Assembly: GCA_016235765.1 (NCBI GenBank) | Contig: JACRIZ010000009.1 | Coordinates: 1-64,000, forward strand | Length of the DNA: 64,000 bases | Direction of reading: 5' to 3' | DNA from: Rhodocyclales bacterium | GTDB taxonomy: Bacteria > Pseudomonadota > Gammaproteobacteria > Burkholderiales > Rhodocyclaceae | Shown here: piece after piece, positions 1 to 64,000 of the stretch | Position numbering within the stretch: the stretch's first letter is position 1 | Layout of the letters: the number at the start of each line of letters is the position of its first letter | The notes under the pieces: model-generated | The model's input: the letters and a program-made list of their open reading frames with translations, nothing else | Told to the model about the DNA's origin: nothing | The model's database searches: none | Made by a program: the position numbers and the translations under genes

Positions 1-522
1 ACCGAATTCGCCCCGAGCAGCAACAATCGCCTTTGCAATCGCATGAGCAAACCGTTCTTCGCCATAGTCCCTGATCACCTTTTCGATTTCGCGTTGTTCG
101 GCCCGGGCCAGGAATTCGGCCGCGGTCTCCCCTTCAGTCGTGTCCATGCGCATGTCCAGCGGCGCATCGAAACGAAAGCTCATGCCTCGTTCGGGCGTAT
201 CCAGTTGCGGCGACGACACCCCGATGTCCAGCAACACCCCATCGACTTCATCGACACCCAAGCCGTCCAGCACTTCGGCCAGCCGGCCAAAAGCCGCATG
301 CACCAGCGTGAAGCGCGGGTCCGCCACTGCCTGGCCCGCCGCCACCGCCGCCGGATCGCGGTCCAGTGCGATCAGCCGCCCGGCCGGCCCCAGCCGCGCC
401 AGGATTGCCCGGCTATGGCCGCCGCGGCCGAAGGTGGCGTCCACATAGAGGCCCTCCGGTCTGACCGCCAACGCTTCGACCGCTTCCTCAAGCAAGACAC
501 TGACATGTGAGCCAGCGCTCAC
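1..522 (-). CDS. rsmH: 16S rRNA (cytosine(1402)-N(4))-methyltransferase RsmH, partial (C-terminus beyond left edge)
   Basis: RsmH (MraW) uses S-adenosylmethionine to N4-methylate C1402 in the decoding centre of 16S rRNA. The visible 174 residues begin [16 protein letters not shown], and the SAM-binding stretch [10 protein letters not shown] lies at about residues 28-37, both typical of the family. I chose the GTG at 520-522 because it overlaps the mraZ stop as GTGA, the usual coupled arrangement at the head of the division and cell wall (dcw) cluster. The rest of the gene, and presumably ftsL and ftsI, lies beyond the edge. Expression is probably driven by the mraZ promoter and controlled by MraZ. 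Confidence 0.93.
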
Positions 523-965
523 AGCGCCAGGTTTTCCATGCCCGGCGGCAGCAACTTGTCGCCCAGCGCGAAAATTTCTTCCTGCTGCTGCTTCCAGCCT
601 GCATCGGACCAGAGTTCGAAATGGCTGCCCTGGCCGACCAGCCAGACGTCCTTGTCCAGGCCGGCGTACTGGCGCAGCTCCGGTGCGATGAGCACGCGGC
701 CGGCGGCATCCAGGTCCAGGTCGACCGCGAAACCGACCAGCAGCCGGCGCAGCTTGGCCGACTGGGCTTCGAGGCTGGGAGCAGCGAGGATGCGGGCGCG
801 GATCGGCTCCCAGTCGGGCGCCGGATACAGGAGCAGGCAGCGATGCGGGTGGGCGGTCAGCACCAGGCGGCCCTCGGCCGCCTTGAGCAGGGCGTCGCGA
901 TGCCGGGCAGGCACGGCCATGCGCCCTTTGGCATCCAGACTCAGCGACGTCGCCCCTTGGAACAT
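519..965 (-). CDS. mraZ: Transcriptional regulator MraZ
   Basis: MraZ is a small DNA-binding regulator of the dcw cluster that represses its own promoter. The 148-residue protein starts [19 protein letters not shown] and carries two SpoVT/AbrB-like repeats, with the DAKGR and DAAGR signatures at about residues 11-15 and 70-74, as expected. An upstream in-frame ATG at 984-986 would add seven residues, but it would lie inside the putative operator and downstream of the -10 element. The ATG at 963-965 is preceded by a TGGGGA Shine-Dalgarno-like stretch, so I prefer it. It overlaps rsmH by 4 bp. Confidence 0.95.
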
Positions 966-970
966 AGATT

Positions 971-1000
971 CCCCACTTGCCCCCACTTCTTCCCACTTTA
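971..1000 (-). promoter_or_regulatory. Three MraZ-type operator boxes (TGGGN at 10-bp spacing)
   Basis: Read on the minus strand there are three direct repeats AGTGGG at exact 10-bp spacing (units 991-1000, 981-990, 971-980), giving TGGGA, TGGGG and TGGGG separated by 5 nt. E. coli MraZ is known to bind TGGGN boxes with 5-nt spacers upstream of mraZ. Here the first box overlaps the proposed -10 element and the last runs into the mraZ ribosome-binding site, so binding should block transcription directly. Confidence 0.85.
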
Positions 1001-1023
1001 GGGAAGAAAGAACCGGGGGTCAA
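995..1023 (-). promoter_or_regulatory. Probable sigma-70 promoter of mraZ-rsmH
   Basis: On the minus strand a -35 element TTGACC (1018-1023) and a -10 element TAAAGT (995-1000) are separated by 17 bp. This places the start near 988, giving a leader of about 20 nt before the mraZ ATG. The -10 coincides with the first MraZ box. It is a sequence match only. Confidence 0.65.
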
Positions 1024-1070
1024 GGGGAAAACCGGGATTTATTCTGTCCAGACAATGACTTACAGCGCCT

Positions 1071-1095
1071 TTTGAGATAAAAGTCTCAAATTTTT
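1071..1095. other. AT-rich inverted repeat between rnpB and mraZ
   Basis: TTTGAGA (1071-1077) pairs with TCTCAAA (1084-1090) across a 6-nt loop. T5 follows on the plus strand, and the matching A-tract precedes the stem on the minus strand. It lies downstream of rnpB and could help end or process that transcript, but the U-run is on the wrong side for a classical minus-strand terminator. Otherwise 1024-1170 shows nothing I recognise. Confidence 0.3.
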
Positions 1096-1170
1096 ATGCT
1101 GCAAAATCAATGGGGATAGCGCAGAGATTGAATGTGAAACATTAAGAGCATGACAGGCGGGAGGCGAGAT

Positions 1171-1537
1171 GGAAGTCCGCCGATAAGCCGGGTTCTGTCG
1201 TGGGCAACCATTCCTCTGGGACCGCCGTTGCCGACGGCCTCTAGCAGCCTACCCGGGAGCGACGCGAGCCGCGCCAATGCTCCCCTATTTGGCCTTGCCC
1301 CGGATGAGGTTTGCCGTGCCGTCCGTGTTACCACGTCCGCGGTGGGCTCTTACCCCGCCATTTCACCCTTGCCGGTCCTTGCGAACTTAGGCGGTATCTT
1401 TCTGTTGCACTGTCTGTCGCCTTGGGCCGCTTGCGCGGCTTGCTGCGCCCGGCCGTTAGCCGGCATCCTGCTCTATGGGGCCCGGACTTTCCTCCAGATG
1501 CTTTTTACACATCCAGCGGTTGCCTGGCGGACTTCCG
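1171..1537 (-). ncRNA. rnpB: RNase P RNA (class A)
   Basis: This is the catalytic RNA that removes tRNA 5' leaders. On the minus strand the 5' segment GGAAGTCCGCC (near 1527-1537) pairs with GGCGGACTTCC at the 3' end (1171-1181) to form P1. The universal GAGGAAAGTCCGGGC block of P3/P4 sits at about 1482-1496, and the conserved 3' part includes GAACCCGGCTTATCGG. The length of about 367 nt is normal for class A. The ends are set from P1 and may be off by a few bases. Open reading frames across it are not genes. Confidence 0.95.
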
Positions 1538-1543
1538 GATGGA

Positions 1544-1552
1544 ATTGTAACA
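1544..1552 (-). promoter_or_regulatory. Extended -10 promoter of rnpB
   Basis: On the minus strand TGTTACAAT lies about 7 bp before the 5' end of RNase P RNA: an extended -10 (TGn) followed by TACAAT, five of six consensus positions. No good -35 is visible at 17 bp, which fits an extended -10 promoter. It sits just after the stop of the upstream lipoprotein gene. Confidence 0.55.
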
Positions 1553-1558
1553 GCCGGC

Positions 1559-1996
1559 CTACTCTGCCTCGGCGGCGCCGTTGTCGGTTGCGGCGCGATC
1601 CTGGCTCGGGACGAACTTGAATTCGCCGTCCTTCACCGTGAAGGCCCCCACCCGTTCGCCCGGCTCGGGCGGCGGGTCCTGGAAGGTTTCCATGGCGCAG
1701 GTGCGCAGGTCGGTGACGTACCAGCGCTTGGCCTGGCGCAGGATGAAGACGCCGCGCTGCGGCGTATAGACCTCGACCTTGAGCTTGTCGCTCTTGGTCG
1801 GCTTCATGTGGTGGCGACGCTGGCAGTTGGGATGCTGGCGCACGATCAAGTCGAGTTCCCAGCCGCTGCTCCAGAAATATGGCTTGATGCGCTCGACCGT
1901 GATCGCGATTTCGCTGCCTGCGATGTGATAGGCGGCCGGTTCCTTGGCACAGCCCGACACCAGCAGGACCAGCAGCGGCAGAACGAATCGCATCAT
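1559..1996 (-). CDS. Hypothetical lipoprotein
   Basis: The 145-residue protein begins [20 protein letters not shown], a short signal peptide with the lipobox VSGC (Cys16), so it is predicted to be lipidated and exported. The mature part has no domain I recognise; it has cysteines at about positions 58 and 100 and an acidic tail. The ATG at 1994-1996 overlaps the pyrC stop as ATGA, so it is translationally coupled to pyrC, although a shared function is not evident. Function unknown. Confidence 0.75.
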
Positions 1997-3027
1997 GTCA
2001 GTCTCCAGGCCACGGTCTCATTGGCACGCAGCGGCACCAGGACGTCGCCATCTACGTAGGGCAGCGTGGCGGGCACGGTCCAGCTCTCCTTCACCAGCGT
2101 GATGCGGCCGGCATTGCGCGGCAGGCCGTAGAAGTCGGCACCGAAGTGGCTGGCGAAGCCCTCCAGCCTGTCGAGCGCACCCGCGGCCTCGAAGGCTTCG
2201 GCGTACAGCTCGATGCCGGCATGCGCGGTGTAGCAGCCGGCACAGCCGCAGGCCGCTTCCTTGGTGCTCCGGCCGTGCGGCGCCGAGTCGGTGCCGAGGA
2301 AGAACTTCGGGTTGCCGGAAATCGCCGCGGCGACCAGCGCCTGGCGATGCCGCTCGCGCTTGAGCACGGGCAGGCAGTAGTGATGCGGCCGGATGCCGCC
2401 CTGGAAGATGGCGTTGCGGTTGAGCAGCAGGTGGTGTGCGGTGAGCGTCGCCGCGACGTTGGCGCCATGAGCCAGCACGAAGTCGACGCCATCCTGGGTC
2501 GTCACATGTTCGAGCACCAGCTTCAGCGCCGGGAGGTCCTCCAGCAGCGGGGCAAGCACCCGCTCGATGAACACCGCCTCGCGGTCGAAGATGTCGACCG
2601 CAGTATCGGTCACCTCGCCATGCACCAGCAGCGGCACGCCGAGCGCTTCCATCTTCGCCAGCGTCGCGCGGCAGCGCGCGAGATCGGTCACGCCCGCATC
2701 GGAGTTGGTGGTCGCACCGGCCGGGTAGAGCTTCACCGCATGCACGAAACCGCTCGCCTTCGCCTCCTCGATCTCCGCCGGCGGCAGGTTGTCGGTGAGG
2801 TAAAGCGTCATCAACGGCTGGAAAGGCAGTCCCCGCGGTACGCCTCCGAGAATGCGCTCGCGGTAGGCGGCGGCCTGCTCGACCGTGGTCACCGGCGGCT
2901 TGAGGTTGGGCATGACAATGGCGCGGGCGAAGCGGCGCGCGGTATCGGGCAGCACGGCCGCCATGGCCGCACCGTCGCGCAGGTGCAAGTGCCAGTCGTC
3001 AGGGCGGGCGATAGTCAGCGTTTGCAT
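1993..3027 (-). CDS. pyrC: Dihydroorotase
   Basis: The enzyme cyclises N-carbamoyl-L-aspartate to L-dihydroorotate in pyrimidine synthesis. The 344-residue length fits the class II E. coli-type family. Binuclear metal residues are visible: H13 and H15 in the HLHLRDG motif, the carboxylated lysine K99 in AVKLYPAG, H136 (VHGE), H174 (EHVTT) and D247 in GTDSAPH. It lies 10 bp downstream of rsmI and overlaps the following lipoprotein gene by 4 bp. Confidence 0.97.
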
Positions 3028-3037
3028 GGCGCCGATT

Positions 3038-3880
3038 CTATCCGTCCTTCAACTGCAGCGCCCTCTCGTAGAGCGCGTTCTTCGCCGAGCCGGTGATCTC
3101 CGCGGCCAGCTTGGCCGCCTGCTTGAGCGGCAATTCGGCGAGCAGCGCCTTCAGCACGCGCTCGGATTCCGCCGACAGCCCGACGCTCGGCGGCGGCGCC
3201 GAAACGACCAGCACGAACTCGCCGCGCTTGCGGTTCTCGTCGGCGGCCAGCCAGGCCGGGCCCTCGGCGAGCGGCATCACGGCGATCTGCTCGAACAGCT
3301 TGGTCAGTTCGCGGGCCACCACCAGGGTGCGTTCCGGCTCCAGGACAGCGACAAGGTCGGCGACGGCCTCCTCGACGCGGTGCGGCGCTTCGTAGAAAAC
3401 CAGCGCCGCAGGAATGCCCTTCAGCGCCTCGATCTCGTGCCGCCGCGCCGTCGGCTTGGGCGGCAGGAAGCCGGCGAACAGGAAGCGCGCGTCGGGCAGG
3501 CCGGCTGCGGAGAGCGCGGTGATCGCCGCGCTCGGCCCCGGCAGCGGCACGACGCGGAAGCCGGCGGCGCGGACGGCGGCGCAGGCGCGCGCCCCGGGAT
3601 CGGAAATGCCGGGGGTGCCGGCATCGGAGATCAGCGCCACCTTGCGCCCCGCCCGCAGCGCCTCGACGACGCGCACCGAGGCGGCGGCCTCGTTGTGCTC
3701 GTGCAGCGGCACCGTCTGCGCCCGGATGCCATGGTGGTCGAGCAGGGTGTGCGCGTGGCGGGTGTCTTCGCAGGCGATCAGGTCGGCGCCGCGCAGGGTT
3801 TCCAGGGCGCGCTGCGTGATGTCGCCGAGGTTCCCGATCGGCGTGGCGACGACATACAATGCATTCGGAATGTCATTCAT
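3038..3880 (-). CDS. rsmI: 16S rRNA (cytidine(1402)-2'-O)-methyltransferase RsmI
   Basis: RsmI 2'-O-methylates C1402 of 16S rRNA, the same nucleotide that RsmH methylates on N4; both genes lie within this 4-kb stretch. The 280-residue tetrapyrrole-methylase fold protein shows [15 protein letters not shown] at the N-terminus, [20 protein letters not shown] (SAM binding) and PLPGPSA. I chose the ATG at 3878-3880; an ATG three codons upstream (3887-3889) is also possible. It is divergent from yraN with only 12-21 bp between starts. Confidence 0.95.
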
Positions 3881-3901
3881 GCCGACCATTGTCCCAGCGC
3901 G

Positions 3902-4255
3902 ATGAGCGCGACACAAGCCAAAGGCGCAGCCGCGGAGGAAGCGGCGGCGCAATACCTGGCGGCGCGCGGCCTGCGCGTCGTCGAGCGCAACTTCCGCATC
4001 CGCGGCGGCGAGATCGACCTGATCTGCCGCGACGGCGCCACCGTCGTCTTCGTCGAGGTCCGCCTGCGCCGGCGTGCCGACTACGGCGGCGCCGCTGCCA
4101 GCATCACCGCGGCCAAGCAGGCGAAGATCGTCATGGCGGCACGGCACTGGCTGGTTCGGCACGGCCAGTACAACGACAGCCCATGCCGCTTCGACTGCGT
4201 GCTGACGGACGGTGGGCACATCGAATGGCTGCGCGATGCGTTCGCTGCTGATTAG
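3902..4255 (+). CDS. yraN: UPF0102 family protein YraN
   Basis: This 117-residue YraN-family protein has a predicted PD-(D/E)XK nuclease-like fold, and its function is unproven. Visible family features are ERNFRIRGGEIDLICRDG and VVFVEVRLRR, the putative E-x-D / E-x-R metal site at about residues 39-60. It begins the plus-strand run yraN-HIRAN-SIS-dolP, resembling the E. coli yraN-diaA-dolP order next to rsmI. Its 3' end overlaps the HIRAN gene by 20 bp. Confidence 0.92.
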   Translation: MSATQAKGAAAEEAAAQYLAARGLRVVERNFRIRGGEIDLICRDGATVVFVEVRLRRRADYGGAAASITAAKQAKIVMAARHWLVRHGQYNDSPCRFDCVLTDGGHIEWLRDAFAAD

Positions 4256-4601
4256 CCTCCTGCTCGCTGTCGCCGCGTCCACACACGCCCAGACGGTCAA
4301 GCTTCTGGTACAGAGTTCGCCCCTCGCCGGCTTCCAGTACCACGCTGGCGAGGAACTTTGGCCTGCGCTGCGGGTCGGTGAGGTTTTGACTTTGGTGCGG
4401 GAACCGGACAATCCGCATGACCGCAACGCGGTACGCGTCGAGTGGCAAGGCCACAAGCTGGGCTACCTGCCGCGGACGGAAAACCGGGCGGTCGCCGCCG
4501 AGATGGATCGCGGCACGGCCGTCGCCGGCCGGATCGCCCGCCTGCAGGCACACCGAAATCCGTGGCAGCGCTTGTTGATCGAGGTGTTTGTTGTCTTTTA
4601 A
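4236..4601 (+). CDS. Exported HIRAN-domain protein
   Basis: The 121-residue protein begins MRSLLISLLLAVAASTHAQT, a signal peptide likely cleaved after AQ or nearby. The rest is a HIRAN domain, seen in LVREPDNPHDRNAVRVEW followed by GHKLGYLPR (about residues 52-80). HIRAN domains occur in SNF2/HLTF proteins, where they bind 3' DNA ends, so an exported version needs another ligand. I chose the ATG at 4236 because the signal peptide starts there; a frame extending upstream to 4212 only overlaps yraN more. Function unknown. Confidence 0.75.
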   Translation: MRSLLISLLLAVAASTHAQTVKLLVQSSPLAGFQYHAGEELWPALRVGEVLTLVREPDNPHDRNAVRVEWQGHKLGYLPRTENRAVAAEMDRGTAVAGRIARLQAHRNPWQRLLIEVFVVF

Positions 4602-4653
4602 CCGGCCAATTCCGTCGGCTTTGGCCGGGTGCCCCGGATAGAATTGCAGGACT

Positions 4654-5247
4654 ATGGATATCAATCGACGAATTCGCGACCAGTTCGCCAACAGCGTGGC
4701 CACCAAGCAACAGGCGGCCGAGGCGATGGCCGGGCCGATCGCCGAGGCCATCAGGCTGATGACCGCCTCGCTGCGCATGGGCGGCAAGATCATGGCCTGC
4801 GGCAATGGCGGCTCGGCGGCCGACTCGCAGCACTTCGCGGCGGAACTGCTGAACCGCTTCGAGCGCGAGCGGGCGCCGCTGGCGGCCATCGCCCTGACCA
4901 CCGACACCTCGACGCTGACCTCGATCGCCAACGATTACCATTACGACCAGGTCTTCGCCAAACAGGTAGCTGCGCTGGGCCGCACGGGCGACGTGCTGCT
5001 GGCGATCTCGACCTCGGGCAATTCGCCCAACGTGCTGGCGGCCATGGCCGTGGCCCATGACCGCGGCGTGCGCGTCGTAGCGCTGACCGGCAAGGGCGGC
5101 GGCAGCATGGCGGCCGCGCTTGCCGACGGCGACATTCACCTGTGCGTGCCGGCCAGCCGGACGGCGCGCATCCAGGAGGTTCACCTCCTCACCCTGCATT
5201 GCCTGTGCGACGGCATCGATACCCTCTTGCTTGGAGACCAACAATGA
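4654..5247 (+). CDS. gmhA: SIS-domain protein: phosphoheptose isomerase GmhA / DnaA-initiator-associating DiaA type
   Basis: This 197-residue single-SIS protein has [17 protein letters not shown] at about residues 49-65 and [11 protein letters not shown]. The family contains GmhA (sedoheptulose-7-phosphate isomerase, first step of heptose synthesis for LPS) and DiaA (DnaA partner). Position after yraN and before a dolP-like gene matches diaA; the rfaE2 gene 640 bp downstream favours a heptose role. The paralogues are too alike to separate from sequence alone. Its stop overlaps the dolP start (ATGA). Confidence 0.85.
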
Positions 5248-5876
5248 AGAAACCCATCGTCCTGTGGCTGGCTCTCGCGGCGCTCGTGCCCACGTTGACG
5301 GGCTGCTTCCCCGCCGCCGTGATCGGTGTCGGCGCCGGCGCGCTGATGGTCGCCGACCGCCGCATCTCGGAGACCTACCTTGCCGACGAGGCCATCGAGG
5401 TGCGCGCCAACAACCGCATCAACGAGTATTTCGGTTCCGCGACGCACGTCAATGTCACCAGCTTCAACCGCGGCGTGCTGCTCTCCGGCGAGTGCCTGAG
5501 CCATGAGGACAAGGCCCGGATCGAGCAGATCGTCACCGGCGTGCCCAATGTCCGCGTCGTCTACAACCAACTGCTTATCGCCCAGGCGAGCACGTTGGGC
5601 GGGCGCAGCAACGACGCGTTCGTCACCTCGAAGGTCAAGGGACGCTTCCTCGATTCCAAGCAGTTCTCGGCCAACCACGTGAAAGTGGTCACCGAGTGGG
5701 GCACGGTCTTCCTGCTCGGCATGGTCACCCAGCAGGAAGCCGACGCAGCGGTCGAAATCGCCCGTACTACCAGCGGCGTGCTGAAAGTGGTGCGCCTGTT
5801 CGAGATCATCACCCCGGAAGAGGCAGCCCGGCTCGACGTCCGGACCAATCAGAACCCCTCGCCCAGGACGCAGTAG
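5244..5876 (+). CDS. dolP: BON-domain outer-membrane lipoprotein, DolP (YraP) type
   Basis: The 210-residue lipoprotein starts [21 protein letters not shown], with lipobox LTGC at Cys21, followed by a short hydrophobic glycine-rich stretch. Two BON domains follow, at about residues 47-115 ([13 protein letters not shown]) and 125-195 ([19 protein letters not shown]). E. coli DolP binds anionic phospholipid at division sites and supports outer-membrane integrity and BAM activity. Gene order next to the SIS gene supports orthology. The ATG at 5244 overlaps the upstream stop. Confidence 0.88.
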
Positions 5877-5882
5877 GCCGCA

Positions 5883-6368
5883 ATGAGCGCCGCACCGGCT
5901 TTCGAGGCCAAGATCTGCGCGCCCGACCAACTCGCGGCGCGCATCGCGACACTGCCGCGGCCGCTGGTGTTCACCAACGGCTGCTTCGACATCCTGCATC
6001 GCGGCCACGCCACTTACCTCGCCCAGGCGCGCAGCCTGGGCGCCAGCCTGCTGGTGGCCGTCAACAGCGATGCCTCGGTAAGGCGCCAGGGCAAGGGCGA
6101 GGACCGGCCGATCAATGTCCTCGCGGACCGCATGGCCGTACTGGCCGCGCTCGAATGCGTGTCGCTGGTCACCTGGTTCGACGAGGACACGCCAATCGCG
6201 CGCATCATCGAAGCCCGGCCGAACATTCTGGTGAAGGGCGGCGACTGGCCGGTCGACCGGATCGTCGGCGCCCCGGAGGTCATCGGCTGGGGCGGCAGCG
6301 TGCACTCGATCCCCTTCATCCATTTGCGGTCCACGACCGCGCTGCTGGAAAAGATTCGCCGACTCTAA
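5883..6368 (+). CDS. rfaE2: D-glycero-beta-D-manno-heptose 1-phosphate adenylyltransferase (stand-alone RfaE2)
   Basis: It transfers AMP from ATP to heptose-1-phosphate, giving ADP-heptose for the LPS core. The 161-residue cytidylyltransferase-like protein shows FTNGCFDILHRGH (HxGH nucleotide motif) at about residues 31-43 and ILVKGGDWPVDRIVG. In E. coli this is the C-terminal half of HldE; here it is separate, as in many betaproteobacteria. It lies 6 bp after the dolP-like gene and probably shares its transcript. Confidence 0.92.
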   Translation: MSAAPAFEAKICAPDQLAARIATLPRPLVFTNGCFDILHRGHATYLAQARSLGASLLVAVNSDASVRRQGKGEDRPINVLADRMAVLAALECVSLVTWFDEDTPIARIIEARPNILVKGGDWPVDRIVGAPEVIGWGGSVHSIPFIHLRSTTALLEKIRRL

Positions 6369-6405
6369 GCGCCATACGCCGTCCGGCATGGTAAGGTTTC
6401 CCCCG

Positions 6406-7113
6406 ATGCCTACCGAGAAGAAACCGACGCCCGAGCTTTCCGTTCCTGCGCTGCTGGCGCAGTTGCCGCTTTTTTCCGCCTTGGCGCCCGAGCAGATTCA
6501 GCGGATCGCCGCCGCCGTCCGCGAGAAGCAACTGGCCAAGGGAGAAATGCTTTTCCAGAAGGGCGATCCGGCACGCGGCTTCTTCATCGTCGTATCCGGA
6601 CAAGTCAAGCTGGCGCTGCCGTCGGCCCAGGGCAACGAGAAGGTCGTCGAGATCATCGGCGCGCGCCAGAGCTTCGGCGAGGCGGTGATGTTCATGGACC
6701 GCCCGTTCCCGGTTTTCGCCGAGGCGCTGGTCGACACGAAGCTGCTCCACATCGGCAAGGACGCCGTCTTCGAGCTGATCGAATCGGATGCGTCATTCTC
6801 GCGCCGCCTGCTGGCAGGCCTGTCGATGCGCCTGCATTCGCTGGTCGCGGACGTCGAGACCTACTCGCTGCGCTCGAGCGCGCAACGCCTGATCGGGTAC
6901 CTGCTGCAGCACAGCCCGAACGAGGATGAAGCGGTGAATAGCGTCGAGATCAAGTTGCCCACGTCCAAGCACATCATTGCCTCGCGGCTCAACCTGACGC
7001 CGGAAACCCTTTCGCGGATCCTCCACGACCTGGCCGATGCCGGCCTGATCGAAGTTCACGGCCGCATCATCACGGTTCCCGACCTGCGGCGCCTGCGCCA
7101 GCACGATTTCTGA
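6406..7113 (+). CDS. Crp/Fnr family regulator, DNR-like (no Fe-S cysteines)
   Basis: The 235-residue protein has an N-terminal cyclic-nucleotide-binding-like beta-roll (about 15-130), a dimerisation helix and a C-terminal winged HTH. The recognition helix TPETLSRILHDL keeps the E-xx-S-R residues with which FNR reads TTGAT half sites. It has no cysteine, so it cannot hold an FNR-type cluster; haem/NO-sensing DNR-type regulators look like this. I chose the ATG at 6406, which has TAAGG upstream; an ATG at 6388 is possible. A perfect TTGAT-N4-ATCAA site lies at 9100, upstream of the hemerythrin group, a likely target. Confidence 0.88.
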   Translation: MPTEKKPTPELSVPALLAQLPLFSALAPEQIQRIAAAVREKQLAKGEMLFQKGDPARGFFIVVSGQVKLALPSAQGNEKVVEIIGARQSFGEAVMFMDRPFPVFAEALVDTKLLHIGKDAVFELIESDASFSRRLLAGLSMRLHSLVADVETYSLRSSAQRLIGYLLQHSPNEDEAVNSVEIKLPTSKHIIASRLNLTPETLSRILHDLADAGLIEVHGRIITVPDLRRLRQHDF

Positions 7114-8371
7114 AGCCCTGGTAGCGGCGCACGGCGTCGATCAGGTTCCAGCCCAGCCAGGCGCACGATGCGGCAAACGCCGCGCCGGCCGCCACCAGGA
7201 CCTCCGCGTAGAACGTCGCCAGGAGCAGCAAGGTCACCGAGGCGAAATGCAGGCGCAGTTGCAGCCGCTGCGCCCGCTCCGGGGCAATTTCCCGCATGTT
7301 CGGTACCGTCCCGCCGATGCCGGCCTGGCGCTGCAAATGCAGCCAGCACAGGAAGGGCACGATCTTGTACATCATGCCGTTGATGAGGGACACGAAGGTT
7401 CCCGCAATGACCAGCGCGCCCAGCCACCAGGCGGCGGCCGGCTCGTCGCCAAGCGCCGGCACCAGCACCATCGCCGCGGCGGAAGCGAACGCGGCCAGCA
7501 GGCAGATCATGGCGCCGCGGAAGAAATGGAAGGTCGGATCGGCGATGCGACGCCGGCGTCGCGCTTGCAGCCACAAGGTCACCCCGGCAAACACGGCGGC
7601 AACGCCGAGGCCGGCCAGCCAGACCAGCGGCAGCCAGTCGGCGCCGGCATCGAGCAACTGCGTTGACCAGGCAAGCAGCACGCCGACCAGGACGATCGGC
7701 GCCCAGCGGGCGAATGCCGCCGGATATTGCGGCGTGAGCTGGAACATCGGCACCACGAAGTAGGACACGCCCAGCACCAGCATCAGCGCCCAGCCGCCCA
7801 GGCCCCAGGCGGCATGCACGTTGGTCACCTGCACCAGCGGCCATGCGTGCGAGCCGGCGATTCCTTCGGCGAGGCTTGCGCCGAGCACGACGGTGACGGC
7901 CAGCCCCGCCACGGCCACCCGCAGCGCGGCGATGGTCGCACCGCGCGCCGGCGTGCGCAGCAACGCGGACCCGACCAGCGCAACGTGCAGCAGGACGGTC
8001 GGCAGGAACAGGCCTGCCGCCAGCCGCAGCAGGCTGCCGTTCGCGGCGAGGAAACCGGCCACCAGCAGCGCCGTCGCCGCAATGTACATGGGATGAATGA
8101 TGGCCGCCGCCAGGCGCGGACGCCAGACATTGCCGCCCGCCGCCACGGGCACGAACTGGAACAGCGCGCCGGTCATGGCCTGGAGCAGGAAGCCGGCCAC
8201 CAGCAGGTGGGTCAGCGCCAGCGCCTGCGGCGTCCAGCGCGACAGCACGGCCACCTCTCCCGACCACGCCAGGAGCAGTCCTGCGGCGACGCCGAACCAG
8301 GGCGCCGTCAGCAGGAAGCGCAGCGGCACGCCAATCGGCGGTGCCTGGTCGAAGGACAGGTTGGGATGCAC
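7070..8371 (-). CDS. Polytopic membrane protein, NnrS / haem-copper-oxidase-subunit-I-like
   Basis: About 433 residues with roughly 12 hydrophobic segments. Histidine-containing segments such as THLLVAGFLLQAMTGALFQF and MYKIVPFLCWLHLQ recall NnrS and cytochrome oxidase subunit I-like proteins of denitrifiers. The exact family is uncertain. I chose a GTG at 8369-8371 (V-H-P-N-L-S) 16 bp after the DUF2249 stop; extending upstream would overlap that gene in a different frame. The 3' end overlaps the convergent Crp/Fnr gene by 44 bp. Context (hemerythrin, DUF2249, FNR/DNR box) suggests a role in NO or nitrosative stress. Confidence 0.7.
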   Translation of the reverse strand: MHPNLSFDQAPPIGVPLRFLLTAPWFGVAAGLLLAWSGEVAVLSRWTPQALALTHLLVAGFLLQAMTGALFQFVPVAAGGNVWRPRLAAAIIHPMYIAATALLVAGFLAANGSLLRLAAGLFLPTVLLHVALVGSALLRTPARGATIAALRVAVAGLAVTVVLGASLAEGIAGSHAWPLVQVTNVHAAWGLGGWALMLVLGVSYFVVPMFQLTPQYPAAFARWAPIVLVGVLLAWSTQLLDAGADWLPLVWLAGLGVAAVFAGVTLWLQARRRRRIADPTFHFFRGAMICLLAAFASAAAMVLVPALGDEPAAAWWLGALVIAGTFVSLINGMMYKIVPFLCWLHLQRQAGIGGTVPNMREIAPERAQRLQLRLHFASVTLLLLATFYAEVLVAAGAAFAASCAWLGWNLIDAVRRYQGFRNRAGAGAAGREP

Positions 8372-8387
8372 TGCCGCCACCTCCCGT

Positions 8388-8603
8388 TCAGGCCTTGCGG
8401 ATGCGGATCTCGCGCGTGCCGTCCGATTGCAGATCCTCGGTCCAGACGTAGCCTTCGCGGCGCAGGATGTTGAACAGCGGATGGGGCTGGCAGTACAGGA
8501 GCAGAACCAGCTCATCGTCCGCCGCCAGGCCGTCGAGCGCCAGGAGCGTCAGCTCCAGCGGTTCCGGCGGGACCATCTCGCGACCGTCGATCAGGTGGGG
8601 CAT
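8388..8603 (-). CDS. DUF2249 domain protein
   Basis: A 71-residue protein from MPHLIDGREM to EIRIRKA. Its core PPEPLELTLLALDGL, then LLLYCQPHPLFNILRREGY, matches the small TusA-like DUF2249 family. These are often encoded beside hemerythrin and NO-related genes; the biochemical role is unknown. The start overlaps the hemerythrin gene by 13 bp, so it is very probably translated from the same mRNA. Confidence 0.8.
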   Translation of the reverse strand: MPHLIDGREMVPPEPLELTLLALDGLAADDELVLLLYCQPHPLFNILRREGYVWTEDLQSDGTREIRIRKA

Positions 8604-9043
8604 GGCGCGGCGGCCCGCCTGGCGATTTCGTCGCCGATGGCCAGCGTCTGTCCCGCCAGCGCCTGATCGCACATCGGGTAGAGGATGTTCTCCTCTTTCA
8701 TGTTGTGCTGCTGCATGAGGATCAGCAGTGTTTCCGCCGCCCCCGCAAAGCCGTCGGCATCGCGGGCAGCCACGGCCTGGCCGATCTGCCCCAGCAGGGT
8801 ATTCATCTGCGCGTGCTCGAGCCGCATCATCTGCGTCGGCCCAAGCCGGCTGCCGGTGGCCGCCTCGAAGGCCGGAAACAGGACCTGCTCTTCGGTCTCG
8901 AAATGGGCGCCGATCTCGGCGCGGAAGCGCCCAAAGGCTTCCTCGCATTCCGGCCAGCGTGCCGCCATGGCCGACTCTTCGGCCCTGGCAAAAAGCAGGT
9001 CGCAATTCTTGTGATGCTCAGGCAGGGCCTGGGTCGTTGACAT
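8591..9043 (-). CDS. Hemerythrin HHE-domain protein
   Basis: This 150-residue protein is a four-helix hemerythrin-like fold. Iron ligand candidates are H in PEHHKNCD, H and E in GAHFETEEQVLF, H in RLEHAQMN, and H and E in MQQHNMKEENILYP. Such proteins bind a di-iron site and sense or scavenge O2 or NO, or repair Fe-S clusters (YtfE/RIC-like). I chose the ATG at 9041-9043 because GGAG lies 6 nt upstream; the ATG at 9055 is alternative. First gene of a probable operon with DUF2249 and the NnrS-like gene. Confidence 0.88.
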   Translation of the reverse strand: MSTTQALPEHHKNCDLLFARAEESAMAARWPECEEAFGRFRAEIGAHFETEEQVLFPAFEAATGSRLGPTQMMRLEHAQMNTLLGQIGQAVAARDADGFAGAAETLLILMQQHNMKEENILYPMCDQALAGQTLAIGDEIARRAAAPCPT

Positions 9044-9099
9044 GTGTCGCTCCATTCAAGGTATGGGCGGATTGTCCGTCGGCAGCCGGCCGGGGCACC

Positions 9100-9113
9100 T
9101 TGATGGCAATCAA
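9100..9113 (-). promoter_or_regulatory. Perfect FNR/DNR box upstream of the hemerythrin operon
   Basis: TTGAT-GGCA-ATCAA is a perfect dyad of the FNR/DNR/ANR consensus. Its centre is about 63 bp before the hemerythrin ATG at 9043, a suitable position for activation. It overlaps the last codons of the upstream TAXI-receptor gene, so the promoter must lie in the 66 bp between the genes. The Crp/Fnr protein at 6406-7113 has the matching E-xx-S-R recognition helix. Confidence 0.8.
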
Positions 9114-10474
9114 GAACCGCCGGCCGCGCCGGTACGCTTGTCGACCTTGTCGCGCACCAGTTCGATATGGCTGCGCAGGGTGTAGAGCATGTCGGAGAAG
9201 GCGAGCGGCGTCGGCAGGTGGTGCACGTCGGTCTCGATGGCATCGAGCCGCGCCAGCCACTCTGCGCGCGTGTGGCGCGTCGCATCCTGCTCGACTTCCG
9301 CCTCGAGGAACTTGAGTTCGCCGTAGCGGCGATAGATGCGAGAGCGCACCCGCCAGCCGTAGAGCGTCGGCGCGAAGCGCAGGATGGGCACCAGCAGCGC
9401 CACGACCGGAATCAGCATGACGACAAGGCGGTCGACCAGCGTCGCGGCCCAGAACGGCAGGTAGCGCTGCAGCAAGGGCTTGCCGGACTTGTAGTAGCGC
9501 TCGGCCTCCTTCGAGAGCGGAAAGCCGACCGCGGTCGGCCGCGGAAAGTCGCCGGGCTTCTGGAACACGCCCGGCCCGCCGTGGGTCTCCGTCGCTGCCT
9601 GCATCAGCAGGTCGACCAGGGCAGGATGCGTGCCGTCGCGCACCAGCAGCGTCGCCGTCGAGGCCACCATGGTCACGTCCGTCGGCGGCACGTCGCGGCC
9701 GATGTCGACCGAGCCGCGCGGCAGGACGATCTTCGACAGGTATGGCAGGCGCCGCGAGTAAGCCTCGGCATGGGTCAGGCTCATCAGGCGGATGCCCTTG
9801 GTGAACAGCAGCGACCACACGGCCGCCGACTGCGTCGGCCCGACCACGAAGGCGGCGTCGATTTCGCCCTTGGCGAACTTCTCGATCAGGGCCAGGCCGC
9901 CGGTATCCAGCAACCTGGCATTGCCGGCATCGATGCCGTTGGCGTGCAGCAGTTCGAGCGCCAGGTGCCGCGAGCCGCTGCCCGGCCCGCCGATGGCGAT
10001 ACGGCGGTGCTTGAGCTGCCGAATGCGATCGAGATTGCGCTCGGGCGGCGCGATCTCGTCGCGATAAAACACCCAGAGCGGCTCATAGTAGAAGGCGCCC
10101 AGCGAAACCAGTTCGTCATCCTCCTGCGGCTCGGCGGTGCCCAACTGGAAGAACGCGGCATCGATGTCCTGGTCATAGTCGCGCAGGCGCGCGACGTTGT
10201 CCAGCGAACCCCCCGAAGGCATTTCAACCACCTTGACGTCGTAGCGCCCGAGCACGTCGGCGTAAAGCGCCGCGAAGCGCTGGTAGGCGCCGCCGTCGCC
10301 GCCGCTGCTGAGCACCAGCGTATCGGGCGGCGCCGGCTGGATGAACCGCGACGCCCCCCAAAAGCCGCCGATCAGGATCAACAACAGCGGCACCGCGACG
10401 ATCAGCACGTCGCGCAGCGAATACTCGCTGAGCGGGCGGAGCTTGCGGCGCGGACGCGAAGTCGGATCGGCCAT
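9110..10474 (-). CDS. TAXI-family TRAP transporter solute receptor, membrane-anchored
   Basis: A 454-residue protein. An N-terminal hydrophobic anchor (about residues 23-42) is followed by a periplasmic-binding domain beginning LVLSSGGDGGAYQRFAALYA, the TAXI/NMT1-like signature, to about residue 330. A second membrane segment (LVVMLIPVVALLVPILRF) and a basic, probably cytoplasmic helical tail end it. Classical TAXI receptors are freely periplasmic and pair with a DctM permease; neither holds here. I chose MADPTSRP (10474). The ligand is unknown. Confidence 0.8.
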   Translation of the reverse strand: MADPTSRPRRKLRPLSEYSLRDVLIVAVPLLLILIGGFWGASRFIQPAPPDTLVLSSGGDGGAYQRFAALYADVLGRYDVKVVEMPSGGSLDNVARLRDYDQDIDAAFFQLGTAEPQEDDELVSLGAFYYEPLWVFYRDEIAPPERNLDRIRQLKHRRIAIGGPGSGSRHLALELLHANGIDAGNARLLDTGGLALIEKFAKGEIDAAFVVGPTQSAAVWSLLFTKGIRLMSLTHAEAYSRRLPYLSKIVLPRGSVDIGRDVPPTDVTMVASTATLLVRDGTHPALVDLLMQAATETHGGPGVFQKPGDFPRPTAVGFPLSKEAERYYKSGKPLLQRYLPFWAATLVDRLVVMLIPVVALLVPILRFAPTLYGWRVRSRIYRRYGELKFLEAEVEQDATRHTRAEWLARLDAIETDVHHLPTPLAFSDMLYTLRSHIELVRDKVDKRTGAAGGS

Positions 10475-10587
10475 GGCAGGGAGCGGTCGGGAGCCAGACC
10501 ATCTTAACTCGGTTCGTTTCTGACACGGGTGTTGGGTTCTGACGACAGTCTCGAGAGTCCCCACAAAGTACTAGCATGACCCTACCA

Positions 10588-10672
10588 AAAAAGGGCAAAC
10601 CCGCCGAAAGTCGGGGGCGCAAAGCTACGGGGCTAACGAGAGGAATATCTCCAAGCCAGCCGGGCCGCCGGA
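10588..10672 (+). ncRNA. GEMM-I (cyclic di-GMP-I type) riboswitch
   Basis: The leader contains GGGCAAACC (10593-10601), a CGAAAG tetraloop hairpin (10604-10609), the GGCGCAAAGC block near 10616-10624, a second helix closed by GGCT/AGCC with an inner GAGA/TCTC stem (10631-10656), and the terminal CAGCCGGGC. This is the order of the GEMM-I consensus. The class senses c-di-GMP, with a subset (GEMM-Ib) sensing 3',3'-cGAMP; specificity needs a structural alignment. The first likely start codon lies 78 bp downstream (10750). No separate intrinsic terminator is obvious, so control may be at translation or through Rho. Confidence 0.88.
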
Positions 10673-10749
10673 ATGCCGCCATGGCGTTTCGTGAACGGTG
10701 CCAAGCTTCGCATCCCGGTTTCCGCAGGCCGACCCGCCAGGAGATCGCG

Positions 10750-11400
10750 ATGACGAGACCGGGAAACCAGATGCTGACCGCCGCCGTGGCGCTCCTGGCA
10801 CTGGCGAGCCCGGTGGCGCATGGCCTGGACGCAAGCCGCGCAACGCGCTACGCCTCGGTCGATCCTTCCGCCTTTCGGCAGTACGCGGCACCCGCCGCCA
10901 AGTCGGCGACAGCTTCCAACAGCAAGGCCAAAGCGCAGAAGAAGCCCAAGCCGGGCAAGACCAAGATCCTGGCCGGCCTGCACAATTTCCGTACTCCGGC
11001 GCAGCGTGCGCTGGAACGCATCAATCGTCCGCACGGCAGTTGCCAACCGGCCGAGCGCGCCTGCCCGGCGGTATTCCGGAACAACCTCGGTGGCGAGAAC
11101 CATGCACTGCGGAACGAAATGTCCCGAACGGGGCACGACTCCGTGCCGCCGTCGAGCGAGGCGAATGCCGAACGCCTGGACGCGGATGCCCCGGCGACGA
11201 ACCAGCCCGGCCTGACCCGCCCCTACCAGGAGGTGCCCGGCCTGGTGCCCGGACGCGAGTCGAGCTACAAGCTGTCCCTCAACCTGCCGCTCGGCAGGTT
11301 TGAAAACGTGATGCTGCAGGCGAACGTGCGCAAGAACGCGTTCAATACGGTGAACAGCAGCGACTCGACCCTGCGCGCAGACTGGTCAGTGCGCTTCTGA
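10750..11400 (+). CDS. Riboswitch-controlled exported protein of unknown function
   Basis: 216 residues beginning MTRPGNQMLTAAVALLALAS with cleavage likely near AHG. A lysine/alanine-rich low-complexity stretch (about 45-75) and a pair of cysteines (SCQPAERACP) follow. The end is an alternating polar/hydrophobic segment closing in W-S-V-R-F, like the last strand of an outer-membrane beta structure. AGGAG sits 6 nt before the ATG at 10750. In-frame ATGs at 10576 and 10681 lie before or within the leader and give no signal peptide. I recognise no family. The nine-haem cytochrome starts 102 bp downstream. Confidence 0.7.
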   Translation: MTRPGNQMLTAAVALLALASPVAHGLDASRATRYASVDPSAFRQYAAPAAKSATASNSKAKAQKKPKPGKTKILAGLHNFRTPAQRALERINRPHGSCQPAERACPAVFRNNLGGENHALRNEMSRTGHDSVPPSSEANAERLDADAPATNQPGLTRPYQEVPGLVPGRESSYKLSLNLPLGRFENVMLQANVRKNAFNTVNSSDSTLRADWSVRF

Positions 11401-11502
11401 GCCCGGCGCGGACCGACTGTCGGGCGAGCACGACGTAACGTTCGCTTAAGACTCGGGGAACACGATGGCGGCGCCGCCCACACGAAGCAAAGGAGACATG
11501 CC

Positions 11503-13338
11503 ATGACCAAAGTCGCCCGCTTGTCTGCGATCGCCGCACTTGCCATCACGTTCGGCTATGGCTGTGGGGGGGGCGGCTCCGACAGCTCGGGATCGAGCCA
11601 GGGCGGCAGCGCCGTCGTCGCTGCCGCGCGCACCAGTTCGTCAGGGTCCTCGACGACTACGGCCAGCTACGCCCTGACGGCGTGGAACGACCTCGGCATG
11701 CACTGCGTAGACGGCACCGACTACTCGATCATGTCGATCCTGCCGCCCTACAACAACCTGCACGCGCAACTGGTCAACAAGAGCACCGGCAAGCAGGTCA
11801 CCAGCGGCGTCACCATCACCTACGCATCGACCGCCGACCTCGACGGCTCGATCAATACGAGCAGTTCCGGCAAGACCAACTTCTGGCAGTACGTGGCCGC
11901 GCTGTTCGGCGTCCGGCCGGCCGACGACGTCGGCCTGACCGGCAACCCGATGGCGACACGGACGCCCGCGCCGATGCACTTCAACGCCACCTGGGGCTGG
12001 TTTGAGGCTGAGGGTATCCCGATCACGCCCTACGACGATGCCGGCAACAAGAATTTCTACCCGATGGTGAACGTCGTGGCCAAGGACACGCGCGGCCGGG
12101 TGCTGGCAACGGCGAAGGCCGTGCTGCCGGTCTCCGACGAGATGACCTGCCAGGCCTGCCACATCTCGCGTGCCAGCGGCAGCGCCGCGGAGATGGCGGC
12201 CAAGCCGCCGGTCTCCGGCTGGGCGTTCGACAACGATGCGCAGAAGGACTGGAAGAAGAACGTCCTGCGCATCCACGACGACAAGCAGAAGAACAATGGC
12301 AGCTTCAGTCAGGCGCTGGCCACGCTGGGCTACGACCCGGCCGGCCTTGCCGCCACCGCCGCCGCCGGCCGGCCGATCCTGTGCGCCGCCTGCCACGCCT
12401 CCAATGCGCTGCCCGGCACCGGGCTGGCCGGCATCTCGCCGCTGACCGCGGCGCAGCACCGCAGCCACGGCCAGGTAGTCGACCCGGCGCAGAACCTCAA
12501 GCTGGACGACATCGCCAATCGCAGTGCCTGCTACATGTGCCACCCGGGCTCGGTCACCAAGTGTCTGCGCGGCGCGATGGGCAATGCGGTGGATGCGCAA
12601 GGCAACGCCACGATGGGCTGCCAGAGCTGCCACGGCCAGATGGGCGACGTCGGCGCCAGCACGCGCGTCGGCTGGCTCGACCAGCCGAACTGCCAGACCT
12701 GCCACTACGACGGCAAGCGCGAAACCTCGGCCATCGATCCCGCCACCGGCAAGCTGCGCGTGGTGGCCGATGCGCGCTTCGCGACGACGCCCAACGTGCC
12801 AGCCAGCGGCTTCTCGCTGTTCCGCTTCAGCACCGGCCACGGCAAGCTGCAATGCGAGGCCTGCCATGGCGCAACGCATGCGGAGTATCCGAGTTCGCAC
12901 GAGAACGACAATGTCCTGAGTGTGTCATTGCAGGGCTATCGCGGCACCGTCAAGGAATGCAGCGCCTGCCACGCCACGGTGCCGAATACCGCCAATGGCG
13001 GCCCGCACGGCATGCATTCGACGACGGCGAAGTGGATCGACGACCATCACGACGAGGCGGAGCACAACCGGCCGAGCTGCACCTACTGCCACGGCGCCGA
13101 CTTCAAGGGCACCTACCTGTCCGAGGTCCGCAAGACCAAGTCGTTCTCGACCGAGAATGGCAGCGTGACTCTGGTTGCCGGCCAGCGGGTCGGCTGCTAC
13201 GAGTGCCACAACGGCCCGGACGGCGAAGGGCGCGGCGGCTCGCTGCCGCCGAACATGAATCCAGCCTACACGGGAACGGCGGGCGCCGCGCTGCTGCAGG
13301 CGGATCAGGCCATCCTCAAGTGGCTGGCCGGAAAGTAA
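11503..13338 (+). CDS. Multihaem cytochrome c, nine CXXCH motifs, predicted exported lipoprotein
   Basis: 611 residues. The N-terminus has a hydrophobic stretch ending FGYGCGGGGSD, a weak lipobox, then a Ser/Thr-rich linker. A beta-rich region containing YALTAWNDLGMHC is followed by nine haem-binding motifs: CQACH, CAACH, CYMCH, CQSCH, CQTCH, CEACH, CSACH, CTYCH, CYECH. Such cytochromes move electrons at or beyond the outer membrane. GGAG lies 8 nt upstream of the ATG. It follows a GEMM-I controlled gene with no clear terminator between, so it may share that control. No porin partner is visible. Confidence 0.9.
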   Translation: MTKVARLSAIAALAITFGYGCGGGGSDSSGSSQGGSAVVAAARTSSSGSSTTTASYALTAWNDLGMHCVDGTDYSIMSILPPYNNLHAQLVNKSTGKQVTSGVTITYASTADLDGSINTSSSGKTNFWQYVAALFGVRPADDVGLTGNPMATRTPAPMHFNATWGWFEAEGIPITPYDDAGNKNFYPMVNVVAKDTRGRVLATAKAVLPVSDEMTCQACHISRASGSAAEMAAKPPVSGWAFDNDAQKDWKKNVLRIHDDKQKNNGSFSQALATLGYDPAGLAATAAAGRPILCAACHASNALPGTGLAGISPLTAAQHRSHGQVVDPAQNLKLDDIANRSACYMCHPGSVTKCLRGAMGNAVDAQGNATMGCQSCHGQMGDVGASTRVGWLDQPNCQTCHYDGKRETSAIDPATGKLRVVADARFATTPNVPASGFSLFRFSTGHGKLQCEACHGATHAEYPSSHENDNVLSVSLQGYRGTVKECSACHATVPNTANGGPHGMHSTTAKWIDDHHDEAEHNRPSCTYCHGADFKGTYLSEVRKTKSFSTENGSVTLVAGQRVGCYECHNGPDGEGRGGSLPPNMNPAYTGTAGAALLQADQAILKWLAGK

Positions 13339-13341
13339 GCC

Positions 13342-13797
13342 CTAGAACGGAATATCGTCCTCGAAATCGTTGAAGCCGCCGCCCGACGAGGCGGCGGGCT
13401 TCGACGGCGCCGGCCGGCTGCCGCCGCCGCTGTTTTCGCGCGGCGCGGCATCGCCCATGCCTTCGCGGCGGCCGAGCATCTGCATCTCGTTGGCTTCGAT
13501 CTCGGTGGTGTAGCGTTCCTGGCCTTCCTTGTCCGTCCACTTGCGGGTGCGGATGCGGCCCTCGAGATAGACCTGCGAGCCCTTCTTCAGGTATTGCCCG
13601 GCGATCTCGGCCAGCTTGCGGTAGAAGACCACCCGGTGCCACTCGGTGATTTCCTTCTTTTCGCCGGACTGCTTGTCTTTCCAGCTCTCGGTGGTGGCCA
13701 CGCGGATGTTGCACACCGCATCGCCGTTGGGCATGTAGCGCGTCTCCGGGTCCGCACCGAGGTTGCCTACCAGGATCACCTTATTTACCGAAGCCAT
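13342..13797 (-). CDS. ssb: Single-stranded DNA-binding protein
   Basis: The 151-residue protein starts [25 protein letters not shown] with an OB-fold to about residue 112. A Gly/Pro/Ser-rich linker and the acidic tip F-E-D-D-I-P-F follow, the partner-binding tail of SSB. An upstream in-frame ATG at 13824 gives a non-conserved extension, so I chose 13797. It is convergent with the cytochrome gene, 3 bp apart. In related genomes ssb usually adjoins the MFS gene that here lies 1.2 kb away. Confidence 0.96.
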
Positions 13798-14205
13798 TGC
13801 ACCACCCTCCTCATGCCACCGCAAAATTGGAGCGGCGATTCTACCTTGTCGAAGCCGATCGACAGCCTGCGCGATGTCCGGGAGCCGTCAGCCCATCCAG
13901 TACCCTTATTGGGATGGCTGCATAGTGTATTCCATGAGAGAGAGAACATCGACAATAGGGGCTTGGACGCCGCCTGCGGCCGAGCGACACCGCCCCCGCA
14001 ACTGCCGGCCTACAGTTGCACACGTCATCTACTGTCCCGCTCCCGCCGGCAATACCGGCAGAGCCCCAGTGACTGCCAGTCGCTCACGAATGAGAATTGA
14101 TCCCACCTCCGCGGCACACAGCGCCTAGTCCCTACCGGGATTGACCGACTGCTCTCCCGGATGGCAAATGCATCAACGCCCATCATTGCGACTAGGAGAA
14201 AGACC
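13798..14205. other. 408-bp region without a convincing gene
   Basis: This lies between ssb and the PepSY gene. It contains a GCCGG/CCGGC 5-bp hairpin near 14047-14061 and a possible weak -35 (TTGACC near 14142), but no -10, terminator or reading frame I can defend. It must hold the promoters of both flanking, outward-facing genes. Confidence 0.5.
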
Positions 14206-14484
14206 ATGAATGCACTCGCGATCGTCCTGACTGCAGGCGCCCTGGCAACCGCAGCCGGCCCGTCGGTGGCCGGACCGAAATGCACCGAGGAACCGACCAG
14301 CAAATGGCTCACCGAAGAACAGATGATGATGAAGATCGAGTCCCTGGGCTACAAGGACATCCGGAACTTCCATGTATCCAAGGGCAGGTGCTACGAAATC
14401 TACGGCTACGACAAGGGCGGCAGGAAGGTGGAGGTGTACTTCCATCCCATTTCCGGCGAGATCGTAGAAGCCAAGGTCCAGTGA
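14206..14484 (+). CDS. Small exported PepSY-like protein
   Basis: 92 residues. MNALAIVLTAGALATAAGPSVAG forms a signal peptide. The mature part (WLTEEQMMMKIESLGYKDIRN, then YEIYGYDKGGRKVEVYFHP and SGEIVEAKV) matches the PepSY-type fold of small periplasmic proteins often encoded beside b-type cytochromes. The ATG at 14206 has AGGAG 9 nt upstream; an earlier in-frame ATG at 14161 would prevent signal-peptide recognition. The cytochrome b561 gene follows after 25 bp, probably co-transcribed. Confidence 0.82.
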   Translation: MNALAIVLTAGALATAAGPSVAGPKCTEEPTSKWLTEEQMMMKIESLGYKDIRNFHVSKGRCYEIYGYDKGGRKVEVYFHPISGEIVEAKVQ

Positions 14485-14509
14485 GTCGGCAGCCACGGAG
14501 GGTACGATC

Positions 14510-15019
14510 ATGGGTGTCAAGGTTTGGGATCCCCTGGTGCGGATATTCCACTGGACAATGGTTTCCGTATTCTTTGCCAACTACTTCTTCCTTGACGGCG
14601 GCTACAAGCCTCACGACTGGCTCGGCTACGCCGTGCTGGCCCTGCTGGCCTTGCGCGTGGTCTGGGGGTTCGTCGGTACCAGGCACGCCCGTTTCGCCGA
14701 CTTCGTGCCGACACCGGGGCAGTTCTTCGCCTATGTTCGAGACGCCTTGCGGGGGAGGGAAAGGCGCTATGTCGGTCACAATCCGGCCGCCGCGGCCATG
14801 GTCCTGACGCTCATGCTCCTCATGACCGGCATCGGCGTCACCGGCTGGATGCACGGCCTCGACAGGTTCTGGGGCGAGGAGTGGGTGGTCGATGTCCATG
14901 TCCTGCTGTGCGACATCGTTGCCGGGCTGGTCGTGGTACACGTATCCGCCGCGATCCTGGTCAGTTTCAAGCAAAGGGAGAACCTGATCATGGCCATGAT
15001 CACGGGCTACAAGGATTGA
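14510..15019 (+). CDS. Cytochrome b561-type membrane protein
   Basis: 169 residues, starting MGVKVWDPLVRIFHWTMV, which is typical of the Ni-Fe-hydrogenase cytochrome b / YceJ group. There are four membrane segments with candidate haem b histidines in IFHW (H14), KPHDWLGY, and DVHVLLCDIVAGLVVVHV. It probably passes electrons from quinol to a periplasmic partner; the PepSY protein upstream is a usual neighbour. Which acceptor it serves cannot be read here. Confidence 0.88.
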   Translation: MGVKVWDPLVRIFHWTMVSVFFANYFFLDGGYKPHDWLGYAVLALLALRVVWGFVGTRHARFADFVPTPGQFFAYVRDALRGRERRYVGHNPAAAAMVLTLMLLMTGIGVTGWMHGLDRFWGEEWVVDVHVLLCDIVAGLVVVHVSAAILVSFKQRENLIMAMITGYKD

Positions 15020-15043
15020 CCGCCGTCGACGCGCCAGTGACGG

Positions 15044-16243
15044 CTACTTCGGCGTCGATCCGTTGCGCGCCGGCAGCGTCATCGTGGCGGCCAGCAGCAG
15101 CCAGATGCCTGCCAGTGCGGCGCAGAAGCCCTGCACCGCCAAGGCACCGAAACTCTTGAGCAGCCAGCCGCCCAATGCCCCGCCCAGAAACAGCCCGAAG
15201 GACTGGGTGGTGTTGTAGATGCCCAGTGCCGCACCCTTGGCGCCCGGCGGCGCCAGGCGCGAAATCAACGACGGCTGCAACGCTTCCATGATGTTGAAGC
15301 CGACGAAGAACAGTACCAGCCAGAAGGCCAGCGACCAGATGCCGGAACCCAGCGTTGCGAAGCCCAACTGGACGATGGCCAGCAGCAGGATGGCGCCGAC
15401 GAACACCGGCTTCACGCGGCCGTGCTTCTCGGCGGCGATGATGGCGGGGATCATCACCGCGAATGAAATCAGCACGGCCGGCAGGTAGACCTTCCAGTGC
15501 TCGCCGACCGGCAGGCCGCCGGCATCCGTGAGCAGACGCGGCACGACGACCCACAACGCGGTCTGCGTCAGGTGCAATGCCAGCACGCCGAAATTCATCC
15601 GCGCCAGTTGGCCGTGGTAGAGCACCGCCGAAAAGGGTACGCGCACCGCTGGCTCGGCCTTGGGTTGTACCGGCACGGCCTTGAAGAGCAGAACGATGGC
15701 GCCGAGCGCCAGCAGCCCGGTCAGCGCAAAGATGCCCGGCATGCCGATCGCGGTGTAGAGCGGCGGCGCCAGCACCAGCGACAGCGCGAAGACCAGGCCG
15801 ATGGTCGAGCCGATCATCGCCATCACCTTGGTACGGTGCTGCTCGCGCGTGAGGTCGGCGGCCAGCGCCGTCACCGCGGCGGAGATGGCGCCGGCCCCCT
15901 GGATCACGCGGCCGGCGATGACCCAGTAGATATCGTCCGCAGCCGCGGCCAGGAAACTACCGGCGGCGAACAGCAGCAGGCCGGCGACGATCACCGGCTT
16001 GCGGCCGTAGCGGTCGGAGGCCAGGCCGTAGGGAATCTGGAAGAACGCCTGGGTCAGTCCATAGGCGCCGATCGCCAGACCGACCAACAGTACGTCGTCG
16101 CCGCCCGCCAGCGTCGGCGCATACACGGCGAACACGGGCAGGATGAGAAACAGTCCGAGCATGCGAAGCCCGAAGATCGCCGCCAGGGACGCGCCGGCAC
16201 GCCGCTCATCGCGCGTCATGGGATCGGATACGGGGGATAGCAT
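15044..16243 (-). CDS. MFS transporter
   Basis: 399 residues with 12 predicted membrane segments. The MFS motif A is present as [14 protein letters not shown] between segments 2 and 3, and [14 protein letters not shown] is the segment-4 motif. The family is drug/sugar/proton antiporter-like (YceL/YajR-like), substrate unknown. Alternative starts exist (16243 or an ATG 8 codons later). It is divergent from uvrA, an association common in betaproteobacteria. Confidence 0.88.
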
Positions 16244-16310
16244 GCCGGATGGCTTTGGTAAAACGGGTCGCGTATATTATCAGGTTGCCCACCCCCCGCC
16301 TCCCGCAAAC

Positions 16311-19157
<2,847 letters not shown>

Positions 19158-19159
19158 CC

Positions 19160-19489
19160 ATGCCGATTTTCGAACACTACGCCGAAGAGGCGCAGCGGAT
19201 CGAGCAGGAAATCGTCCGCCACGGCATCGTGCTTGGCATCGACTGGCAGGACGAGTTCGCGGTGCGGACGCTGGCGCGCGAAGCGCTGGCCTTGCACCCG
19301 GCCGACGGCGAGAAAGTCAGCCTTGGCAACACGCCGGAGGCGCGCGCCAAACTCGAAATTTTCGGGCTGGCGCAATTGATGCTGAAAGTGATGACCGAAA
19401 GCGCCGCCGACGACGTCGAGACGCACGGCGGCGACGTCTGGAAGGCTTTCGGGCGGGCGCTGTGGCTGGAGTCAGGGCAGGCCGACTAA
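19160..19489 (+). CDS. Conserved hypothetical protein downstream of uvrA
   Basis: 109 residues, acidic and probably helical (MPIFEHYAEEAQRIEQEIVRHG). It starts 2 bp after the uvrA stop, so it is almost certainly on the uvrA mRNA. I recognise no family. It contains the peptide E-K-V-S-L-G-N-T-P at 19310-19336, whose DNA closely resembles the palindromic repeat found elsewhere in this window (E-K-V-S-R-G-D-T-P). Its 3' end overlaps the convergent GGDEF-EAL gene by 4 bp. Confidence 0.72.
   Translation: MPIFEHYAEEAQRIEQEIVRHGIVLGIDWQDEFAVRTLAREALALHPADGEKVSLGNTPEARAKLEIFGLAQLMLKVMTESAADDVETHGGDVWKAFGRALWLESGQAD
19313..19335 (+). repeat. Copy J (diverged) of the KVSRGDTP palindromic repeat
   Basis: AAAGTCAGCC then TTGGCAACACGCC: about 20 of 23 positions agree with the element consensus AAAGTCAGCC + GTGGCGACACGCC. 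It lies in frame in the 109-residue gene and encodes K-V-S-L-G-N-T-P. It could be an old in-gene copy or a coincidence shaped by a real protein motif. Confidence 0.5.
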
Positions 19490-21675
19490 GCCACCTTGGC
19501 CGGCGACCGGAACAGCAACTCGGCTTCGGAGGCCGGCAGGGGCACCGAAAAGTAGTTGCCCTGAAAGCGGGTGCAGCCGTAGCTGAGCAGGGTTTGCACC
19601 TGCGCGCTGCTTTCCACGCCTTCGGCGAGCGTTTCCAGGTTCAGCGCCCGCGCCAGACTGACGATCGCCGAGACGATCGCCGCGTCGCCCCAGTCCTCGC
19701 CCAGGTCGCTGACGAAGCTGCGGTCTATTTTCAGGCGATGCACCGGGAAGCGCTTCAGGTGGTTCAGGCTCGAATAGCCGATGCCGAAATCGTCGATGGC
19801 CAGGCGCACGCCCATGGCCGAAAGTTCGCGCAGGGTATCGAGCGCCTCGTCTACATCGTGCATGAGCGAGGTTTCGGTGATCTCCAGCTCCAGCAGGCGG
19901 GCCGGCTGGCCGGTGTCTTCGAGCAGGCAGCGCACCAGTTCGACCAGGCCCCGCTGCCGGAACTGGCGCGGCGAGAGGTTCACCGATACGGGCAATTGCG
20001 GATAGCCGGCTTCCTGCCAAAGCCGGTTTTGCCTTAGCGCCTCGCCTAGCACCCATTCGCCGAGCGGCAGGATCAAGCCGGTCTCCTCTGCCACCGGCAC
20101 GAATTCGGCGGGCGGCATCAGGCCCGATTCGGGATGCTGCCAGCGCACCAGCGCCTCGAAGCCGCAGACGGCCGTTTCGGTGATGCGCAGTTGCGGCTGG
20201 TAGTGGAGCACCAGTTCGCCCACGTCCAGCGCGTGGCGCAACTGGTGCTCGAGACGAAAGAAGCGCGTCGCCTCCTCGTTCATGCGTGGCGCGAAGAACT
20301 GGAAATTGTTCCGGCCGCGCGCCTTGGCGTGGTACATCGCCGTGTCGGCGTTCTTCATGAGCTGCAGCGCTTCGAGGCCGTCGTCCGGAAAGATGCTGAT
20401 GCCGATCGAAGGCGTCACGCACAACTCGTGGCCGACAGCATTGATTGGCATTGCCAGCGTCTGGACGATCTTTTCCGCCACCAGCACCGCGTCGTCGGGT
20501 CCGGCCAGCTCGCGCAGGATGACGATGAACTCGTCGCCACCCAGGCGCGACACGGTATCGACGGCGCGCACGGCAGCTTCGATGCGGCCGGCGACCTGCT
20601 TGAGCAGTTCGTCACCGACGGGATGGCCAAGCGTGTCGTTGATGCTCTTGAAGCGGTCGAGGTCGAGGAACATCACGCCGACCCGATGGTTATCCCGCAG
20701 CGCCTGCGCCAGCGCCTGCTCCAGGCGGTCGTGCAGCAGCGTGCGATTGGGCAGCCCGGTCAGGGCATCGTGGTGTGCCACGTGCCAGATGCGCTGCTCG
20801 GCCTGGACGCGCTCGAAGATTTCCTTCTGCAACTGCTGATTGGTGACCGTCAGTTCGTTGGTGCGCTCGAGCACCCGCTGCTCCAGTTCATCCTTGGCGC
20901 GCCGCAGTGCCTCTTCGGCCTCGCGCCGTTGCGTCACGTCCTCGAAGATCCAGACGACGTCGAAGCGTTCGCCGGCATGCGGCGCGCGATGGCCCGTAAT
21001 GCGGACCCAGAAGCAGCGGCCGTCCTTGCGCCTGGCGCCGCACTCGGTCGAAAACACCTCGCCGCGCCGGATCGGGTCGCGCGCGCGATTGCCGAGATCG
21101 TCGAACGACTCCTGGCTGGGATGGAGTTGCCGGGTCGACAGGCCGAGCATCTCGCCAGTGCCGTAGCCGAAGATCTCCTCCAGCTTGCGATTGCAGCGCA
21201 CGACCATCCGGTCTTCGACGTACATGATGCCGACCGCCGCGTTGTCGAAGATCATCTGGTGCTCGGCCAGCGCGTTGCGCACCAACTGCTCGGTCTGGTA
21301 GTCGGCGGTGACGTCCTCCATGATCCAGATCGTGCCGGCCTGCGGACGCAGCGGATTGACCGCCTTGGCCGACAGGCGGCAGCGGAAGCAACTGCCGTCC
21401 TTGCGGACCATGTCCAGCTCGGCGCGGAAGGGCTGGCCGGCGGCCAGCGCGGGACCGGCCTCGCGACCTACCGATTCGTAGATTTCGTCCGAAGGGTAGA
21501 GCGTGCGGCCGGTCAGGCCGACCATCTCCTCGGCCGTATAGCCGAACATCTGCGCGCAAAGCGGGTTGGCGCGCACCAGATGCCGGTTTTTCGAGAACAG
21601 GATGCCGACGGTCGCGTTCTCGAGGATCGCCCGCAACTCCAGCAACGTCGAGTTGCCTTCCATGCCGAGGTTCAT
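19486..21675 (-). CDS. PAS-PAS-GGDEF-EAL protein (c-di-GMP cyclase/phosphodiesterase)
   Basis: 729 residues, no membrane segment. Two PAS domains (about 10-125 and 136-250), a coiled coil (250-295), a GGDEF domain (297-465) and an EAL domain (475-725). The GGDEF motif is intact at 379-383 with an I-site RAVD at 370-373, so cyclase activity with product inhibition is possible. The EAL domain keeps EALVRW, SVNLSPRQF, LEITETS, AIDDFGIGYSS, LKIDRSF and LAEGVES, so phosphodiesterase activity is likely. The net direction cannot be read from sequence. A GEMM-I riboswitch at 10588 is a possible in-cell target. Confidence 0.95.
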   Translation of the reverse strand: MNLGMEGNSTLLELRAILENATVGILFSKNRHLVRANPLCAQMFGYTAEEMVGLTGRTLYPSDEIYESVGREAGPALAAGQPFRAELDMVRKDGSCFRCRLSAKAVNPLRPQAGTIWIMEDVTADYQTEQLVRNALAEHQMIFDNAAVGIMYVEDRMVVRCNRKLEEIFGYGTGEMLGLSTRQLHPSQESFDDLGNRARDPIRRGEVFSTECGARRKDGRCFWVRITGHRAPHAGERFDVVWIFEDVTQRREAEEALRRAKDELEQRVLERTNELTVTNQQLQKEIFERVQAEQRIWHVAHHDALTGLPNRTLLHDRLEQALAQALRDNHRVGVMFLDLDRFKSINDTLGHPVGDELLKQVAGRIEAAVRAVDTVSRLGGDEFIVILRELAGPDDAVLVAEKIVQTLAMPINAVGHELCVTPSIGISIFPDDGLEALQLMKNADTAMYHAKARGRNNFQFFAPRMNEEATRFFRLEHQLRHALDVGELVLHYQPQLRITETAVCGFEALVRWQHPESGLMPPAEFVPVAEETGLILPLGEWVLGEALRQNRLWQEAGYPQLPVSVNLSPRQFRQRGLVELVRCLLEDTGQPARLLELEITETSLMHDVDEALDTLRELSAMGVRLAIDDFGIGYSSLNHLKRFPVHRLKIDRSFVSDLGEDWGDAAIVSAIVSLARALNLETLAEGVESSAQVQTLLSYGCTRFQGNYFSVPLPASEAELLFRSPAKVA

Positions 21676-21702
21676 CCGCCGGCGCCCCGGTTCCGGCGGC
21701 GT

Positions 21703-22317
21703 TTAAGCGGAGACTGCCTTGACGATCAGGGGGACCAGCGGCTCGGGCAGCTTGATCTTGCCGGCCAGCGCGAACTCGTGGGCGGGCGGCGACATCTTCT
21801 GCCAGGTCTTGCGGATGATGTCGAGCCACTTCTCTTCGCTGTACTCGGCCTTCTTGCCGGCAAAGCCGAGCATGTAGTGCTCGATGAAGACCAGGTCGGC
21901 GATGTCTTCCAGCAACTGGGTGTCGGGATTGACCTTGAGGCCCTTCTTGCCGACCGCCATCTTGACCTGGTCGATGGTCGCATCGTCGTAACCGGCTTCC
22001 TTCATCAGCCGGCCGGCGGTCTCGGCGTGGAACTTGTAGAGGCCGGTGCGCCATTGCAGGTAGCCGGTGCGATCCATCGGATAGCTGTCGCGCGGCGTCT
22101 TCCAGCGCTGGATGTGCTGGGCACGCACCGCGAGCCTGGCCGCCTCGGACGCGTTGGGCGCGAAGCGGTCGATCATGTCGGTCATGCGCTGCGCGTAGAG
22201 CAGCTCGTAGGGAACGTCCTTGCCGTCAGGCCCCTGGTCCATGCGGGGGTCTTCGGCATTCGCGGCATCGAACAGGGCGATGGCACGGGCATAGCGCTCG
22301 GTGGCGGCAGTGGTCAT
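21703..22317 (-). CDS. DUF4202 domain protein
   Basis: 204 residues. Conserved family stretches are RYARAIALFDAANAEDP, PYELLYAQRM, AVRAQHIQRWKTPRDSYPM and LVFIEHYMLGFA with IIRKTWQKMSPPAHEFA. The many conserved H, D and R residues suggest an HD-like all-helical metal enzyme, but no function is established that I know of. It is the last gene after DUF2892 and the RND pump, 41 bp downstream, probably in the same operon. Confidence 0.85.
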   Translation of the reverse strand: MTTAATERYARAIALFDAANAEDPRMDQGPDGKDVPYELLYAQRMTDMIDRFAPNASEAARLAVRAQHIQRWKTPRDSYPMDRTGYLQWRTGLYKFHAETAGRLMKEAGYDDATIDQVKMAVGKKGLKVNPDTQLLEDIADLVFIEHYMLGFAGKKAEYSEEKWLDIIRKTWQKMSPPAHEFALAGKIKLPEPLVPLIVKAVSA

Positions 22318-22358
22318 GGCTCTTTCCTGGGTCAGGTTGAAAAGCCGTGATTATAGGC

Positions 22359-22583
22359 TTAGCAACAGCCGCGCTCGGTTTCCGGCACGCCCAGCTTCTT
22401 CAGGATGCTGTCCATCGGGCAAAACTTCGTGAAGCCGCTCTGGAACAGGTTGGCGCCGACAAACGCGGTGAACCACAGCCAGGACAGTTGCGCCATGTTC
22501 ACCTGGCCGAAGCCGTGGGCGAGGCCCAGCGAGAGCATGATGAAGAAGCCCGCGACGATGCGGACGATGCGATTGACGGTCAT
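22359..22583 (-). CDS. DUF2892 small membrane protein (YgaP-like membrane region)
   Basis: 74 residues starting MTVNRIVRIVAGFFIMLSLGLA with two membrane segments and the conserved FVGANLFQSGFTKFCPMDSILKKLGV; it ends GCC. The family resembles the membrane part of the rhodanese YgaP and is frequent in sulfide or thiol-stress gene groups. Its start overlaps the RND gene stop by 4 bp, indicating coupling. Confidence 0.88.
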   Translation of the reverse strand: MTVNRIVRIVAGFFIMLSLGLAHGFGQVNMAQLSWLWFTAFVGANLFQSGFTKFCPMDSILKKLGVPETERGCC

Positions 22584-25500
22584 AGTGTTGCTCCTTGGGG
22601 TTGGATGCGGTTCTTCATGGCCGCGTAATAGAGAACGGGGATCACCACCAGCGTCAGCACGGTGGAGACGAGGATGCCGAAGATGAGGCTGATGGCCAGC
22701 CCGGAGAAGATCGGGTCGTCGAGGATGAACAGGGCGCCGAGCATGGCGGCCAGGCCGGTCAGCGCGATCGGCTTGGCGCGGATCGCGGCGGACTGGATCA
22801 CCGCCTCGGCGAAGGCCATGCCGTCCGCCACCTGTTCGTTGATGAAGTCCACCAGCAGGATCGAATTGCGGACGATGATGCCGGCCAGCGCAATCATGCC
22901 GATCATGGAAGTCGCGGTGAACTGCTGGCCGAGCAGCGCGTGGCCGGGCATCACGCCGATGATGGTGAGCGGGATCGGCGCCATGATGATCAGCGGCACC
23001 AGGTAGCTCTTGAACTGGGCGACCACCAGCAGGTAGATCAGCACCAGGCCGACCGCGTAGGCGGCGCCCATGTCGCGGAAGGTCTCATAGGTCACCTGCC
23101 ATTCGCCATCCCACTTGATTGCATAGCCGGCATAGGGATCCGTCGGCTGCTTGATGAAGTACTCGCCCAGGCCCTCAGGCAGTTTCGAGCGGATGTCGAA
23201 CATGCCGTAGAGCGGCGAGTCGAGCGTGCCGCCCATGTCGCCGACGACATAGACGACCGGCAGCAGGTCCTTGTGGTACAGCACCTTCTCGCGCAGCGTC
23301 CTTTTCGCTTCGACGACTTCGGAGATCGGCACCAGATTGCCTTCGCGGCCGCGCACCTTGAGCTTCAGCAATTCGTCGAGGCTGGATTGGCGTTCGGCCG
23401 GCAGCGTGATGCGTACCGGGATTTCGTACTTGGCGTCGCCGTCGTGCACCGGCGTCACGTCTTCGCCGGACAGGCCCATGCGCACGGTCGCGACGACGTC
23501 GCTTTGGGCGACGCCGAGCAGCGCGGCCTTGGCCTGATTGACGCGCAGCACGACCTTGGGCGCATCGGCATCCACGGAGTCGTCCACGCCGAGGATGTCG
23601 GCCGTGCCCTCGAACGCCGCGCGCAACTGCTTGGCGGTCGCGATCTGGCCCGGATAGTCGGGGCCATAGACCTCGGCGACGATCGGTGACAGGACCGGCG
23701 GGCCGGGCGGCACCTCGACGACCTTGGCGTTGCCGCCGTGCCGGCGGGCGATCGCCATCACGGCGTCGCGCACGCCGACGGCGATGTCGTGGCTCTGCCG
23801 GTCGCGCTGGTGCTTGTCGACCAGATTCACCTGCACGTCGCCCATTTCCGGATTGGCGCGAAGGTAATACTGGCGCACCAGGCCGTTGAAGTTGATCGGC
23901 GCGGCGGTTCCCGCGTAGGCCTGGTAGTCCTTCACTTCCGGCACCTTGGCGATTTCGGCCGATATTTCGCGCAGCACGCCGGCTGTTTCCTCCAGCGGCG
24001 TACCGACCGGCATGTCGAGGACGACCTGGAACTCGCTCTTGTTGTCGAAGGGCAGCATCTTCAGAACCACCAGCTTGAAAACGCCCAGCGACACCGAGGC
24101 CGCGATGGCTATCACAATGCCGATCCACAGCTTGCGGCGCGCCGCCTTGCCGGTCCGCTCGTCGAGGAAGCGCGGCATCAGGCCGCGGAACAAGCCCAGC
24201 AGGCGGATTGTGGTCTTGTCCTCGGCATGGCCGCCATGGCTGGGCTTCATCATCTTCAGCGCCAGCCAGGGCGTGACGACGAAGGCGATGGCCAGCGAGA
24301 TGAACATGCCCATCGAGGCGTTGATCGGGATCGGGCTCATGTAGGGGCCCATCAGCCCGGAGACGAAGGCCATCGGCAGCAGCGCGGCGATGACGGTGAA
24401 CGTCGCCAGGATGGTCGGGCCGCCGACTTCGTCGACCGCGTGGGGAATGATCTGCCAGAGAGGCTTCTCCGGTTCCAGCATGTGCCAGCGGTGGATGTTC
24501 TCGACCACCACGATGGCGTCGTCCACCAGGATGCCGATGGAAAAGATCAGCGCGAACAGCGAGACGCGATTGAGCGTGAAGCCCCACGCCCAGGACGCGA
24601 ACAGCGTCGCCGCCAGCGTCAGCGTCACGGCCGTGCCGACAATCACTGCTTCGCGCTTGCCGAGGGCGAACAAGACCAGCAGCACCACGAAGGCGGTGGC
24701 GAAGACCAGCTTGCCGATTAGCTTTTGCGCCTTCTCGGTCGCGGTCGCGCCGTAGTTGCGGGTGACGGTGAATTCGACGCCGTCCGGGATGACCGTACCC
24801 TTGAGTCCTTCAGCGCGCCTGATGACTGACTCGGCAACATCCGCCGCGTTCACGCCGGGCTTCTTGGACACGGACAGGGTCACGGCGGGGAGTTCGCTCT
24901 CCTTGGTGCCATGCCAGACGTAGCGGCTCGGCTGGTCCGCGCCGTCGATGATCTTCGCCACGTCGGCCATGAAGACCGGCTTCTTGTCGTAGACACCGAC
25001 CACCAGGCGCCGCACGTCGGCAGCCGTCTCGATGTAAGTGCCGGTCTGCACCAGCAGTTCCTGGTTGCCGGCGACCATGCTGCCGGCCGGCTGCGACGCA
25101 TTCGATAGTTGCAGCGCTGCGCGCAGGTCCTGCGCCGTGACGCCGTAGGCGTTCATCCGGTCGGCGTCCATGGCAATGCGGATGACGTGCCCGGGCCCGC
25201 CGACGGTCACTACGTCGCGGGTGCCCGGGATGCGCTTGAGGTCGATCTCCACGGCCCGCGCCACCTGCTGCATTTCGAAGGCTGCGTGGTCCGGATTCTT
25301 GCTCCAGAAGGTCAGCGTGACAATCGGCACGTCGTCGATGCCCTTCGGCTTGACGATGGGTTCGAGTACGCCCAGGTTGGGGGACAGCCAGTCGCGGTGC
25401 GAATTGATGGTGTCGTAGAGGCGCACCAACGCCTGGATCGGGTCTTCGCCGACCTGGTACTGGACGGTGATCACGGCCATGCCGGGACGCGATACGGAAT

Positions 25501-25750
25501 AGACGTGCTCGATGCCGGCGATGCGTGACAGCACCTGCTCGGCCGGGCGCGCCACCAGCGCCTCGACGTCCCTGGCCGACGCCCCCGGAAAGGGCACGAA
25601 GACGTTGGCCATGGTGACGTTGATCTGCGGCTCTTCCTCGCGCGGCGTGATCAATGTGGCGAAGACGCCGAGCAGCAGCGCGATCAGCGCGATCAACGGG
25701 GTCAGGGAGTTGCGGAGAAAGTACTCCGCGATGCGGCCCGAAATGCCCAT
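22580..25750 (-). CDS. RND efflux transporter permease (AcrB/HAE-like)
   Basis: 1056 residues, a full-length inner-membrane RND pump. The first membrane helix is near residues 10-33; two large periplasmic loops and two sets of six membrane segments follow. The motif GILVDDAIVVVENIHR in TM4 carries the proton-relay Asp pair, and the second half holds GIIVRNSILLVDFINEQ. It lies 3 bp after its periplasmic adaptor gene; no outer-membrane TolC-like gene is nearby. The substrate is unknown; DUF2892 context hints at sulfur species or organic toxicants. Confidence 0.92.
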   Translation of the reverse strand: MGISGRIAEYFLRNSLTPLIALIALLLGVFATLITPREEEPQINVTMANVFVPFPGASARDVEALVARPAEQVLSRIAGIEHVYSVSRPGMAVITVQYQVGEDPIQALVRLYDTINSHRDWLSPNLGVLEPIVKPKGIDDVPIVTLTFWSKNPDHAAFEMQQVARAVEIDLKRIPGTRDVVTVGGPGHVIRIAMDADRMNAYGVTAQDLRAALQLSNASQPAGSMVAGNQELLVQTGTYIETAADVRRLVVGVYDKKPVFMADVAKIIDGADQPSRYVWHGTKESELPAVTLSVSKKPGVNAADVAESVIRRAEGLKGTVIPDGVEFTVTRNYGATATEKAQKLIGKLVFATAFVVLLVLFALGKREAVIVGTAVTLTLAATLFASWAWGFTLNRVSLFALIFSIGILVDDAIVVVENIHRWHMLEPEKPLWQIIPHAVDEVGGPTILATFTVIAALLPMAFVSGLMGPYMSPIPINASMGMFISLAIAFVVTPWLALKMMKPSHGGHAEDKTTIRLLGLFRGLMPRFLDERTGKAARRKLWIGIVIAIAASVSLGVFKLVVLKMLPFDNKSEFQVVLDMPVGTPLEETAGVLREISAEIAKVPEVKDYQAYAGTAAPINFNGLVRQYYLRANPEMGDVQVNLVDKHQRDRQSHDIAVGVRDAVMAIARRHGGNAKVVEVPPGPPVLSPIVAEVYGPDYPGQIATAKQLRAAFEGTADILGVDDSVDADAPKVVLRVNQAKAALLGVAQSDVVATVRMGLSGEDVTPVHDGDAKYEIPVRITLPAERQSSLDELLKLKVRGREGNLVPISEVVEAKRTLREKVLYHKDLLPVVYVVGDMGGTLDSPLYGMFDIRSKLPEGLGEYFIKQPTDPYAGYAIKWDGEWQVTYETFRDMGAAYAVGLVLIYLLVVAQFKSYLVPLIIMAPIPLTIIGVMPGHALLGQQFTATSMIGMIALAGIIVRNSILLVDFINEQVADGMAFAEAVIQSAAIRAKPIALTGLAAMLGALFILDDPIFSGLAISLIFGILVSTVLTLVVIPVLYYAAMKNRIQPQGATL

Positions 25751-25753
25751 GAT

Positions 25754-26758
25754 CTACTTGCCCTGCTGCTTGAGCTGGATGCCGCTCTGGACGGGTGTCA
25801 GGCTGACCTTGTCGCCCGTCGCCAAGCCCGCCAGCACTTCCAGTTCGCCGTTGCCGAGCATTTCGCCCAGGCGTACCTGGCGCAGCCGCGGTACGTTTTG
25901 GGCGTCGATGACATAGACGCCGGTCACCTCGCCGCGGCGCAAGACAGCCTTGGCCGGCACGGTCAGCTTCTTGCCCGAGCCGGTAACGAAGTGGGCGCGT
26001 GCGGCCATGCCCGGAAATACGCCCGCCACGTTGTCGGGCAGGTAGAGGCGCGCAGTAACGGTGTGGCTGCGTGCGTCGGCCGTCGGCAGGATCTCGACGC
26101 GGACCGCATCGAGCCACAACCCGGCTTCAGGGAATTCCAGCCTGGCCTTGCGCAGCTTGCGCACATCGGCGAGCTTGTACTGGGGGATGCTGGCGATGAC
26201 GCGCAGGCCCTTGGGCTCATAGACCGTGATCAGCGGCTTGCCGGGCGTCGCCATCTCGCCCAGTTCCGTCAGGCGCTGCGCGACGATGCCGGACATCGGC
26301 GCAGTCACGTTCGCATGCGAATAGCTCGCGCCGCTGGCGCCAGCCGCCGCTTGCGCGGACTTGTAATCCGCTTCCGCCTTGTCGAGCGCGGCGCTGCTGA
26401 CGAACTTCTGCGCGTACAGGTTCTTCATGCGCTCGAAATTGGCTTTGGCCTGGATCGACTGCGCCTCGGCCGCGGCGGCGTTCTCGGCGAATTCGCGGGC
26501 GTCGATGCGCATCAGCACCTCGCCCTTCCTGACCCACTGGCCGGCATCGGCGCGCACCTCGACGATGCGCCCCTGCACCTGCGCCGCCACGGTCGCGGAA
26601 TGGACGGCCTCGACCACGGCTTCAGCCGGATAGGTCAGGTCGACCTCGCGCGCCTCCAGCGTCACGGTCGCGGATTGAGCGAAAACCGGCGCCATCGCCA
26701 GCGCCATCAGGATGCCACCGACCCGTTGGGCGGCGGAAAGGGAAAGTGTCGTCTTCAT
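25754..26758 (-). CDS. RND periplasmic adaptor (membrane fusion protein)
   Basis: 334 residues with signal peptide (MKTTLSLSAAQ to FAQSA). Lipoyl/barrel-sandwich halves at about 50-80 (ATVAAQVQGRIVEVRADAGQWVRKGEVL) and 140-180 (ANVTAPMSGIVAQRL) flank a helical hairpin. A beta-barrel and membrane-proximal domain follow. It links the RND permease encoded 3 bp downstream to an outer-membrane channel. First gene of the MFP-RND-DUF2892-DUF4202 operon, with a palindrome just upstream. Confidence 0.92.
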   Translation of the reverse strand: MKTTLSLSAAQRVGGILMALAMAPVFAQSATVTLEAREVDLTYPAEAVVEAVHSATVAAQVQGRIVEVRADAGQWVRKGEVLMRIDAREFAENAAAAEAQSIQAKANFERMKNLYAQKFVSSAALDKAEADYKSAQAAAGASGASYSHANVTAPMSGIVAQRLTELGEMATPGKPLITVYEPKGLRVIASIPQYKLADVRKLRKARLEFPEAGLWLDAVRVEILPTADARSHTVTARLYLPDNVAGVFPGMAARAHFVTGSGKKLTVPAKAVLRRGEVTGVYVIDAQNVPRLRQVRLGEMLGNGELEVLAGLATGDKVSLTPVQSGIQLKQQGK

Positions 26759-26767
26759 GGCATATTA

Positions 26768-26783
26768 GTATATGCTGATATAC
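26768..26783. promoter_or_regulatory. Operator-like palindrome upstream of the RND operon
   Basis: GTATAT-GCTG-ATATAC is a perfect dyad with 6-bp arms, 10 bp before the adaptor ATG, in an AT-rich patch. The symmetry and position suit a TetR- or ArsR-type repressor. No such regulator gene lies in the window. On the minus strand TACTAATATG overlaps it, but no clear promoter could be assigned. Confidence 0.5.
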
Positions 26784-26792
26784 AATAATTTC

Positions 26793-26815
26793 AAGTCCAC
26801 CAATTGAATGGACTT
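26793..26815. other. Inverted repeat between cbiX and the RND operon
   Basis: AAGTCCA (26793-26799) pairs with TGGACTT (26809-26815) around a 9-nt loop, 22 bp after the cbiX stop. It could end the MFS-cbiX transcript, but no U-run follows, so intrinsic termination is doubtful. Confidence 0.35.
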
Positions 26816-26836
26816 ATCAGCATAGTACTGCCGAGA

Positions 26837-27196
26837 CTAGGTGTTCAGGGCAAATCTTGCCATTGCGTCAATGACTTCCTGTGCTTCGCCGACCGGCGAG
26901 GCCAGCGAAATCTCCAGGGCCGGATGACGATCCATGGCATTGGCCGCCAGTTGCGGCAGGTCCTTCAGGACGTGGCGTCCGGGACCGATGAAGATCGGCA
27001 CTACGGAAATCGCGGTCACGCCCCGCTTGACCAGGCTTTCGATAGTCTCGTCGAGGCTGGGCCGGGTCAATTCGAGAAAGCCAAGTTCGACCACGGCGTC
27101 CGGCTGCTGGGCGGCCATGGCGTCGCGGATGCGTTCAAAGGGCCGGATGTACTCGGCGGTGCGGGAACCGTGCCCGAAGAGGATGATGCCTTTCAA
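26837..27196 (-). CDS. cbiX: CbiX/SirB-type sirohydrochlorin chelatase
   Basis: 119 residues, one chelatase domain. ILFGHGSR at the N-terminus carries the metal-binding histidine, and VVPIFIGPGRHVLKDLP holds the second conserved histidine. It inserts Fe2+ or Co2+ into sirohydrochlorin for sirohaem or cobalamin; the short single-domain form is CbiX-S-like. I chose a TTG start at 27194-27196: it overlaps the MFS stop as TTGA, has AAGGAG 8 nt upstream, and gives M-K-G-I-I-L-F-G-H-G. No other B12 or sirohaem gene is near. Confidence 0.85.
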   Translation of the reverse strand: MKGIILFGHGSRTAEYIRPFERIRDAMAAQQPDAVVELGFLELTRPSLDETIESLVKRGVTAISVVPIFIGPGRHVLKDLPQLAANAMDRHPALEISLASPVGEAQEVIDAMARFALNT

Positions 27197-28473
27197 GATA
27201 CCAACTCCTTGTGGATGTTGCGGCAACGCGTTTCGCGGATACGCCAGGCCGCCGTCACCCCGAACCAGGCCACCGCCGCCAGCAGCAGGAAGCCGAGCTT
27301 GAAGTCCGCGGGCGCGTAGAGCCGCACGCCATCCCGCATGGCCCCGTTCCACGACAAGTCCATGATCCAGCCTACCGCCGGCTGCAGCAGCGCGCCGCCG
27401 AGGAAGCCACCGATGTTGGTCACCGAGGTCGACATGCCCGACAACTGCGGCGGATTCACTTCCTTGGCGCAGGCCCAGGTGAGTGTGAATGCCGCGGTCG
27501 AAAGACCCATCAGCCCGAACAACAAGTAACTTACTGCCTGGGGCATGGTCATGCCGGTCAGCCAGACCAACCAGATCAGTCCGTATATGTGGGCGGCCAC
27601 CAGCACCACAAGCTTGCGCCGTTGCAGGCGGTCCGACAAGCCGCCGATGAACAGGCAACCAATGGCGAAGCCGGCGAAGTAGAGCGACAGATGCGACGAG
27701 GCCACCGCCCGCGTCATGCCATGCACCTGGGTAAGGTAGGGCGTTGCCCACAGGCCGGCGAATGCAAAGAAGCTGCCGGCGATGCCGAAGTTCACCGCCG
27801 CCGCCGGCCAGGTGTAGGGATTCTTCAGCACACTCAGCAGTCCGCTCAATACTACCGTGCGATCCACCGCGTGCCGATGGCTGCCCTCGCCCGCCTCGAC
27901 CCGGTCGCGCACCAGCAGCCAGCATGCCGCCGCCAGTGCCAGCGAAACGATGCCGACGCCGACGAACACGCCGCGCCAGCCGGCCGCCTGCGCCAGCCAC
28001 GACAGCGGCGCGCCGGCCAGCACCGAACCAAGGTTGCCGACCAGCATGGACATGCCGACCACGGTGGCGAAGCGCCGCTCCTCGAACCAGACGGCGATGA
28101 TCTTGAGCATGGCGATGAACACCACCGACACGCCGAGCCCGACCAGGGTGCGGCCTATCAGCGCAGCATTGAGGCTGTCCGCCATGCCGAACAGCAGGCT
28201 GCCGCCCCCCGCCACCAGCCCGCCGAGAAACAGGATGCGGCGCGGCCCGAGCGTATCGACGAGGATGCCGGTCGGCACCTGCATGACCGTATAGACATAG
28301 AAATAGGTCGCCGCCAGCGCGCCCAGCGACGCCGCCGACGTCTGGAAGGCGGCGGCCAGATCCTGCGCGATGCCGGCGGGCGCAAAGCGCTGGAAGAACG
28401 ACAGCACATAGGCGGCCACCACCACCACCAGCATGACCAGGCGGCGGCGCTTGTGTTCGGGAGTGAATTCCAT
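27193..28473 (-). CDS. MFS transporter
   Basis: 426 residues, 12 membrane segments. It starts MEFTPEHKRRRLVMLVVVVAAYVLSFFQRFAP, resembling the anion/phthalate and nitrate/oxalate-formate-like branches. Motif A appears as GILVDTLGPRRILF and, in the second half, GGLSDRLQRRKL. The substrate is unknown. It is tightly coupled to cbiX (4-bp overlap), suggesting transport of a tetrapyrrole precursor, metal or anion. Its start lies 39 bp after repeat copy A. Confidence 0.85.
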   Translation of the reverse strand: MEFTPEHKRRRLVMLVVVVAAYVLSFFQRFAPAGIAQDLAAAFQTSAASLGALAATYFYVYTVMQVPTGILVDTLGPRRILFLGGLVAGGGSLLFGMADSLNAALIGRTLVGLGVSVVFIAMLKIIAVWFEERRFATVVGMSMLVGNLGSVLAGAPLSWLAQAAGWRGVFVGVGIVSLALAAACWLLVRDRVEAGEGSHRHAVDRTVVLSGLLSVLKNPYTWPAAAVNFGIAGSFFAFAGLWATPYLTQVHGMTRAVASSHLSLYFAGFAIGCLFIGGLSDRLQRRKLVVLVAAHIYGLIWLVWLTGMTMPQAVSYLLFGLMGLSTAAFTLTWACAKEVNPPQLSGMSTSVTNIGGFLGGALLQPAVGWIMDLSWNGAMRDGVRLYAPADFKLGFLLLAAVAWFGVTAAWRIRETRCRNIHKELVS

Positions 28474-28511
28474 GCCGGCAGTGTATCGCCTGGAGGCTTA
28501 CGGCTGCCTGA

Positions 28512-28537
28512 GTGGCGTGCCGCCATGGCTGACTTTT
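28512..28537 (-). repeat. Copy A of the KVSRGDTP palindromic repeat
   Basis: Plus-strand reading: arms GTGGCG and CGCCAT around TGC, then GGCTGACTTTT. Read on the minus strand it would encode K-V-S-H-G-G-T-P. It begins about 9 bp after the stop of the truncated toxin gene and sits 38 bp before the MFS start. Confidence 0.8.
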
Positions 28538-28546
28538 GCCAGTCGC

Positions 28547-28684
28547 CTACTTGAGCAGCCCGAGCCGCATCAGTTGGCGCAACTTGCGCTTGAATGCAGT
28601 ACCCAAGTCAGGCGATATCGCCGCATAGTAGTCGGTGGCGTCGCGGATTTCCTCGCGCGCCACGGCGAGATAGCGAACCTTCAC
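28547..28684 (-). pseudogene. Truncated ParE/RelE-type toxin
   Basis: A GTG start at 28682-28684 overlaps the antitoxin stop (GTGA). The 45 residues V-K-V-R-Y-L-A-V-A-R-E-E-I-R-D-A-T-D-Y-Y, then AAISPDLGTAFKRKLRQL, match the N-terminal two helices of ParE-type toxins, which usually have 90-100 residues. A TAG stops it before the beta-sheet that carries the active surface. Repeat copy A follows the stop. The toxin is therefore probably inactive and the antitoxin a remnant. Confidence 0.7.
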
Positions 28685-28902
28685 GACCGGTCGAGGTCGC
28701 CGAACACTTCGCTTTCATCAACGGCCGCCAACTCGCCACGGTGGTAAGCGGCCAAGCGATCCTGCGCCTCCGTCGCCCAGGCTGCGGAGATTTCCGGGTC
28801 CGGCTTGTCCAGCGTCGCCAGAATGGTCTCGACCAATTCCAGACGATCGCTCGGGGGCAACTTGGCGGCCAGCGAGGCCAGTTCTGCTGCGGCATGGGTC
28901 AT
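28681..28902 (-). CDS. Addiction-module antitoxin, small helical type
   Basis: 73 residues: MTHAAAELASLAAKLPPSDRLELVETILATLD, then PEISAAWATEAQDRLAAYHRGELAAVD. This is the pattern of the short stabilising 'addiction module component' antitoxins that pair with ParE/RelE-like toxins. Its stop overlaps the truncated toxin by 4 bp. With the toxin broken it may have no role or may neutralise toxins elsewhere. Confidence 0.78.
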   Translation of the reverse strand: MTHAAAELASLAAKLPPSDRLELVETILATLDKPDPEISAAWATEAQDRLAAYHRGELAAVDESEVFGDLDRS

Positions 28903-28953
28903 TTCATTCTCCTGTTCATCTTTAGCCTTACCCCATCCGCCGTCCGCCTTCCA

Positions 28954-28979
28954 GTGGCGTACCGCGACGGCTGACTATT
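28954..28979 (-). repeat. Copy B of the KVSRGDTP palindromic repeat
   Basis: Plus-strand reading GTGGCGTACCGCGACG then GCTGACTATT, the most diverged of the island copies. The minus-strand reading would be I-V-S-R-R-G-T-P. It supplies the TAG stop (28975-28977) of the 30-residue reading frame that follows the MmeI-like gene. Confidence 0.75.
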
Positions 28980-29067
28980 GGCGAAACGCCGCGATCAGCA
29001 TTGCAGCCGCCGACCCAAGCACGATCAGCGAAATCAGCGTAGCGACAAACGCCTTGATGAACCTCAT
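28975..29067 (-). CDS. Possible 30-residue single-span membrane protein
   Basis: The ATG at 29065-29067 overlaps the stop of the MmeI-like gene as ATGA. The frame reads [20 protein letters not shown] and then [10 protein letters not shown], one hydrophobic helix with a basic start and end. Coupling and composition suggest a real small protein; its length is too short to be sure. Its stop lies inside repeat copy B, so the repeat may have trimmed a longer gene. Confidence 0.4.
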
Positions 29068-32000
29068 GCTCCCATCCAGCGGCCGTCATCCAGTTTGCGA
29101 GCGCGACCGAGGGTGGCGAGCGTGGCGAGGAGTTCGGGCAGACGGGCTTTCCATTTGCCCTTGCCGCTGAAATGGGTGGCGAGATCGTCTTGCGATTGCG
29201 GTGTCTGGCCCAGGACAGCGGCGAGTGCGGCCATCTGGTCGGGCAGCGTTTGCGGCCAGGGTGCTTTGCCCTTGGCGGCTGGTGCTGGTGACGGAGGAGC
29301 CTCCGCCTCTTCCGCAGCAAACAGCGCCGAGTTCTCCTGGACGGGCACCTCGACGCCACGTGGATTCTGAAAGGCCGGCCGCAGCCAGCGAACGTGGCCT
29401 TGCGCTTCTTCGGCAACGCGCTCGGCGTTGAGCGCGACAAGGCGTTCGAGGATTTGCTCGTCGGAGGGTGTGTCGTGCCAGCCGTAGGCATCGAGCACGG
29501 CGGCGTCAAGTTCGTCGTGCAGGGATTTCAGCACCGCGACGAGGCCCTTGTCATGGATGGCCTTCTCCTTCGCCGTCAGTGGCGTGTCGCCACGGCTGAC
29601 TTTTTCCCGGACGTTGTACAGGCCGGTCAGCGTCAGGTCTTCATGCTCGGCCAGCACGCGCTTGCGATGCCCGTCGATCTGCTCGGCGAGGTCGGCGATG
29701 CGGGATTGTTGGTCGGGGGTTGCGGCGGGGAAGGGGAAGGTCTCAAAGCAGCGAGATTTGTTGTAGCGCGGATCATTGCCGACGCCGAGCCGCCCACCGG
29801 CAGCCAGCGCCCACACGACATGCACGCGCGAAGACAGCACGCCGAGCGAATGGCCGTCATCGAGCGCGACGCAAACCAGCATGTTGTCCGGCGCAATCGC
29901 AGCGTCGAGGAACTGGAAGACGCGGTGCTTGGCCGTCTCGACCGTGGCGATGTAGCGCGATAGCCCAAACAACTGCTTGCGCAACTTCGGATTCGGCTCA
30001 CCAAACAGCCACCAGTTTCGCTTACGCACTTCACGGTTGTTGTGGTCGCGCTCCGGCTTCACGCGCTCCAGTACCCATTGATAGGTGGCTGGCCAACGGC
30101 GACGCACGTCATCGGAGTCGAAGCCATACAGGTCAATGACGCTTACGCCGCGCGGTCGCTCGGTGAGGTCGCGGCCGTTGCGATAGTCTTTGATGGGAGC
30201 CTCAGATTCAAGCGTTCCCCTCTCATCAGGCTTGACGATGAAACCAGCGCCAAACAAACAAAACCCACGATTGCTCAACTCCGCGTTTGCCCCCAACGCT
30301 TGTGCCGCAGCAACGTTGGCGCCTACGGCAAGGTCGGCATGCAAGATGCCGACGCGCTCGGCGAGTTCGACATCCAGCCCTTCGCCCTTGCCTTCGCGCT
30401 CTGCAACCACATCGACCCGCCGCCCTTCGCCCGCACCGGGCGCGACGACGGTCATGGCGATGCGCACGGCGGCGCCGTCGGCGCTATCCACCCATGGGTG
30501 ATCGGGAATGGCGAAGTCGAGATGCAGGCCGGTGTCGAGCGCGCCTTGGACGACGCGGCGGTTGAAGGTCTGACGCAGGCTGTTGGTGGTGATGAAGCCG
30601 AAGCGCGAGAGCTTGCCCTGAGCGACCAGTTGCGAAGCGTGGTGCCACCAAAACATGACGAAGTCGGCGGAGTCTGGCACCTTCTGCCACGCACCGCGCA
30701 GCGCATCGACATAACCATCGCCAAGGGCGGCGCGCATGGTCGACGCGCCAATGAACGGCGGATTGCCGACGACGACGTCGGCTTCCGGCCATTCAGCGGC
30801 GCGGGGGTTGTTGTAGCGCTCCAGCGGCAGGCGCGCGGTTTCGTCCGGCACGTCCTCTCCCGTGACCGGGTGCTTCTTCATCGTCCGGCCGTCCCAGCGG
30901 GTGACGGGCTTGCCCTGCTCGTCCATGACGAAATCGACGCTGTCGTAGGCGAGCACGGCGTCGCGGCATTCGATGTTCTTGAAGTCCTTGAGCACGGGCT
31001 GCGGTGGCAGGCCGCTGCCCTGGGTGCGGAAGTGCCATTGCAGGTAGCCGATCCACAGCACGAGTTCGGCAATCGCCGCCGCGCGCGGGTTGATTTCGAG
31101 GCCGAGGAACTGGTGCGGGTCGACGGTGAGGCCTTCGGCTTCGAGCAGGGTCTGGCTCTCGCCGAGGTCGTGCAGCTGGTTGAGCACTTCGCCTTCGAGG
31201 CGCTTCAGGTGTTCCAGCGACACATAGAGGAAGTTGCCGCTGCCGCAGGCGGGGTCGAGCACGCGCAAGGAACACAGGCGATGATGGAAACCTCGCAGTT
31301 CAGCGACGGCTTCCTTGTGCTTGCCTTCGTTGGCGAGCAACACGGCGGCGCCTTGCACGTAGGCCCAGGCGCTGCGCAGCGGTTCGACGACGGTGGGCTG
31401 GACGAGTCGATCCACATAGGCGCGCGGCGTGTAGTGCGCGCCGAGGGCGTGGCGCTCCCGCGGGTCGAGCGCGCGTTCGAGGAGGGTGCCGAAGATGGCG
31501 GGTTCGACCTGCGTCCAGTCGGCCTTCGCGGCTTCGATCAAGAGGCCGATCTGCGGCTTGGTGAGCGGCAACACTTCCGGCTGCTTGAACAGCTTGCCGT
31601 TGAAGCGCGGCAGCACCTGGCGCAGCACGACGGAGAAGCCGCCGGTGTCCATTTCCTTCCAGAGCGCGGAAAGCAGCGGCACGAACTGGCCGGGGTCGTC
31701 GCGCAGCGACTTGAGCAGTTCGGTGAAGCTGCCTTTCGGGATGAGCTGCACGTCCTCGGCGAACATGCTGAACAGGCAGCGGCTGAGGAAGCCGGCAACG
31801 GTTTCGGCGGCGTGGCCCGAGGCTTCGAGCGACTTGGCGACTTCGGCGAGGTGGGCGGCAATCTCGCGGGTGACCTTGGCGGATTGCCTGGTCGGGTCGA
31901 GCGAGAGCGGATCGAGCCAGACGGCGCGCAGGCGGGCGCGCACGGCCTCGTCGCGCAGGTCGGTGAGCCGCAACCGGTGCGAGCGCGGATCGGGATATGG

Positions 32001-32447
32001 AACGTAGGTGGCGCCGGTGCGGGTGAATTCGGCGTACAGCTCGATGACGTTGCCGACATCGACCACGACCAGGAACGGCGGCCTGCCCTCCTCGGCCGGC
32101 AGCGCGCGGGCGTAGCCCTCGGCCTGGCTCCGGGCGCGCAGCAGGGCGTCGTCGAAGCCCTTGCTTGGCGTATCACCACGACTGACTTTGATCTTCTTGG
32201 CTTCGAGGACGAAAGCACCGCGCCGGTAACAGTCGATGCGCCCGGCGCTGCTGTCGCCATCGCCCCAACGAAAGGTGACGGGCCGCTCGAACATGTAGTC
32301 CTGCTCGGGCGTCGGGTGCGGCGTTTCGACTTCAAGGAGATGGCAGAGGTCGATGACGAAGCTCTGCGCGGTGGCCAGCTCGGAGGCTGTCACGCCCTGC
32401 CAGCGGGCGATGAAGGTTTCGGCGGCGGCAGGAGACGTGGTCGTCAT
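29064..32447 (-). CDS. MmeI-like (type IIL/IIG) single-chain restriction endonuclease-methyltransferase
   Basis: 1127 residues. An N-terminal PD-(D/E)XK nuclease is suggested by D72 (GRIDCY) and E82/K84 (VLEAKK). A helical linker and a gamma-class N6-adenine methyltransferase follow, with motif [10 protein letters not shown] at 398-406 and motif IV NPPF at 562-565. A target-recognition region (about 700-900) and a helical C-terminus complete it. MmeI relatives bind and modify one strand and cut about 20 bp away; one target domain sets both specificities. Two in-frame copies of the genome repeat encode K-V-S-R-G-D-T-P at 87-94, directly after the EXK motif, and at 949-956. No separate R, M or S gene is beside it. 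Confidence 0.88.
29579..29605 (-). repeat. Copy C of the KVSRGDTP palindromic repeat, inside the MmeI-like gene
   Basis: The cleanest copy. Plus-strand reading: a perfect 6-bp dyad GTGGCG-TGT-CGCCAC, then GGCTGACTTTTT. In the gene it encodes residues K949-P956 in [12 protein letters not shown]. From memory, relatives here read about E-K-L-R-A-G-E-P-L-T, so the element may have replaced rather than simply extended the native sequence. Confidence 0.85.
32165..32189 (-). repeat. Copy D of the KVSRGDTP palindromic repeat, inside the MmeI-like gene
   Basis: Plus-strand reading TTGGCGTATCACCACG then ACTGACTTT. It encodes K-V-S-R-G-D-T-P at residues 87-94, just after the nuclease motif E-A-K-K. The DNA differs from copy C at five or more positions, but the peptide is identical, which points to selection on the protein or to frame-preserving insertion. 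Confidence 0.8.
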
Positions 32448-32477
32448 GCTATCGGGCTGGAGTCGCGACGGGCAATG

Positions 32478-32930
32478 TTACCGCAAGGCCGAAGGTGAAA
32501 TGCCAAACGCGCGTTGCGAGGACTCGCACCAAGTGATGGCCGGAAGGCCGTCGGCAAGCTCGAAGCCGCACCTGGCCACGGCATCGCCGTCGGGACCGAT
32601 CAGGAAATGGATCGCCGATGGCAGCGGCCAGCTTCTTCCGTTCGCACGGGCCAGTGCCTGTCTTTCCTCAAGGCGCGAAAGAATGCGTCGTCGCAGCAGG
32701 TTGAGCCGAAGTCGGGTTCCGAACCGCGGACACGTTGCTTCGTCCAGCGGCGCCGATATATCCACCAAGGTCCATCCGAGCGCGTCCGTCGGCCAGCCGC
32801 CACGAATGTCCTCGCCAATGTCCCTGTAAAGCCACGCCAACCCGATGGCGGCGTCGCGCAGCAGATGGCGCACGCGCTTGAAGGGCGGAATGGCGCTTCT
32901 GTCGGCGGTGGTTCCAGTCGGAATTTTCAA
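32478..32930 (-). CDS. Hypothetical protein upstream of the MmeI-like gene
   Basis: 150 residues from a TTG start, the only usable start in frame: K-I-P-T-G-T-T-A-D-R-S-A-I-P then HLLRDAAIGLAWLYRDIGED. A motif GPDGDAVARCGFELADG lies near the end. It is read on the strand and with the codon pattern of its neighbours and ends 30 bp before the MmeI-like gene, so it may be co-transcribed. I recognise no family. A competing plus-strand frame looks less protein-like. Confidence 0.4.
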   Translation of the reverse strand: MKIPTGTTADRSAIPPFKRVRHLLRDAAIGLAWLYRDIGEDIRGGWPTDALGWTLVDISAPLDEATCPRFGTRLRLNLLRRRILSRLEERQALARANGRSWPLPSAIHFLIGPDGDAVARCGFELADGLPAITWCESSQRAFGISPSALR

Positions 32931-33031
32931 GGCAGCGCCATCTCCACGAAGAGCGGAACGATGGCAGGCTACTATCGGGCAGGCTCACCAAGTGCGCCCG
33001 ATGGCGTGCCCGCCAGCAGCCGGGTAGGCAC

Positions 33032-33322
33032 TCATTCGTCGAATCGCTTTGGCCACTTTCGCGCGGTATGGAAGACGCGCAGGATTTCGACGTTCTCTTC
33101 GCGCACGCGATACGGCAGGATGTAGCGAAAGCGCGTAATCACCAACTCGCGTGTGCCCGGCACCCGGCCAGGACGTCCCATATGCGGTTGGTCGGCCAGT
33201 TGCGCGGCGCTTGCCAGTACGTGCCGCACCAGTTCTGCCGCGCTTGTCGGGCTATCTTGGGCGACATATGCTGCCTCGTCATCGAGATTCTCAAGCGCCC
33301 GGCGCAGCCACCTGACACGCAT
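33032..33322 (-). CDS. parE: ParE/RelE-family toxin
   Basis: 96 residues: MRVRWLRRALENLDDEAAYV, GRPGRVPGTRELVITRFRYILPYRV and VEILRVFHTARKWP. This is the complete ParE-like fold with the conserved R-x-x-x-x-x-x-P/Y and C-terminal H-x-x-R-x-W-P. ParE toxins poison gyrase, RelE toxins cut mRNA; the sequence favours ParE. It starts 3 bp after its antitoxin gene. Confidence 0.88.
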   Translation of the reverse strand: MRVRWLRRALENLDDEAAYVAQDSPTSAAELVRHVLASAAQLADQPHMGRPGRVPGTRELVITRFRYILPYRVREENVEILRVFHTARKWPKRFDE

Positions 33323-33325
33323 GAA

Positions 33326-33562
33326 TCAGGCCGCGTACTTTTCGACCACGGCGGCGACCTCGGCGTCCGACGCGAAATCGCCCGCGTCGGCTTCCTTCAG
33401 CGCCTGAGCGATTTCACCGACCTGCCACGCTTCGAGATCGAGGTACTGCTTGATCGCCTCGCCGGCCAGCCAGGACTTGGAGCGGTGCGTCGCGTAAGCC
33501 AGTTTGTCGAGTTGCTGCTTGACGTCGACTGGAACGCGCAAGGTCAGGATGGTGGTATCCAT
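33326..33562 (-). CDS. Ribbon-helix-helix (CopG-like) antitoxin
   Basis: 78 residues starting MDTTILTLRVPVDVKQQLDKLA, with an RHH DNA-binding region (first 45 residues) that includes THRSKSWLAGEAIKQYLD. The C-terminal helix (LKEADAGDFASDAEVAAVV) should wrap the toxin. A frame open upstream to 33604 adds 14 residues without RHH character, so I chose the ATG at 33562. The pair probably represses its own promoter upstream. Confidence 0.88.
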   Translation of the reverse strand: MDTTILTLRVPVDVKQQLDKLAYATHRSKSWLAGEAIKQYLDLEAWQVGEIAQALKEADAGDFASDAEVAAVVEKYAA

Positions 33563-33605
33563 ATCGCATCTCCAATGCGGTTGTATACATTCGCATCGTA
33601 ACACG

Positions 33606-33631
33606 GAGGCGTGCCGCCGCGGCTGACTTTT
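33606..33631 (-). repeat. Copy E of the KVSRGDTP palindromic repeat
   Basis: Plus-strand reading GAGGCGTGCCGCCGCG then GCTGACTTTT. On the minus strand it abuts the stop of the antiporter gene (GAG TAA AAGTCAGCC...), so the antiporter mRNA ends in it. The minus-strand reading would be K-V-S-R-G-G-T-P. Confidence 0.8.
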
Positions 33632-34973
33632 ACTCAGCCTTGTGGCGCAGCAGCCAGGTGAGCACAGGCGGCGTGATCAAGGTGGTCAGGATGACCATGA
33701 TCACCACCACCGAGAACATGGTCTCGGACATGACACCGAGCTGCTTGCCGACCATGGCGAAGATGAGGCCGACTTCGCCGCGCGGCACCATGCCCCAGCC
33801 GACCACCCATTTGCCGGCATCGCCGGCAAAGACGCCCGCCGCCAGCTTGCCGACCACCGCTGCCGCCGTGATGCCCAGCGCGATGGCGACGACCGTCGGG
33901 TCGGCCAGCGTGGTCAGGTCGACCTGCATGCCGGTGAGGACGAAGAAGACCGGGACGAAGAAGTAGCCGATCGGCTCGATCATGTGCTCGTGCTGGTGGC
34001 CGCTGTGCTTGCCGAGGATGGGCGCCAGCCGGTCGACCAGGCCGCGACCTTCCGGCTCGCGCAGCAGCTTCTCGATCTCGCGCACGATGCCGGGCATCTG
34101 GAAGTCGCGCAGGAACAAGGGCTCGAACAGCAGGCCGGCGGCAAAGGCGCCGATGATGGGCGCGAGGCCCATGGCGTGTGCCAGCCAGGCGAGGAACAGG
34201 CCGGTGGCCAGCACCTGGGCAAAGAGCATCGACGGGCCGGCATCGAGCTTGGCCAGCCAGCGGCTGGAATGCGGCGCAATCCAGCGGCCGAGCCAGATGC
34301 TGCCGCCGAGGAAGAGAACACTCTTGCCGATAATCCAGGTCACTTCGCCGGTGCTTATCTCGCCCACCTGGACGAGGCTGGAGACGACGGCGAGGATGAC
34401 CAGGCCGAGCACGTCGTCGATCACCGCCGCACCGAGCACAATGCGGGCAGCCGGCGTGCCGAGCCTGCCGAGGTCGCGAAAGACGCGGCCGGTGATGCCG
34501 ACCGAGGTCGCAGAGAGCGTGGCACCGAGGAAGAGGTAGGCGTTGGTGTCGAGCCCGGGCAGCAGCCACGGCCCGACCACGAAGGCACCGAGCACGAAGG
34601 GCGCGACGATGCCGAAGGTACCGACGGCGGCAGCCCGGCCGCCGACCTTGAGCAGGTCCGCCAGGCGCGTTTCCAGCCCGATCTGCAGCAGCAGGATGAT
34701 GACGCCGAGTTCCGCCATGAAGGCAATGATCGGATCGCGCGGAATGTCCTCGAAGTAATGGAGACCGAACAGGCCGAGGTTGCCGAGCGCGACACCGAGC
34801 AGCAGTTCGCCGAGCACGGCCGGGAAACCGATGCGCTGGGCGAGCGGCGCAAACATGCGCGCACTCATGAGGATCAGCGCCAGCCAGAGCAGGTTCTCGC
34901 CGACGACGCCTGAACCGGCTGCCCAGGCCGGTACGGCGATCAGGCTGAGGACGAGGGCGGGCGCAATGCGCAC
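33630..34973 (-). CDS. Cation:proton antiporter (CPA2 family)
   Basis: 447 residues, about 12-13 membrane segments, no RCK domain. The family signature is LGELLLGVALGNLGLFGL near residue 55, then GLETRLADLL and IGAFAAGLLFEP. It exchanges Na+ or K+ for H+. I chose the GTG at 34971-34973, one base after the carbonic anhydrase stop; an earlier ATG (35030) would overlap that gene by 56 bp. Coupling to carbonic anhydrase suggests a joint role in pH and bicarbonate balance. Confidence 0.88.
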   Translation of the reverse strand: MRIAPALVLSLIAVPAWAAGSGVVGENLLWLALILMSARMFAPLAQRIGFPAVLGELLLGVALGNLGLFGLHYFEDIPRDPIIAFMAELGVIILLLQIGLETRLADLLKVGGRAAAVGTFGIVAPFVLGAFVVGPWLLPGLDTNAYLFLGATLSATSVGITGRVFRDLGRLGTPAARIVLGAAVIDDVLGLVILAVVSSLVQVGEISTGEVTWIIGKSVLFLGGSIWLGRWIAPHSSRWLAKLDAGPSMLFAQVLATGLFLAWLAHAMGLAPIIGAFAAGLLFEPLFLRDFQMPGIVREIEKLLREPEGRGLVDRLAPILGKHSGHQHEHMIEPIGYFFVPVFFVLTGMQVDLTTLADPTVVAIALGITAAAVVGKLAAGVFAGDAGKWVVGWGMVPRGEVGLIFAMVGKQLGVMSETMFSVVVIMVILTTLITPPVLTWLLRHKAE

Positions 34974-34974
34974 G

Positions 34975-35637
34975 TCAGCCAATGCCGTAGCGGCCGCGCA
35001 CTGCTTCCAGCGCAGCAGCGACCACCGCATCGGGCGGCGCCTGGCCGGTCAGGGATACCTCGAGGTCGCGCAACTGGCCGTCGCCGAGGTCGTAGATCCA
35101 GCCGTGCAGGGCCAGCGGCTGACCGCGCCGCCAGGCGTCGCCGACCAGGGTGGTGCGCGCGACGTTGCGCACCTGCTCGATGACATTGAGTTCGGACAGG
35201 CAGCGCTCGCGTGCCACATCATCTGGCTGCGCCGAGAGGATATCGGCATGCCGCTCGGCGACGTCCTGGATGTGGCGCAGCCAGTTGTCGATCAGGCCCA
35301 GCGAGCGGCCGGCCAGCGCCGCCTTGATGCCGCCGCAGCCGTAATGGCCGACCACCATGACGTGGCGGATGCCCAATACGTCGACCGCGTATTGCAGGAC
35401 CGACAGGCAGTTGAGGTCGGTATGCACGACCACGTTGCCGACGTTGCGATGCACGAAGACTTCGCCCGGCTTGAGGCCGGTGATCTGGTTGGCCGGCACG
35501 CGGCTGTCCGAGCAGCCGATCCAGAGGTACTGAGGCGCCTGGATGGCCTCCAGGCGCGCGAAGAACTCCGGATCGGCGGAAACGGCATCCGCCGCCCAGC
35601 GGCGGTTGGCGTCGAAGAGTGGCGCCAATAACTTCAT
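34975..35637 (-). CDS. can: Beta-carbonic anhydrase
   Basis: 220 residues. Zinc ligands are placed exactly as in E. coli Can: C42, D44 (CSDSRVPANQI), H98 and C101 (HYGCGG), with R46 pairing D44. It converts CO2 and bicarbonate for carboxylations and pH control. It is followed by the antiporter gene after 1 bp and preceded by repeat copy F. Confidence 0.96.
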   Translation of the reverse strand: MKLLAPLFDANRRWAADAVSADPEFFARLEAIQAPQYLWIGCSDSRVPANQITGLKPGEVFVHRNVGNVVVHTDLNCLSVLQYAVDVLGIRHVMVVGHYGCGGIKAALAGRSLGLIDNWLRHIQDVAERHADILSAQPDDVARERCLSELNVIEQVRNVARTTLVGDAWRRGQPLALHGWIYDLGDGQLRDLEVSLTGQAPPDAVVAAALEAVRGRYGIG

Positions 35638-35639
35638 GC

Positions 35640-35664
35640 GCGGCGTGCCATCAGCGCTGACTTT
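35640..35664 (-). repeat. Copy F of the KVSRGDTP palindromic repeat
   Basis: Plus-strand reading GCGGCGTGCCATCAGCG then CTGACTTT. It overlaps the last codons and stop of htpX (minus strand reading CAAAGTCAGCGC TGA) and runs up to the carbonic anhydrase start. The alternative frame would read K-V-S-A-D-G-T-P. The dyad is weak in this copy. Confidence 0.65.
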
Positions 35665-36523
35665 GCAGCGCGGCGATGCGCTCTTCGATGCTCGGGTGGG
35701 TGGCGAACAGGCTGCCTATGCCGCCGGCGATGCCCAGGCTGGCCATGTTCTGCGGCAGCGGCTCGGGATGCAGGCCCCCCAGCCGTTGCAGCGCCGCGAT
35801 CATCTTGCGCGGACCGCCCTCGAGTTTTGCGGCGCCAGCGTCGGCGCGGAATTCGCGCTGGCGCGAGAACCAGGCAACGATGATGCTGGCAAGGATGCCG
35901 AAGACGATCTGGCAGACCATCGAGGTAACGTAGTAGCCGATGCCGGGGCCGGACGACTCACTGTCGCCGCGACGCAGGAAGGAGTCGACCAGGTAACCGA
36001 CCACACGCGACAGGAAGATGACGAAAGTATTGACCACGCCCTGGATCAGCGTCAGCGTCACCATGTCGCCGTTGGCGACGTGGCTGACCTCGTGTGCCAG
36101 CACCGCCTCGGCCTCGTCCTTGCTCATGCTTTGCAGCAGGCCGGTCGATACGGCGACCAGCGAGTTGTTCCTGGTCGCACCGGTGGCGAAGGCATTGGGC
36201 TCGCCTTCGTATACCGCCACTTCGGGCATGGCGATGCCGGCCGCCTTGGCCTGGCGGCCCACCGTTTCGACCAGCCAGTACTCGGTGCTGTTGCGCGGCG
36301 TGGTGATGACCTGGGCGCCCGTGCTCATCTTGGCCATGGTCTTCGACATCAGCAGCGATATGAAGGCGCCGCCGAAGCCGATGATGGCCGAGAAGGCGAG
36401 CAGCGCGCCCAGATTGAGGCCGTTCTGGGTCAGGAAGCGGTCGACGCCGAGCAGGCTGGCGACGATCGACAACACGACCATGACGGCGATATTGGTGACG
36501 ATCAGGAGGAAGATACGTTTCAT
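35651..36523 (-). CDS. htpX: Protease HtpX
   Basis: Membrane zinc metalloprotease of inner-membrane quality control, working with FtsH. 290 residues, [20 protein letters not shown] start, two N-terminal and two central membrane segments. The zinc motif HEVSH is at about 140-144 with the third ligand in [13 protein letters not shown] (E). I prefer the ATG at 36523; six codons upstream (36541) is another. The last four residues Q-S-Q-R come from repeat copy F. Confidence 0.96.
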
Positions 36524-36545
36524 CGTGGGTTGCTCCTTCAATGAA

Positions 36546-37565
36546 TCAGGAAACTGTACGCCGGTTCGCGCGTACCGAACTACCGAGCGCCCAAACGATG
36601 AGCGCTGCCCCCAAGAGTCCAGTTATGGCCTCCGGAATGTGGAATTCAACTCCGCCGAGCATGATCGCCGCCAGGGCGCCGACCGCCCAGAAGGCGCCAT
36701 GCTCGAGATAGCGATAGGTTTCCAGCGTGCCACGCTCGACCAGCATCAGCGTGAAACTGCGCACGAACATGGCGCCCGTACCCAGGCCCAGCACGATGAT
36801 GGCCAGGTCGTGGGTCATGGCGAAGGCGGCGACCACGCCGTCGAAGGAAAAGCTGGCATCGAGCACTTCGAGATAGAGAAAACCGGCGGCGCCCTGCTTG
36901 ACCACCTGGGTATGGACGGCTTCTTCGTCGCCGCCGCCGAGCAGCGCCGCCAGGCCCTTGACGACGATGAAGGCAACCACGCCCCAGACTCCGGCGACCA
37001 CGAATTGGCCCTGGCGTACCGGATCCGGTATGAGCAAGGCAGCCAGCAGCACGATCAGCAACGTCAGCGCGGCCTCGATCGATTCGAGCTTGCCCAGGCG
37101 CGACAGCGGCTTCTCCAGTACTTCCAGCCAGTGCTCGGTCTTGTGGCGGGCGACGAAGAAGCGCAGGAAGACCATCATCAGGAAGGCGCCACCGAATGCA
37201 GCAATCTGGTGGTGGGCGGCGCCCAGCACCCGGCCGTATTCCTGGCCGTCGTTGATCGCCAGATCGATGGCCGCGATCGGGCCGAGGCCGGCCGCAACGG
37301 CGACGATGACCACCGGGAAGACGAGGCGCATGCCGAACACAGCAATCAGGATGCCCCAGGTCAGGAAGCGGCGGCGCCATTTCTCGTCCCAATGGGCCAG
37401 GATGCCCGCATTGACGACGGCATTGTCGAAAGACAGCGAAGTCTCCAGCACGGTCAGGAAGACCACGGTGGCGACGCCCGGCCAGCCTCCAACCCAGTAG
37501 CCAAGGACGACGGCGACGGCACAGAAGACTGCGGTGCCGACGAAATGTGAATGCCAAGGTTTCAT
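36546..37565 (-). CDS. DUF475 / TerC-like integral membrane protein
   Basis: 339 residues, about 9-10 membrane segments. [21 protein letters not shown] near residue 36 and [20 protein letters not shown] are the twin TerC-type S-F-D-(N/G) motifs. Relatives include tellurite-resistance and Mn2+ exporter-like proteins, but DUF475 itself lacks a proven role. I chose [10 protein letters not shown] (37565); upstream frame runs into the LysR gene's leader. It is divergent from the NhaR-like regulator. Confidence 0.87.
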
Positions 37566-37624
37566 GGCGACCGATGCTACCTGCCTCGCATCACACATAA
37601 AAGCGAAGTTTCCGTGACTATTTG

Positions 37625-37639
37625 TTCGTAAAATACGAA
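37625..37639. promoter_or_regulatory. LysR-type operator between DUF475 and the NhaR-like gene
   Basis: TTCGTA-AAA-TACGAA is a perfect dyad and contains the T-N11-A signature of LysR-type binding sites. It ends 2 bp before the ATG of the LysR gene, so binding should repress that gene, and it lies 60 bp before the divergent DUF475 start. Confidence 0.55.
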
Positions 37640-37641
37640 AC

Positions 37642-38547
37642 ATGAAGCCGCCACTGAACTTTCGCCACCTTCACTACTTCTGGGTCGCCGCCCAGGAAGG
37701 CAGCTTTACGCGGGCGGCGGAGCGGCTGGGGGTGGCGGTGCAGACCGTCAGCGCGCAAATCGGCCTCCTGGAACGCTCGCTGGGCGCAACGCTGCTGTCG
37801 CCGCAGGGCCGCCGGCTGGTGCCGACCGAGGCCGGCCGCATTGCCATGGATTTCGCCAACCAGATATTCCATCTCGGCGAGCGACTGCGCCAGACCATCG
37901 AGGACTCCGCCGAGGGCCAGCCGCTGCGGCTGACCGTGGGCATTTCCGACGCACTGCCGAAACTGATCGCCTACCGCTTGCTGTCGAACGCGATCATGCC
38001 GCCGAGCCCGGTACGCCTGGTTTGCGAGGAAGGCGACTTCGACGATTTGGTCGCCGACCTGGCGCTGCACCGGCTCGATGTGGTTCTCACCGACCGGCCG
38101 GCGACCACCGGTGGCAACCTGCGCGTTTACAACCATGCCCTGGGCGATTGCGCGATCACGCTGTTCGGTGCGCCGCCGCTGGCGGATGCCATCCGCCAGG
38201 GCTTTCCGCGCAGCCTGAACGGCGCGCCACTCTTGCTGCCGACCCGCGACAATGCCCTGCGCGGGCGGCTGGACCAGTGGTTCTCGGCCCGCGACCTGCG
38301 GCCACGGGTGATCGGCGAGTTCGAAGACAGTGCCTTGCTGATGACTTTCGGCCGTGGCGGCCTGGGTCTGTTTCCGGCGCCGGCCATCCTCGCCGATGAC
38401 ATCGCCGCCGAGTATGGCGCCGTGCCGGCCGGCAATCTGGCCGAGGTCCGCGAGCAGTTCTTTGCCATCACCGCCGAACGGCGCATCCGCCACCCGGCCA
38501 TCGAGGCCTTGCTGGGGCAATCCGCTGGAATCGGCCGAAGCGTATGA
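37642..38547 (+). CDS. nhaR: LysR-family regulator, NhaR-like
   Basis: 301 residues. The start NFRHLHYFWVAAQEGSFTRAAERLGV then VQTVSAQI matches NhaR, the Na+-responsive activator of nhaA in E. coli; helix-turn-helix at about 18-60, then a PBP-like effector domain. The divergent DUF475 gene, not an nhaA, is its neighbour, although CPA2 antiporters lie on both sides. The symbol is by similarity only. Confidence 0.82.
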   Translation: MKPPLNFRHLHYFWVAAQEGSFTRAAERLGVAVQTVSAQIGLLERSLGATLLSPQGRRLVPTEAGRIAMDFANQIFHLGERLRQTIEDSAEGQPLRLTVGISDALPKLIAYRLLSNAIMPPSPVRLVCEEGDFDDLVADLALHRLDVVLTDRPATTGGNLRVYNHALGDCAITLFGAPPLADAIRQGFPRSLNGAPLLLPTRDNALRGRLDQWFSARDLRPRVIGEFEDSALLMTFGRGGLGLFPAPAILADDIAAEYGAVPAGNLAEVREQFFAITAERRIRHPAIEALLGQSAGIGRSV

Positions 38548-38581
38548 TCTCCGCTCCAGCGAATCGTCAGGGACGCCCATC

Positions 38582-39169
38582 ATGACCGTGCTTCCGCGCC
38601 GCGATCTCGTCGCCGCCCTACTGTTGACCATCACCGCGTCATGCGTTCAGGCCCAGGGATCGCCCGCCACGACCCCCAGCCTGCCGCCGGTGCCGACGCC
38701 CACCGCCTTGTATCCCGGCTCGGGAACGGCGTCCTCGTACTCCAGTCCGAGCGGCGTGGCGCTCTATTCCTGGCAGTCGCTCTACCTGCCGATCCATTCG
38801 CATCTCTACCATGGCGAAATCAATGCCAGGACCGGCAAGCCCGCCGAGACACTGGTGTCCGCCCATGTCAGCATCCGCAACACCGACCCGCGCGCCTCGC
38901 TGCAAGTGACCAGCGCGCGCTACTACAACACCGAGGGCAAGCTGCTGCGCGAGTTCCTGTCGCGACCGCAGAGCGTTGCGCCGCTTGGCACCTATGAACT
39001 CTTCGTGCCGCGCACGGACACGTCAGGGGGCTCGGGGGCCAACTTCATCATCGAGTGGGTCGCCGAACGGCCAATCAACGCACCACTCGTGGAAGCGCTG
39101 CACGCCGACATCCGCGAGGCCCGCACGCTGCTGTTCATCACCACGGCGCAACCGATCCATCTGCGCTAG
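38582..39169 (+). CDS. DUF3124 exported protein
   Basis: 195 residues. Signal peptide (MTVLPRRDLVAALLLTITA) ending at S-C-V-Q-A-Q-G; the Cys makes a lipoprotein possible. The mature part has QSLYLPIHSHLYHGEI, LVSAHVSIRNTDPRASLQVTSARYY and GGSGANFIIEWVA, matching the DUF3124 family of periplasmic beta proteins. No function is known. Start chosen at 38582, 34 bp after the LysR stop. Confidence 0.8.
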   Translation: MTVLPRRDLVAALLLTITASCVQAQGSPATTPSLPPVPTPTALYPGSGTASSYSSPSGVALYSWQSLYLPIHSHLYHGEINARTGKPAETLVSAHVSIRNTDPRASLQVTSARYYNTEGKLLREFLSRPQSVAPLGTYELFVPRTDTSGGSGANFIIEWVAERPINAPLVEALHADIREARTLLFITTAQPIHLR

Positions 39170-39292
39170 CGCGGCGAACCGCGATGCAATGCCCCGCATG
39201 GGGTACGGCTGACTCGGCACCGAGGCTTGCTACCCGCATGAGGAGTCCCGGCAGGCTGATAGTATGCAGGTATTGTCGTTCGATAGGCTGCC

Positions 39293-41524
39293 ATGAGACT
39301 TTCGCTGCGTTTTGTCCTGCCCCTGATGCTGGTCCTGGCGGCTATCGCCTGGGGCGTCGCACCGCTGGTCGACCAGTTGACGCTGCGCTGGTTCACCCGC
39401 GACATGGACATCCGCGCCGAACTGATCGCCAATGCCATGCGCGAGCCGCTCATCGACCAGCTCGCCGCCGGCTCGAAGACCAAGATCGCCAGCTATTTCT
39501 CGCGCATCGCACGGGACGAGCGCCTCTACGCGATCGGCTATTGCGCGACGCCCGACGACCAGCCCCTGGCGACCCGCTCGCTGCCGCCGCAGATCCGCTG
39601 CGAGAACCTCAGCCAGTGGCAGGACGCGGAGAACCCGGTGCTGGAGAGCTCGCGCGGCTCGCTGCACGTCGCCGTCAAGCCGCTCAACGAGGAAGAGGAA
39701 GGCGCCGGCTGGCTGGTGCTGATCCACGACATGAGCTTCGTCACGCGGCGCAGCGAGGAGACCAAGGTCTACGTCTTCTATTTTTTCATGGCGCTCGCTG
39801 CCGTCGTCTCGCTGGTCACCGTCATCATCGCCCAGCTCTCCTGGCGGGGCTGGGTGACGGGCATGCGTGCGCTGCTGCGCGGCGAAGGCCTGTTGCGCGA
39901 GCCGACCCCAAGATCGAACGCGCCTGAGTTCCAGCCCATCGCCCGCGACCTGCATCGGCTGATCCAGGACCTCGAGAGCGAAACGCGTTCGCGCGACGAG
40001 AGCCAGATCACCTGGACGCCGGACGCCCTGCGCGCCATCCTGCACGGCGAACTGCGCGGCGAGAACGTCATCGTCATCTCCAACCGCGAGCCCTACATCC
40101 ACCAGCGACGCGGCGATCATGTCGAGGTGCAGCGCCCCGCCAGCGGCCTGGTGACGGCGCTGGAACCCATCATGCGCGCCTGCTCGGGCACCTGGATCGC
40201 CCACGGCAGCGGCTCCGCCGACCGCGAGGCAGTAGACGGCAGCGACCGCATCGGCGTGCCGCCCGAGCACCCCACCTACCAATTGCGCCGCGTCTGGCTG
40301 ACGCCCGAGGAGGAGAACGGCTATTACTACGGCTTCTCCAACGAGGGACTTTGGCCGCTCTGCCATATCGCCCACGTGCGGCCGATCTTCCGCTCCGCCG
40401 ACTGGGCGCATTACGTCGCGGTCAACAAGAAGTTCGCCGAAGCCGTGGTTGCCGAGGCGCGCACCCCGAATCCCATCGTCCTGGTGCAGGACTACCACTT
40501 CGCACTGCTGCCACGCATGATCCGCGAACTGCTGCCCGATGCGACCATCATCACCTTCTGGCACATTCCCTGGCCGAACCCGGAGTCCTTCGCGATCTGT
40601 CCCTGGCGCGAAGAGATCATCTCGGGTCTGCTGGGCAGCAGCATCCTCGGCTTCCACACGCAATTCCATTGCAATAACTTCGTGGATACGGTGGACCGCT
40701 TCCTCGAAGCACGGGTCGACCGCGAGTCCTTCACCGTCACGCTCGGCGGCAAGCAGACTGCCGTGCGGCGCTATCCGATTTCGATCGCCTGGCCGCCCGA
40801 TCCGGAAATGGTCGACAAAGCCATCGGCCAGTGCCGCGCCGAAGTGCGCGCCGCCAACGGCCTGCCGGCCGGCCACCTGATCGGCATCGGCATCGACCGC
40901 CTCGACTACACCAAGGGCATCATGGAGCGCTTCCGCGCCGTCGAGCGCCTGCTGGAACTGCAGCCCGAATGGATCGGCCGCCTCACCTTCATCCAGATCG
41001 GCGCGCCCACGCGCACGGGCATCGACGAGTACCAGAACCACGAGGTACAGGTGCGGGCGCTGGCCGCGCGCATCAACGACCGCTTCGGCCGGGGCGTACC
41101 GCCGCCGATCGTCCTGAAGGTCGAGCACCACGAACCGCGCGAGGTTTACGAGTATCTCCGCGCCGCAGAGTTCTGCTTCGTCAGCAGCCTGCATGACGGC
41201 ATGAACCTGGTCGCCAAGGAATTCGTCGCCGCCCGCGACGACGAGCGAGGCGTGCTGATCCTGTCCCAATTTACCGGCGCCGCCCGGGAACTGCCCGAGG
41301 CCCTGATCGTCAACCCGTATGACGCGGACCAGAGCGCGGCCGCCTTGCATCTCGCGCTGACCATGCCGCCGACCGAGCAGCGCGACCGCATGCGCCTGAT
41401 GCGTGGCCTGGTCGGTGAATTCAACGTCTACCGCTGGGCCGGTCGCATGCTGCTCGATGCCGCCACCATGCGCCGCCGCAACCGCTTGCTGGAGAAGCCG
41501 CCGGTCGGCACTTCCGCCTCTTAG
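39293..41524 (+). CDS. otsA: Membrane sensor-like domain fused to trehalose-6-phosphate synthase (GT20)
   Basis: 743 residues. The N-terminus has a membrane helix (5-25), a periplasmic region of about 130 residues, a second helix (161-183) and a HAMP-like/coiled segment (185-240). A full GT20 synthase follows (258-720). Substrate motifs are present: VISNREP, VQDYHF, FWHIPWPNPE, GFHTQFH, IDRLDYTKGI and DGMNLVAKEF. OtsA joins UDP-glucose and glucose-6-phosphate. The usual protein of about 470 residues is soluble; here it is anchored behind what looks like a sensor input. otsB follows after 8 bp. Confidence 0.92.
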   Translation: MRLSLRFVLPLMLVLAAIAWGVAPLVDQLTLRWFTRDMDIRAELIANAMREPLIDQLAAGSKTKIASYFSRIARDERLYAIGYCATPDDQPLATRSLPPQIRCENLSQWQDAENPVLESSRGSLHVAVKPLNEEEEGAGWLVLIHDMSFVTRRSEETKVYVFYFFMALAAVVSLVTVIIAQLSWRGWVTGMRALLRGEGLLREPTPRSNAPEFQPIARDLHRLIQDLESETRSRDESQITWTPDALRAILHGELRGENVIVISNREPYIHQRRGDHVEVQRPASGLVTALEPIMRACSGTWIAHGSGSADREAVDGSDRIGVPPEHPTYQLRRVWLTPEEENGYYYGFSNEGLWPLCHIAHVRPIFRSADWAHYVAVNKKFAEAVVAEARTPNPIVLVQDYHFALLPRMIRELLPDATIITFWHIPWPNPESFAICPWREEIISGLLGSSILGFHTQFHCNNFVDTVDRFLEARVDRESFTVTLGGKQTAVRRYPISIAWPPDPEMVDKAIGQCRAEVRAANGLPAGHLIGIGIDRLDYTKGIMERFRAVERLLELQPEWIGRLTFIQIGAPTRTGIDEYQNHEVQVRALAARINDRFGRGVPPPIVLKVEHHEPREVYEYLRAAEFCFVSSLHDGMNLVAKEFVAARDDERGVLILSQFTGAARELPEALIVNPYDADQSAAALHLALTMPPTEQRDRMRLMRGLVGEFNVYRWAGRMLLDAATMRRRNRLLEKPPVGTSAS

Positions 41525-41532
41525 GAATCACG

Positions 41533-42279
41533 ATGGAAACCGAGGACGAATTCGAGAACTCCCCCCCCACGCCAAGCATCGAATGGTGTTTCTTCCTTGA
41601 CGTCGATGGCACGCTGCTGGAGATCGCCGCCAATCCGAATGCGATACGCGTCGACCAGTCGCTGCTGCAGTTGCTGGAACGCCTGCATCGCGCCAGCGGC
41701 GCGGTTGCGCTGATCAGCGGCCGTGCAATATCCGACCTGGATCGGCGCATTGCCAACCGGCTGCCGCGCGCCGGCCAGCACGGCCTGGAGAGGCGTGACG
41801 CCGCCGGCCGGCTCTGGCTGCACGCCACGCCCCCCGAGGCCAAGGAACTCATCCGCAGCGCGCTGACGCCCTGGCTGGAAAGCCATCCCGGCCTGCTGCT
41901 GGAGGACAAGGGCCTGACCCTGGCCCTGCATTACCGCCAGGAACCGGACCTCGAAGAACAGTTGAACGAACTGATGGCCAAGCTGATCGCCGAGGCCGGC
42001 GACCAGTTGGTCATGCAGAAGGGCAAGTGCGTGGTGGAAGCGAAACCGGCCAACTTCGACAAAGGTACCGCCATCGAGGAGTTTCTTGCCGAGGCGCCGT
42101 TCAAGGGCCGCCAGCCGGTTTTCATCGGCGACGACCTCAACGACGAGCACGGATTTGCGATGATCAACAGGGTCGGCGGCATCTCGATCAAGGTCGGCGC
42201 CGGCGACTCCTGCGCCACCTACCGGTTGCGCGACGTCAGCGCCGTGCGCGCCTGGCTGGCCAGCGCCCTGGAGCGCTGA
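41533..42279 (+). CDS. otsB: Trehalose-6-phosphate phosphatase
   Basis: 248 residues, HAD superfamily. FFLDVDGTLLEIAANP at about residues 20-35 carries the catalytic Asp pair. LISGRAI, KGTAIEEFL (Lys) and FIGDDLNDEHGF complete the active site. It removes phosphate from the OtsA product to release trehalose. It sits between otsA and a GH15 gene with gaps of 8 and 3 bp, clearly one operon. Confidence 0.95.
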   Translation: METEDEFENSPPTPSIEWCFFLDVDGTLLEIAANPNAIRVDQSLLQLLERLHRASGAVALISGRAISDLDRRIANRLPRAGQHGLERRDAAGRLWLHATPPEAKELIRSALTPWLESHPGLLLEDKGLTLALHYRQEPDLEEQLNELMAKLIAEAGDQLVMQKGKCVVEAKPANFDKGTAIEEFLAEAPFKGRQPVFIGDDLNDEHGFAMINRVGGISIKVGAGDSCATYRLRDVSAVRAWLASALER

Positions 42280-42282
42280 ACG

Positions 42283-44064
42283 ATGGCCGGACTCGGCGAC
42301 CTGGCCCTGATCGGCAACTGCACGATCGGGGCCCTGATCGATGGCTTGGGCCGCATTGTCTGGGGCTGCTTCCCGCGCTTCGACGGCGACCCGACTTTCT
42401 GCTCGCTGCTGCGAGAGGATCATGAACTCGGCTCCTTGGGCGTCGAGGTCGCCGACTTCGAGCGCGCTGAGCAGCACTATCTCGAAAACACCGCCATCCT
42501 GGTGACCCGCCTCTACGACCGCCATGGCGGCGGCGTCGAGATCACCGACTTCGCGCCGCGCTTCGGCCAGTATGGCCGCATGTTCCGCCCCATGATGCTG
42601 GTGCGCAGGCTCAGGCGGATCGGCGTGTCGCCGCGGCTGACTCTGCGCATTCGCCCGGCTTGCGGCCATGGCAGCGGCCGCCCCACGGTCACCTGGGGCA
42701 GCCATCATGTTCGCTACGTGATGGCCGACCAGGCGCTGCGGCTGACCACCAACGCGTCGATTACGGCGATCGTCGAGGAAATGCCCTTCTTCCTCGAAGA
42801 CTCGGTAACCCTGGTGCTCGGCCCCGACGAGACGGTTCCCGAGGGTGCCGAGGAGGTCGGCCGCCGCTTCCTCGACGAGACCACCCAGTACTGGCGCGAA
42901 TGGGTGCGCTTCCTGAGCATCCCCTACGAGTGGCAGGCGGCCGTGATCCGGGCCGCCATCACGCTCAAGCTCAACGCCTACGACGACACCGGCGCCATCG
43001 TCGCCGCCATGACCACCTCGCTGCCCGAGGCGGCCGACAGCGGCCGCAACTGGGACTACCGGTTCTGCTGGCTGCGCGACGGTTACTTCGTGGTCAACGC
43101 GCTGAACCGGCTGGGCGCCACGCGCAGTATGGAGCGCTACCTTTCCTACATAGTCAACATCGCCGCCGACGCGGCTGGCCGGCCGCTCCAGCCGGTCTAT
43201 CGCATCGACGGCCGGGCCGACCTGGAGGAGCGCATCGAGCCCAGCCTGCCGGGCTATCGCGGCATGGGCCCGGTGCGCATCGGCAACCAGGCCTACAAGC
43301 AGGTGCAGCACGACGTCTATGGCTCGGCGATCCTCGCCGCCACGCACATCTTCTTCGACCAGCGCCTGACGCGACGCGGCGACGAGGGGCTGTTCCGGCG
43401 CCTGGAGGCGCTCGGCGAAATGGCGGCATTGAACTTCGACCAGCCCGACGCGGGCTTGTGGGAATTGCGGGGCAGCGCCCGCGTGCACACCTTCTCGGCC
43501 GTGATGTGCTGGGCCGGTTGCGACCGCCTGGCGCGCATTGCCGCCCATCTCGGCCTCGGCGAGCGCGCCGGCTACTGGCGCGCGCATGCCGACCGCATCC
43601 ACCGCGTCATCGACGAGCGCGCATGGAACGCGCGGCGCAACGCGTTTGCATCCACTTTCGAAGGCGACGCCATGGACGCCAGCCTGCTGCTGCTGGCCGA
43701 ACTCGACTTTCTGGATGCCGCCGATCCTCGCTTCGCCTCGACGGTCGCCGCGGTCGAGCAGGACCTGCTGCGCGGCGACTACATCTTCCGCTACGTCGAG
43801 AAGGACGACTTCGGCGAACCGGAAAACGCGTTCCTCGTCTGTACCTTCTGGTACGTCAATGCGCTGGCCGCCGTCGGTCGCCGGGACGAGGCGCGCGCGC
43901 TGTTCGAGAAACTACTCGCCAGCCGCAACCGGCACGGCCTGCTGGCTGAGCACATCGACACGCGCAGCGGCGAACTGTGGGGCAATTTCGTGCAGACCTA
44001 CAGCATGGTCGGCCTGATCAACTCGGCGATCCGGCTGTCGATGCGCTGGGACCAGGCATTCTGA
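42283..44064 (+). CDS. Glycoside hydrolase family 15 enzyme (glucoamylase/trehalase-like)
   Basis: 593 residues. The N-terminal beta domain starts LIGNCTIGALIDGLGRIVWGCFPRFD. The catalytic (alpha/alpha)6 barrel has NWDYRFCWLRD (about 265-275) with the substrate Arg/Asp, and a second acid in HIDTRSGELWGNFVQTYSM. GH15 includes glucoamylases and bacterial trehalases; position after otsAB makes trehalose or a related glucan the likely substrate, giving synthesis and breakdown in one operon. The segment IGVSPRLTL lies over DNA resembling the palindromic repeat, probably by chance. Confidence 0.9.
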   Translation: MAGLGDLALIGNCTIGALIDGLGRIVWGCFPRFDGDPTFCSLLREDHELGSLGVEVADFERAEQHYLENTAILVTRLYDRHGGGVEITDFAPRFGQYGRMFRPMMLVRRLRRIGVSPRLTLRIRPACGHGSGRPTVTWGSHHVRYVMADQALRLTTNASITAIVEEMPFFLEDSVTLVLGPDETVPEGAEEVGRRFLDETTQYWREWVRFLSIPYEWQAAVIRAAITLKLNAYDDTGAIVAAMTTSLPEAADSGRNWDYRFCWLRDGYFVVNALNRLGATRSMERYLSYIVNIAADAAGRPLQPVYRIDGRADLEERIEPSLPGYRGMGPVRIGNQAYKQVQHDVYGSAILAATHIFFDQRLTRRGDEGLFRRLEALGEMAALNFDQPDAGLWELRGSARVHTFSAVMCWAGCDRLARIAAHLGLGERAGYWRAHADRIHRVIDERAWNARRNAFASTFEGDAMDASLLLLAELDFLDAADPRFASTVAAVEQDLLRGDYIFRYVEKDDFGEPENAFLVCTFWYVNALAAVGRRDEARALFEKLLASRNRHGLLAEHIDTRSGELWGNFVQTYSMVGLINSAIRLSMRWDQAF

Positions 44065-44104
44065 CGGAGACACGAAGCGCAGGACGTAGGACAATCCCGG
44101 CTAC

Positions 44105-45820
44105 ATGCACGACAACCTGCTCGCCCTGCTGCTGCTCCTGACCGCCGCCGTCGCCGCGGTCGCGCTGGCGCACCGCTTCCGGTTGCCCGCCATCCTTGCC
44201 TACCTGGCGGTCGGCATCGCGCTCGGCCCGCACGGCGCTGCAGTCCTGGCGGAAAGCGCGCAGGTAGCGGGCTTCGCCGAGTTCGGCGTCGTCTTCCTGA
44301 TGTTCTCGATCGGCCTCGAATTCAGCCTGCAACGCCTCAAGACCATGCGTTCGCTGGTATTCGGCTTCGGCAGCGCGCAGATGCTGCTGACCGTCGCCGG
44401 AGCCATGTTCGTTGCCTGGCTGGGCTACGGCCAGGGTTGGCGCGCCGGCCTCGCGGTCGGCCTCGCGGTCGCGATGTCGTCCACCGCCATCGTCGCCAAG
44501 CTGCTCTCCGAACGCTTCGAGCTGCATTCGCGATCCGGCCGCCAGACCATGGGCGTGCTGCTGTTCCAGGACCTGGCCGTGGTGCCTTGCCTGCTGCTGC
44601 TCCCCGCGCTGGCCAACCCGGCCGAGGATCTGCTGCGGGCGATGTCGGTGGCGCTCGTCCAGGCCGCCGTGGTGCTCGCCGTCCTGATCTGGTCCGGCCA
44701 GCACCTGATGCGGCGCATCTACGACATCGTCGCCGCGCGCCGTTCCGAGGAGTTGTTCGTGCTGGCCACGCTCTGGGTGGTGATCGGCCTGGCCTACGCC
44801 ACCGGGGCGGCCGGCCTGTCGCTGGCGCTGGGCGCCTTCGTCGGCGGCATGCTGATCTCCGAGACCATGTACCGGCACCAGGTCGAGGCCGACATCCGGC
44901 CGTTCCGCGACATCCTGCTCGGCCTGTTCTTCATCACCATCGGCATGATGCTCGACCTCGGCTACGTCGCGGGCAACCTGGACGGCCTGGCGCTGGCGGT
45001 GCTGCTGCTGGTCTGCGGCAAGGGGGTGGCGGTGCTGCTGGTCTCCTTCGCGGCCCGCAACTCCCTCGACATCGCGCTGCGTACCGCCGCGCAGCTCGCC
45101 CAGGCCGGCGAGTTCGGCCTGGTGCTGACCGGGCTGGCGCACCAGCAGGGCCTGATCGGCGACCAGGTGTTCCAGGTGACGCTCTCGGCCATGCTGGTAT
45201 CGATGTTCCTGGCGCCCTTCCTGATCGAGCGCGTGGCGCGCCTGTCGGGCCAGATGGCGCGCGGCGACTGGGCGCACAAGGCGATGGCCGTCCATGAGGT
45301 CGCCGTCGCCGGCTTCGGCCTCGAGCAGCACGTCATCATCTGCGGCTACGGGCGGACCGGCAGCCGGATCGGCGAATTCCTGAGCCGGGAGGATATCCCC
45401 TTCCTGGCGCTGGACGTCGATCCGCATCAGGTGCGGAGCGCTGCGCCGATTGGCGGCCGGGTCGTGTTCGGCAGCGCCGACCGGCTGGAGGTGATGCAGG
45501 CGGCCGGCCTGGCGCGCGCGCGCGCCGTGGTCATCGCCTACCCGGACATCCCGTCGGCGGAGCGCGTGCTGCGGCTGGTGCGCAGCCTGCGTCCCGACGT
45601 ACCGGTGATCGTGCGCGCCCCGGACGACAGCCAGATGCGCCAGTTGAAGGAAGCAGGCGCGACCGAGGTCATCCCCGAGGTGCTGGAGGGCAGCCTGATG
45701 ATCGCCGCGGAAACGCTGGCGCAGATCGGCATACCCGTCGAGCGGGCGATGACTCACGTTCGCGCCGCACGCGCCGAGCGCTACGCTTCGCTCCGCGACT
45801 ACTACCGGAAGCCGGGTTAG
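44105..45820 (+). CDS. KefB/KefC-like monovalent cation:proton antiporter with RCK_N domain
   Basis: 571 residues. A CPA2 membrane domain (1-385) contains FGVVFLMFSIGLEFSLQRLK and AQAGEFGLVLTGLA. A cytoplasmic Rossmann RCK/TrkA-N domain (about 410-530) has VIICGYGRTGSRIGEFL. KefB/C export K+ when glutathione adducts appear; whether this one is glutathione-gated is not visible, but a GCS2 ligase gene lies 8 kb away. It is convergent with the PhnD-rhodanese gene, overlapping 4 bp. Confidence 0.9.
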   Translation: MHDNLLALLLLLTAAVAAVALAHRFRLPAILAYLAVGIALGPHGAAVLAESAQVAGFAEFGVVFLMFSIGLEFSLQRLKTMRSLVFGFGSAQMLLTVAGAMFVAWLGYGQGWRAGLAVGLAVAMSSTAIVAKLLSERFELHSRSGRQTMGVLLFQDLAVVPCLLLLPALANPAEDLLRAMSVALVQAAVVLAVLIWSGQHLMRRIYDIVAARRSEELFVLATLWVVIGLAYATGAAGLSLALGAFVGGMLISETMYRHQVEADIRPFRDILLGLFFITIGMMLDLGYVAGNLDGLALAVLLLVCGKGVAVLLVSFAARNSLDIALRTAAQLAQAGEFGLVLTGLAHQQGLIGDQVFQVTLSAMLVSMFLAPFLIERVARLSGQMARGDWAHKAMAVHEVAVAGFGLEQHVIICGYGRTGSRIGEFLSREDIPFLALDVDPHQVRSAAPIGGRVVFGSADRLEVMQAAGLARARAVVIAYPDIPSAERVLRLVRSLRPDVPVIVRAPDDSQMRQLKEAGATEVIPEVLEGSLMIAAETLAQIGIPVERAMTHVRAARAERYASLRDYYRKPG

Positions 45821-47019
45821 CCCCTGTCGATCGGCAGGCCGGCCTCGGCCCACTCCTTGATGCCGCCGCGGAACCAGTAGATGCGCTTGTATCCGGCCCG
45901 TGCCGCGAGAACGGCCGCCTTGTAGCTTTTCCAGCATTCCGGCCCGCCGCAGGAGAACATCATCTCCTTGTTCTTGTCGGCCGGCAGCTTGGCCATGTCG
46001 AACTCGTCCTTGCCGGCATCAAAATCGGTTTCCTTGGCGCTGCGTTCGACATAGGGCAGCGACACGGCCCCGGCCGGCCGGCTGACGACGAACTCCGTCT
46101 TGACGCGGGTATCGTAGAGCGCGACGCCGCGCGCCATCAGTTGTCTGGCCTCCCGGGCCGTTACCAACTGGACACCCTCCAGCAGGCGCGGCGTGAAATA
46201 GCCGAGCGTCGATACGTAATCGTAGGCAGCGGGATCGACGGTCTGGAAGGTCGCACCCGACTGGCTGGGCACCGACTTGTCCGCCACGGCATCCCGCATG
46301 GCCCTGATGGCATTCTTGCCCAGCGACTTGTGGGCGACGATGGCCACGCCCGGCGATTCCTTGGTCCGCATCACTTCCTGGACCGGCTCGCCTTTGGCGA
46401 GCCACTGCTCGAAGGTGGTTTCCTCGACGGCCACCGTATCGACCGTGCCGAACTTGAGGGCATTGAGCAGCGCGCCTTCGTAATAAGTGAAGTAGAGCTT
46501 GCTGAAGTACTGCCGGATGGAACTGCCGGCGGCATTCGCCTCGCCGCGCATCAGGTAGGTGGCAATGGCGTCCTGGCCCGGCAGGCCGAGCGACTTGCCC
46601 CTGGCATCGGCAAAACTGCGGATGGCCGACGTCTTCAGGGTGGCGAGCACGATGCGTACGTTCCGGCTGGCCACGCCGACCGGCAGATAGTGCCCATGGC
46701 GCAAGGCACTGCTGACCATGTGGGCCGGGCCGACGATGACCGCCACCGTACCATTGCGGGTCGCTACCATGTCCTGCGTCGAGTCCGCCGAGAACAGGAA
46801 CATCGAGCCGATCTTGGCCTTGGCGGAAAGGCTCTCCACCAGGCGGGTCCACGCCGGATACGAGGTGAACCGATCCCGCTCGCCGTACTCGCCGGTGTTG
46901 ATCAGCCAGCGATCGGCCACCGTCGAACTTTCCGCCGCCGCGCCGGCGGCAATGCCGAGACCCGCAAGCGCGGCCAGCATGAGCTTGCGCAGCGCCGGCC
47001 AACATGCTTCAGGCATCAT
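45817..47019 (-). CDS. PhnD-like periplasmic binding domain fused to rhodanese domain (copy 1)
   Basis: About 400 residues. Signal peptide, then a type-2 periplasmic-binding domain (about 30-255) like PhnD phosphonate/phosphite receptors (TVAVIVGPAHMVSSALR, YFTYYEGALLNALKFGTVDTVAV). A rhodanese domain (about 270-395) follows, with catalytic-loop FSCGGPECWKSY and RIYWFRGGIKEW. Rhodaneses transfer sulfane sulfur; the CGGPECW loop recalls CxxCW-type periplasmic rhodaneses. No ABC permease is nearby, so it may be a sensor or sulfur carrier. I chose the ATG at 47019 behind GGGGGAGG. It is closely similar to the next gene. Confidence 0.82.
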   Translation of the reverse strand: MMPEACWPALRKLMLAALAGLGIAAGAAAESSTVADRWLINTGEYGERDRFTSYPAWTRLVESLSAKAKIGSMFLFSADSTQDMVATRNGTVAVIVGPAHMVSSALRHGHYLPVGVASRNVRIVLATLKTSAIRSFADARGKSLGLPGQDAIATYLMRGEANAAGSSIRQYFSKLYFTYYEGALLNALKFGTVDTVAVEETTFEQWLAKGEPVQEVMRTKESPGVAIVAHKSLGKNAIRAMRDAVADKSVPSQSGATFQTVDPAAYDYVSTLGYFTPRLLEGVQLVTAREARQLMARGVALYDTRVKTEFVVSRPAGAVSLPYVERSAKETDFDAGKDEFDMAKLPADKNKEMMFSCGGPECWKSYKAAVLAARAGYKRIYWFRGGIKEWAEAGLPIDRG

Positions 47020-47111
47020 TCCTCCCCCTTTGGCCATGCCATTCTCAAGGCGGGCAATGATAACCGGACAAGATTACAGGCGAATACCTGTCATGTCGGC
47101 ACGACAGCTTG

Positions 47112-48317
47112 TTAGCCCTTGTCGATCGGCAGGCCGGCGTCCTGCCACTCCTTGATGCCGCCACGGAACCAGTAGATCTTCTTGTAGCCTTCCTTCATGG
47201 CCCGGCGCGCGCTCTTGTAGCTCTTCCAGCATTCCGGTCCGCCGCAGGAGAACATGACCTCCTGGCCCTTGTCGGCCGGCAGCCGGCCAACCTCGAATTC
47301 GTCCTTGCCGGCATCGAAGTCGGTTTCCTTGTTGCTGCGCTCCACATAGGGCAACCAGCGGGCACCGGCCGGCCGGCCGGTCCGGTACTCCTCTTCGGTA
47401 CGGCCGTCGAAGAAGGCGACACCCCGTGCCGCCAATTGTTGCGCCTGCCTGGCGCTGACCAGTTCGGTGCCTTCGAGCAGGCGCGGCGTGAAGTAGCCGA
47501 GCGTGGCGACATATTCGTAAGCCGCCGGGTCGAGGCTGCGGAACGCGGCACCGGTCCGGGCGGACGAGGGTATCGTCTTGCCCGCAATGGCTTCGCGCAA
47601 TTCGTCGATGGCCTTCTTGCCGAGCGACTTGTGGGCCACAACGCCCAATCCGGGCGATTCCTTGGTCCGCATGACTTCCGCCACCGGCTCGCCCTTGGCA
47701 AGCCAGCGCTCGAACATCGCGTCCTCGACCGCCACGGTATCGACGGTGCCGAACTTGAGGGCGTTGAGCAGCGCACCTTCGTAGTAGGTGAAGTAGACCT
47801 TGCTGAAATGCTGCTTGAGCGTGGTGCCGGCCGCATTGGCTTCGCCGCGCATCAGATAGGTGGCGATGGCGTCCTGGCCCGGCACGCCGAGCGACCGGCC
47901 CTTGGCGTCCGCGAAACTGCGGATGGCGGAACCCTTCAGGGTCACGAGGACCACGCGCATGCTGCGACTGGAAACGCCGACCGGCACGTAGTGACCGTAG
48001 CGCAGCGCGCTGCCGACGATGTGGGCCGGGCCGACGATCACGGCCACCGTACCGCCGCGCGTGGCCAGCAGGTCCGTGGTGGCATCGGTCGAAAAAAGGA
48101 ACATCGAACCAATCCTGGCATTGCCGGACGCGCTCTCGACCAGTCTGGTCCAGGCCGGATAGATGCTGAGCTTGTCCTGCTCGCCGTGCTCGCCGGAATT
48201 GATCAACCAGCGGTCTGCCGGCGTCGAGCCATCCGCCGCGGCCCCGAATGCAATGCCCATGGCGGCCACAACGAAGGCCGCGCCCCTGCCGAACCAGCCG
48301 ATGAAGTTCCTATTCAT
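47112..48317 (-). CDS. PhnD-like periplasmic binding domain fused to rhodanese domain (copy 2)
   Basis: 401 residues. Same architecture as the downstream copy and clearly paralogous: shared blocks include ADRWLIN(S/T)GE(H/Y)GE, GQDAIATYLMRGEANAAG, GYFTPRLLEG and FSCGGPECWKSYK. The rhodanese end (KIYWFRGGIKEWQDAGLPID) is nearly identical. The differences are mainly in the signal peptide and at scattered sites, so this is a tandem duplication, old enough to diverge. 92 bp separate the genes. Confidence 0.82.
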   Translation of the reverse strand: MNRNFIGWFGRGAAFVVAAMGIAFGAAADGSTPADRWLINSGEHGEQDKLSIYPAWTRLVESASGNARIGSMFLFSTDATTDLLATRGGTVAVIVGPAHIVGSALRYGHYVPVGVSSRSMRVVLVTLKGSAIRSFADAKGRSLGVPGQDAIATYLMRGEANAAGTTLKQHFSKVYFTYYEGALLNALKFGTVDTVAVEDAMFERWLAKGEPVAEVMRTKESPGLGVVAHKSLGKKAIDELREAIAGKTIPSSARTGAAFRSLDPAAYEYVATLGYFTPRLLEGTELVSARQAQQLAARGVAFFDGRTEEEYRTGRPAGARWLPYVERSNKETDFDAGKDEFEVGRLPADKGQEVMFSCGGPECWKSYKSARRAMKEGYKKIYWFRGGIKEWQDAGLPIDKG

Positions 48318-48518
48318 TTAGTCGTATCCCCCCCTTGCAATGTCCCACGCGCTCGCGAGGATATCAATCCCAAGACCGGTAATGCTGAAACTTCGCTTAT
48401 GCGCTTATAGACCGGATCGCGTGCATCGTCGCAAACCCGGTAACATCCCCCTTTTTCCAACACTGCTTTGTCGCGCCTGTCTCCTGTTGTATAGCATGAT
48501 GTCATCACTTGTCACCCC
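48318..48518. other. Divergent promoter region between PhnD-rhodanese copy 2 and the P-type ATPase
   Basis: 201 bp between outward genes. TATAGC near 48491 could be a -10 of the ATPase gene. TGATG-T-CATCA (48497-48507) is an 11-bp palindrome 11 bp before its ATG and could be an operator or mask the ribosome-binding site. No Shine-Dalgarno is clear. Confidence 0.35.
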
Positions 48519-51172
<2,654 letters not shown>

Positions 51173-51173
<1 letters not shown>

Positions 51174-51198
51174 AAAGTCAGCCGTGGTGGGACGCCAC
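51173..51198 (+). repeat. Copy G of the KVSRGDTP palindromic repeat
   Basis: AAAAGTCAGCC then GTGGTGGGACGCCAC, starting at the last base of the ATPase stop codon (TGA). The reading continues K-V-S-R-G-G-T-P beyond the stop. Orientation relative to the gene is the same as in copies A, B, E and F. Confidence 0.8.
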
Positions 51199-51243
51199 GC
51201 TCGCGCAAGAGACCTTGGTCTGTCGCCCGTTGCCGGCTATAAA

Positions 51244-51258
51244 GTCGCAATTTGCGAC
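51244..51258. other. 15-bp perfect palindrome downstream of the P-type ATPase
   Basis: GTCGCAA-T-TTGCGAC, 70 bp after the ATPase stop and 62 bp after the RlaP-like gene's stop on the other strand. A GTCGCA half site recurs near 51282. No U-run follows on either strand, so an operator or a Rho-independent brake are both weak guesses. The remaining intergenic sequence holds nothing I recognise. Confidence 0.4.
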
Positions 51259-51319
51259 CTTAACGCGTCACATTCCACTTGGTCGCATTTAGTCGAGCTT
51301 GCCCCTAGTGACTCGTGCG

Positions 51320-52096
51320 TCATTCGCGGACTGCTGCACGAAAGACTTCGTTGAAGCTGTCCATTACAGTCGTCGGCGATGTCTGGAGTTGAATGCTCTC
51401 AATCCGGTCGAGCTCTTGCTCGATGAAGGCGTGAATGCTTTCGACAGGCGGCTCACGACCCATTTCAGGCGCCGCTCTCTTCCTCTCCAAGAGGCTGTTG
51501 ATGTCAGCCAGGAGAGTAGACTGATCGTCGATAAGATGGAGGAGTTTTTCAAATTCAATTGGCGCAGGCGTCCCATACCGCTCAAGCCAGCGCACGGCCA
51601 GCAGGGGGCGAAGAACGTAGAAGTACTTCGTCAGCGGTATGAGGTCAGCCTTCAAGTAGCCACGATAGTTTGTCTTTGCCATGCTGCGGTAGTGGTGGAC
51701 TCCGCGCAAGCAAGAGTACACCGACGGCAGGAGGCGCCGAACACTTGCCGCAAAGCCACCCTTCTCCAGGTAGACGATTGGCGACTGAATCCACTCAACG
51801 AAAGCCGGATTGGACTGTGCAAACAGGCGAAGCGCCTTTCTGACATCCCATCCGTTGAGGTCAATGTCGTCGACGATCGGGTACTCGATGACGTCGCGCT
51901 TGTCTTCGAGGTTTACCGACAGGTACCAGTCGGGCTGATTCGCATATATGAAGCGCGCGTCGTAGTCACTGTTTGGTGACTCGAAGCCCCATGCCCGACT
52001 TCCGGACTCGACTGCAAGCAGTACGCGCACTCCGTGATCGCGTTCGGCCCTTTGAAGGCGGGAGAGGATCTCAGAACGAACTGCTACGGGGATCAT
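51320..52096 (-). CDS. RlaP/YcgL-type nucleotidyltransferase
   Basis: 258 residues. DNA polymerase beta-like fold with ESGSRAWGFESPNSDYDARFIY: the GS motif and DxD metal site (about residues 30-49). The rest is helical, with HHYRSMAKTNYRGYLKADLIPLT near the middle. The family (RNA-repair-associated nucleotidyltransferase, DUF2227-like neighbours) is often linked to RNA ligases, none of which is here. I chose the ATG at 52096; a GTG at 52105 is possible. Base composition is lower in GC than flanking genes. Confidence 0.85.
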   Translation of the reverse strand: MIPVAVRSEILSRLQRAERDHGVRVLLAVESGSRAWGFESPNSDYDARFIYANQPDWYLSVNLEDKRDVIEYPIVDDIDLNGWDVRKALRLFAQSNPAFVEWIQSPIVYLEKGGFAASVRRLLPSVYSCLRGVHHYRSMAKTNYRGYLKADLIPLTKYFYVLRPLLAVRWLERYGTPAPIEFEKLLHLIDDQSTLLADINSLLERKRAAPEMGREPPVESIHAFIEQELDRIESIQLQTSPTTVMDSFNEVFRAAVRE

Positions 52097-52175
52097 GACG
52101 TCCACCGCTGGAATTGAGCGGCCTGCGCGACTTTTCGCGCAGGTCCGCTCGCATGAAGGGTTGGGCGTCGCACCT

Positions 52176-52571
52176 TCAATCCCCGCTGAGTTCAGGGACT
52201 GCCGGCCAGCCAGGACGATTTGCCTTTACCCAATTCCTTAGCTTCCTTCTGGCCGAATCGCCAGCCGTCTCAATTTTCAGCACGTCGCAGATGGCCTGCC
52301 ATGTGCCCAAGCCTTTCTTCGCTTTCAACTCGGGAACACTCGCCGCCCATTGCTGCGGACTCGGGGACGGTGCCTTCTTCGATCCTTTTCTTGCTAGGGC
52401 CATGGACTCGGCGAGCAATTGGTCTAAGTCGGGGTCAGCCTTCTTCGCCTTGATATGCTGTTGGAGGACGCGCCTTAATGCGGCATTAAAGGAAAGATTC
52501 TCGAAGGGCTTAGGCTTCGCAAGCTTTTCAACTAGTGCGGCGAGATCTTCATCAACGGTGAATTGCGGCAT
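52176..52571 (-). CDS. Small putative DNA-binding protein with ribbon-helix-helix/SeqA-N-like start
   Basis: 131 residues. The first 40 (MPQFTVDEDLAALVEKLAKP, then FENLSFNAALRRVLQQH) follow a strand-helix-helix pattern like RHH or the SeqA N-terminus. A charged linker and a C-terminal unit rich in W (LGTWQAICDVL, KLRNWVKANRPGW) follow. AGGAG sits 6 nt before the ATG. Three CACTAGTG palindromes lie just upstream, strongly suggesting autoregulation. I know no named family; lower GC suggests transfer. Confidence 0.7.
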   Translation of the reverse strand: MPQFTVDEDLAALVEKLAKPKPFENLSFNAALRRVLQQHIKAKKADPDLDQLLAESMALARKGSKKAPSPSPQQWAASVPELKAKKGLGTWQAICDVLKIETAGDSARRKLRNWVKANRPGWPAVPELSGD

Positions 52572-52595
52572 GTGAGTCTCCTATGTGGAAGGCAT

Positions 52596-52644
52596 CACTA
52601 GTGTTGCACCATAAAACACTAGTGTCAAGCGTCACGCACTAGTG
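52596..52644 (-). promoter_or_regulatory. Triple CACTAGTG operator with embedded -35 element
   Basis: The 8-bp palindrome CACTAGTG occurs three times, at 52596-52603, 52617-52624 and 52637-52644, at 21 and 20 bp spacing, about two helix turns, so all face the same side of the DNA. On the minus strand a perfect -35 TTGACA (52623-52628) overlaps the middle copy. It lies 25 bp before the ATG of the 131-residue protein. The likely binder is that protein. Confidence 0.75.
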
Positions 52645-52795
52645 TTTCCGTCCATCGATGGGTTACCCGAGACGCCCAACGTGAAGTCGTCTGCCTAAAA
52701 CCGACGGAAAACTCTCCGTCAGTGCGCCGCATATCGTCCAGTGACATGGATGGCATTCCCAATCAATCAATGCGTAGCTGAAACTTAGGGGAATC

Positions 52796-52827
52796 CAAAA
52801 AATGCAATGCGCATCATGCCGCATTGC
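52796..52827 (-). terminator. Intrinsic terminator of the mscS-antiporter-GCS2-amidotransferase operon
   Basis: On the minus strand GCAATGCG (52820-52827) and CGCATTGC (52804-52811) form an 8-bp stem with an 8-nt loop, followed by ATTTTTTGG. It is 60 bp after the amidotransferase stop. The rest of the 315-bp gap between the operator and that gene shows another small stem (GACGGA/TCCGTC at 52703-52720) and no gene. Confidence 0.75.
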
Positions 52828-52859
52828 GGCACCTGCGTGCAACAGGTAGGTGACGGCCG

Positions 52860-52886
52860 AAAAAGTCAGCCGTGGTGACACGCCAC
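52860..52886 (+). repeat. Copy H of the KVSRGDTP palindromic repeat
   Basis: AAAAAGTCAGCC then GTGGTGACACGCCAC. It touches the stop codon of the amidotransferase gene (52887-52889), but unlike other stop-abutting copies its KVSRGDTP reading runs against the gene. Seen from the gene, the order is stop, dyad, then GGCTGACTTTTT, which looks like a short terminator. Confidence 0.82.
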
Positions 52887-53669
52887 CTAGCCGCGCGCGG
52901 CGGCGAGGAAGGCTTCGAGGATGGGGTTGCAGTCGAGCAGGTCGGGCTGCGCGGAGGTGTGGAACTCGGGGTGCCACTGGACCCCGTAGACGAAGCTGCG
53001 GCCCTGCCAGCGGATCGCCTCGACTGTTTCGTCGTCCTCGGCGCGCGCTTCGACGGCGATGTCGCGGCCGAGGCGGTTGACGGCCTGGTGGTGGATGGAG
53101 ATGACGCGTCCGCCGGCCGCGCCGCCATACCACTTGGCGATCTGGCTGCCTTCGGCGAAAGCGATTGGATGCGCGTTGCGGTCGTAGTCGGCGTGCTCGT
53201 GAGCCACCTGGCCGGGCCGCTGGGTCGGCAGGTCCTGCCAGAGCGAGCCTCCCAGCGCGACGTTGATGAGTTGCATGCCGCGGCAGATGCCGAGCACTGG
53301 TTTCCTCGCCTCCATGAACTCGTGCAGCAGCTCGACCTCGTAAGCGTCGCGCACCGGGTCGCCGCTCCACTCGGGCTTGAGCGGTTCCTCGCCGTAGGCC
53401 TTGGGGCTCACGTCGGCGCCGCCCTGCAGCAGCAGGCCGTCGAGGTATTCGGCGTAGTCGCGCAGGCGGATGTTGCTGCGCAGGAGCGTGCCGTCCTGCA
53501 CCACCGAGGGAATCATCAGTACCAATACATCACGCGCCGTCACCCACTGCGCGACGGATTGCTCGAGCACCTGCAGCGTCTTGCTGCGGATGCCGCGGGC
53601 ACCCTGCTCGGGATGGAAGATGCGCGCCGAGAGGCCGATGCGCAGCGGACGGCGGCGACCGAAGCTCAC
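52887..53669 (-). CDS. Class I glutamine amidotransferase, gamma-glutamyl-GABA hydrolase (PuuD)-like
   Basis: 260 residues. Nucleophile C129 in [15 protein letters not shown]; the His and Glu of the triad in GVQWHPEFH near the end. PuuD-type enzymes split gamma-glutamyl amides. The GTG at 53667-53669 overlaps the GCS2 stop as GTGA. Cotranslation with a gamma-glutamyl ligase suggests a make-and-break pair for a gamma-glutamyl compound. Confidence 0.88.
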
Positions 53670-54793
53670 TCGGAACTCCTTTCGCGGAAGCGGCGCACGG
53701 CCGCCTCGACCACGCCCTGGACGCTGCCCTCGTCTTCGCATTCCCGGCGCAGGAAGGAGGCATCGTTGCCCTCGCCGACGATGCGGCGGATCTCGTCGAG
53801 GGCGGCACGGCTGCGCAGCACATCGGCGTCGAGTTCGATGCGGCGCAGGGTGGCGAGGATGTCCTCGCGCAGCGACATGGCCTCGGCGGTGCGCGGATGC
53901 ACGATGACGCCGTCGAGGCCGAAGCGGCAGGCCTGGAATCGGTTGTAGTTATAGACCAGGTAGTCGTCCTCGACGGGCAGCGGTTCGCGGCGCGCAAGCA
54001 GCATGCGGCAGAGCGCCTGCAGGTAGCAGGCCAGCGCGGCGGCGCGCTCGACGTTGAGCGGCGTGTCGCAGACACGCAGTTCGATGGTGCCGTACTCCGG
54101 CTTCGGCCGGATGTCCCAGTAGAAGTCCTTCATGCTGGTGACGACGCCGGTCTTCTCCATCTTGGCGAAGTACTCGGACTCGAACTCGCTCCAGTCCAGG
54201 ATGAACGGCGCGCGCCCGGAGAGCGGGAAGGCGAACACCGAATTGAGCCGTGCCGAATCGAACAGCGTATCGACGCCCTGCGAATACGGCGACGAGGCCG
54301 ACAGCGCAATGAACTGCGGCAGATAGCGGTTGAGGCCGTGCAGCAGCACCAGGGCGTCGTCCGACGAAGCGCAGCCGATATGCACGTGCTGCCCGAAGAC
54401 GGTGAACTGCTTGGCCAGGTAGCCGTAGAGCGTGGACAAATGCTGGAAGCGCGGCTTCTCGAATATGCGCTGGTGGAACCAGCGCTGGAAAGGATGCGTG
54501 CCGCCACCGCAAATTGCGATGTTGAGGCGGTCGCCGGCCTCGAGCAGCGCGTTGCGGATGCGCCGCAACTGCGCCAGCAGTTCATCGTAGCGCAACTGCA
54601 CGTCGGTCGACACCTCGATCATGCTCTGCGTCATCTCCGGCTTGACATCCCCAGGGAACGGTTTGCGGCCCAGCAGGTGCAGCATGTCGTTGGCGGAGTC
54701 GGAAAGGTCGAAGTCGGTCGGATTGACCAGTTGCAGCTCCAGTTCCACGCCCATGGTCAGCGCGGCGGATGCCTTGAATGGTTCCAGCGGCAT
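53666..54793 (-). CDS. Carboxylate-amine ligase, GCS2/YbdK family
   Basis: 375 residues. [20 protein letters not shown] start, [21 protein letters not shown] and [18 protein letters not shown] are signatures of the YbdK-type glutamate-cysteine ligase family. E. coli YbdK has weak glutamate-cysteine ligase activity; true substrates are often unknown. I chose the ATG at 54793, 2 bp after the antiporter stop. Confidence 0.9.
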
Positions 54794-54795
54794 GC

Positions 54796-55989
54796 TCAGC
54801 GTTCTCCCTTGCGCGGCGCTTCGCCGGCCCAGACCAGCGCCCAGTGCGTAACCAGCGGGCCAAGTATCTCCAGCACCAGCACGATGCCCGCCAGGGCTGC
54901 CACGTCGTCCATCAGGGCGAGGCCGAGATGGCGCGTCTGTTCCAGCAGCAGGATGGCGAATACCGACAGCGGCATCAACGCCATACCGGTGTACAGCCCC
55001 TTGCGCCAGGAAATGCCGCTCGAGCGGGCGAACAGCACCGTACCGGCCACCTTCGTCGCCATGCGCGCGCCGATCACCGCCATCGCCATCGGAAAACCCG
55101 CGACAACCTGCCGCCAGTCCAGCGTCGCGGTAACGAAGACGAACAACAGCAGCGTCAGCAAGTCGCCGAGCGCACCGAAATTGCGCTGCGCCTGGGACAG
55201 CACCAGGCGGCGGTGCCGCGCCACCAACCCGAAGGCCAGCGCTGCCAGCAGAGGCGAAAACCTGAACGCATAGGTCACGGCGGTAAGCAGCAGGACGGCA
55301 AGCGCGAACACGACGGTAGCGTTGCGTTCCAGTCCGCCCAGCATGCGCAACAGTCCCGGCACCGCCACCCCGAACAACGCCCCCAGGCCGGCTGAAACGA
55401 CCAGTACCACGATGCTGCTCCAGATCGCCTGGAAGGCTCCGCCGCTGCCCGCAAGCACCCAGTAGCCGACCACGAACTTGAAAACGACCACGGCCAGCAC
55501 GCTGTTGAACGCGGAGAGGTGGAGCGTGCGCTCGGTCACCTGGCCCGAGCAGCGCAGTTCGTTGGCCACCCGCACCACGGCTGCCGGGGAAGTGGACATG
55601 GCGATGGCCGACAAGAGCAGGCTTGGTACCAGCGACATGCCGAACCACCGGGAAACCAGGAACACCGCCACGAACGTGGCGCCTGCCTCCACCAGGCTGG
55701 TGACGCCCAGCCACGGATTGGTGCGCAGCCAGCCCAGGTTGATGCGGTATCCGAGTTCGAACAGGATCAGGCCGAAGGCGACGTCCGCAAGCAGCGCGAT
55801 CGGCTTTGCCGCCGGGGCGGCGAGCAGCCCGCCCTGGCTGGCCGCGAGCGCGAAGCCGACGATGCCGTAGCTGCAGATGCGCGGCAGCCGCAGCCAGCGA
55901 TGGCCAAGCTCGCCCGCGATCCAGGCGATCGCCAATGCCAGGGGCCAGGCGATATCGCGCAGGACGGGCTCAGCGATGTTCGGCATCAT
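54796..55989 (-). CDS. Cation:proton antiporter (CPA2-like), without RCK domain
   Basis: 397 residues, about 12 membrane segments. [36 protein letters not shown] and [16 protein letters not shown] follow the CPA2 pattern. I chose MMPNIAEP (55989); an ATG at 56010 would increase overlap with mscS to 41 bp. It is the third CPA2 gene in 22 kb. It lies between mscS and a GCS2 ligase. Confidence 0.85.
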
Positions 55990-56851
55990 CGACGGGCTGG
56001 CGCGGCGCATGGTCCGCGTACACGACCTTCACGTGCGGGAAGGGTATCTCCACACCGGCCCTGTCGAAAGCCAGCTTGAGGCGCCGCAGGTATTCGCGGC
56101 GCACATTCCACTGTTCCAGGGGCAGAACGCGAAAGCGGCACCGGACGACGATCGCCGAGTCCGCCCAGTCGTCCACCCCGGCGATCTCCAGCGCGTCGAG
56201 TATGCGGCCGGCAAATGCCTCGTCGTGCTGCATCTCCGCGCCGACTTCGCGCATGATCTCGGTCACGCGGTCAATGTCCTCGCCGTAGGCAACCCCGGCG
56301 TCCACGACGGCGTAGGCAAAACCCAAGCTCATGTTCGTCACCACCGATATGGTGCCGTTGGGAACGAAGTGGACATTGCCGGAGTAGTCGCGCAGCCTGA
56401 GATACCGCAGGGTCAACTCCTCGACGACACCCGCCTTGCCGCCAGCCTCGACGACGTCGCCGATGCGAATCTGGTTCTCCAGCAGAACGAAGAAACCATT
56501 GAAGTAGTCCTTGACCAGGCTCTGCGCGCCGAAACCGACTGCGATGCCGACAACGCCGGCTGCGCCGAGGATCGGCGCCACCGATACCCCGAACTCGCCG
56601 AGCACCACCAGACCGGTGACCACCGACACGGTCACGGTAAGCACGTAGCGGATCACGCGGGACAGCGTCCGAATCCGCTGGCTGTCTTCGCGGCTATCCT
56701 GCCGCGCGGCAAGCGTTTCCCGGATGCGCGGCACGACCCGGTGGATGGCGCGCAAGGCAATCGCCGCCAACAACAGGACCAGCAGGATGCGCGCCGGCTT
56801 GTCCAGATTGTCGGGCAACCAGCCCAGCAAGCGATCGAAGGCCTCAGTCAC
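55970..56851 (-). CDS. Small-conductance mechanosensitive channel, MscS family
   Basis: 293 residues. Three membrane segments; the pore helix ILGAAGVVGIAVGFGAQSLVKDYFNGFFV then LLENQIRIGD is the MscS hallmark. A beta domain (VHFVPNGTISVVTN) and an alpha/beta C-terminus follow. It releases solutes on hypo-osmotic shock. First gene of the operon ending at 52887; it overlaps the antiporter start by about 20 bp. Confidence 0.92.
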   Translation of the reverse strand: MTEAFDRLLGWLPDNLDKPARILLVLLLAAIALRAIHRVVPRIRETLAARQDSREDSQRIRTLSRVIRYVLTVTVSVVTGLVVLGEFGVSVAPILGAAGVVGIAVGFGAQSLVKDYFNGFFVLLENQIRIGDVVEAGGKAGVVEELTLRYLRLRDYSGNVHFVPNGTISVVTNMSLGFAYAVVDAGVAYGEDIDRVTEIMREVGAEMQHDEAFAGRILDALEIAGVDDWADSAIVVRCRFRVLPLEQWNVRREYLRRLKLAFDRAGVEIPFPHVKVVYADHAPRQPVDDAEHR

Positions 56852-56887
56852 GGGTGTAAATTCCGCGAACGGACAAGCCGGACATTA

Positions 56888-57538
56888 TCAGGCACCTGCG
56901 ACGACCACCACATGCACGCGATATGGGCCGTGGGCGCCAAGTACGATGGTCTGCTCGATGTCGCCGGTACGCGACGGCCCGGAAACGAAGTTCACGGCCC
57001 TCGGCAGGACGCCGAGCTCCGTACGTGCGAGGTTCCATGCCTCCTCCATGCCGGCGACTATACGAGAGGCCGCGAGAACGGCGACATGTGTCTCCGGAAG
57101 GAGACTGACGGAGGCAGGGGTATCGGGACCGGACAGCAGCATCAGGGTGCCGGTCTCGGCGATGGCGCAGTAGCAGCCGGTAATGCCGACCAGATCGGCA
57201 TCGACCGCGCCGCGTCCTTGGAAGGCGATCCCCGCCGCGGTCCACTCGTGGCCGGACACCAGCGGCCAGCCGACCGCCTGCATCGGCAAGCCATTGTTCT
57301 GCAAATAGCGGGCGACCGCCGCGGGCACGGCAGACCACTCGGCAACGACATCCACCGTTGTCGAAAGGGCTTCGGACTTTTCCTTGAAGCGTGACAGCAG
57401 CTCCCCGTCCAGGGTTGGCCGCGGGCCTTCGCGACGCACGGCCAGCCAGGCGTCGATATCGCGGCCGGCATCGGCCGGCGCCGACTCGCGCCCCAACTGC
57501 CGGCGGACGCGCCCCAGGATGTCTTCACGGCTGCTCAT
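56888..57538 (-). CDS. lutC: LutC-type LUD-domain protein (lactate utilisation)
   Basis: 216 residues from MSSREDILGRVRRQLGR. The LUD domain ends with GITGCYCAIAETGTLML and TIVLGAHGPYRVHVVVV. LutABC forms an Fe-S L-lactate dehydrogenase. Here lutC is separated from lutA-lutB by a dehydrogenase gene and an opposing GGDEF gene. A frame open to 57568 gives a non-conserved extension, so I chose the ATG at 57538. Confidence 0.9.
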   Translation of the reverse strand: MSSREDILGRVRRQLGRESAPADAGRDIDAWLAVRREGPRPTLDGELLSRFKEKSEALSTTVDVVAEWSAVPAAVARYLQNNGLPMQAVGWPLVSGHEWTAAGIAFQGRGAVDADLVGITGCYCAIAETGTLMLLSGPDTPASVSLLPETHVAVLAASRIVAGMEEAWNLARTELGVLPRAVNFVSGPSRTGDIEQTIVLGAHGPYRVHVVVVAGA

Positions 57539-57614
57539 GTCTTTCGCACCTCGTTGTCCGCATGTCATTGACCAAGCTTACCGCCATTCCTGCCCAACCC
57601 GTCGCCGTTCTTGC

Positions 57615-59102
57615 ATGAAGGGAAAGCCCGAGCAAATCCCTACGTTGAATGCATATAACTATCGTGATAGCTTGCGGCACTTGGCGCCGCTGCTGACGCA
57701 GCCGATCCCCCGTACCCAGACCATGATGCACTACCCACTCATCCGCGCTGCTTCGGGCCTGACGCGGCCACTCGGCATGCTCGTCGTGATCCTCGCGGGT
57801 ACGCTGCTGGCAGCCTATTTGACCAGTCTCGAGATGCTGTTCCGTCCACTTCCCGGCGGACCGGCAACCCATCCGCTGACCGCCGCGGCGCTGTTGCTGC
57901 TCGGCCTGCCCATGGCCTGCTGGCGACACCGCCATCGAAGCCGAATCGCCTTGCCGGCGGCGCTGGCCGCGCTGGCAATCGGCGCCCTGCGCCTGGCCGA
58001 CATCGCCCTCGACGCTCATCTGCTGGAGTACATCACGCCTTTCCGGGATTCGCTGGCCGCCCAGGCCGAGGCAGGCACGCCGGTCAAGATGGGATTGAAC
58101 ACCGCGCTCATGACGGTGCTGCTGGCGATGGCGCTGATTCTGGAGGGCCATCGACGCTATCTGCCCAGTCAGTTGTTCGCCTTCCTGGGGCTGGGCTTCC
58201 CGGCCGTGGCGGCAACCGGATACGCCTATGGTCTGGCCGATTTCCACGGCCAGATGGCACTCAGTACGGTCGCCATCGCCTTGCTGGTCGGTACCGGCAT
58301 CTTGAGCGCGGGCGCCCACCGCGGCGTCTTGAAGGCCATGCTCAGTCCGTGGCTGGGAGGCCGCATCGCGCGCGTGCAGGTCGTCCTCGCCTATCTGGTG
58401 CCATTCACCATCGGCTATTTGCTCGTGACCCTGGTCCAGGCAACCGCGAAGCAATTGTTCGGCCTGTTCGTCGTCATCGTCAGCGGCTTCATCGTCGTCC
58501 TGGTGGTTGTCTCGGCCATGTTCCAGGAGCATGTGGATCGTCGGCGGCGCGGCGCGGAAAGGCAACTCGCGGTCGCCGCGACGACAGACCCGTTGACCGA
58601 GACGGCCAACCGCCGTCTGCTGCTGCAGACAGCGATGCACGAAGTCGAGCGGGCCAAGCGGCAGGGCCAGCCCTTGTCGCTGCTGATGGTGGATATCGAC
58701 CGTTTCAAGGACTTGAACGATTGCTACGGGCACGCCGCCGGCGACATGGTTCTCAGTACCATAGCCCGGGCCATGCAGGCAACGCTGCGCAAGCAGGACC
58801 TGCTGGCGCGCTACGGCGGCGAGGAATTCGCCATTCTGCTGCCGGACACCCCGATTGCCGGCGCCGTACACCTCGCCGAAAAGATCCGGGCGCGGATCGA
58901 AGGCACGCTGTTTCCGGAAAATGTGGGCCGGGTAACGGTGTCGGTCGGCTGCAGCGACAACCAGAACGCGACGGATTTCCGGGAACTGCTCGTCGCCACC
59001 GACAAGGCGCTCTACGCAGCCAAGGCCCTGGGCCGCAATCGCGTCGAAACTTCCGCCGGCAGCGGCCCGCGGGACCTTGGCGCAATCGCGCAACCCGCCT
59101 GA
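57615..59102 (+). CDS. Membrane-bound diguanylate cyclase (GGDEF)
   Basis: 495 residues. Six to eight membrane segments (about 45-300) without a named sensor domain, then a GGDEF domain. The active site is GGEEF at 401-405, with I-site RKQD at 392-395, so synthesis of c-di-GMP with product inhibition is expected. The start is uncertain: 57615 or 57723 (MMHYPLIRAASG) both lead into the first helix. It sits alone between lutC and the lut dehydrogenase, converging on the latter with no gap. Confidence 0.88.
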   Translation: MKGKPEQIPTLNAYNYRDSLRHLAPLLTQPIPRTQTMMHYPLIRAASGLTRPLGMLVVILAGTLLAAYLTSLEMLFRPLPGGPATHPLTAAALLLLGLPMACWRHRHRSRIALPAALAALAIGALRLADIALDAHLLEYITPFRDSLAAQAEAGTPVKMGLNTALMTVLLAMALILEGHRRYLPSQLFAFLGLGFPAVAATGYAYGLADFHGQMALSTVAIALLVGTGILSAGAHRGVLKAMLSPWLGGRIARVQVVLAYLVPFTIGYLLVTLVQATAKQLFGLFVVIVSGFIVVLVVVSAMFQEHVDRRRRGAERQLAVAATTDPLTETANRRLLLQTAMHEVERAKRQGQPLSLLMVDIDRFKDLNDCYGHAAGDMVLSTIARAMQATLRKQDLLARYGGEEFAILLPDTPIAGAVHLAEKIRARIEGTLFPENVGRVTVSVGCSDNQNATDFRELLVATDKALYAAKALGRNRVETSAGSGPRDLGAIAQPA

Positions 59103-60050
59103 TCAGGCGACCCGGTTCCGTTCCTCGCCGCGCACGAAAGCTTCCATGTTGTCGATCAATTGATCGGCCAGCGCCTGCATCGCCTTGTCCGACGACCAGG
59201 CGACATGCGGCGTAACGATCAAGTTAGGCAGATTGGCGTCGAGCAGCGGGTTACCGTCCGCGGGCGGCTCCCTGGTCAGCACGTCGAAGCCGGCGCCGGC
59301 AATCCTGCCTGCCCTGAGCGCCTGCAATAGTGCCGCTTCGTCGACCAGGCCGCCGCGCGCCGTATTGATGATCACGGCATCCTGCTTCATGGCGCGCAGC
59401 TCGGCTTCGCCGATCATGCCGCGCGTCCGGTCATTGAGCGGACAGTGCAGGGAAATCGCGTCGGCCTCTGCCAGCACGGTGGCGAACGGCACATAGCCCG
59501 GGCGCACGTTGGGTACGCCCTTGTGCTCGCCCCACAGGATGCGCATGCCGAATGCCTCGGCGAGCCGCGCCGTGCCCTGGCCGAGCGAGCCGCGGCCGAA
59601 GATGCCCAGCGTGCTGCCGCGCAGGTCGCGGATCGGCTGGCCGAAGTAACAGAACATCGGCGACTGCTGCCACTTGCCCGCCGCGACATCGGCGCGATAG
59701 GCGAGCAATTGCCGGCGCAGGGCCAGCAGCAGCATGAAGACGTGTTCCGGCACGCTGTCGACGGCGTAGCCGCGGATGTTGGTGACCGGCAGCCTGTGCT
59801 CGCGGCACCAGGCGAGGTCGATATTGTCGGTGCCGGTCGCCGCCTCGGCGATCAGGCGCAACTTGGGCAGGCGCGCCAGCAGTTCGCCCGGCAGCTTCAC
59901 TTTGTTGGTGATGGCGATGGTGGCTTCCTTGAGCCGCTCGAGAATCTCGCCCGGCGCGGTCGACTCGTACTCGACCCAGACATGGGGAAACGACGGCCGT
60001 CGCACGACGGCATGTATCGAGTTCTTCTCGAGGAAGACGATGCTTTCCAT
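59103..60050 (-). CDS. D-2-hydroxyacid dehydrogenase (glycerate/hydroxypyruvate-type)
   Basis: 315 residues. NAD-binding GIFGRGSLGQGTARLAEAF; catalytic Arg in NTARGGLVDE, Glu in FDVLTREPP and His in IVTPHVAWSS. It interconverts a 2-ketoacid and a D-2-hydroxyacid. The ATG at 60050 overlaps the lutB stop by one base (TGATG), so it belongs to the lut operon and may widen it to D-lactate or glycolate-like acids. Confidence 0.9.
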   Translation of the reverse strand: MESIVFLEKNSIHAVVRRPSFPHVWVEYESTAPGEILERLKEATIAITNKVKLPGELLARLPKLRLIAEAATGTDNIDLAWCREHRLPVTNIRGYAVDSVPEHVFMLLLALRRQLLAYRADVAAGKWQQSPMFCYFGQPIRDLRGSTLGIFGRGSLGQGTARLAEAFGMRILWGEHKGVPNVRPGYVPFATVLAEADAISLHCPLNDRTRGMIGEAELRAMKQDAVIINTARGGLVDEAALLQALRAGRIAGAGFDVLTREPPADGNPLLDANLPNLIVTPHVAWSSDKAMQALADQLIDNMEAFVRGEERNRVA

Positions 60051-61468
60051 CAGCGCCTCCTTGTTGAGTAAAGCTCGCGGAAAGTCTTGCCTTCGGGCGC
60101 AGGGAAATCGCGGCCCAGCGTCCATTCGGGAGCCGCGCCGAGGACGCCGATGCGGTTCTTGCCGCCCGCCAGCCAGTTGAGATAGCGCACGCCGAACCAG
60201 GTGCCGAGCGCGTAGAGTTTCGGCTTGCCGGCGACCCAGGCCCAGCCCTTGATCGCGACACGCTCCAGCCACGGCCGCAGGTTCTTCTCCACCTGTTGCT
60301 CGCGCAGCTTGCGCAATAGCTCGGGCAGCGGAATCTTGACCGGGCAGACGACGCCGCACTGGTTGCACAAGGTTGCCGCATGCGGCAGGTCGATGGCCTT
60401 GTCGAGGCCGTTGTAGAGCGGCGTCAGCACAGACCCCATCGGCCCGGGATAGACCCAGCCGTAGGCGTGGCCGCCAATGGTCTGGTAGACCGGGCAGTGG
60501 TTCATGCAGGCGCCGCAGCGGATGCAGCGCAGCATGTCCTGGAATTGCGAGCCGACCAGGTCGGCACGGCCGTTGTCGACCAGGATGTAGTAGAGATGCT
60601 CGGGGCCGTCATGCTCGTCCGGCCGCTTGACCCCGGTAAGCAGCGAAACGTAGTTGGAGATGTGCTGGCCGGTGGCGGAGCGGATCAGCACGCGCAGCAG
60701 CAGCGACAGGTCCTCCAGCGTCGGGATCACCTTCTCGATGCCGGTGACGACGACATGCACGCGCGGCAGCGTGGTGACCATGCGGCCATTGCCCTCGTTG
60801 GTGACCAGGGCGACCGAGCCGGTCTCGGCGACCAGGAAATTGCCGCCCGAGATGCCCATGTCGGCGTCGAGGAAGTGGGCGCGCAAGGCCTCGCGCGCCT
60901 CGCGGGTCAGTTCGGGAATCTCGGTCTTGCGCGGCTTCCTGTGCGTCTTCTCGAACAGGTCGGCCACTTCGTCGAGGCTCTTGTGGATGACCGGCGCGAT
61001 GATGTGCGAGGGCGGCTCGTTGTCGTTGATCTGCAGGATGTACTCGCCAAGGTCGGTCTCCACCGGCTGGACATTCGACGCCTCCAGCGCCTGGTTGAGG
61101 CCGGCTTCCTCGGACAGCATGGACTTCGACTTGACGGCCTTCCTGACGCTATGGCGACGCGCGATGTCGACGACATGGCGGCAGATTTCCTCGCCGTCCT
61201 TCGCCCACAGGACGGTGGCGCCGCGCGCCGTCGCCGCGCTCTCGAACTTCTCCAGCCAAAGGTCGAGGTCCTTCAGGACGAGGTTGCGCACCTCGGCGGC
61301 AGCCGCCCGCATGGCCTCGAAATCGCCGCCCTCGGCCTCAAAGTCGGCCACGGCGGCACGCCGCTTGTCGACGAACTTGCCCTTGGAGGTGCGCAGGTTG
61401 CCTTGCAGGACCGGATTGGCCAGCGCTGCAGACGCGTTGGCCTTGAAGAACATGGAACGGATCTGCAT
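60050..61468 (-). CDS. lutB: LutB-type Fe-S protein of lactate utilisation
   Basis: 472 residues. LUD domain (SEEAGLNQALEASNVQPVETDLG, ISGGNFLVAETGSVALVTNEGN), then two 4Fe-4S motifs CIRCGACMNHCP and CNQCGVVCP. It is the electron-transfer and catalytic core of the LutABC complex. Start chosen at ATG 61468, overlapping the lutA stop by one base (TAATG). Confidence 0.95.
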   Translation of the reverse strand: MQIRSMFFKANASAALANPVLQGNLRTSKGKFVDKRRAAVADFEAEGGDFEAMRAAAAEVRNLVLKDLDLWLEKFESAATARGATVLWAKDGEEICRHVVDIARRHSVRKAVKSKSMLSEEAGLNQALEASNVQPVETDLGEYILQINDNEPPSHIIAPVIHKSLDEVADLFEKTHRKPRKTEIPELTREAREALRAHFLDADMGISGGNFLVAETGSVALVTNEGNGRMVTTLPRVHVVVTGIEKVIPTLEDLSLLLRVLIRSATGQHISNYVSLLTGVKRPDEHDGPEHLYYILVDNGRADLVGSQFQDMLRCIRCGACMNHCPVYQTIGGHAYGWVYPGPMGSVLTPLYNGLDKAIDLPHAATLCNQCGVVCPVKIPLPELLRKLREQQVEKNLRPWLERVAIKGWAWVAGKPKLYALGTWFGVRYLNWLAGGKNRIGVLGAAPEWTLGRDFPAPEGKTFRELYSTRRR

Positions 61469-62193
61469 TACCTGTCCCCCGCCAGCACTTCGGCGACATG
61501 CAGCACGCGCGTCTTCTCGTCGCCCATGCGGCGCAGCTTGCCTTCGATGTTGAGCAGGCAGCCGAGGTCGCCGCCGACGATCGCATCCGCATTCGTGGTG
61601 CAGGCATTGGCGCACTTCTTTTCGGCGATGGCCGCCGAAATCTCGCCGAACTTGACCGAGAAGGTGCCGCCGAAGCCGCAACACTCCTCGGCGCCCGGCA
61701 TTTCGCGCAATTCGACGCCGGGCAGTTGCGCCAGCAGCGCGCGCGGTTGTTCCTTGATGCCGAGGCTGCGCAGGCCGGCGCAGGAGTCGTGATAGGTGAT
61801 GCTGCCGCGGAAGCCGCCGGGCAGTTCAGCGGGCTGGGCAACGCGGGTCAGGAAATCCGTGAGTTCGAACACGCGCGGGCAGAAGGCGAGCGCACGACGA
61901 TGCCATTCCGGTTCGTCGGCAAGCAGGCCGGGGTACTCGTTGCGGATCTGGTCGGCACAGGAGCCGGATGGCGCGACGATGTACTCGTGGGCCTCGAATT
62001 CGGCAATCACCTTCTTCGCCAGCTTCGCTGCGGAAGCCCGATCGCCGCTGTTGAAGGCCGGCTGACCACAGCAGGTCTGGGTTTCCGGCACCACGACCTC
62101 GCAGCCGGCTGCCTCCAGCAGGCGAATCGCCGCGAAGCCGATGCGCGGCCGCATCATGTCGACCAGACAAGTGACGAACAGCGCAACACGCAT
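61468..62193 (-). CDS. lutA: LutA-type protein of lactate utilisation (two CCG domains)
   Basis: 241 residues. TQTCCGQPAFNSGD and EECCGFGGTFSVKFGEIS are the twin CCG motifs, ligands of a cofactor shared with heterodisulfide reductase-type proteins. Start at MRVALFVTCLVDMMRP (62193). First gene of lutA-lutB-dehydrogenase, divergent from the IclR gene with 55 bp between starts. Confidence 0.95.
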   Translation of the reverse strand: MRVALFVTCLVDMMRPRIGFAAIRLLEAAGCEVVVPETQTCCGQPAFNSGDRASAAKLAKKVIAEFEAHEYIVAPSGSCADQIRNEYPGLLADEPEWHRRALAFCPRVFELTDFLTRVAQPAELPGGFRGSITYHDSCAGLRSLGIKEQPRALLAQLPGVELREMPGAEECCGFGGTFSVKFGEISAAIAEKKCANACTTNADAIVGGDLGCLLNIEGKLRRMGDEKTRVLHVAEVLAGDR

Positions 62194-62248
62194 GAAATCC
62201 CTTTCCCCATTCCAGTCCTGGCGTTTCACATTGTGGCATACTTGAACC

Positions 62249-63049
62249 ATGCCACGTTCACCTGCCCAGGCGCCCGCACAAGCCGCAGAAGCCAAGAATC
62301 CCATCCAGGTCATCGAGCGCATGATGAAGCTGCTCGATGTCCTTTCGTACTATCACGACCCGGTCGGCCTCAAGCAGTTGGCGCTGGAAACCGGTCTTCA
62401 TCCGTCCACCGCCCACCGCATTCTCGCCGCCATGGCGGCCTCCGGATTCGCGGAGCGCGCCGATCCGGGCACCTACCGGCTGGGCATCCGCCTGCTCGAA
62501 CTGGGCAACCTGGTCAAGTCGCGCATCAACATCCGCGACTCGGCGATGCCGCAGATGCAGGCCCTGCACGAGAAAATCGGCGAGAGCGTGAACCTCGGCG
62601 TGCGCCAGGGCGACGAGATCGTCTATGTCGAGCGTACGTCGAGCGGCCGCTCCTCGGTGCGCGTCGTGCACCTGGTCGGCGCCCGCGCGCCCTTGCATGT
62701 GACGGCGGCGGGAAAACTGTACCTGGCCGAATACGGCAAGGATGAATTGCGCGAGTACGCCCGGCGCACCGGGCTTCCCGGCCTGACGCCGACCTCGATC
62801 ACGACTTTGGCCGCCCTGGAGAAGGAGGTCGAGCGCGTGCGCCGCCATGGCGTCGCCTACGACAACGAGGAAATCGAGCAGGGCTTGCGCTGCGTCGCGG
62901 CCCCGGTCCGCGACGACTCCGGCGAACTGGTGGCCGGTCTTTCGGTTTCGGCGCCTGCCGAGCGCTACAGCCCGGATTGGGCTGCGCTGCTGCGCACGAC
63001 GGCCGAAGCGGTATCGACCGCCATCGGCCACATCAGGCCGGCAAAATAA
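62249..63049 (+). CDS. IclR-family regulator, probable lut operon regulator
   Basis: 266 residues. Winged HTH at about 18-80 (IERMMKLLDVLSYYHDPVGL, GLHPSTAHRILAAM), then the GAF-like ligand domain (LHVTAAGKLYLAE, RRHGVAYDNEEIEQGLRC, VAGLSVSAPAERY). Divergent placement suggests it controls lutAB through the 55-bp gap, where CACA-T-TGTG near 62228-62236 is a small dyad. Confidence 0.9.
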   Translation: MPRSPAQAPAQAAEAKNPIQVIERMMKLLDVLSYYHDPVGLKQLALETGLHPSTAHRILAAMAASGFAERADPGTYRLGIRLLELGNLVKSRINIRDSAMPQMQALHEKIGESVNLGVRQGDEIVYVERTSSGRSSVRVVHLVGARAPLHVTAAGKLYLAEYGKDELREYARRTGLPGLTPTSITTLAALEKEVERVRRHGVAYDNEEIEQGLRCVAAPVRDDSGELVAGLSVSAPAERYSPDWAALLRTTAEAVSTAIGHIRPAK

Positions 63050-63075
63050 GGGAAGGTCAGGTCGCCGTCGAGCCG

Positions 63076-64000
63076 CTACTGCAAAGCAGCCGTCTCGAGC
63101 CAGCGCTTGATCCGGTTGGCGTCGGCAATCCGGGTCAGCTTGCCCCAGGAATCGAGCAGGACGATGATCATCGGCTTGTCGTTCAGCCAGGTCTGCATGA
63201 CCAGGCATTTGCCAGCTTCGCTGATGTAGCCGGTCTTGGACAGGCCAATCTCCCACTTTTCGTTGTTGACCAGGCGATTGGTGTTGTAGAAGGCATGCTG
63301 TCGCCTGCCGATCCTGACCTCGTACTTCGGCGCAGTTGAGAACTCGCGGATCTCCGAGTATGAATGGGCAGCGGCGGCCAGCCTGGTGAGGTCGCGGGCG
63401 CTCGAGACGTTGGCGGCGGTCAAGCCGGTGGGATCCTCGAAGTGGGTATCGGTCAGGCCCAGTTCGCCGGCCTTCCGGTTCATGGCGGCGATGAACTCAT
63501 CCCGGCCGCCCGGGTAATGCCGCGACAGCGCTGCTGCAGCCCGATTCTCCGACGCCATCAGGGCAAGGCGCAACATTTCCTCGCGGGTCAGTTGGGTACC
63601 CACCCGCAGGCGAGAACTCGTGCCCTTGTGCCGATCGACGTCGTCCTTGCCGATCTCCAGTTGTTCCTGCATGTCCGGCTTGGCGTCGAGGACCACCATG
63701 GCCGTCATCAACTTGGTGATCGAGGCGATGGGCAACTGGGTGCCGGCATTCTTCTCGTAGAGGACCGCACCGCTGCTCTGGTCGATCACGACTGCGGACG
63801 CGGAACGCAGAATTGGATCGCCGTCCGCGTCCACAAGCTGGCGCGGCTCGGCACGGTGCTTGCGGACCAGTTTGCCCTTGATTGCCTGCTTGGCGACCGG
63901 CTTGACCTGCTGCCGCTTGGTTCCCGTGACCTTCTTGCCGGACACCGCCAGCGCGTCGGTCGACCAAAGACCGGCGGCGAAGATTGCCGCTACCAGCAGA
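63076..64000 (-). CDS. pbpG: D-alanyl-D-alanine endopeptidase PbpG (PBP7), partial at right edge
   Basis: 308 visible residues. Serine D,D-peptidase motifs: SITKLMTAM (SxxK), SEN in ASENRAAAAL, and KTG in LSKTGYISEAG. It cleaves D-Ala-mDAP crosslinks in peptidoglycan. The frame stays open to the edge: LLVAAIFAAGLWSTDALAV is a signal peptide, so the true start lies beyond 64000 and the internal GTG is not the start. A basic linker (KKVTGTKRQQVKPVAKQ) precedes the catalytic domain. Confidence 0.92.
   Translation of the reverse strand, partial: LLVAAIFAAGLWSTDALAVSGKKVTGTKRQQVKPVAKQAIKGKLVRKHRAEPRQLVDADGDPILRSASAVVIDQSSGAVLYEKNAGTQLPIASITKLMTAMVVLDAKPDMQEQLEIGKDDVDRHKGTSSRLRVGTQLTREEMLRLALMASENRAAAALSRHYPGGRDEFIAAMNRKAGELGLTDTHFEDPTGLTAANVSSARDLTRLAAAAHSYSEIREFSTAPKYEVRIGRRQHAFYNTNRLVNNEKWEIGLSKTGYISEAGKCLVMQTWLNDKPMIIVLLDSWGKLTRIADANRIKRWLETAALQ

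Follow-up and report, generated by a model that had tools for sequence, protein, structure and literature searches.

A GEMM-I (c-di-GMP-I) riboswitch in a genome of the Rhodocyclales rather probably controls the translation of a protein of 216 amino acids that descends from an S8 protease, and the nine-haem cytochrome gene further downstream is then a later neighbour that is not conserved at the locus. The window, i.e., the whole stretch of DNA that was analysed, has a length of 64,000 nucleotides and belongs to an assembly of 3.16 Mb that is 87% complete and contains four GEMM-I aptamers. The main gain lies in the relationship found for the formerly "unknown" protein and in its conserved leader, rather than in the cytochrome.

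In the proposed scheme, the 216-residue protein would have kept the leader and signal peptide of a secreted S8 protease as well as its final beta-strands, while the catalytic domain was lost. When c-di-GMP is absent, the segment GCUUCGCAUCCCG would pair with the core of the aptamer, and in this core-paired state the overlapping anti-Shine-Dalgarno arm could not cover the Shine-Dalgarno sequence, so that the protein is made. When c-di-GMP is present, the aptamer would fold and release the anti-Shine-Dalgarno arm, which would then pair with GGAGAUCG and turn translation off. The gene of a widespread nine-haem cytochrome would have been placed behind this unit in the lineage of the window, where it may share the transcript.

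The Aptamer and Its Probable Ligand

When the sequence is searched by cmscan with the Rfam model RF01051 (c-di-GMP-I, gathering score 35), a full-length, untruncated aptamer is found at positions 10584-10672 of the + strand with 75.5 bits (E 5e-13). The first-pass annotation had recognized a GEMM-I aptamer here and had named a covariance score below threshold as the result that would speak against it; the score is instead far above the cut-off. The window also carries an RNase P RNA of class A at 1168-1535 on the - strand (299.7 bits).

The base at 10594, equivalent to G20 of Vc2 (alignment column 11), is a G, and G is invariant in this column across 35 aptamers of Rhodocyclaceae. The cGAMP-type GEMM-I riboswitches have an A at the G20 position, which acts as a selectivity factor and not as a hard filter (PMC6274999, PMC9262584), and the signature of Hypr GGDEF domains is a Ser that replaces Asp (PMC6456294). 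The genome of the window encodes 45 GGDEF domains, 30 of which were fetched; in 29 of these the residue at the Hypr position was legible (the other 16 of the 45 are unread). All 29 have the canonical Asp (GHxxGD), and no Hypr GGDEF is seen among them; neither of the two marks of the GEMM-Ib (cGAMP) class, A at the G20 position and a Hypr GGDEF domain, was found. From the G at the G20 position and the 29 canonical domains follows that c-di-GMP, and not cGAMP, is the likely ligand, in line with what had been supposed earlier. Two GGDEF domains inside the window (20305-20778, - strand, and 58578-59042, + strand) had been put forward as a possible source of this ligand: both are indeed present, but nothing sets them apart among the 45 of the genome.

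The Leader and Its Predicted Switch

The leader was compared in eight sequences from several genera, three of them in front of small-protein genes and five in front of S8 protease genes. The small-protein and the S8 leaders align over their whole length, including the Shine-Dalgarno sequence and the start. Directly after the aptamer there is a hairpin, AAUGCC-GCCAU-GGCGUU (10672-10688, + strand), that is conserved in the eight leaders; 95.8% of its cells are paired, and in three of its six pairs changes occur on both sides. A putative anti-aptamer element of 13 nucleotides, GCTTCGCATCCCG (10705-10717, + strand), is complementary to the aptamer core CGGGGGCGCAAAGC (10612-10625, + strand) and is its predicted partner in the ligand-free state. 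The motif GCTT[TC]GCATCC is conserved across the eight leaders and the several genera within a region that is otherwise variable, and the 13-nucleotide element as a whole reads GCTT[TC]GCATCCCG in most of them. The RNAalifold consensus of the eight leaders also picks the pairing of core and anti-aptamer element (columns 26-42 with 135-150). A point against the preferred explanation is that in the window itself this helix has one A.C mismatch and, taken alone, is no better than in shuffled sequences (p 0.655).

The candidate anti-Shine-Dalgarno arm CGGUUUCC (10716-10723, + strand) overlaps the 3' end of the anti-aptamer element, and its target, as read from the sequence, is the Shine-Dalgarno region GGAGATCG (10740-10747, + strand). 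All eight pairs can form in the window and in the congener G180, and five to seven of the eight in the other leaders. In the more distant S8 leaders the Shine-Dalgarno arm and its partner differ and yet still match, as in GTCTCCAGAGT/ACTCTGGAGAC, and in several S8 leaders the two strands of the Shine-Dalgarno helix have changed in step. A second point against the preferred explanation is that the window leader, when simply folded, gives no switch between the forced and the unforced aptamer, because the anti-Shine-Dalgarno arm is predicted to pair strongly with the start of the coding sequence in either case.

Taken together, the hairpin, the anti-aptamer element, and the anti-Shine-Dalgarno arm suggest a translational switch that is off when c-di-GMP is bound. 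The opposite sign, where binding of c-di-GMP favours a state with an exposed Shine-Dalgarno sequence, appears doubtful: other pairings can be read from the sequence, such as that of the post-P1 segment CCGGAAUG with CAUCCCGG (seven of eight pairs), and GEMM-I includes switches that act in either direction (PMC9262584), but the conserved element complementary to the core overlaps the anti-Shine-Dalgarno arm in a way that implies OFF logic, and for Vc2 translational control of the OFF type is described (PMC9262584). If control is translational, as the leader makes it look, its effect should fall chiefly on the gene that comes first, that of the small protein.

Transcription may start from a -10-like hexamer, TAGCAT, at 10572-10577 of the + strand, six nucleotides before the aptamer. 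In the congeners G114 and G180 the corresponding hexamers (TAGCAT/TACGAT) lie seven nucleotides before the aptamer with TTGACT 16 nucleotides upstream, and in comparison with these the -35 match of the window is poor.

The Nine-Haem Cytochrome as a Neighbour

The second gene (11503-13338, + strand) encodes a c-type cytochrome of 611 amino acids with nine CXXCH motifs, probably an outer-membrane lipoprotein, which matches the MtrC/MtrF domain II/IV (PF22113) and Cytochrome_C7 (PF14522). It starts 102 nucleotides downstream of the small-protein gene (10750-11400) and has its own Shine-Dalgarno sequence; both open reading frames, as first reported, are real. Beyond PF22113 and PF14522, Pfam and NCBIfam contain no close family, and among PDB sequences no solved structure close to the cytochrome was found. 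The family itself is widespread: nine CXXCH motifs together with the LGMHC segment, by which its members are recognized, are present in the window protein and in all 79 relatives from named genomes. In one congener (G204), matches to the cytochrome occur in two pieces in different frames (L262 and L263), one of which has an in-frame stop inside the match. Elsewhere (L113), a leader of the same class precedes a cytochrome c with two CXXCH motifs.

In the first-pass annotation, the two genes were read as a pair that could form an extracellular electron-transfer module switched by c-di-GMP, multihaem cytochromes being known targets of GEMM-I riboswitches. The last part of this stands also for the nine-haem family, since GEMM-I is linked to three of the 79 relatives in the DNA examined: two in Zoogloeaceae MAGs, with the aptamer directly before the gene, and one in a Thiobacillus MAG. 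The pair as a unit is not conserved, since G114 and G180 carry the small protein with no cytochrome gene between it and ssb; G114 has the cytochrome on a different contig, and a search of G180 did not find it. When the relatives are compared with the window, the match is confined to the cytochrome itself and the flanks do not match. As judged from sequence comparison, the cytochrome is neither the ancestral nor a conserved partner of the unit of riboswitch and small protein, and conservation does not appear to support a functional pairing of the two proteins.

An operon is nevertheless possible, where one transcript carries both genes and the small protein aids the cytochrome at the cell surface, although we regard it as unlikely that this is how the locus functions. 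The gap between the genes is short, and a consensus scan of 10400-13400 gives no sigma-70-like promoter and, on the + strand, no terminator-like site. In particular, no separate strong promoter was seen between 11401 and 11502, where one had been named in advance as evidence against a shared transcript. There is also the direct acquisition of GEMM-I by the nine-haem family in the three MAGs, and there are the riboswitch-linked cytochromes of Geobacter, which use cGAMP (PMC6456294). Against an operon with a common function speak the two congeners where the small protein occurs on its own, the 76 of 79 relatives that have no GEMM-I in the DNA examined, the leader, which looks translational and hence local to the first gene, and the MtrB/PioB porin (PF11854), the mark of an MtrCAB-type conduit, which was not found in the 87% complete genome. 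The electron-transfer module proposed earlier is in this sense possible, with both genes present, while the lack of conservation of the pair, the leader that looks local to the first gene, and the porin that was not found count against it. It is possible that cytochrome and small protein share a transcript in the window, and a shared promoter could still bring the cytochrome under GEMM-I control, which is a reservation to be held against our preferred explanation.

The Small Protein and Its Kinship with S8 Proteases

The first gene (10750-11400, + strand) encodes a 216-residue exported protein with a hydrophobic segment at its N-terminus. It has no match in Pfam (E <= 0.01), only one in NCBIfam, a hit of E 0.29 that falls far short of its cut-off, and no close match among PDB sequences. 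The congener G114 encodes a full-length relative that is 30-32% identical, and a profile of these two proteins finds a third member in the congener G180. Both orthologues (L009 and L211) stand behind GEMM-I at the same locus as in the window: all three genes have GEMM-I upstream and ssb adjoining, and wherever the contig extends far enough, a gene for a TAXI-type protein flanks them opposite ssb. These three are the known members, all from one genus, a narrow distribution that weakens the preferred explanation. Two further candidates were rejected: a 253-residue frame in G172 is an S8 gene truncated by the contig end, and the ssb-TAXI junction in G066 (L125), considered as an empty site, lies at a contig end with coding sequence removed. 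At this junction, ssb is seemingly fused to the TAXI gene at the contig start, by assembly artefact or by deletion.

The protein had been described as belonging to no known family. It is instead, by leader and by C-terminal homology, a putative miniaturised relative of S8 proteases under GEMM-I control. Its last 65 residues (152-216, encoded at 11203-11397, + strand) match, by profile, the ends of S8 proteins on the C-terminal side, in 12 genomes from other genera and with E values between 6e-11 and 3e-4 per genome, and when a full S8 protein is used as query in the reverse search, the small protein of G114 is found. The S8 proteins concerned have about 760-840 residues, and GEMM-I precedes the protease gene at each of the 11 complete S8 loci that were found. 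The small protein combines the two features by which this riboswitch-controlled lineage can be recognized, the GEMM-I leader class and the C-terminal block. The catalytic subtilase domain (Peptidase_S8) is not there, as neither the 216-residue protein nor its two orthologues have any Pfam match. The middle part of about 90 residues matches nothing, a weakness of the preferred explanation, because the argument for an internal deletion has to be drawn from the protein's two ends. The most economical view is that the protease was reduced to the small protein, and not the reverse, given that S8 forms are spread over many genera and the small form is confined to one; a search of six genomes of this genus found no full-length S8 sister of the matching type.

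The AF2 model from the single sequence is mostly disordered (mean pLDDT 45.8), with three predicted beta-strands at residues 171-181, 184-196, and 207-215 (pLDDT about 53-72). To call these the end of an outer-membrane barrel is a guess, because no Pfam autotransporter domain was found in the full S8 proteins.

Between the window and G180, dN/dS is 0.17 for the C-terminal part (dN 0.17, dS 1.01) and 0.51 for the N-terminal part (dN 0.55, dS 1.07), and from the low C-terminal value the gene appears to be under purifying selection. That it should be a decaying, functionless protease remnant, a pseudogene in progress kept open by GC-rich chance, is the least probable of the alternatives: the N-terminal two thirds evolve fast, three other congeners (G066, G150, and G204) have no match, and the -35 box of the window is poorer than those of its congeners, but the frame is open in three species at 32-52% identity, its C-terminal part is constrained, and leader and Shine-Dalgarno sequence are preserved.

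Secreted Proteases as Targets of GEMM-I

The first genes behind GEMM-I in Rhodocyclaceae were surveyed at 55 loci, a set partly chosen for S8 loci, so that the shares are indicative: S8 proteases account for 11, M12B-like peptidases for three, DUF1631 genes for 11, and HDOD genes for four. From the 14 of 55 that are S8 or M12B-like peptidases follows that secreted proteases are a leading GEMM-I target in this family, and the c-di-GMP riboswitches of Rhodocyclaceae are thereby linked to secreted proteases; no paper on GEMM-I with S8 proteases in Rhodocyclaceae was found. It fits that a GEMM-I OFF switch would release proteases when c-di-GMP falls. The M12B reprolysin-like type is seen behind GEMM-I in one congener (G066, L068). 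Elsewhere in the genome of the window, GEMM-I precedes a DUF1631 gene (L005), a gene for outer-membrane secretion of the ShlB/FhaC type with a leader of the same class (L006), and, with weak score (42.9 bits) and divergent binding site, a gene whose product weakly matches PEP-CTERM (L007).

The data suggest that one such protease gene was cut down, without losing its riboswitch, until it encoded a small exported protein that is conserved; if so, this would be a new class of small riboswitch-controlled protein, perhaps located at the surface or in the periplasm. It is conceivable, at rather long odds, that beyond this reduction to signal peptide and terminal beta-strands the cytochrome was added to the transcript, in which case c-di-GMP now governs an electron carrier. 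A riboswitch can come to have a cytochrome gene behind it that it did not originally control, and caution is called for when targets are named by gene order alone.

Comparison with Known Systems

The cytochrome has PF22113 and PF14522 in common with the MtrC/MtrF-like and Cytochrome_C7 cytochromes, and differs from these by its nine haems, with no solved structure close in sequence and no MtrB partner found. With the GEMM-Ib (cGAMP) riboswitches of Geobacter (pgcA, omcST, omcAHG) the locus shares a GEMM-I aptamer before a set of genes that includes a multihaem cytochrome. In contrast to these, the aptamer of the window has G and not A at the selectivity position, Hypr GGDEF domains were not seen, and the cytochrome gene comes second and is no constant part of the locus. 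Set beside the S8 subtilases (PF00082) of Rhodocyclaceae with a long C-terminal region, such as a protein of 762 residues (L063), the small protein is without the catalytic domain and the greater part of that region, while leader, Shine-Dalgarno sequence, and the last 65 residues are alike. The closest likeness in the RNA is to the Vc2-type GEMM-I riboswitch of Vibrio cholerae (RF01051), which is similar in sequence and structure of the aptamer, in the G at the G20 position, and in its probable translational control. A literature search found no description of an expression platform of the window type, which differs from Vc2 by a covarying hairpin after the aptamer and by the GCUUUGCAUCCCG element that is common to one class of genes.
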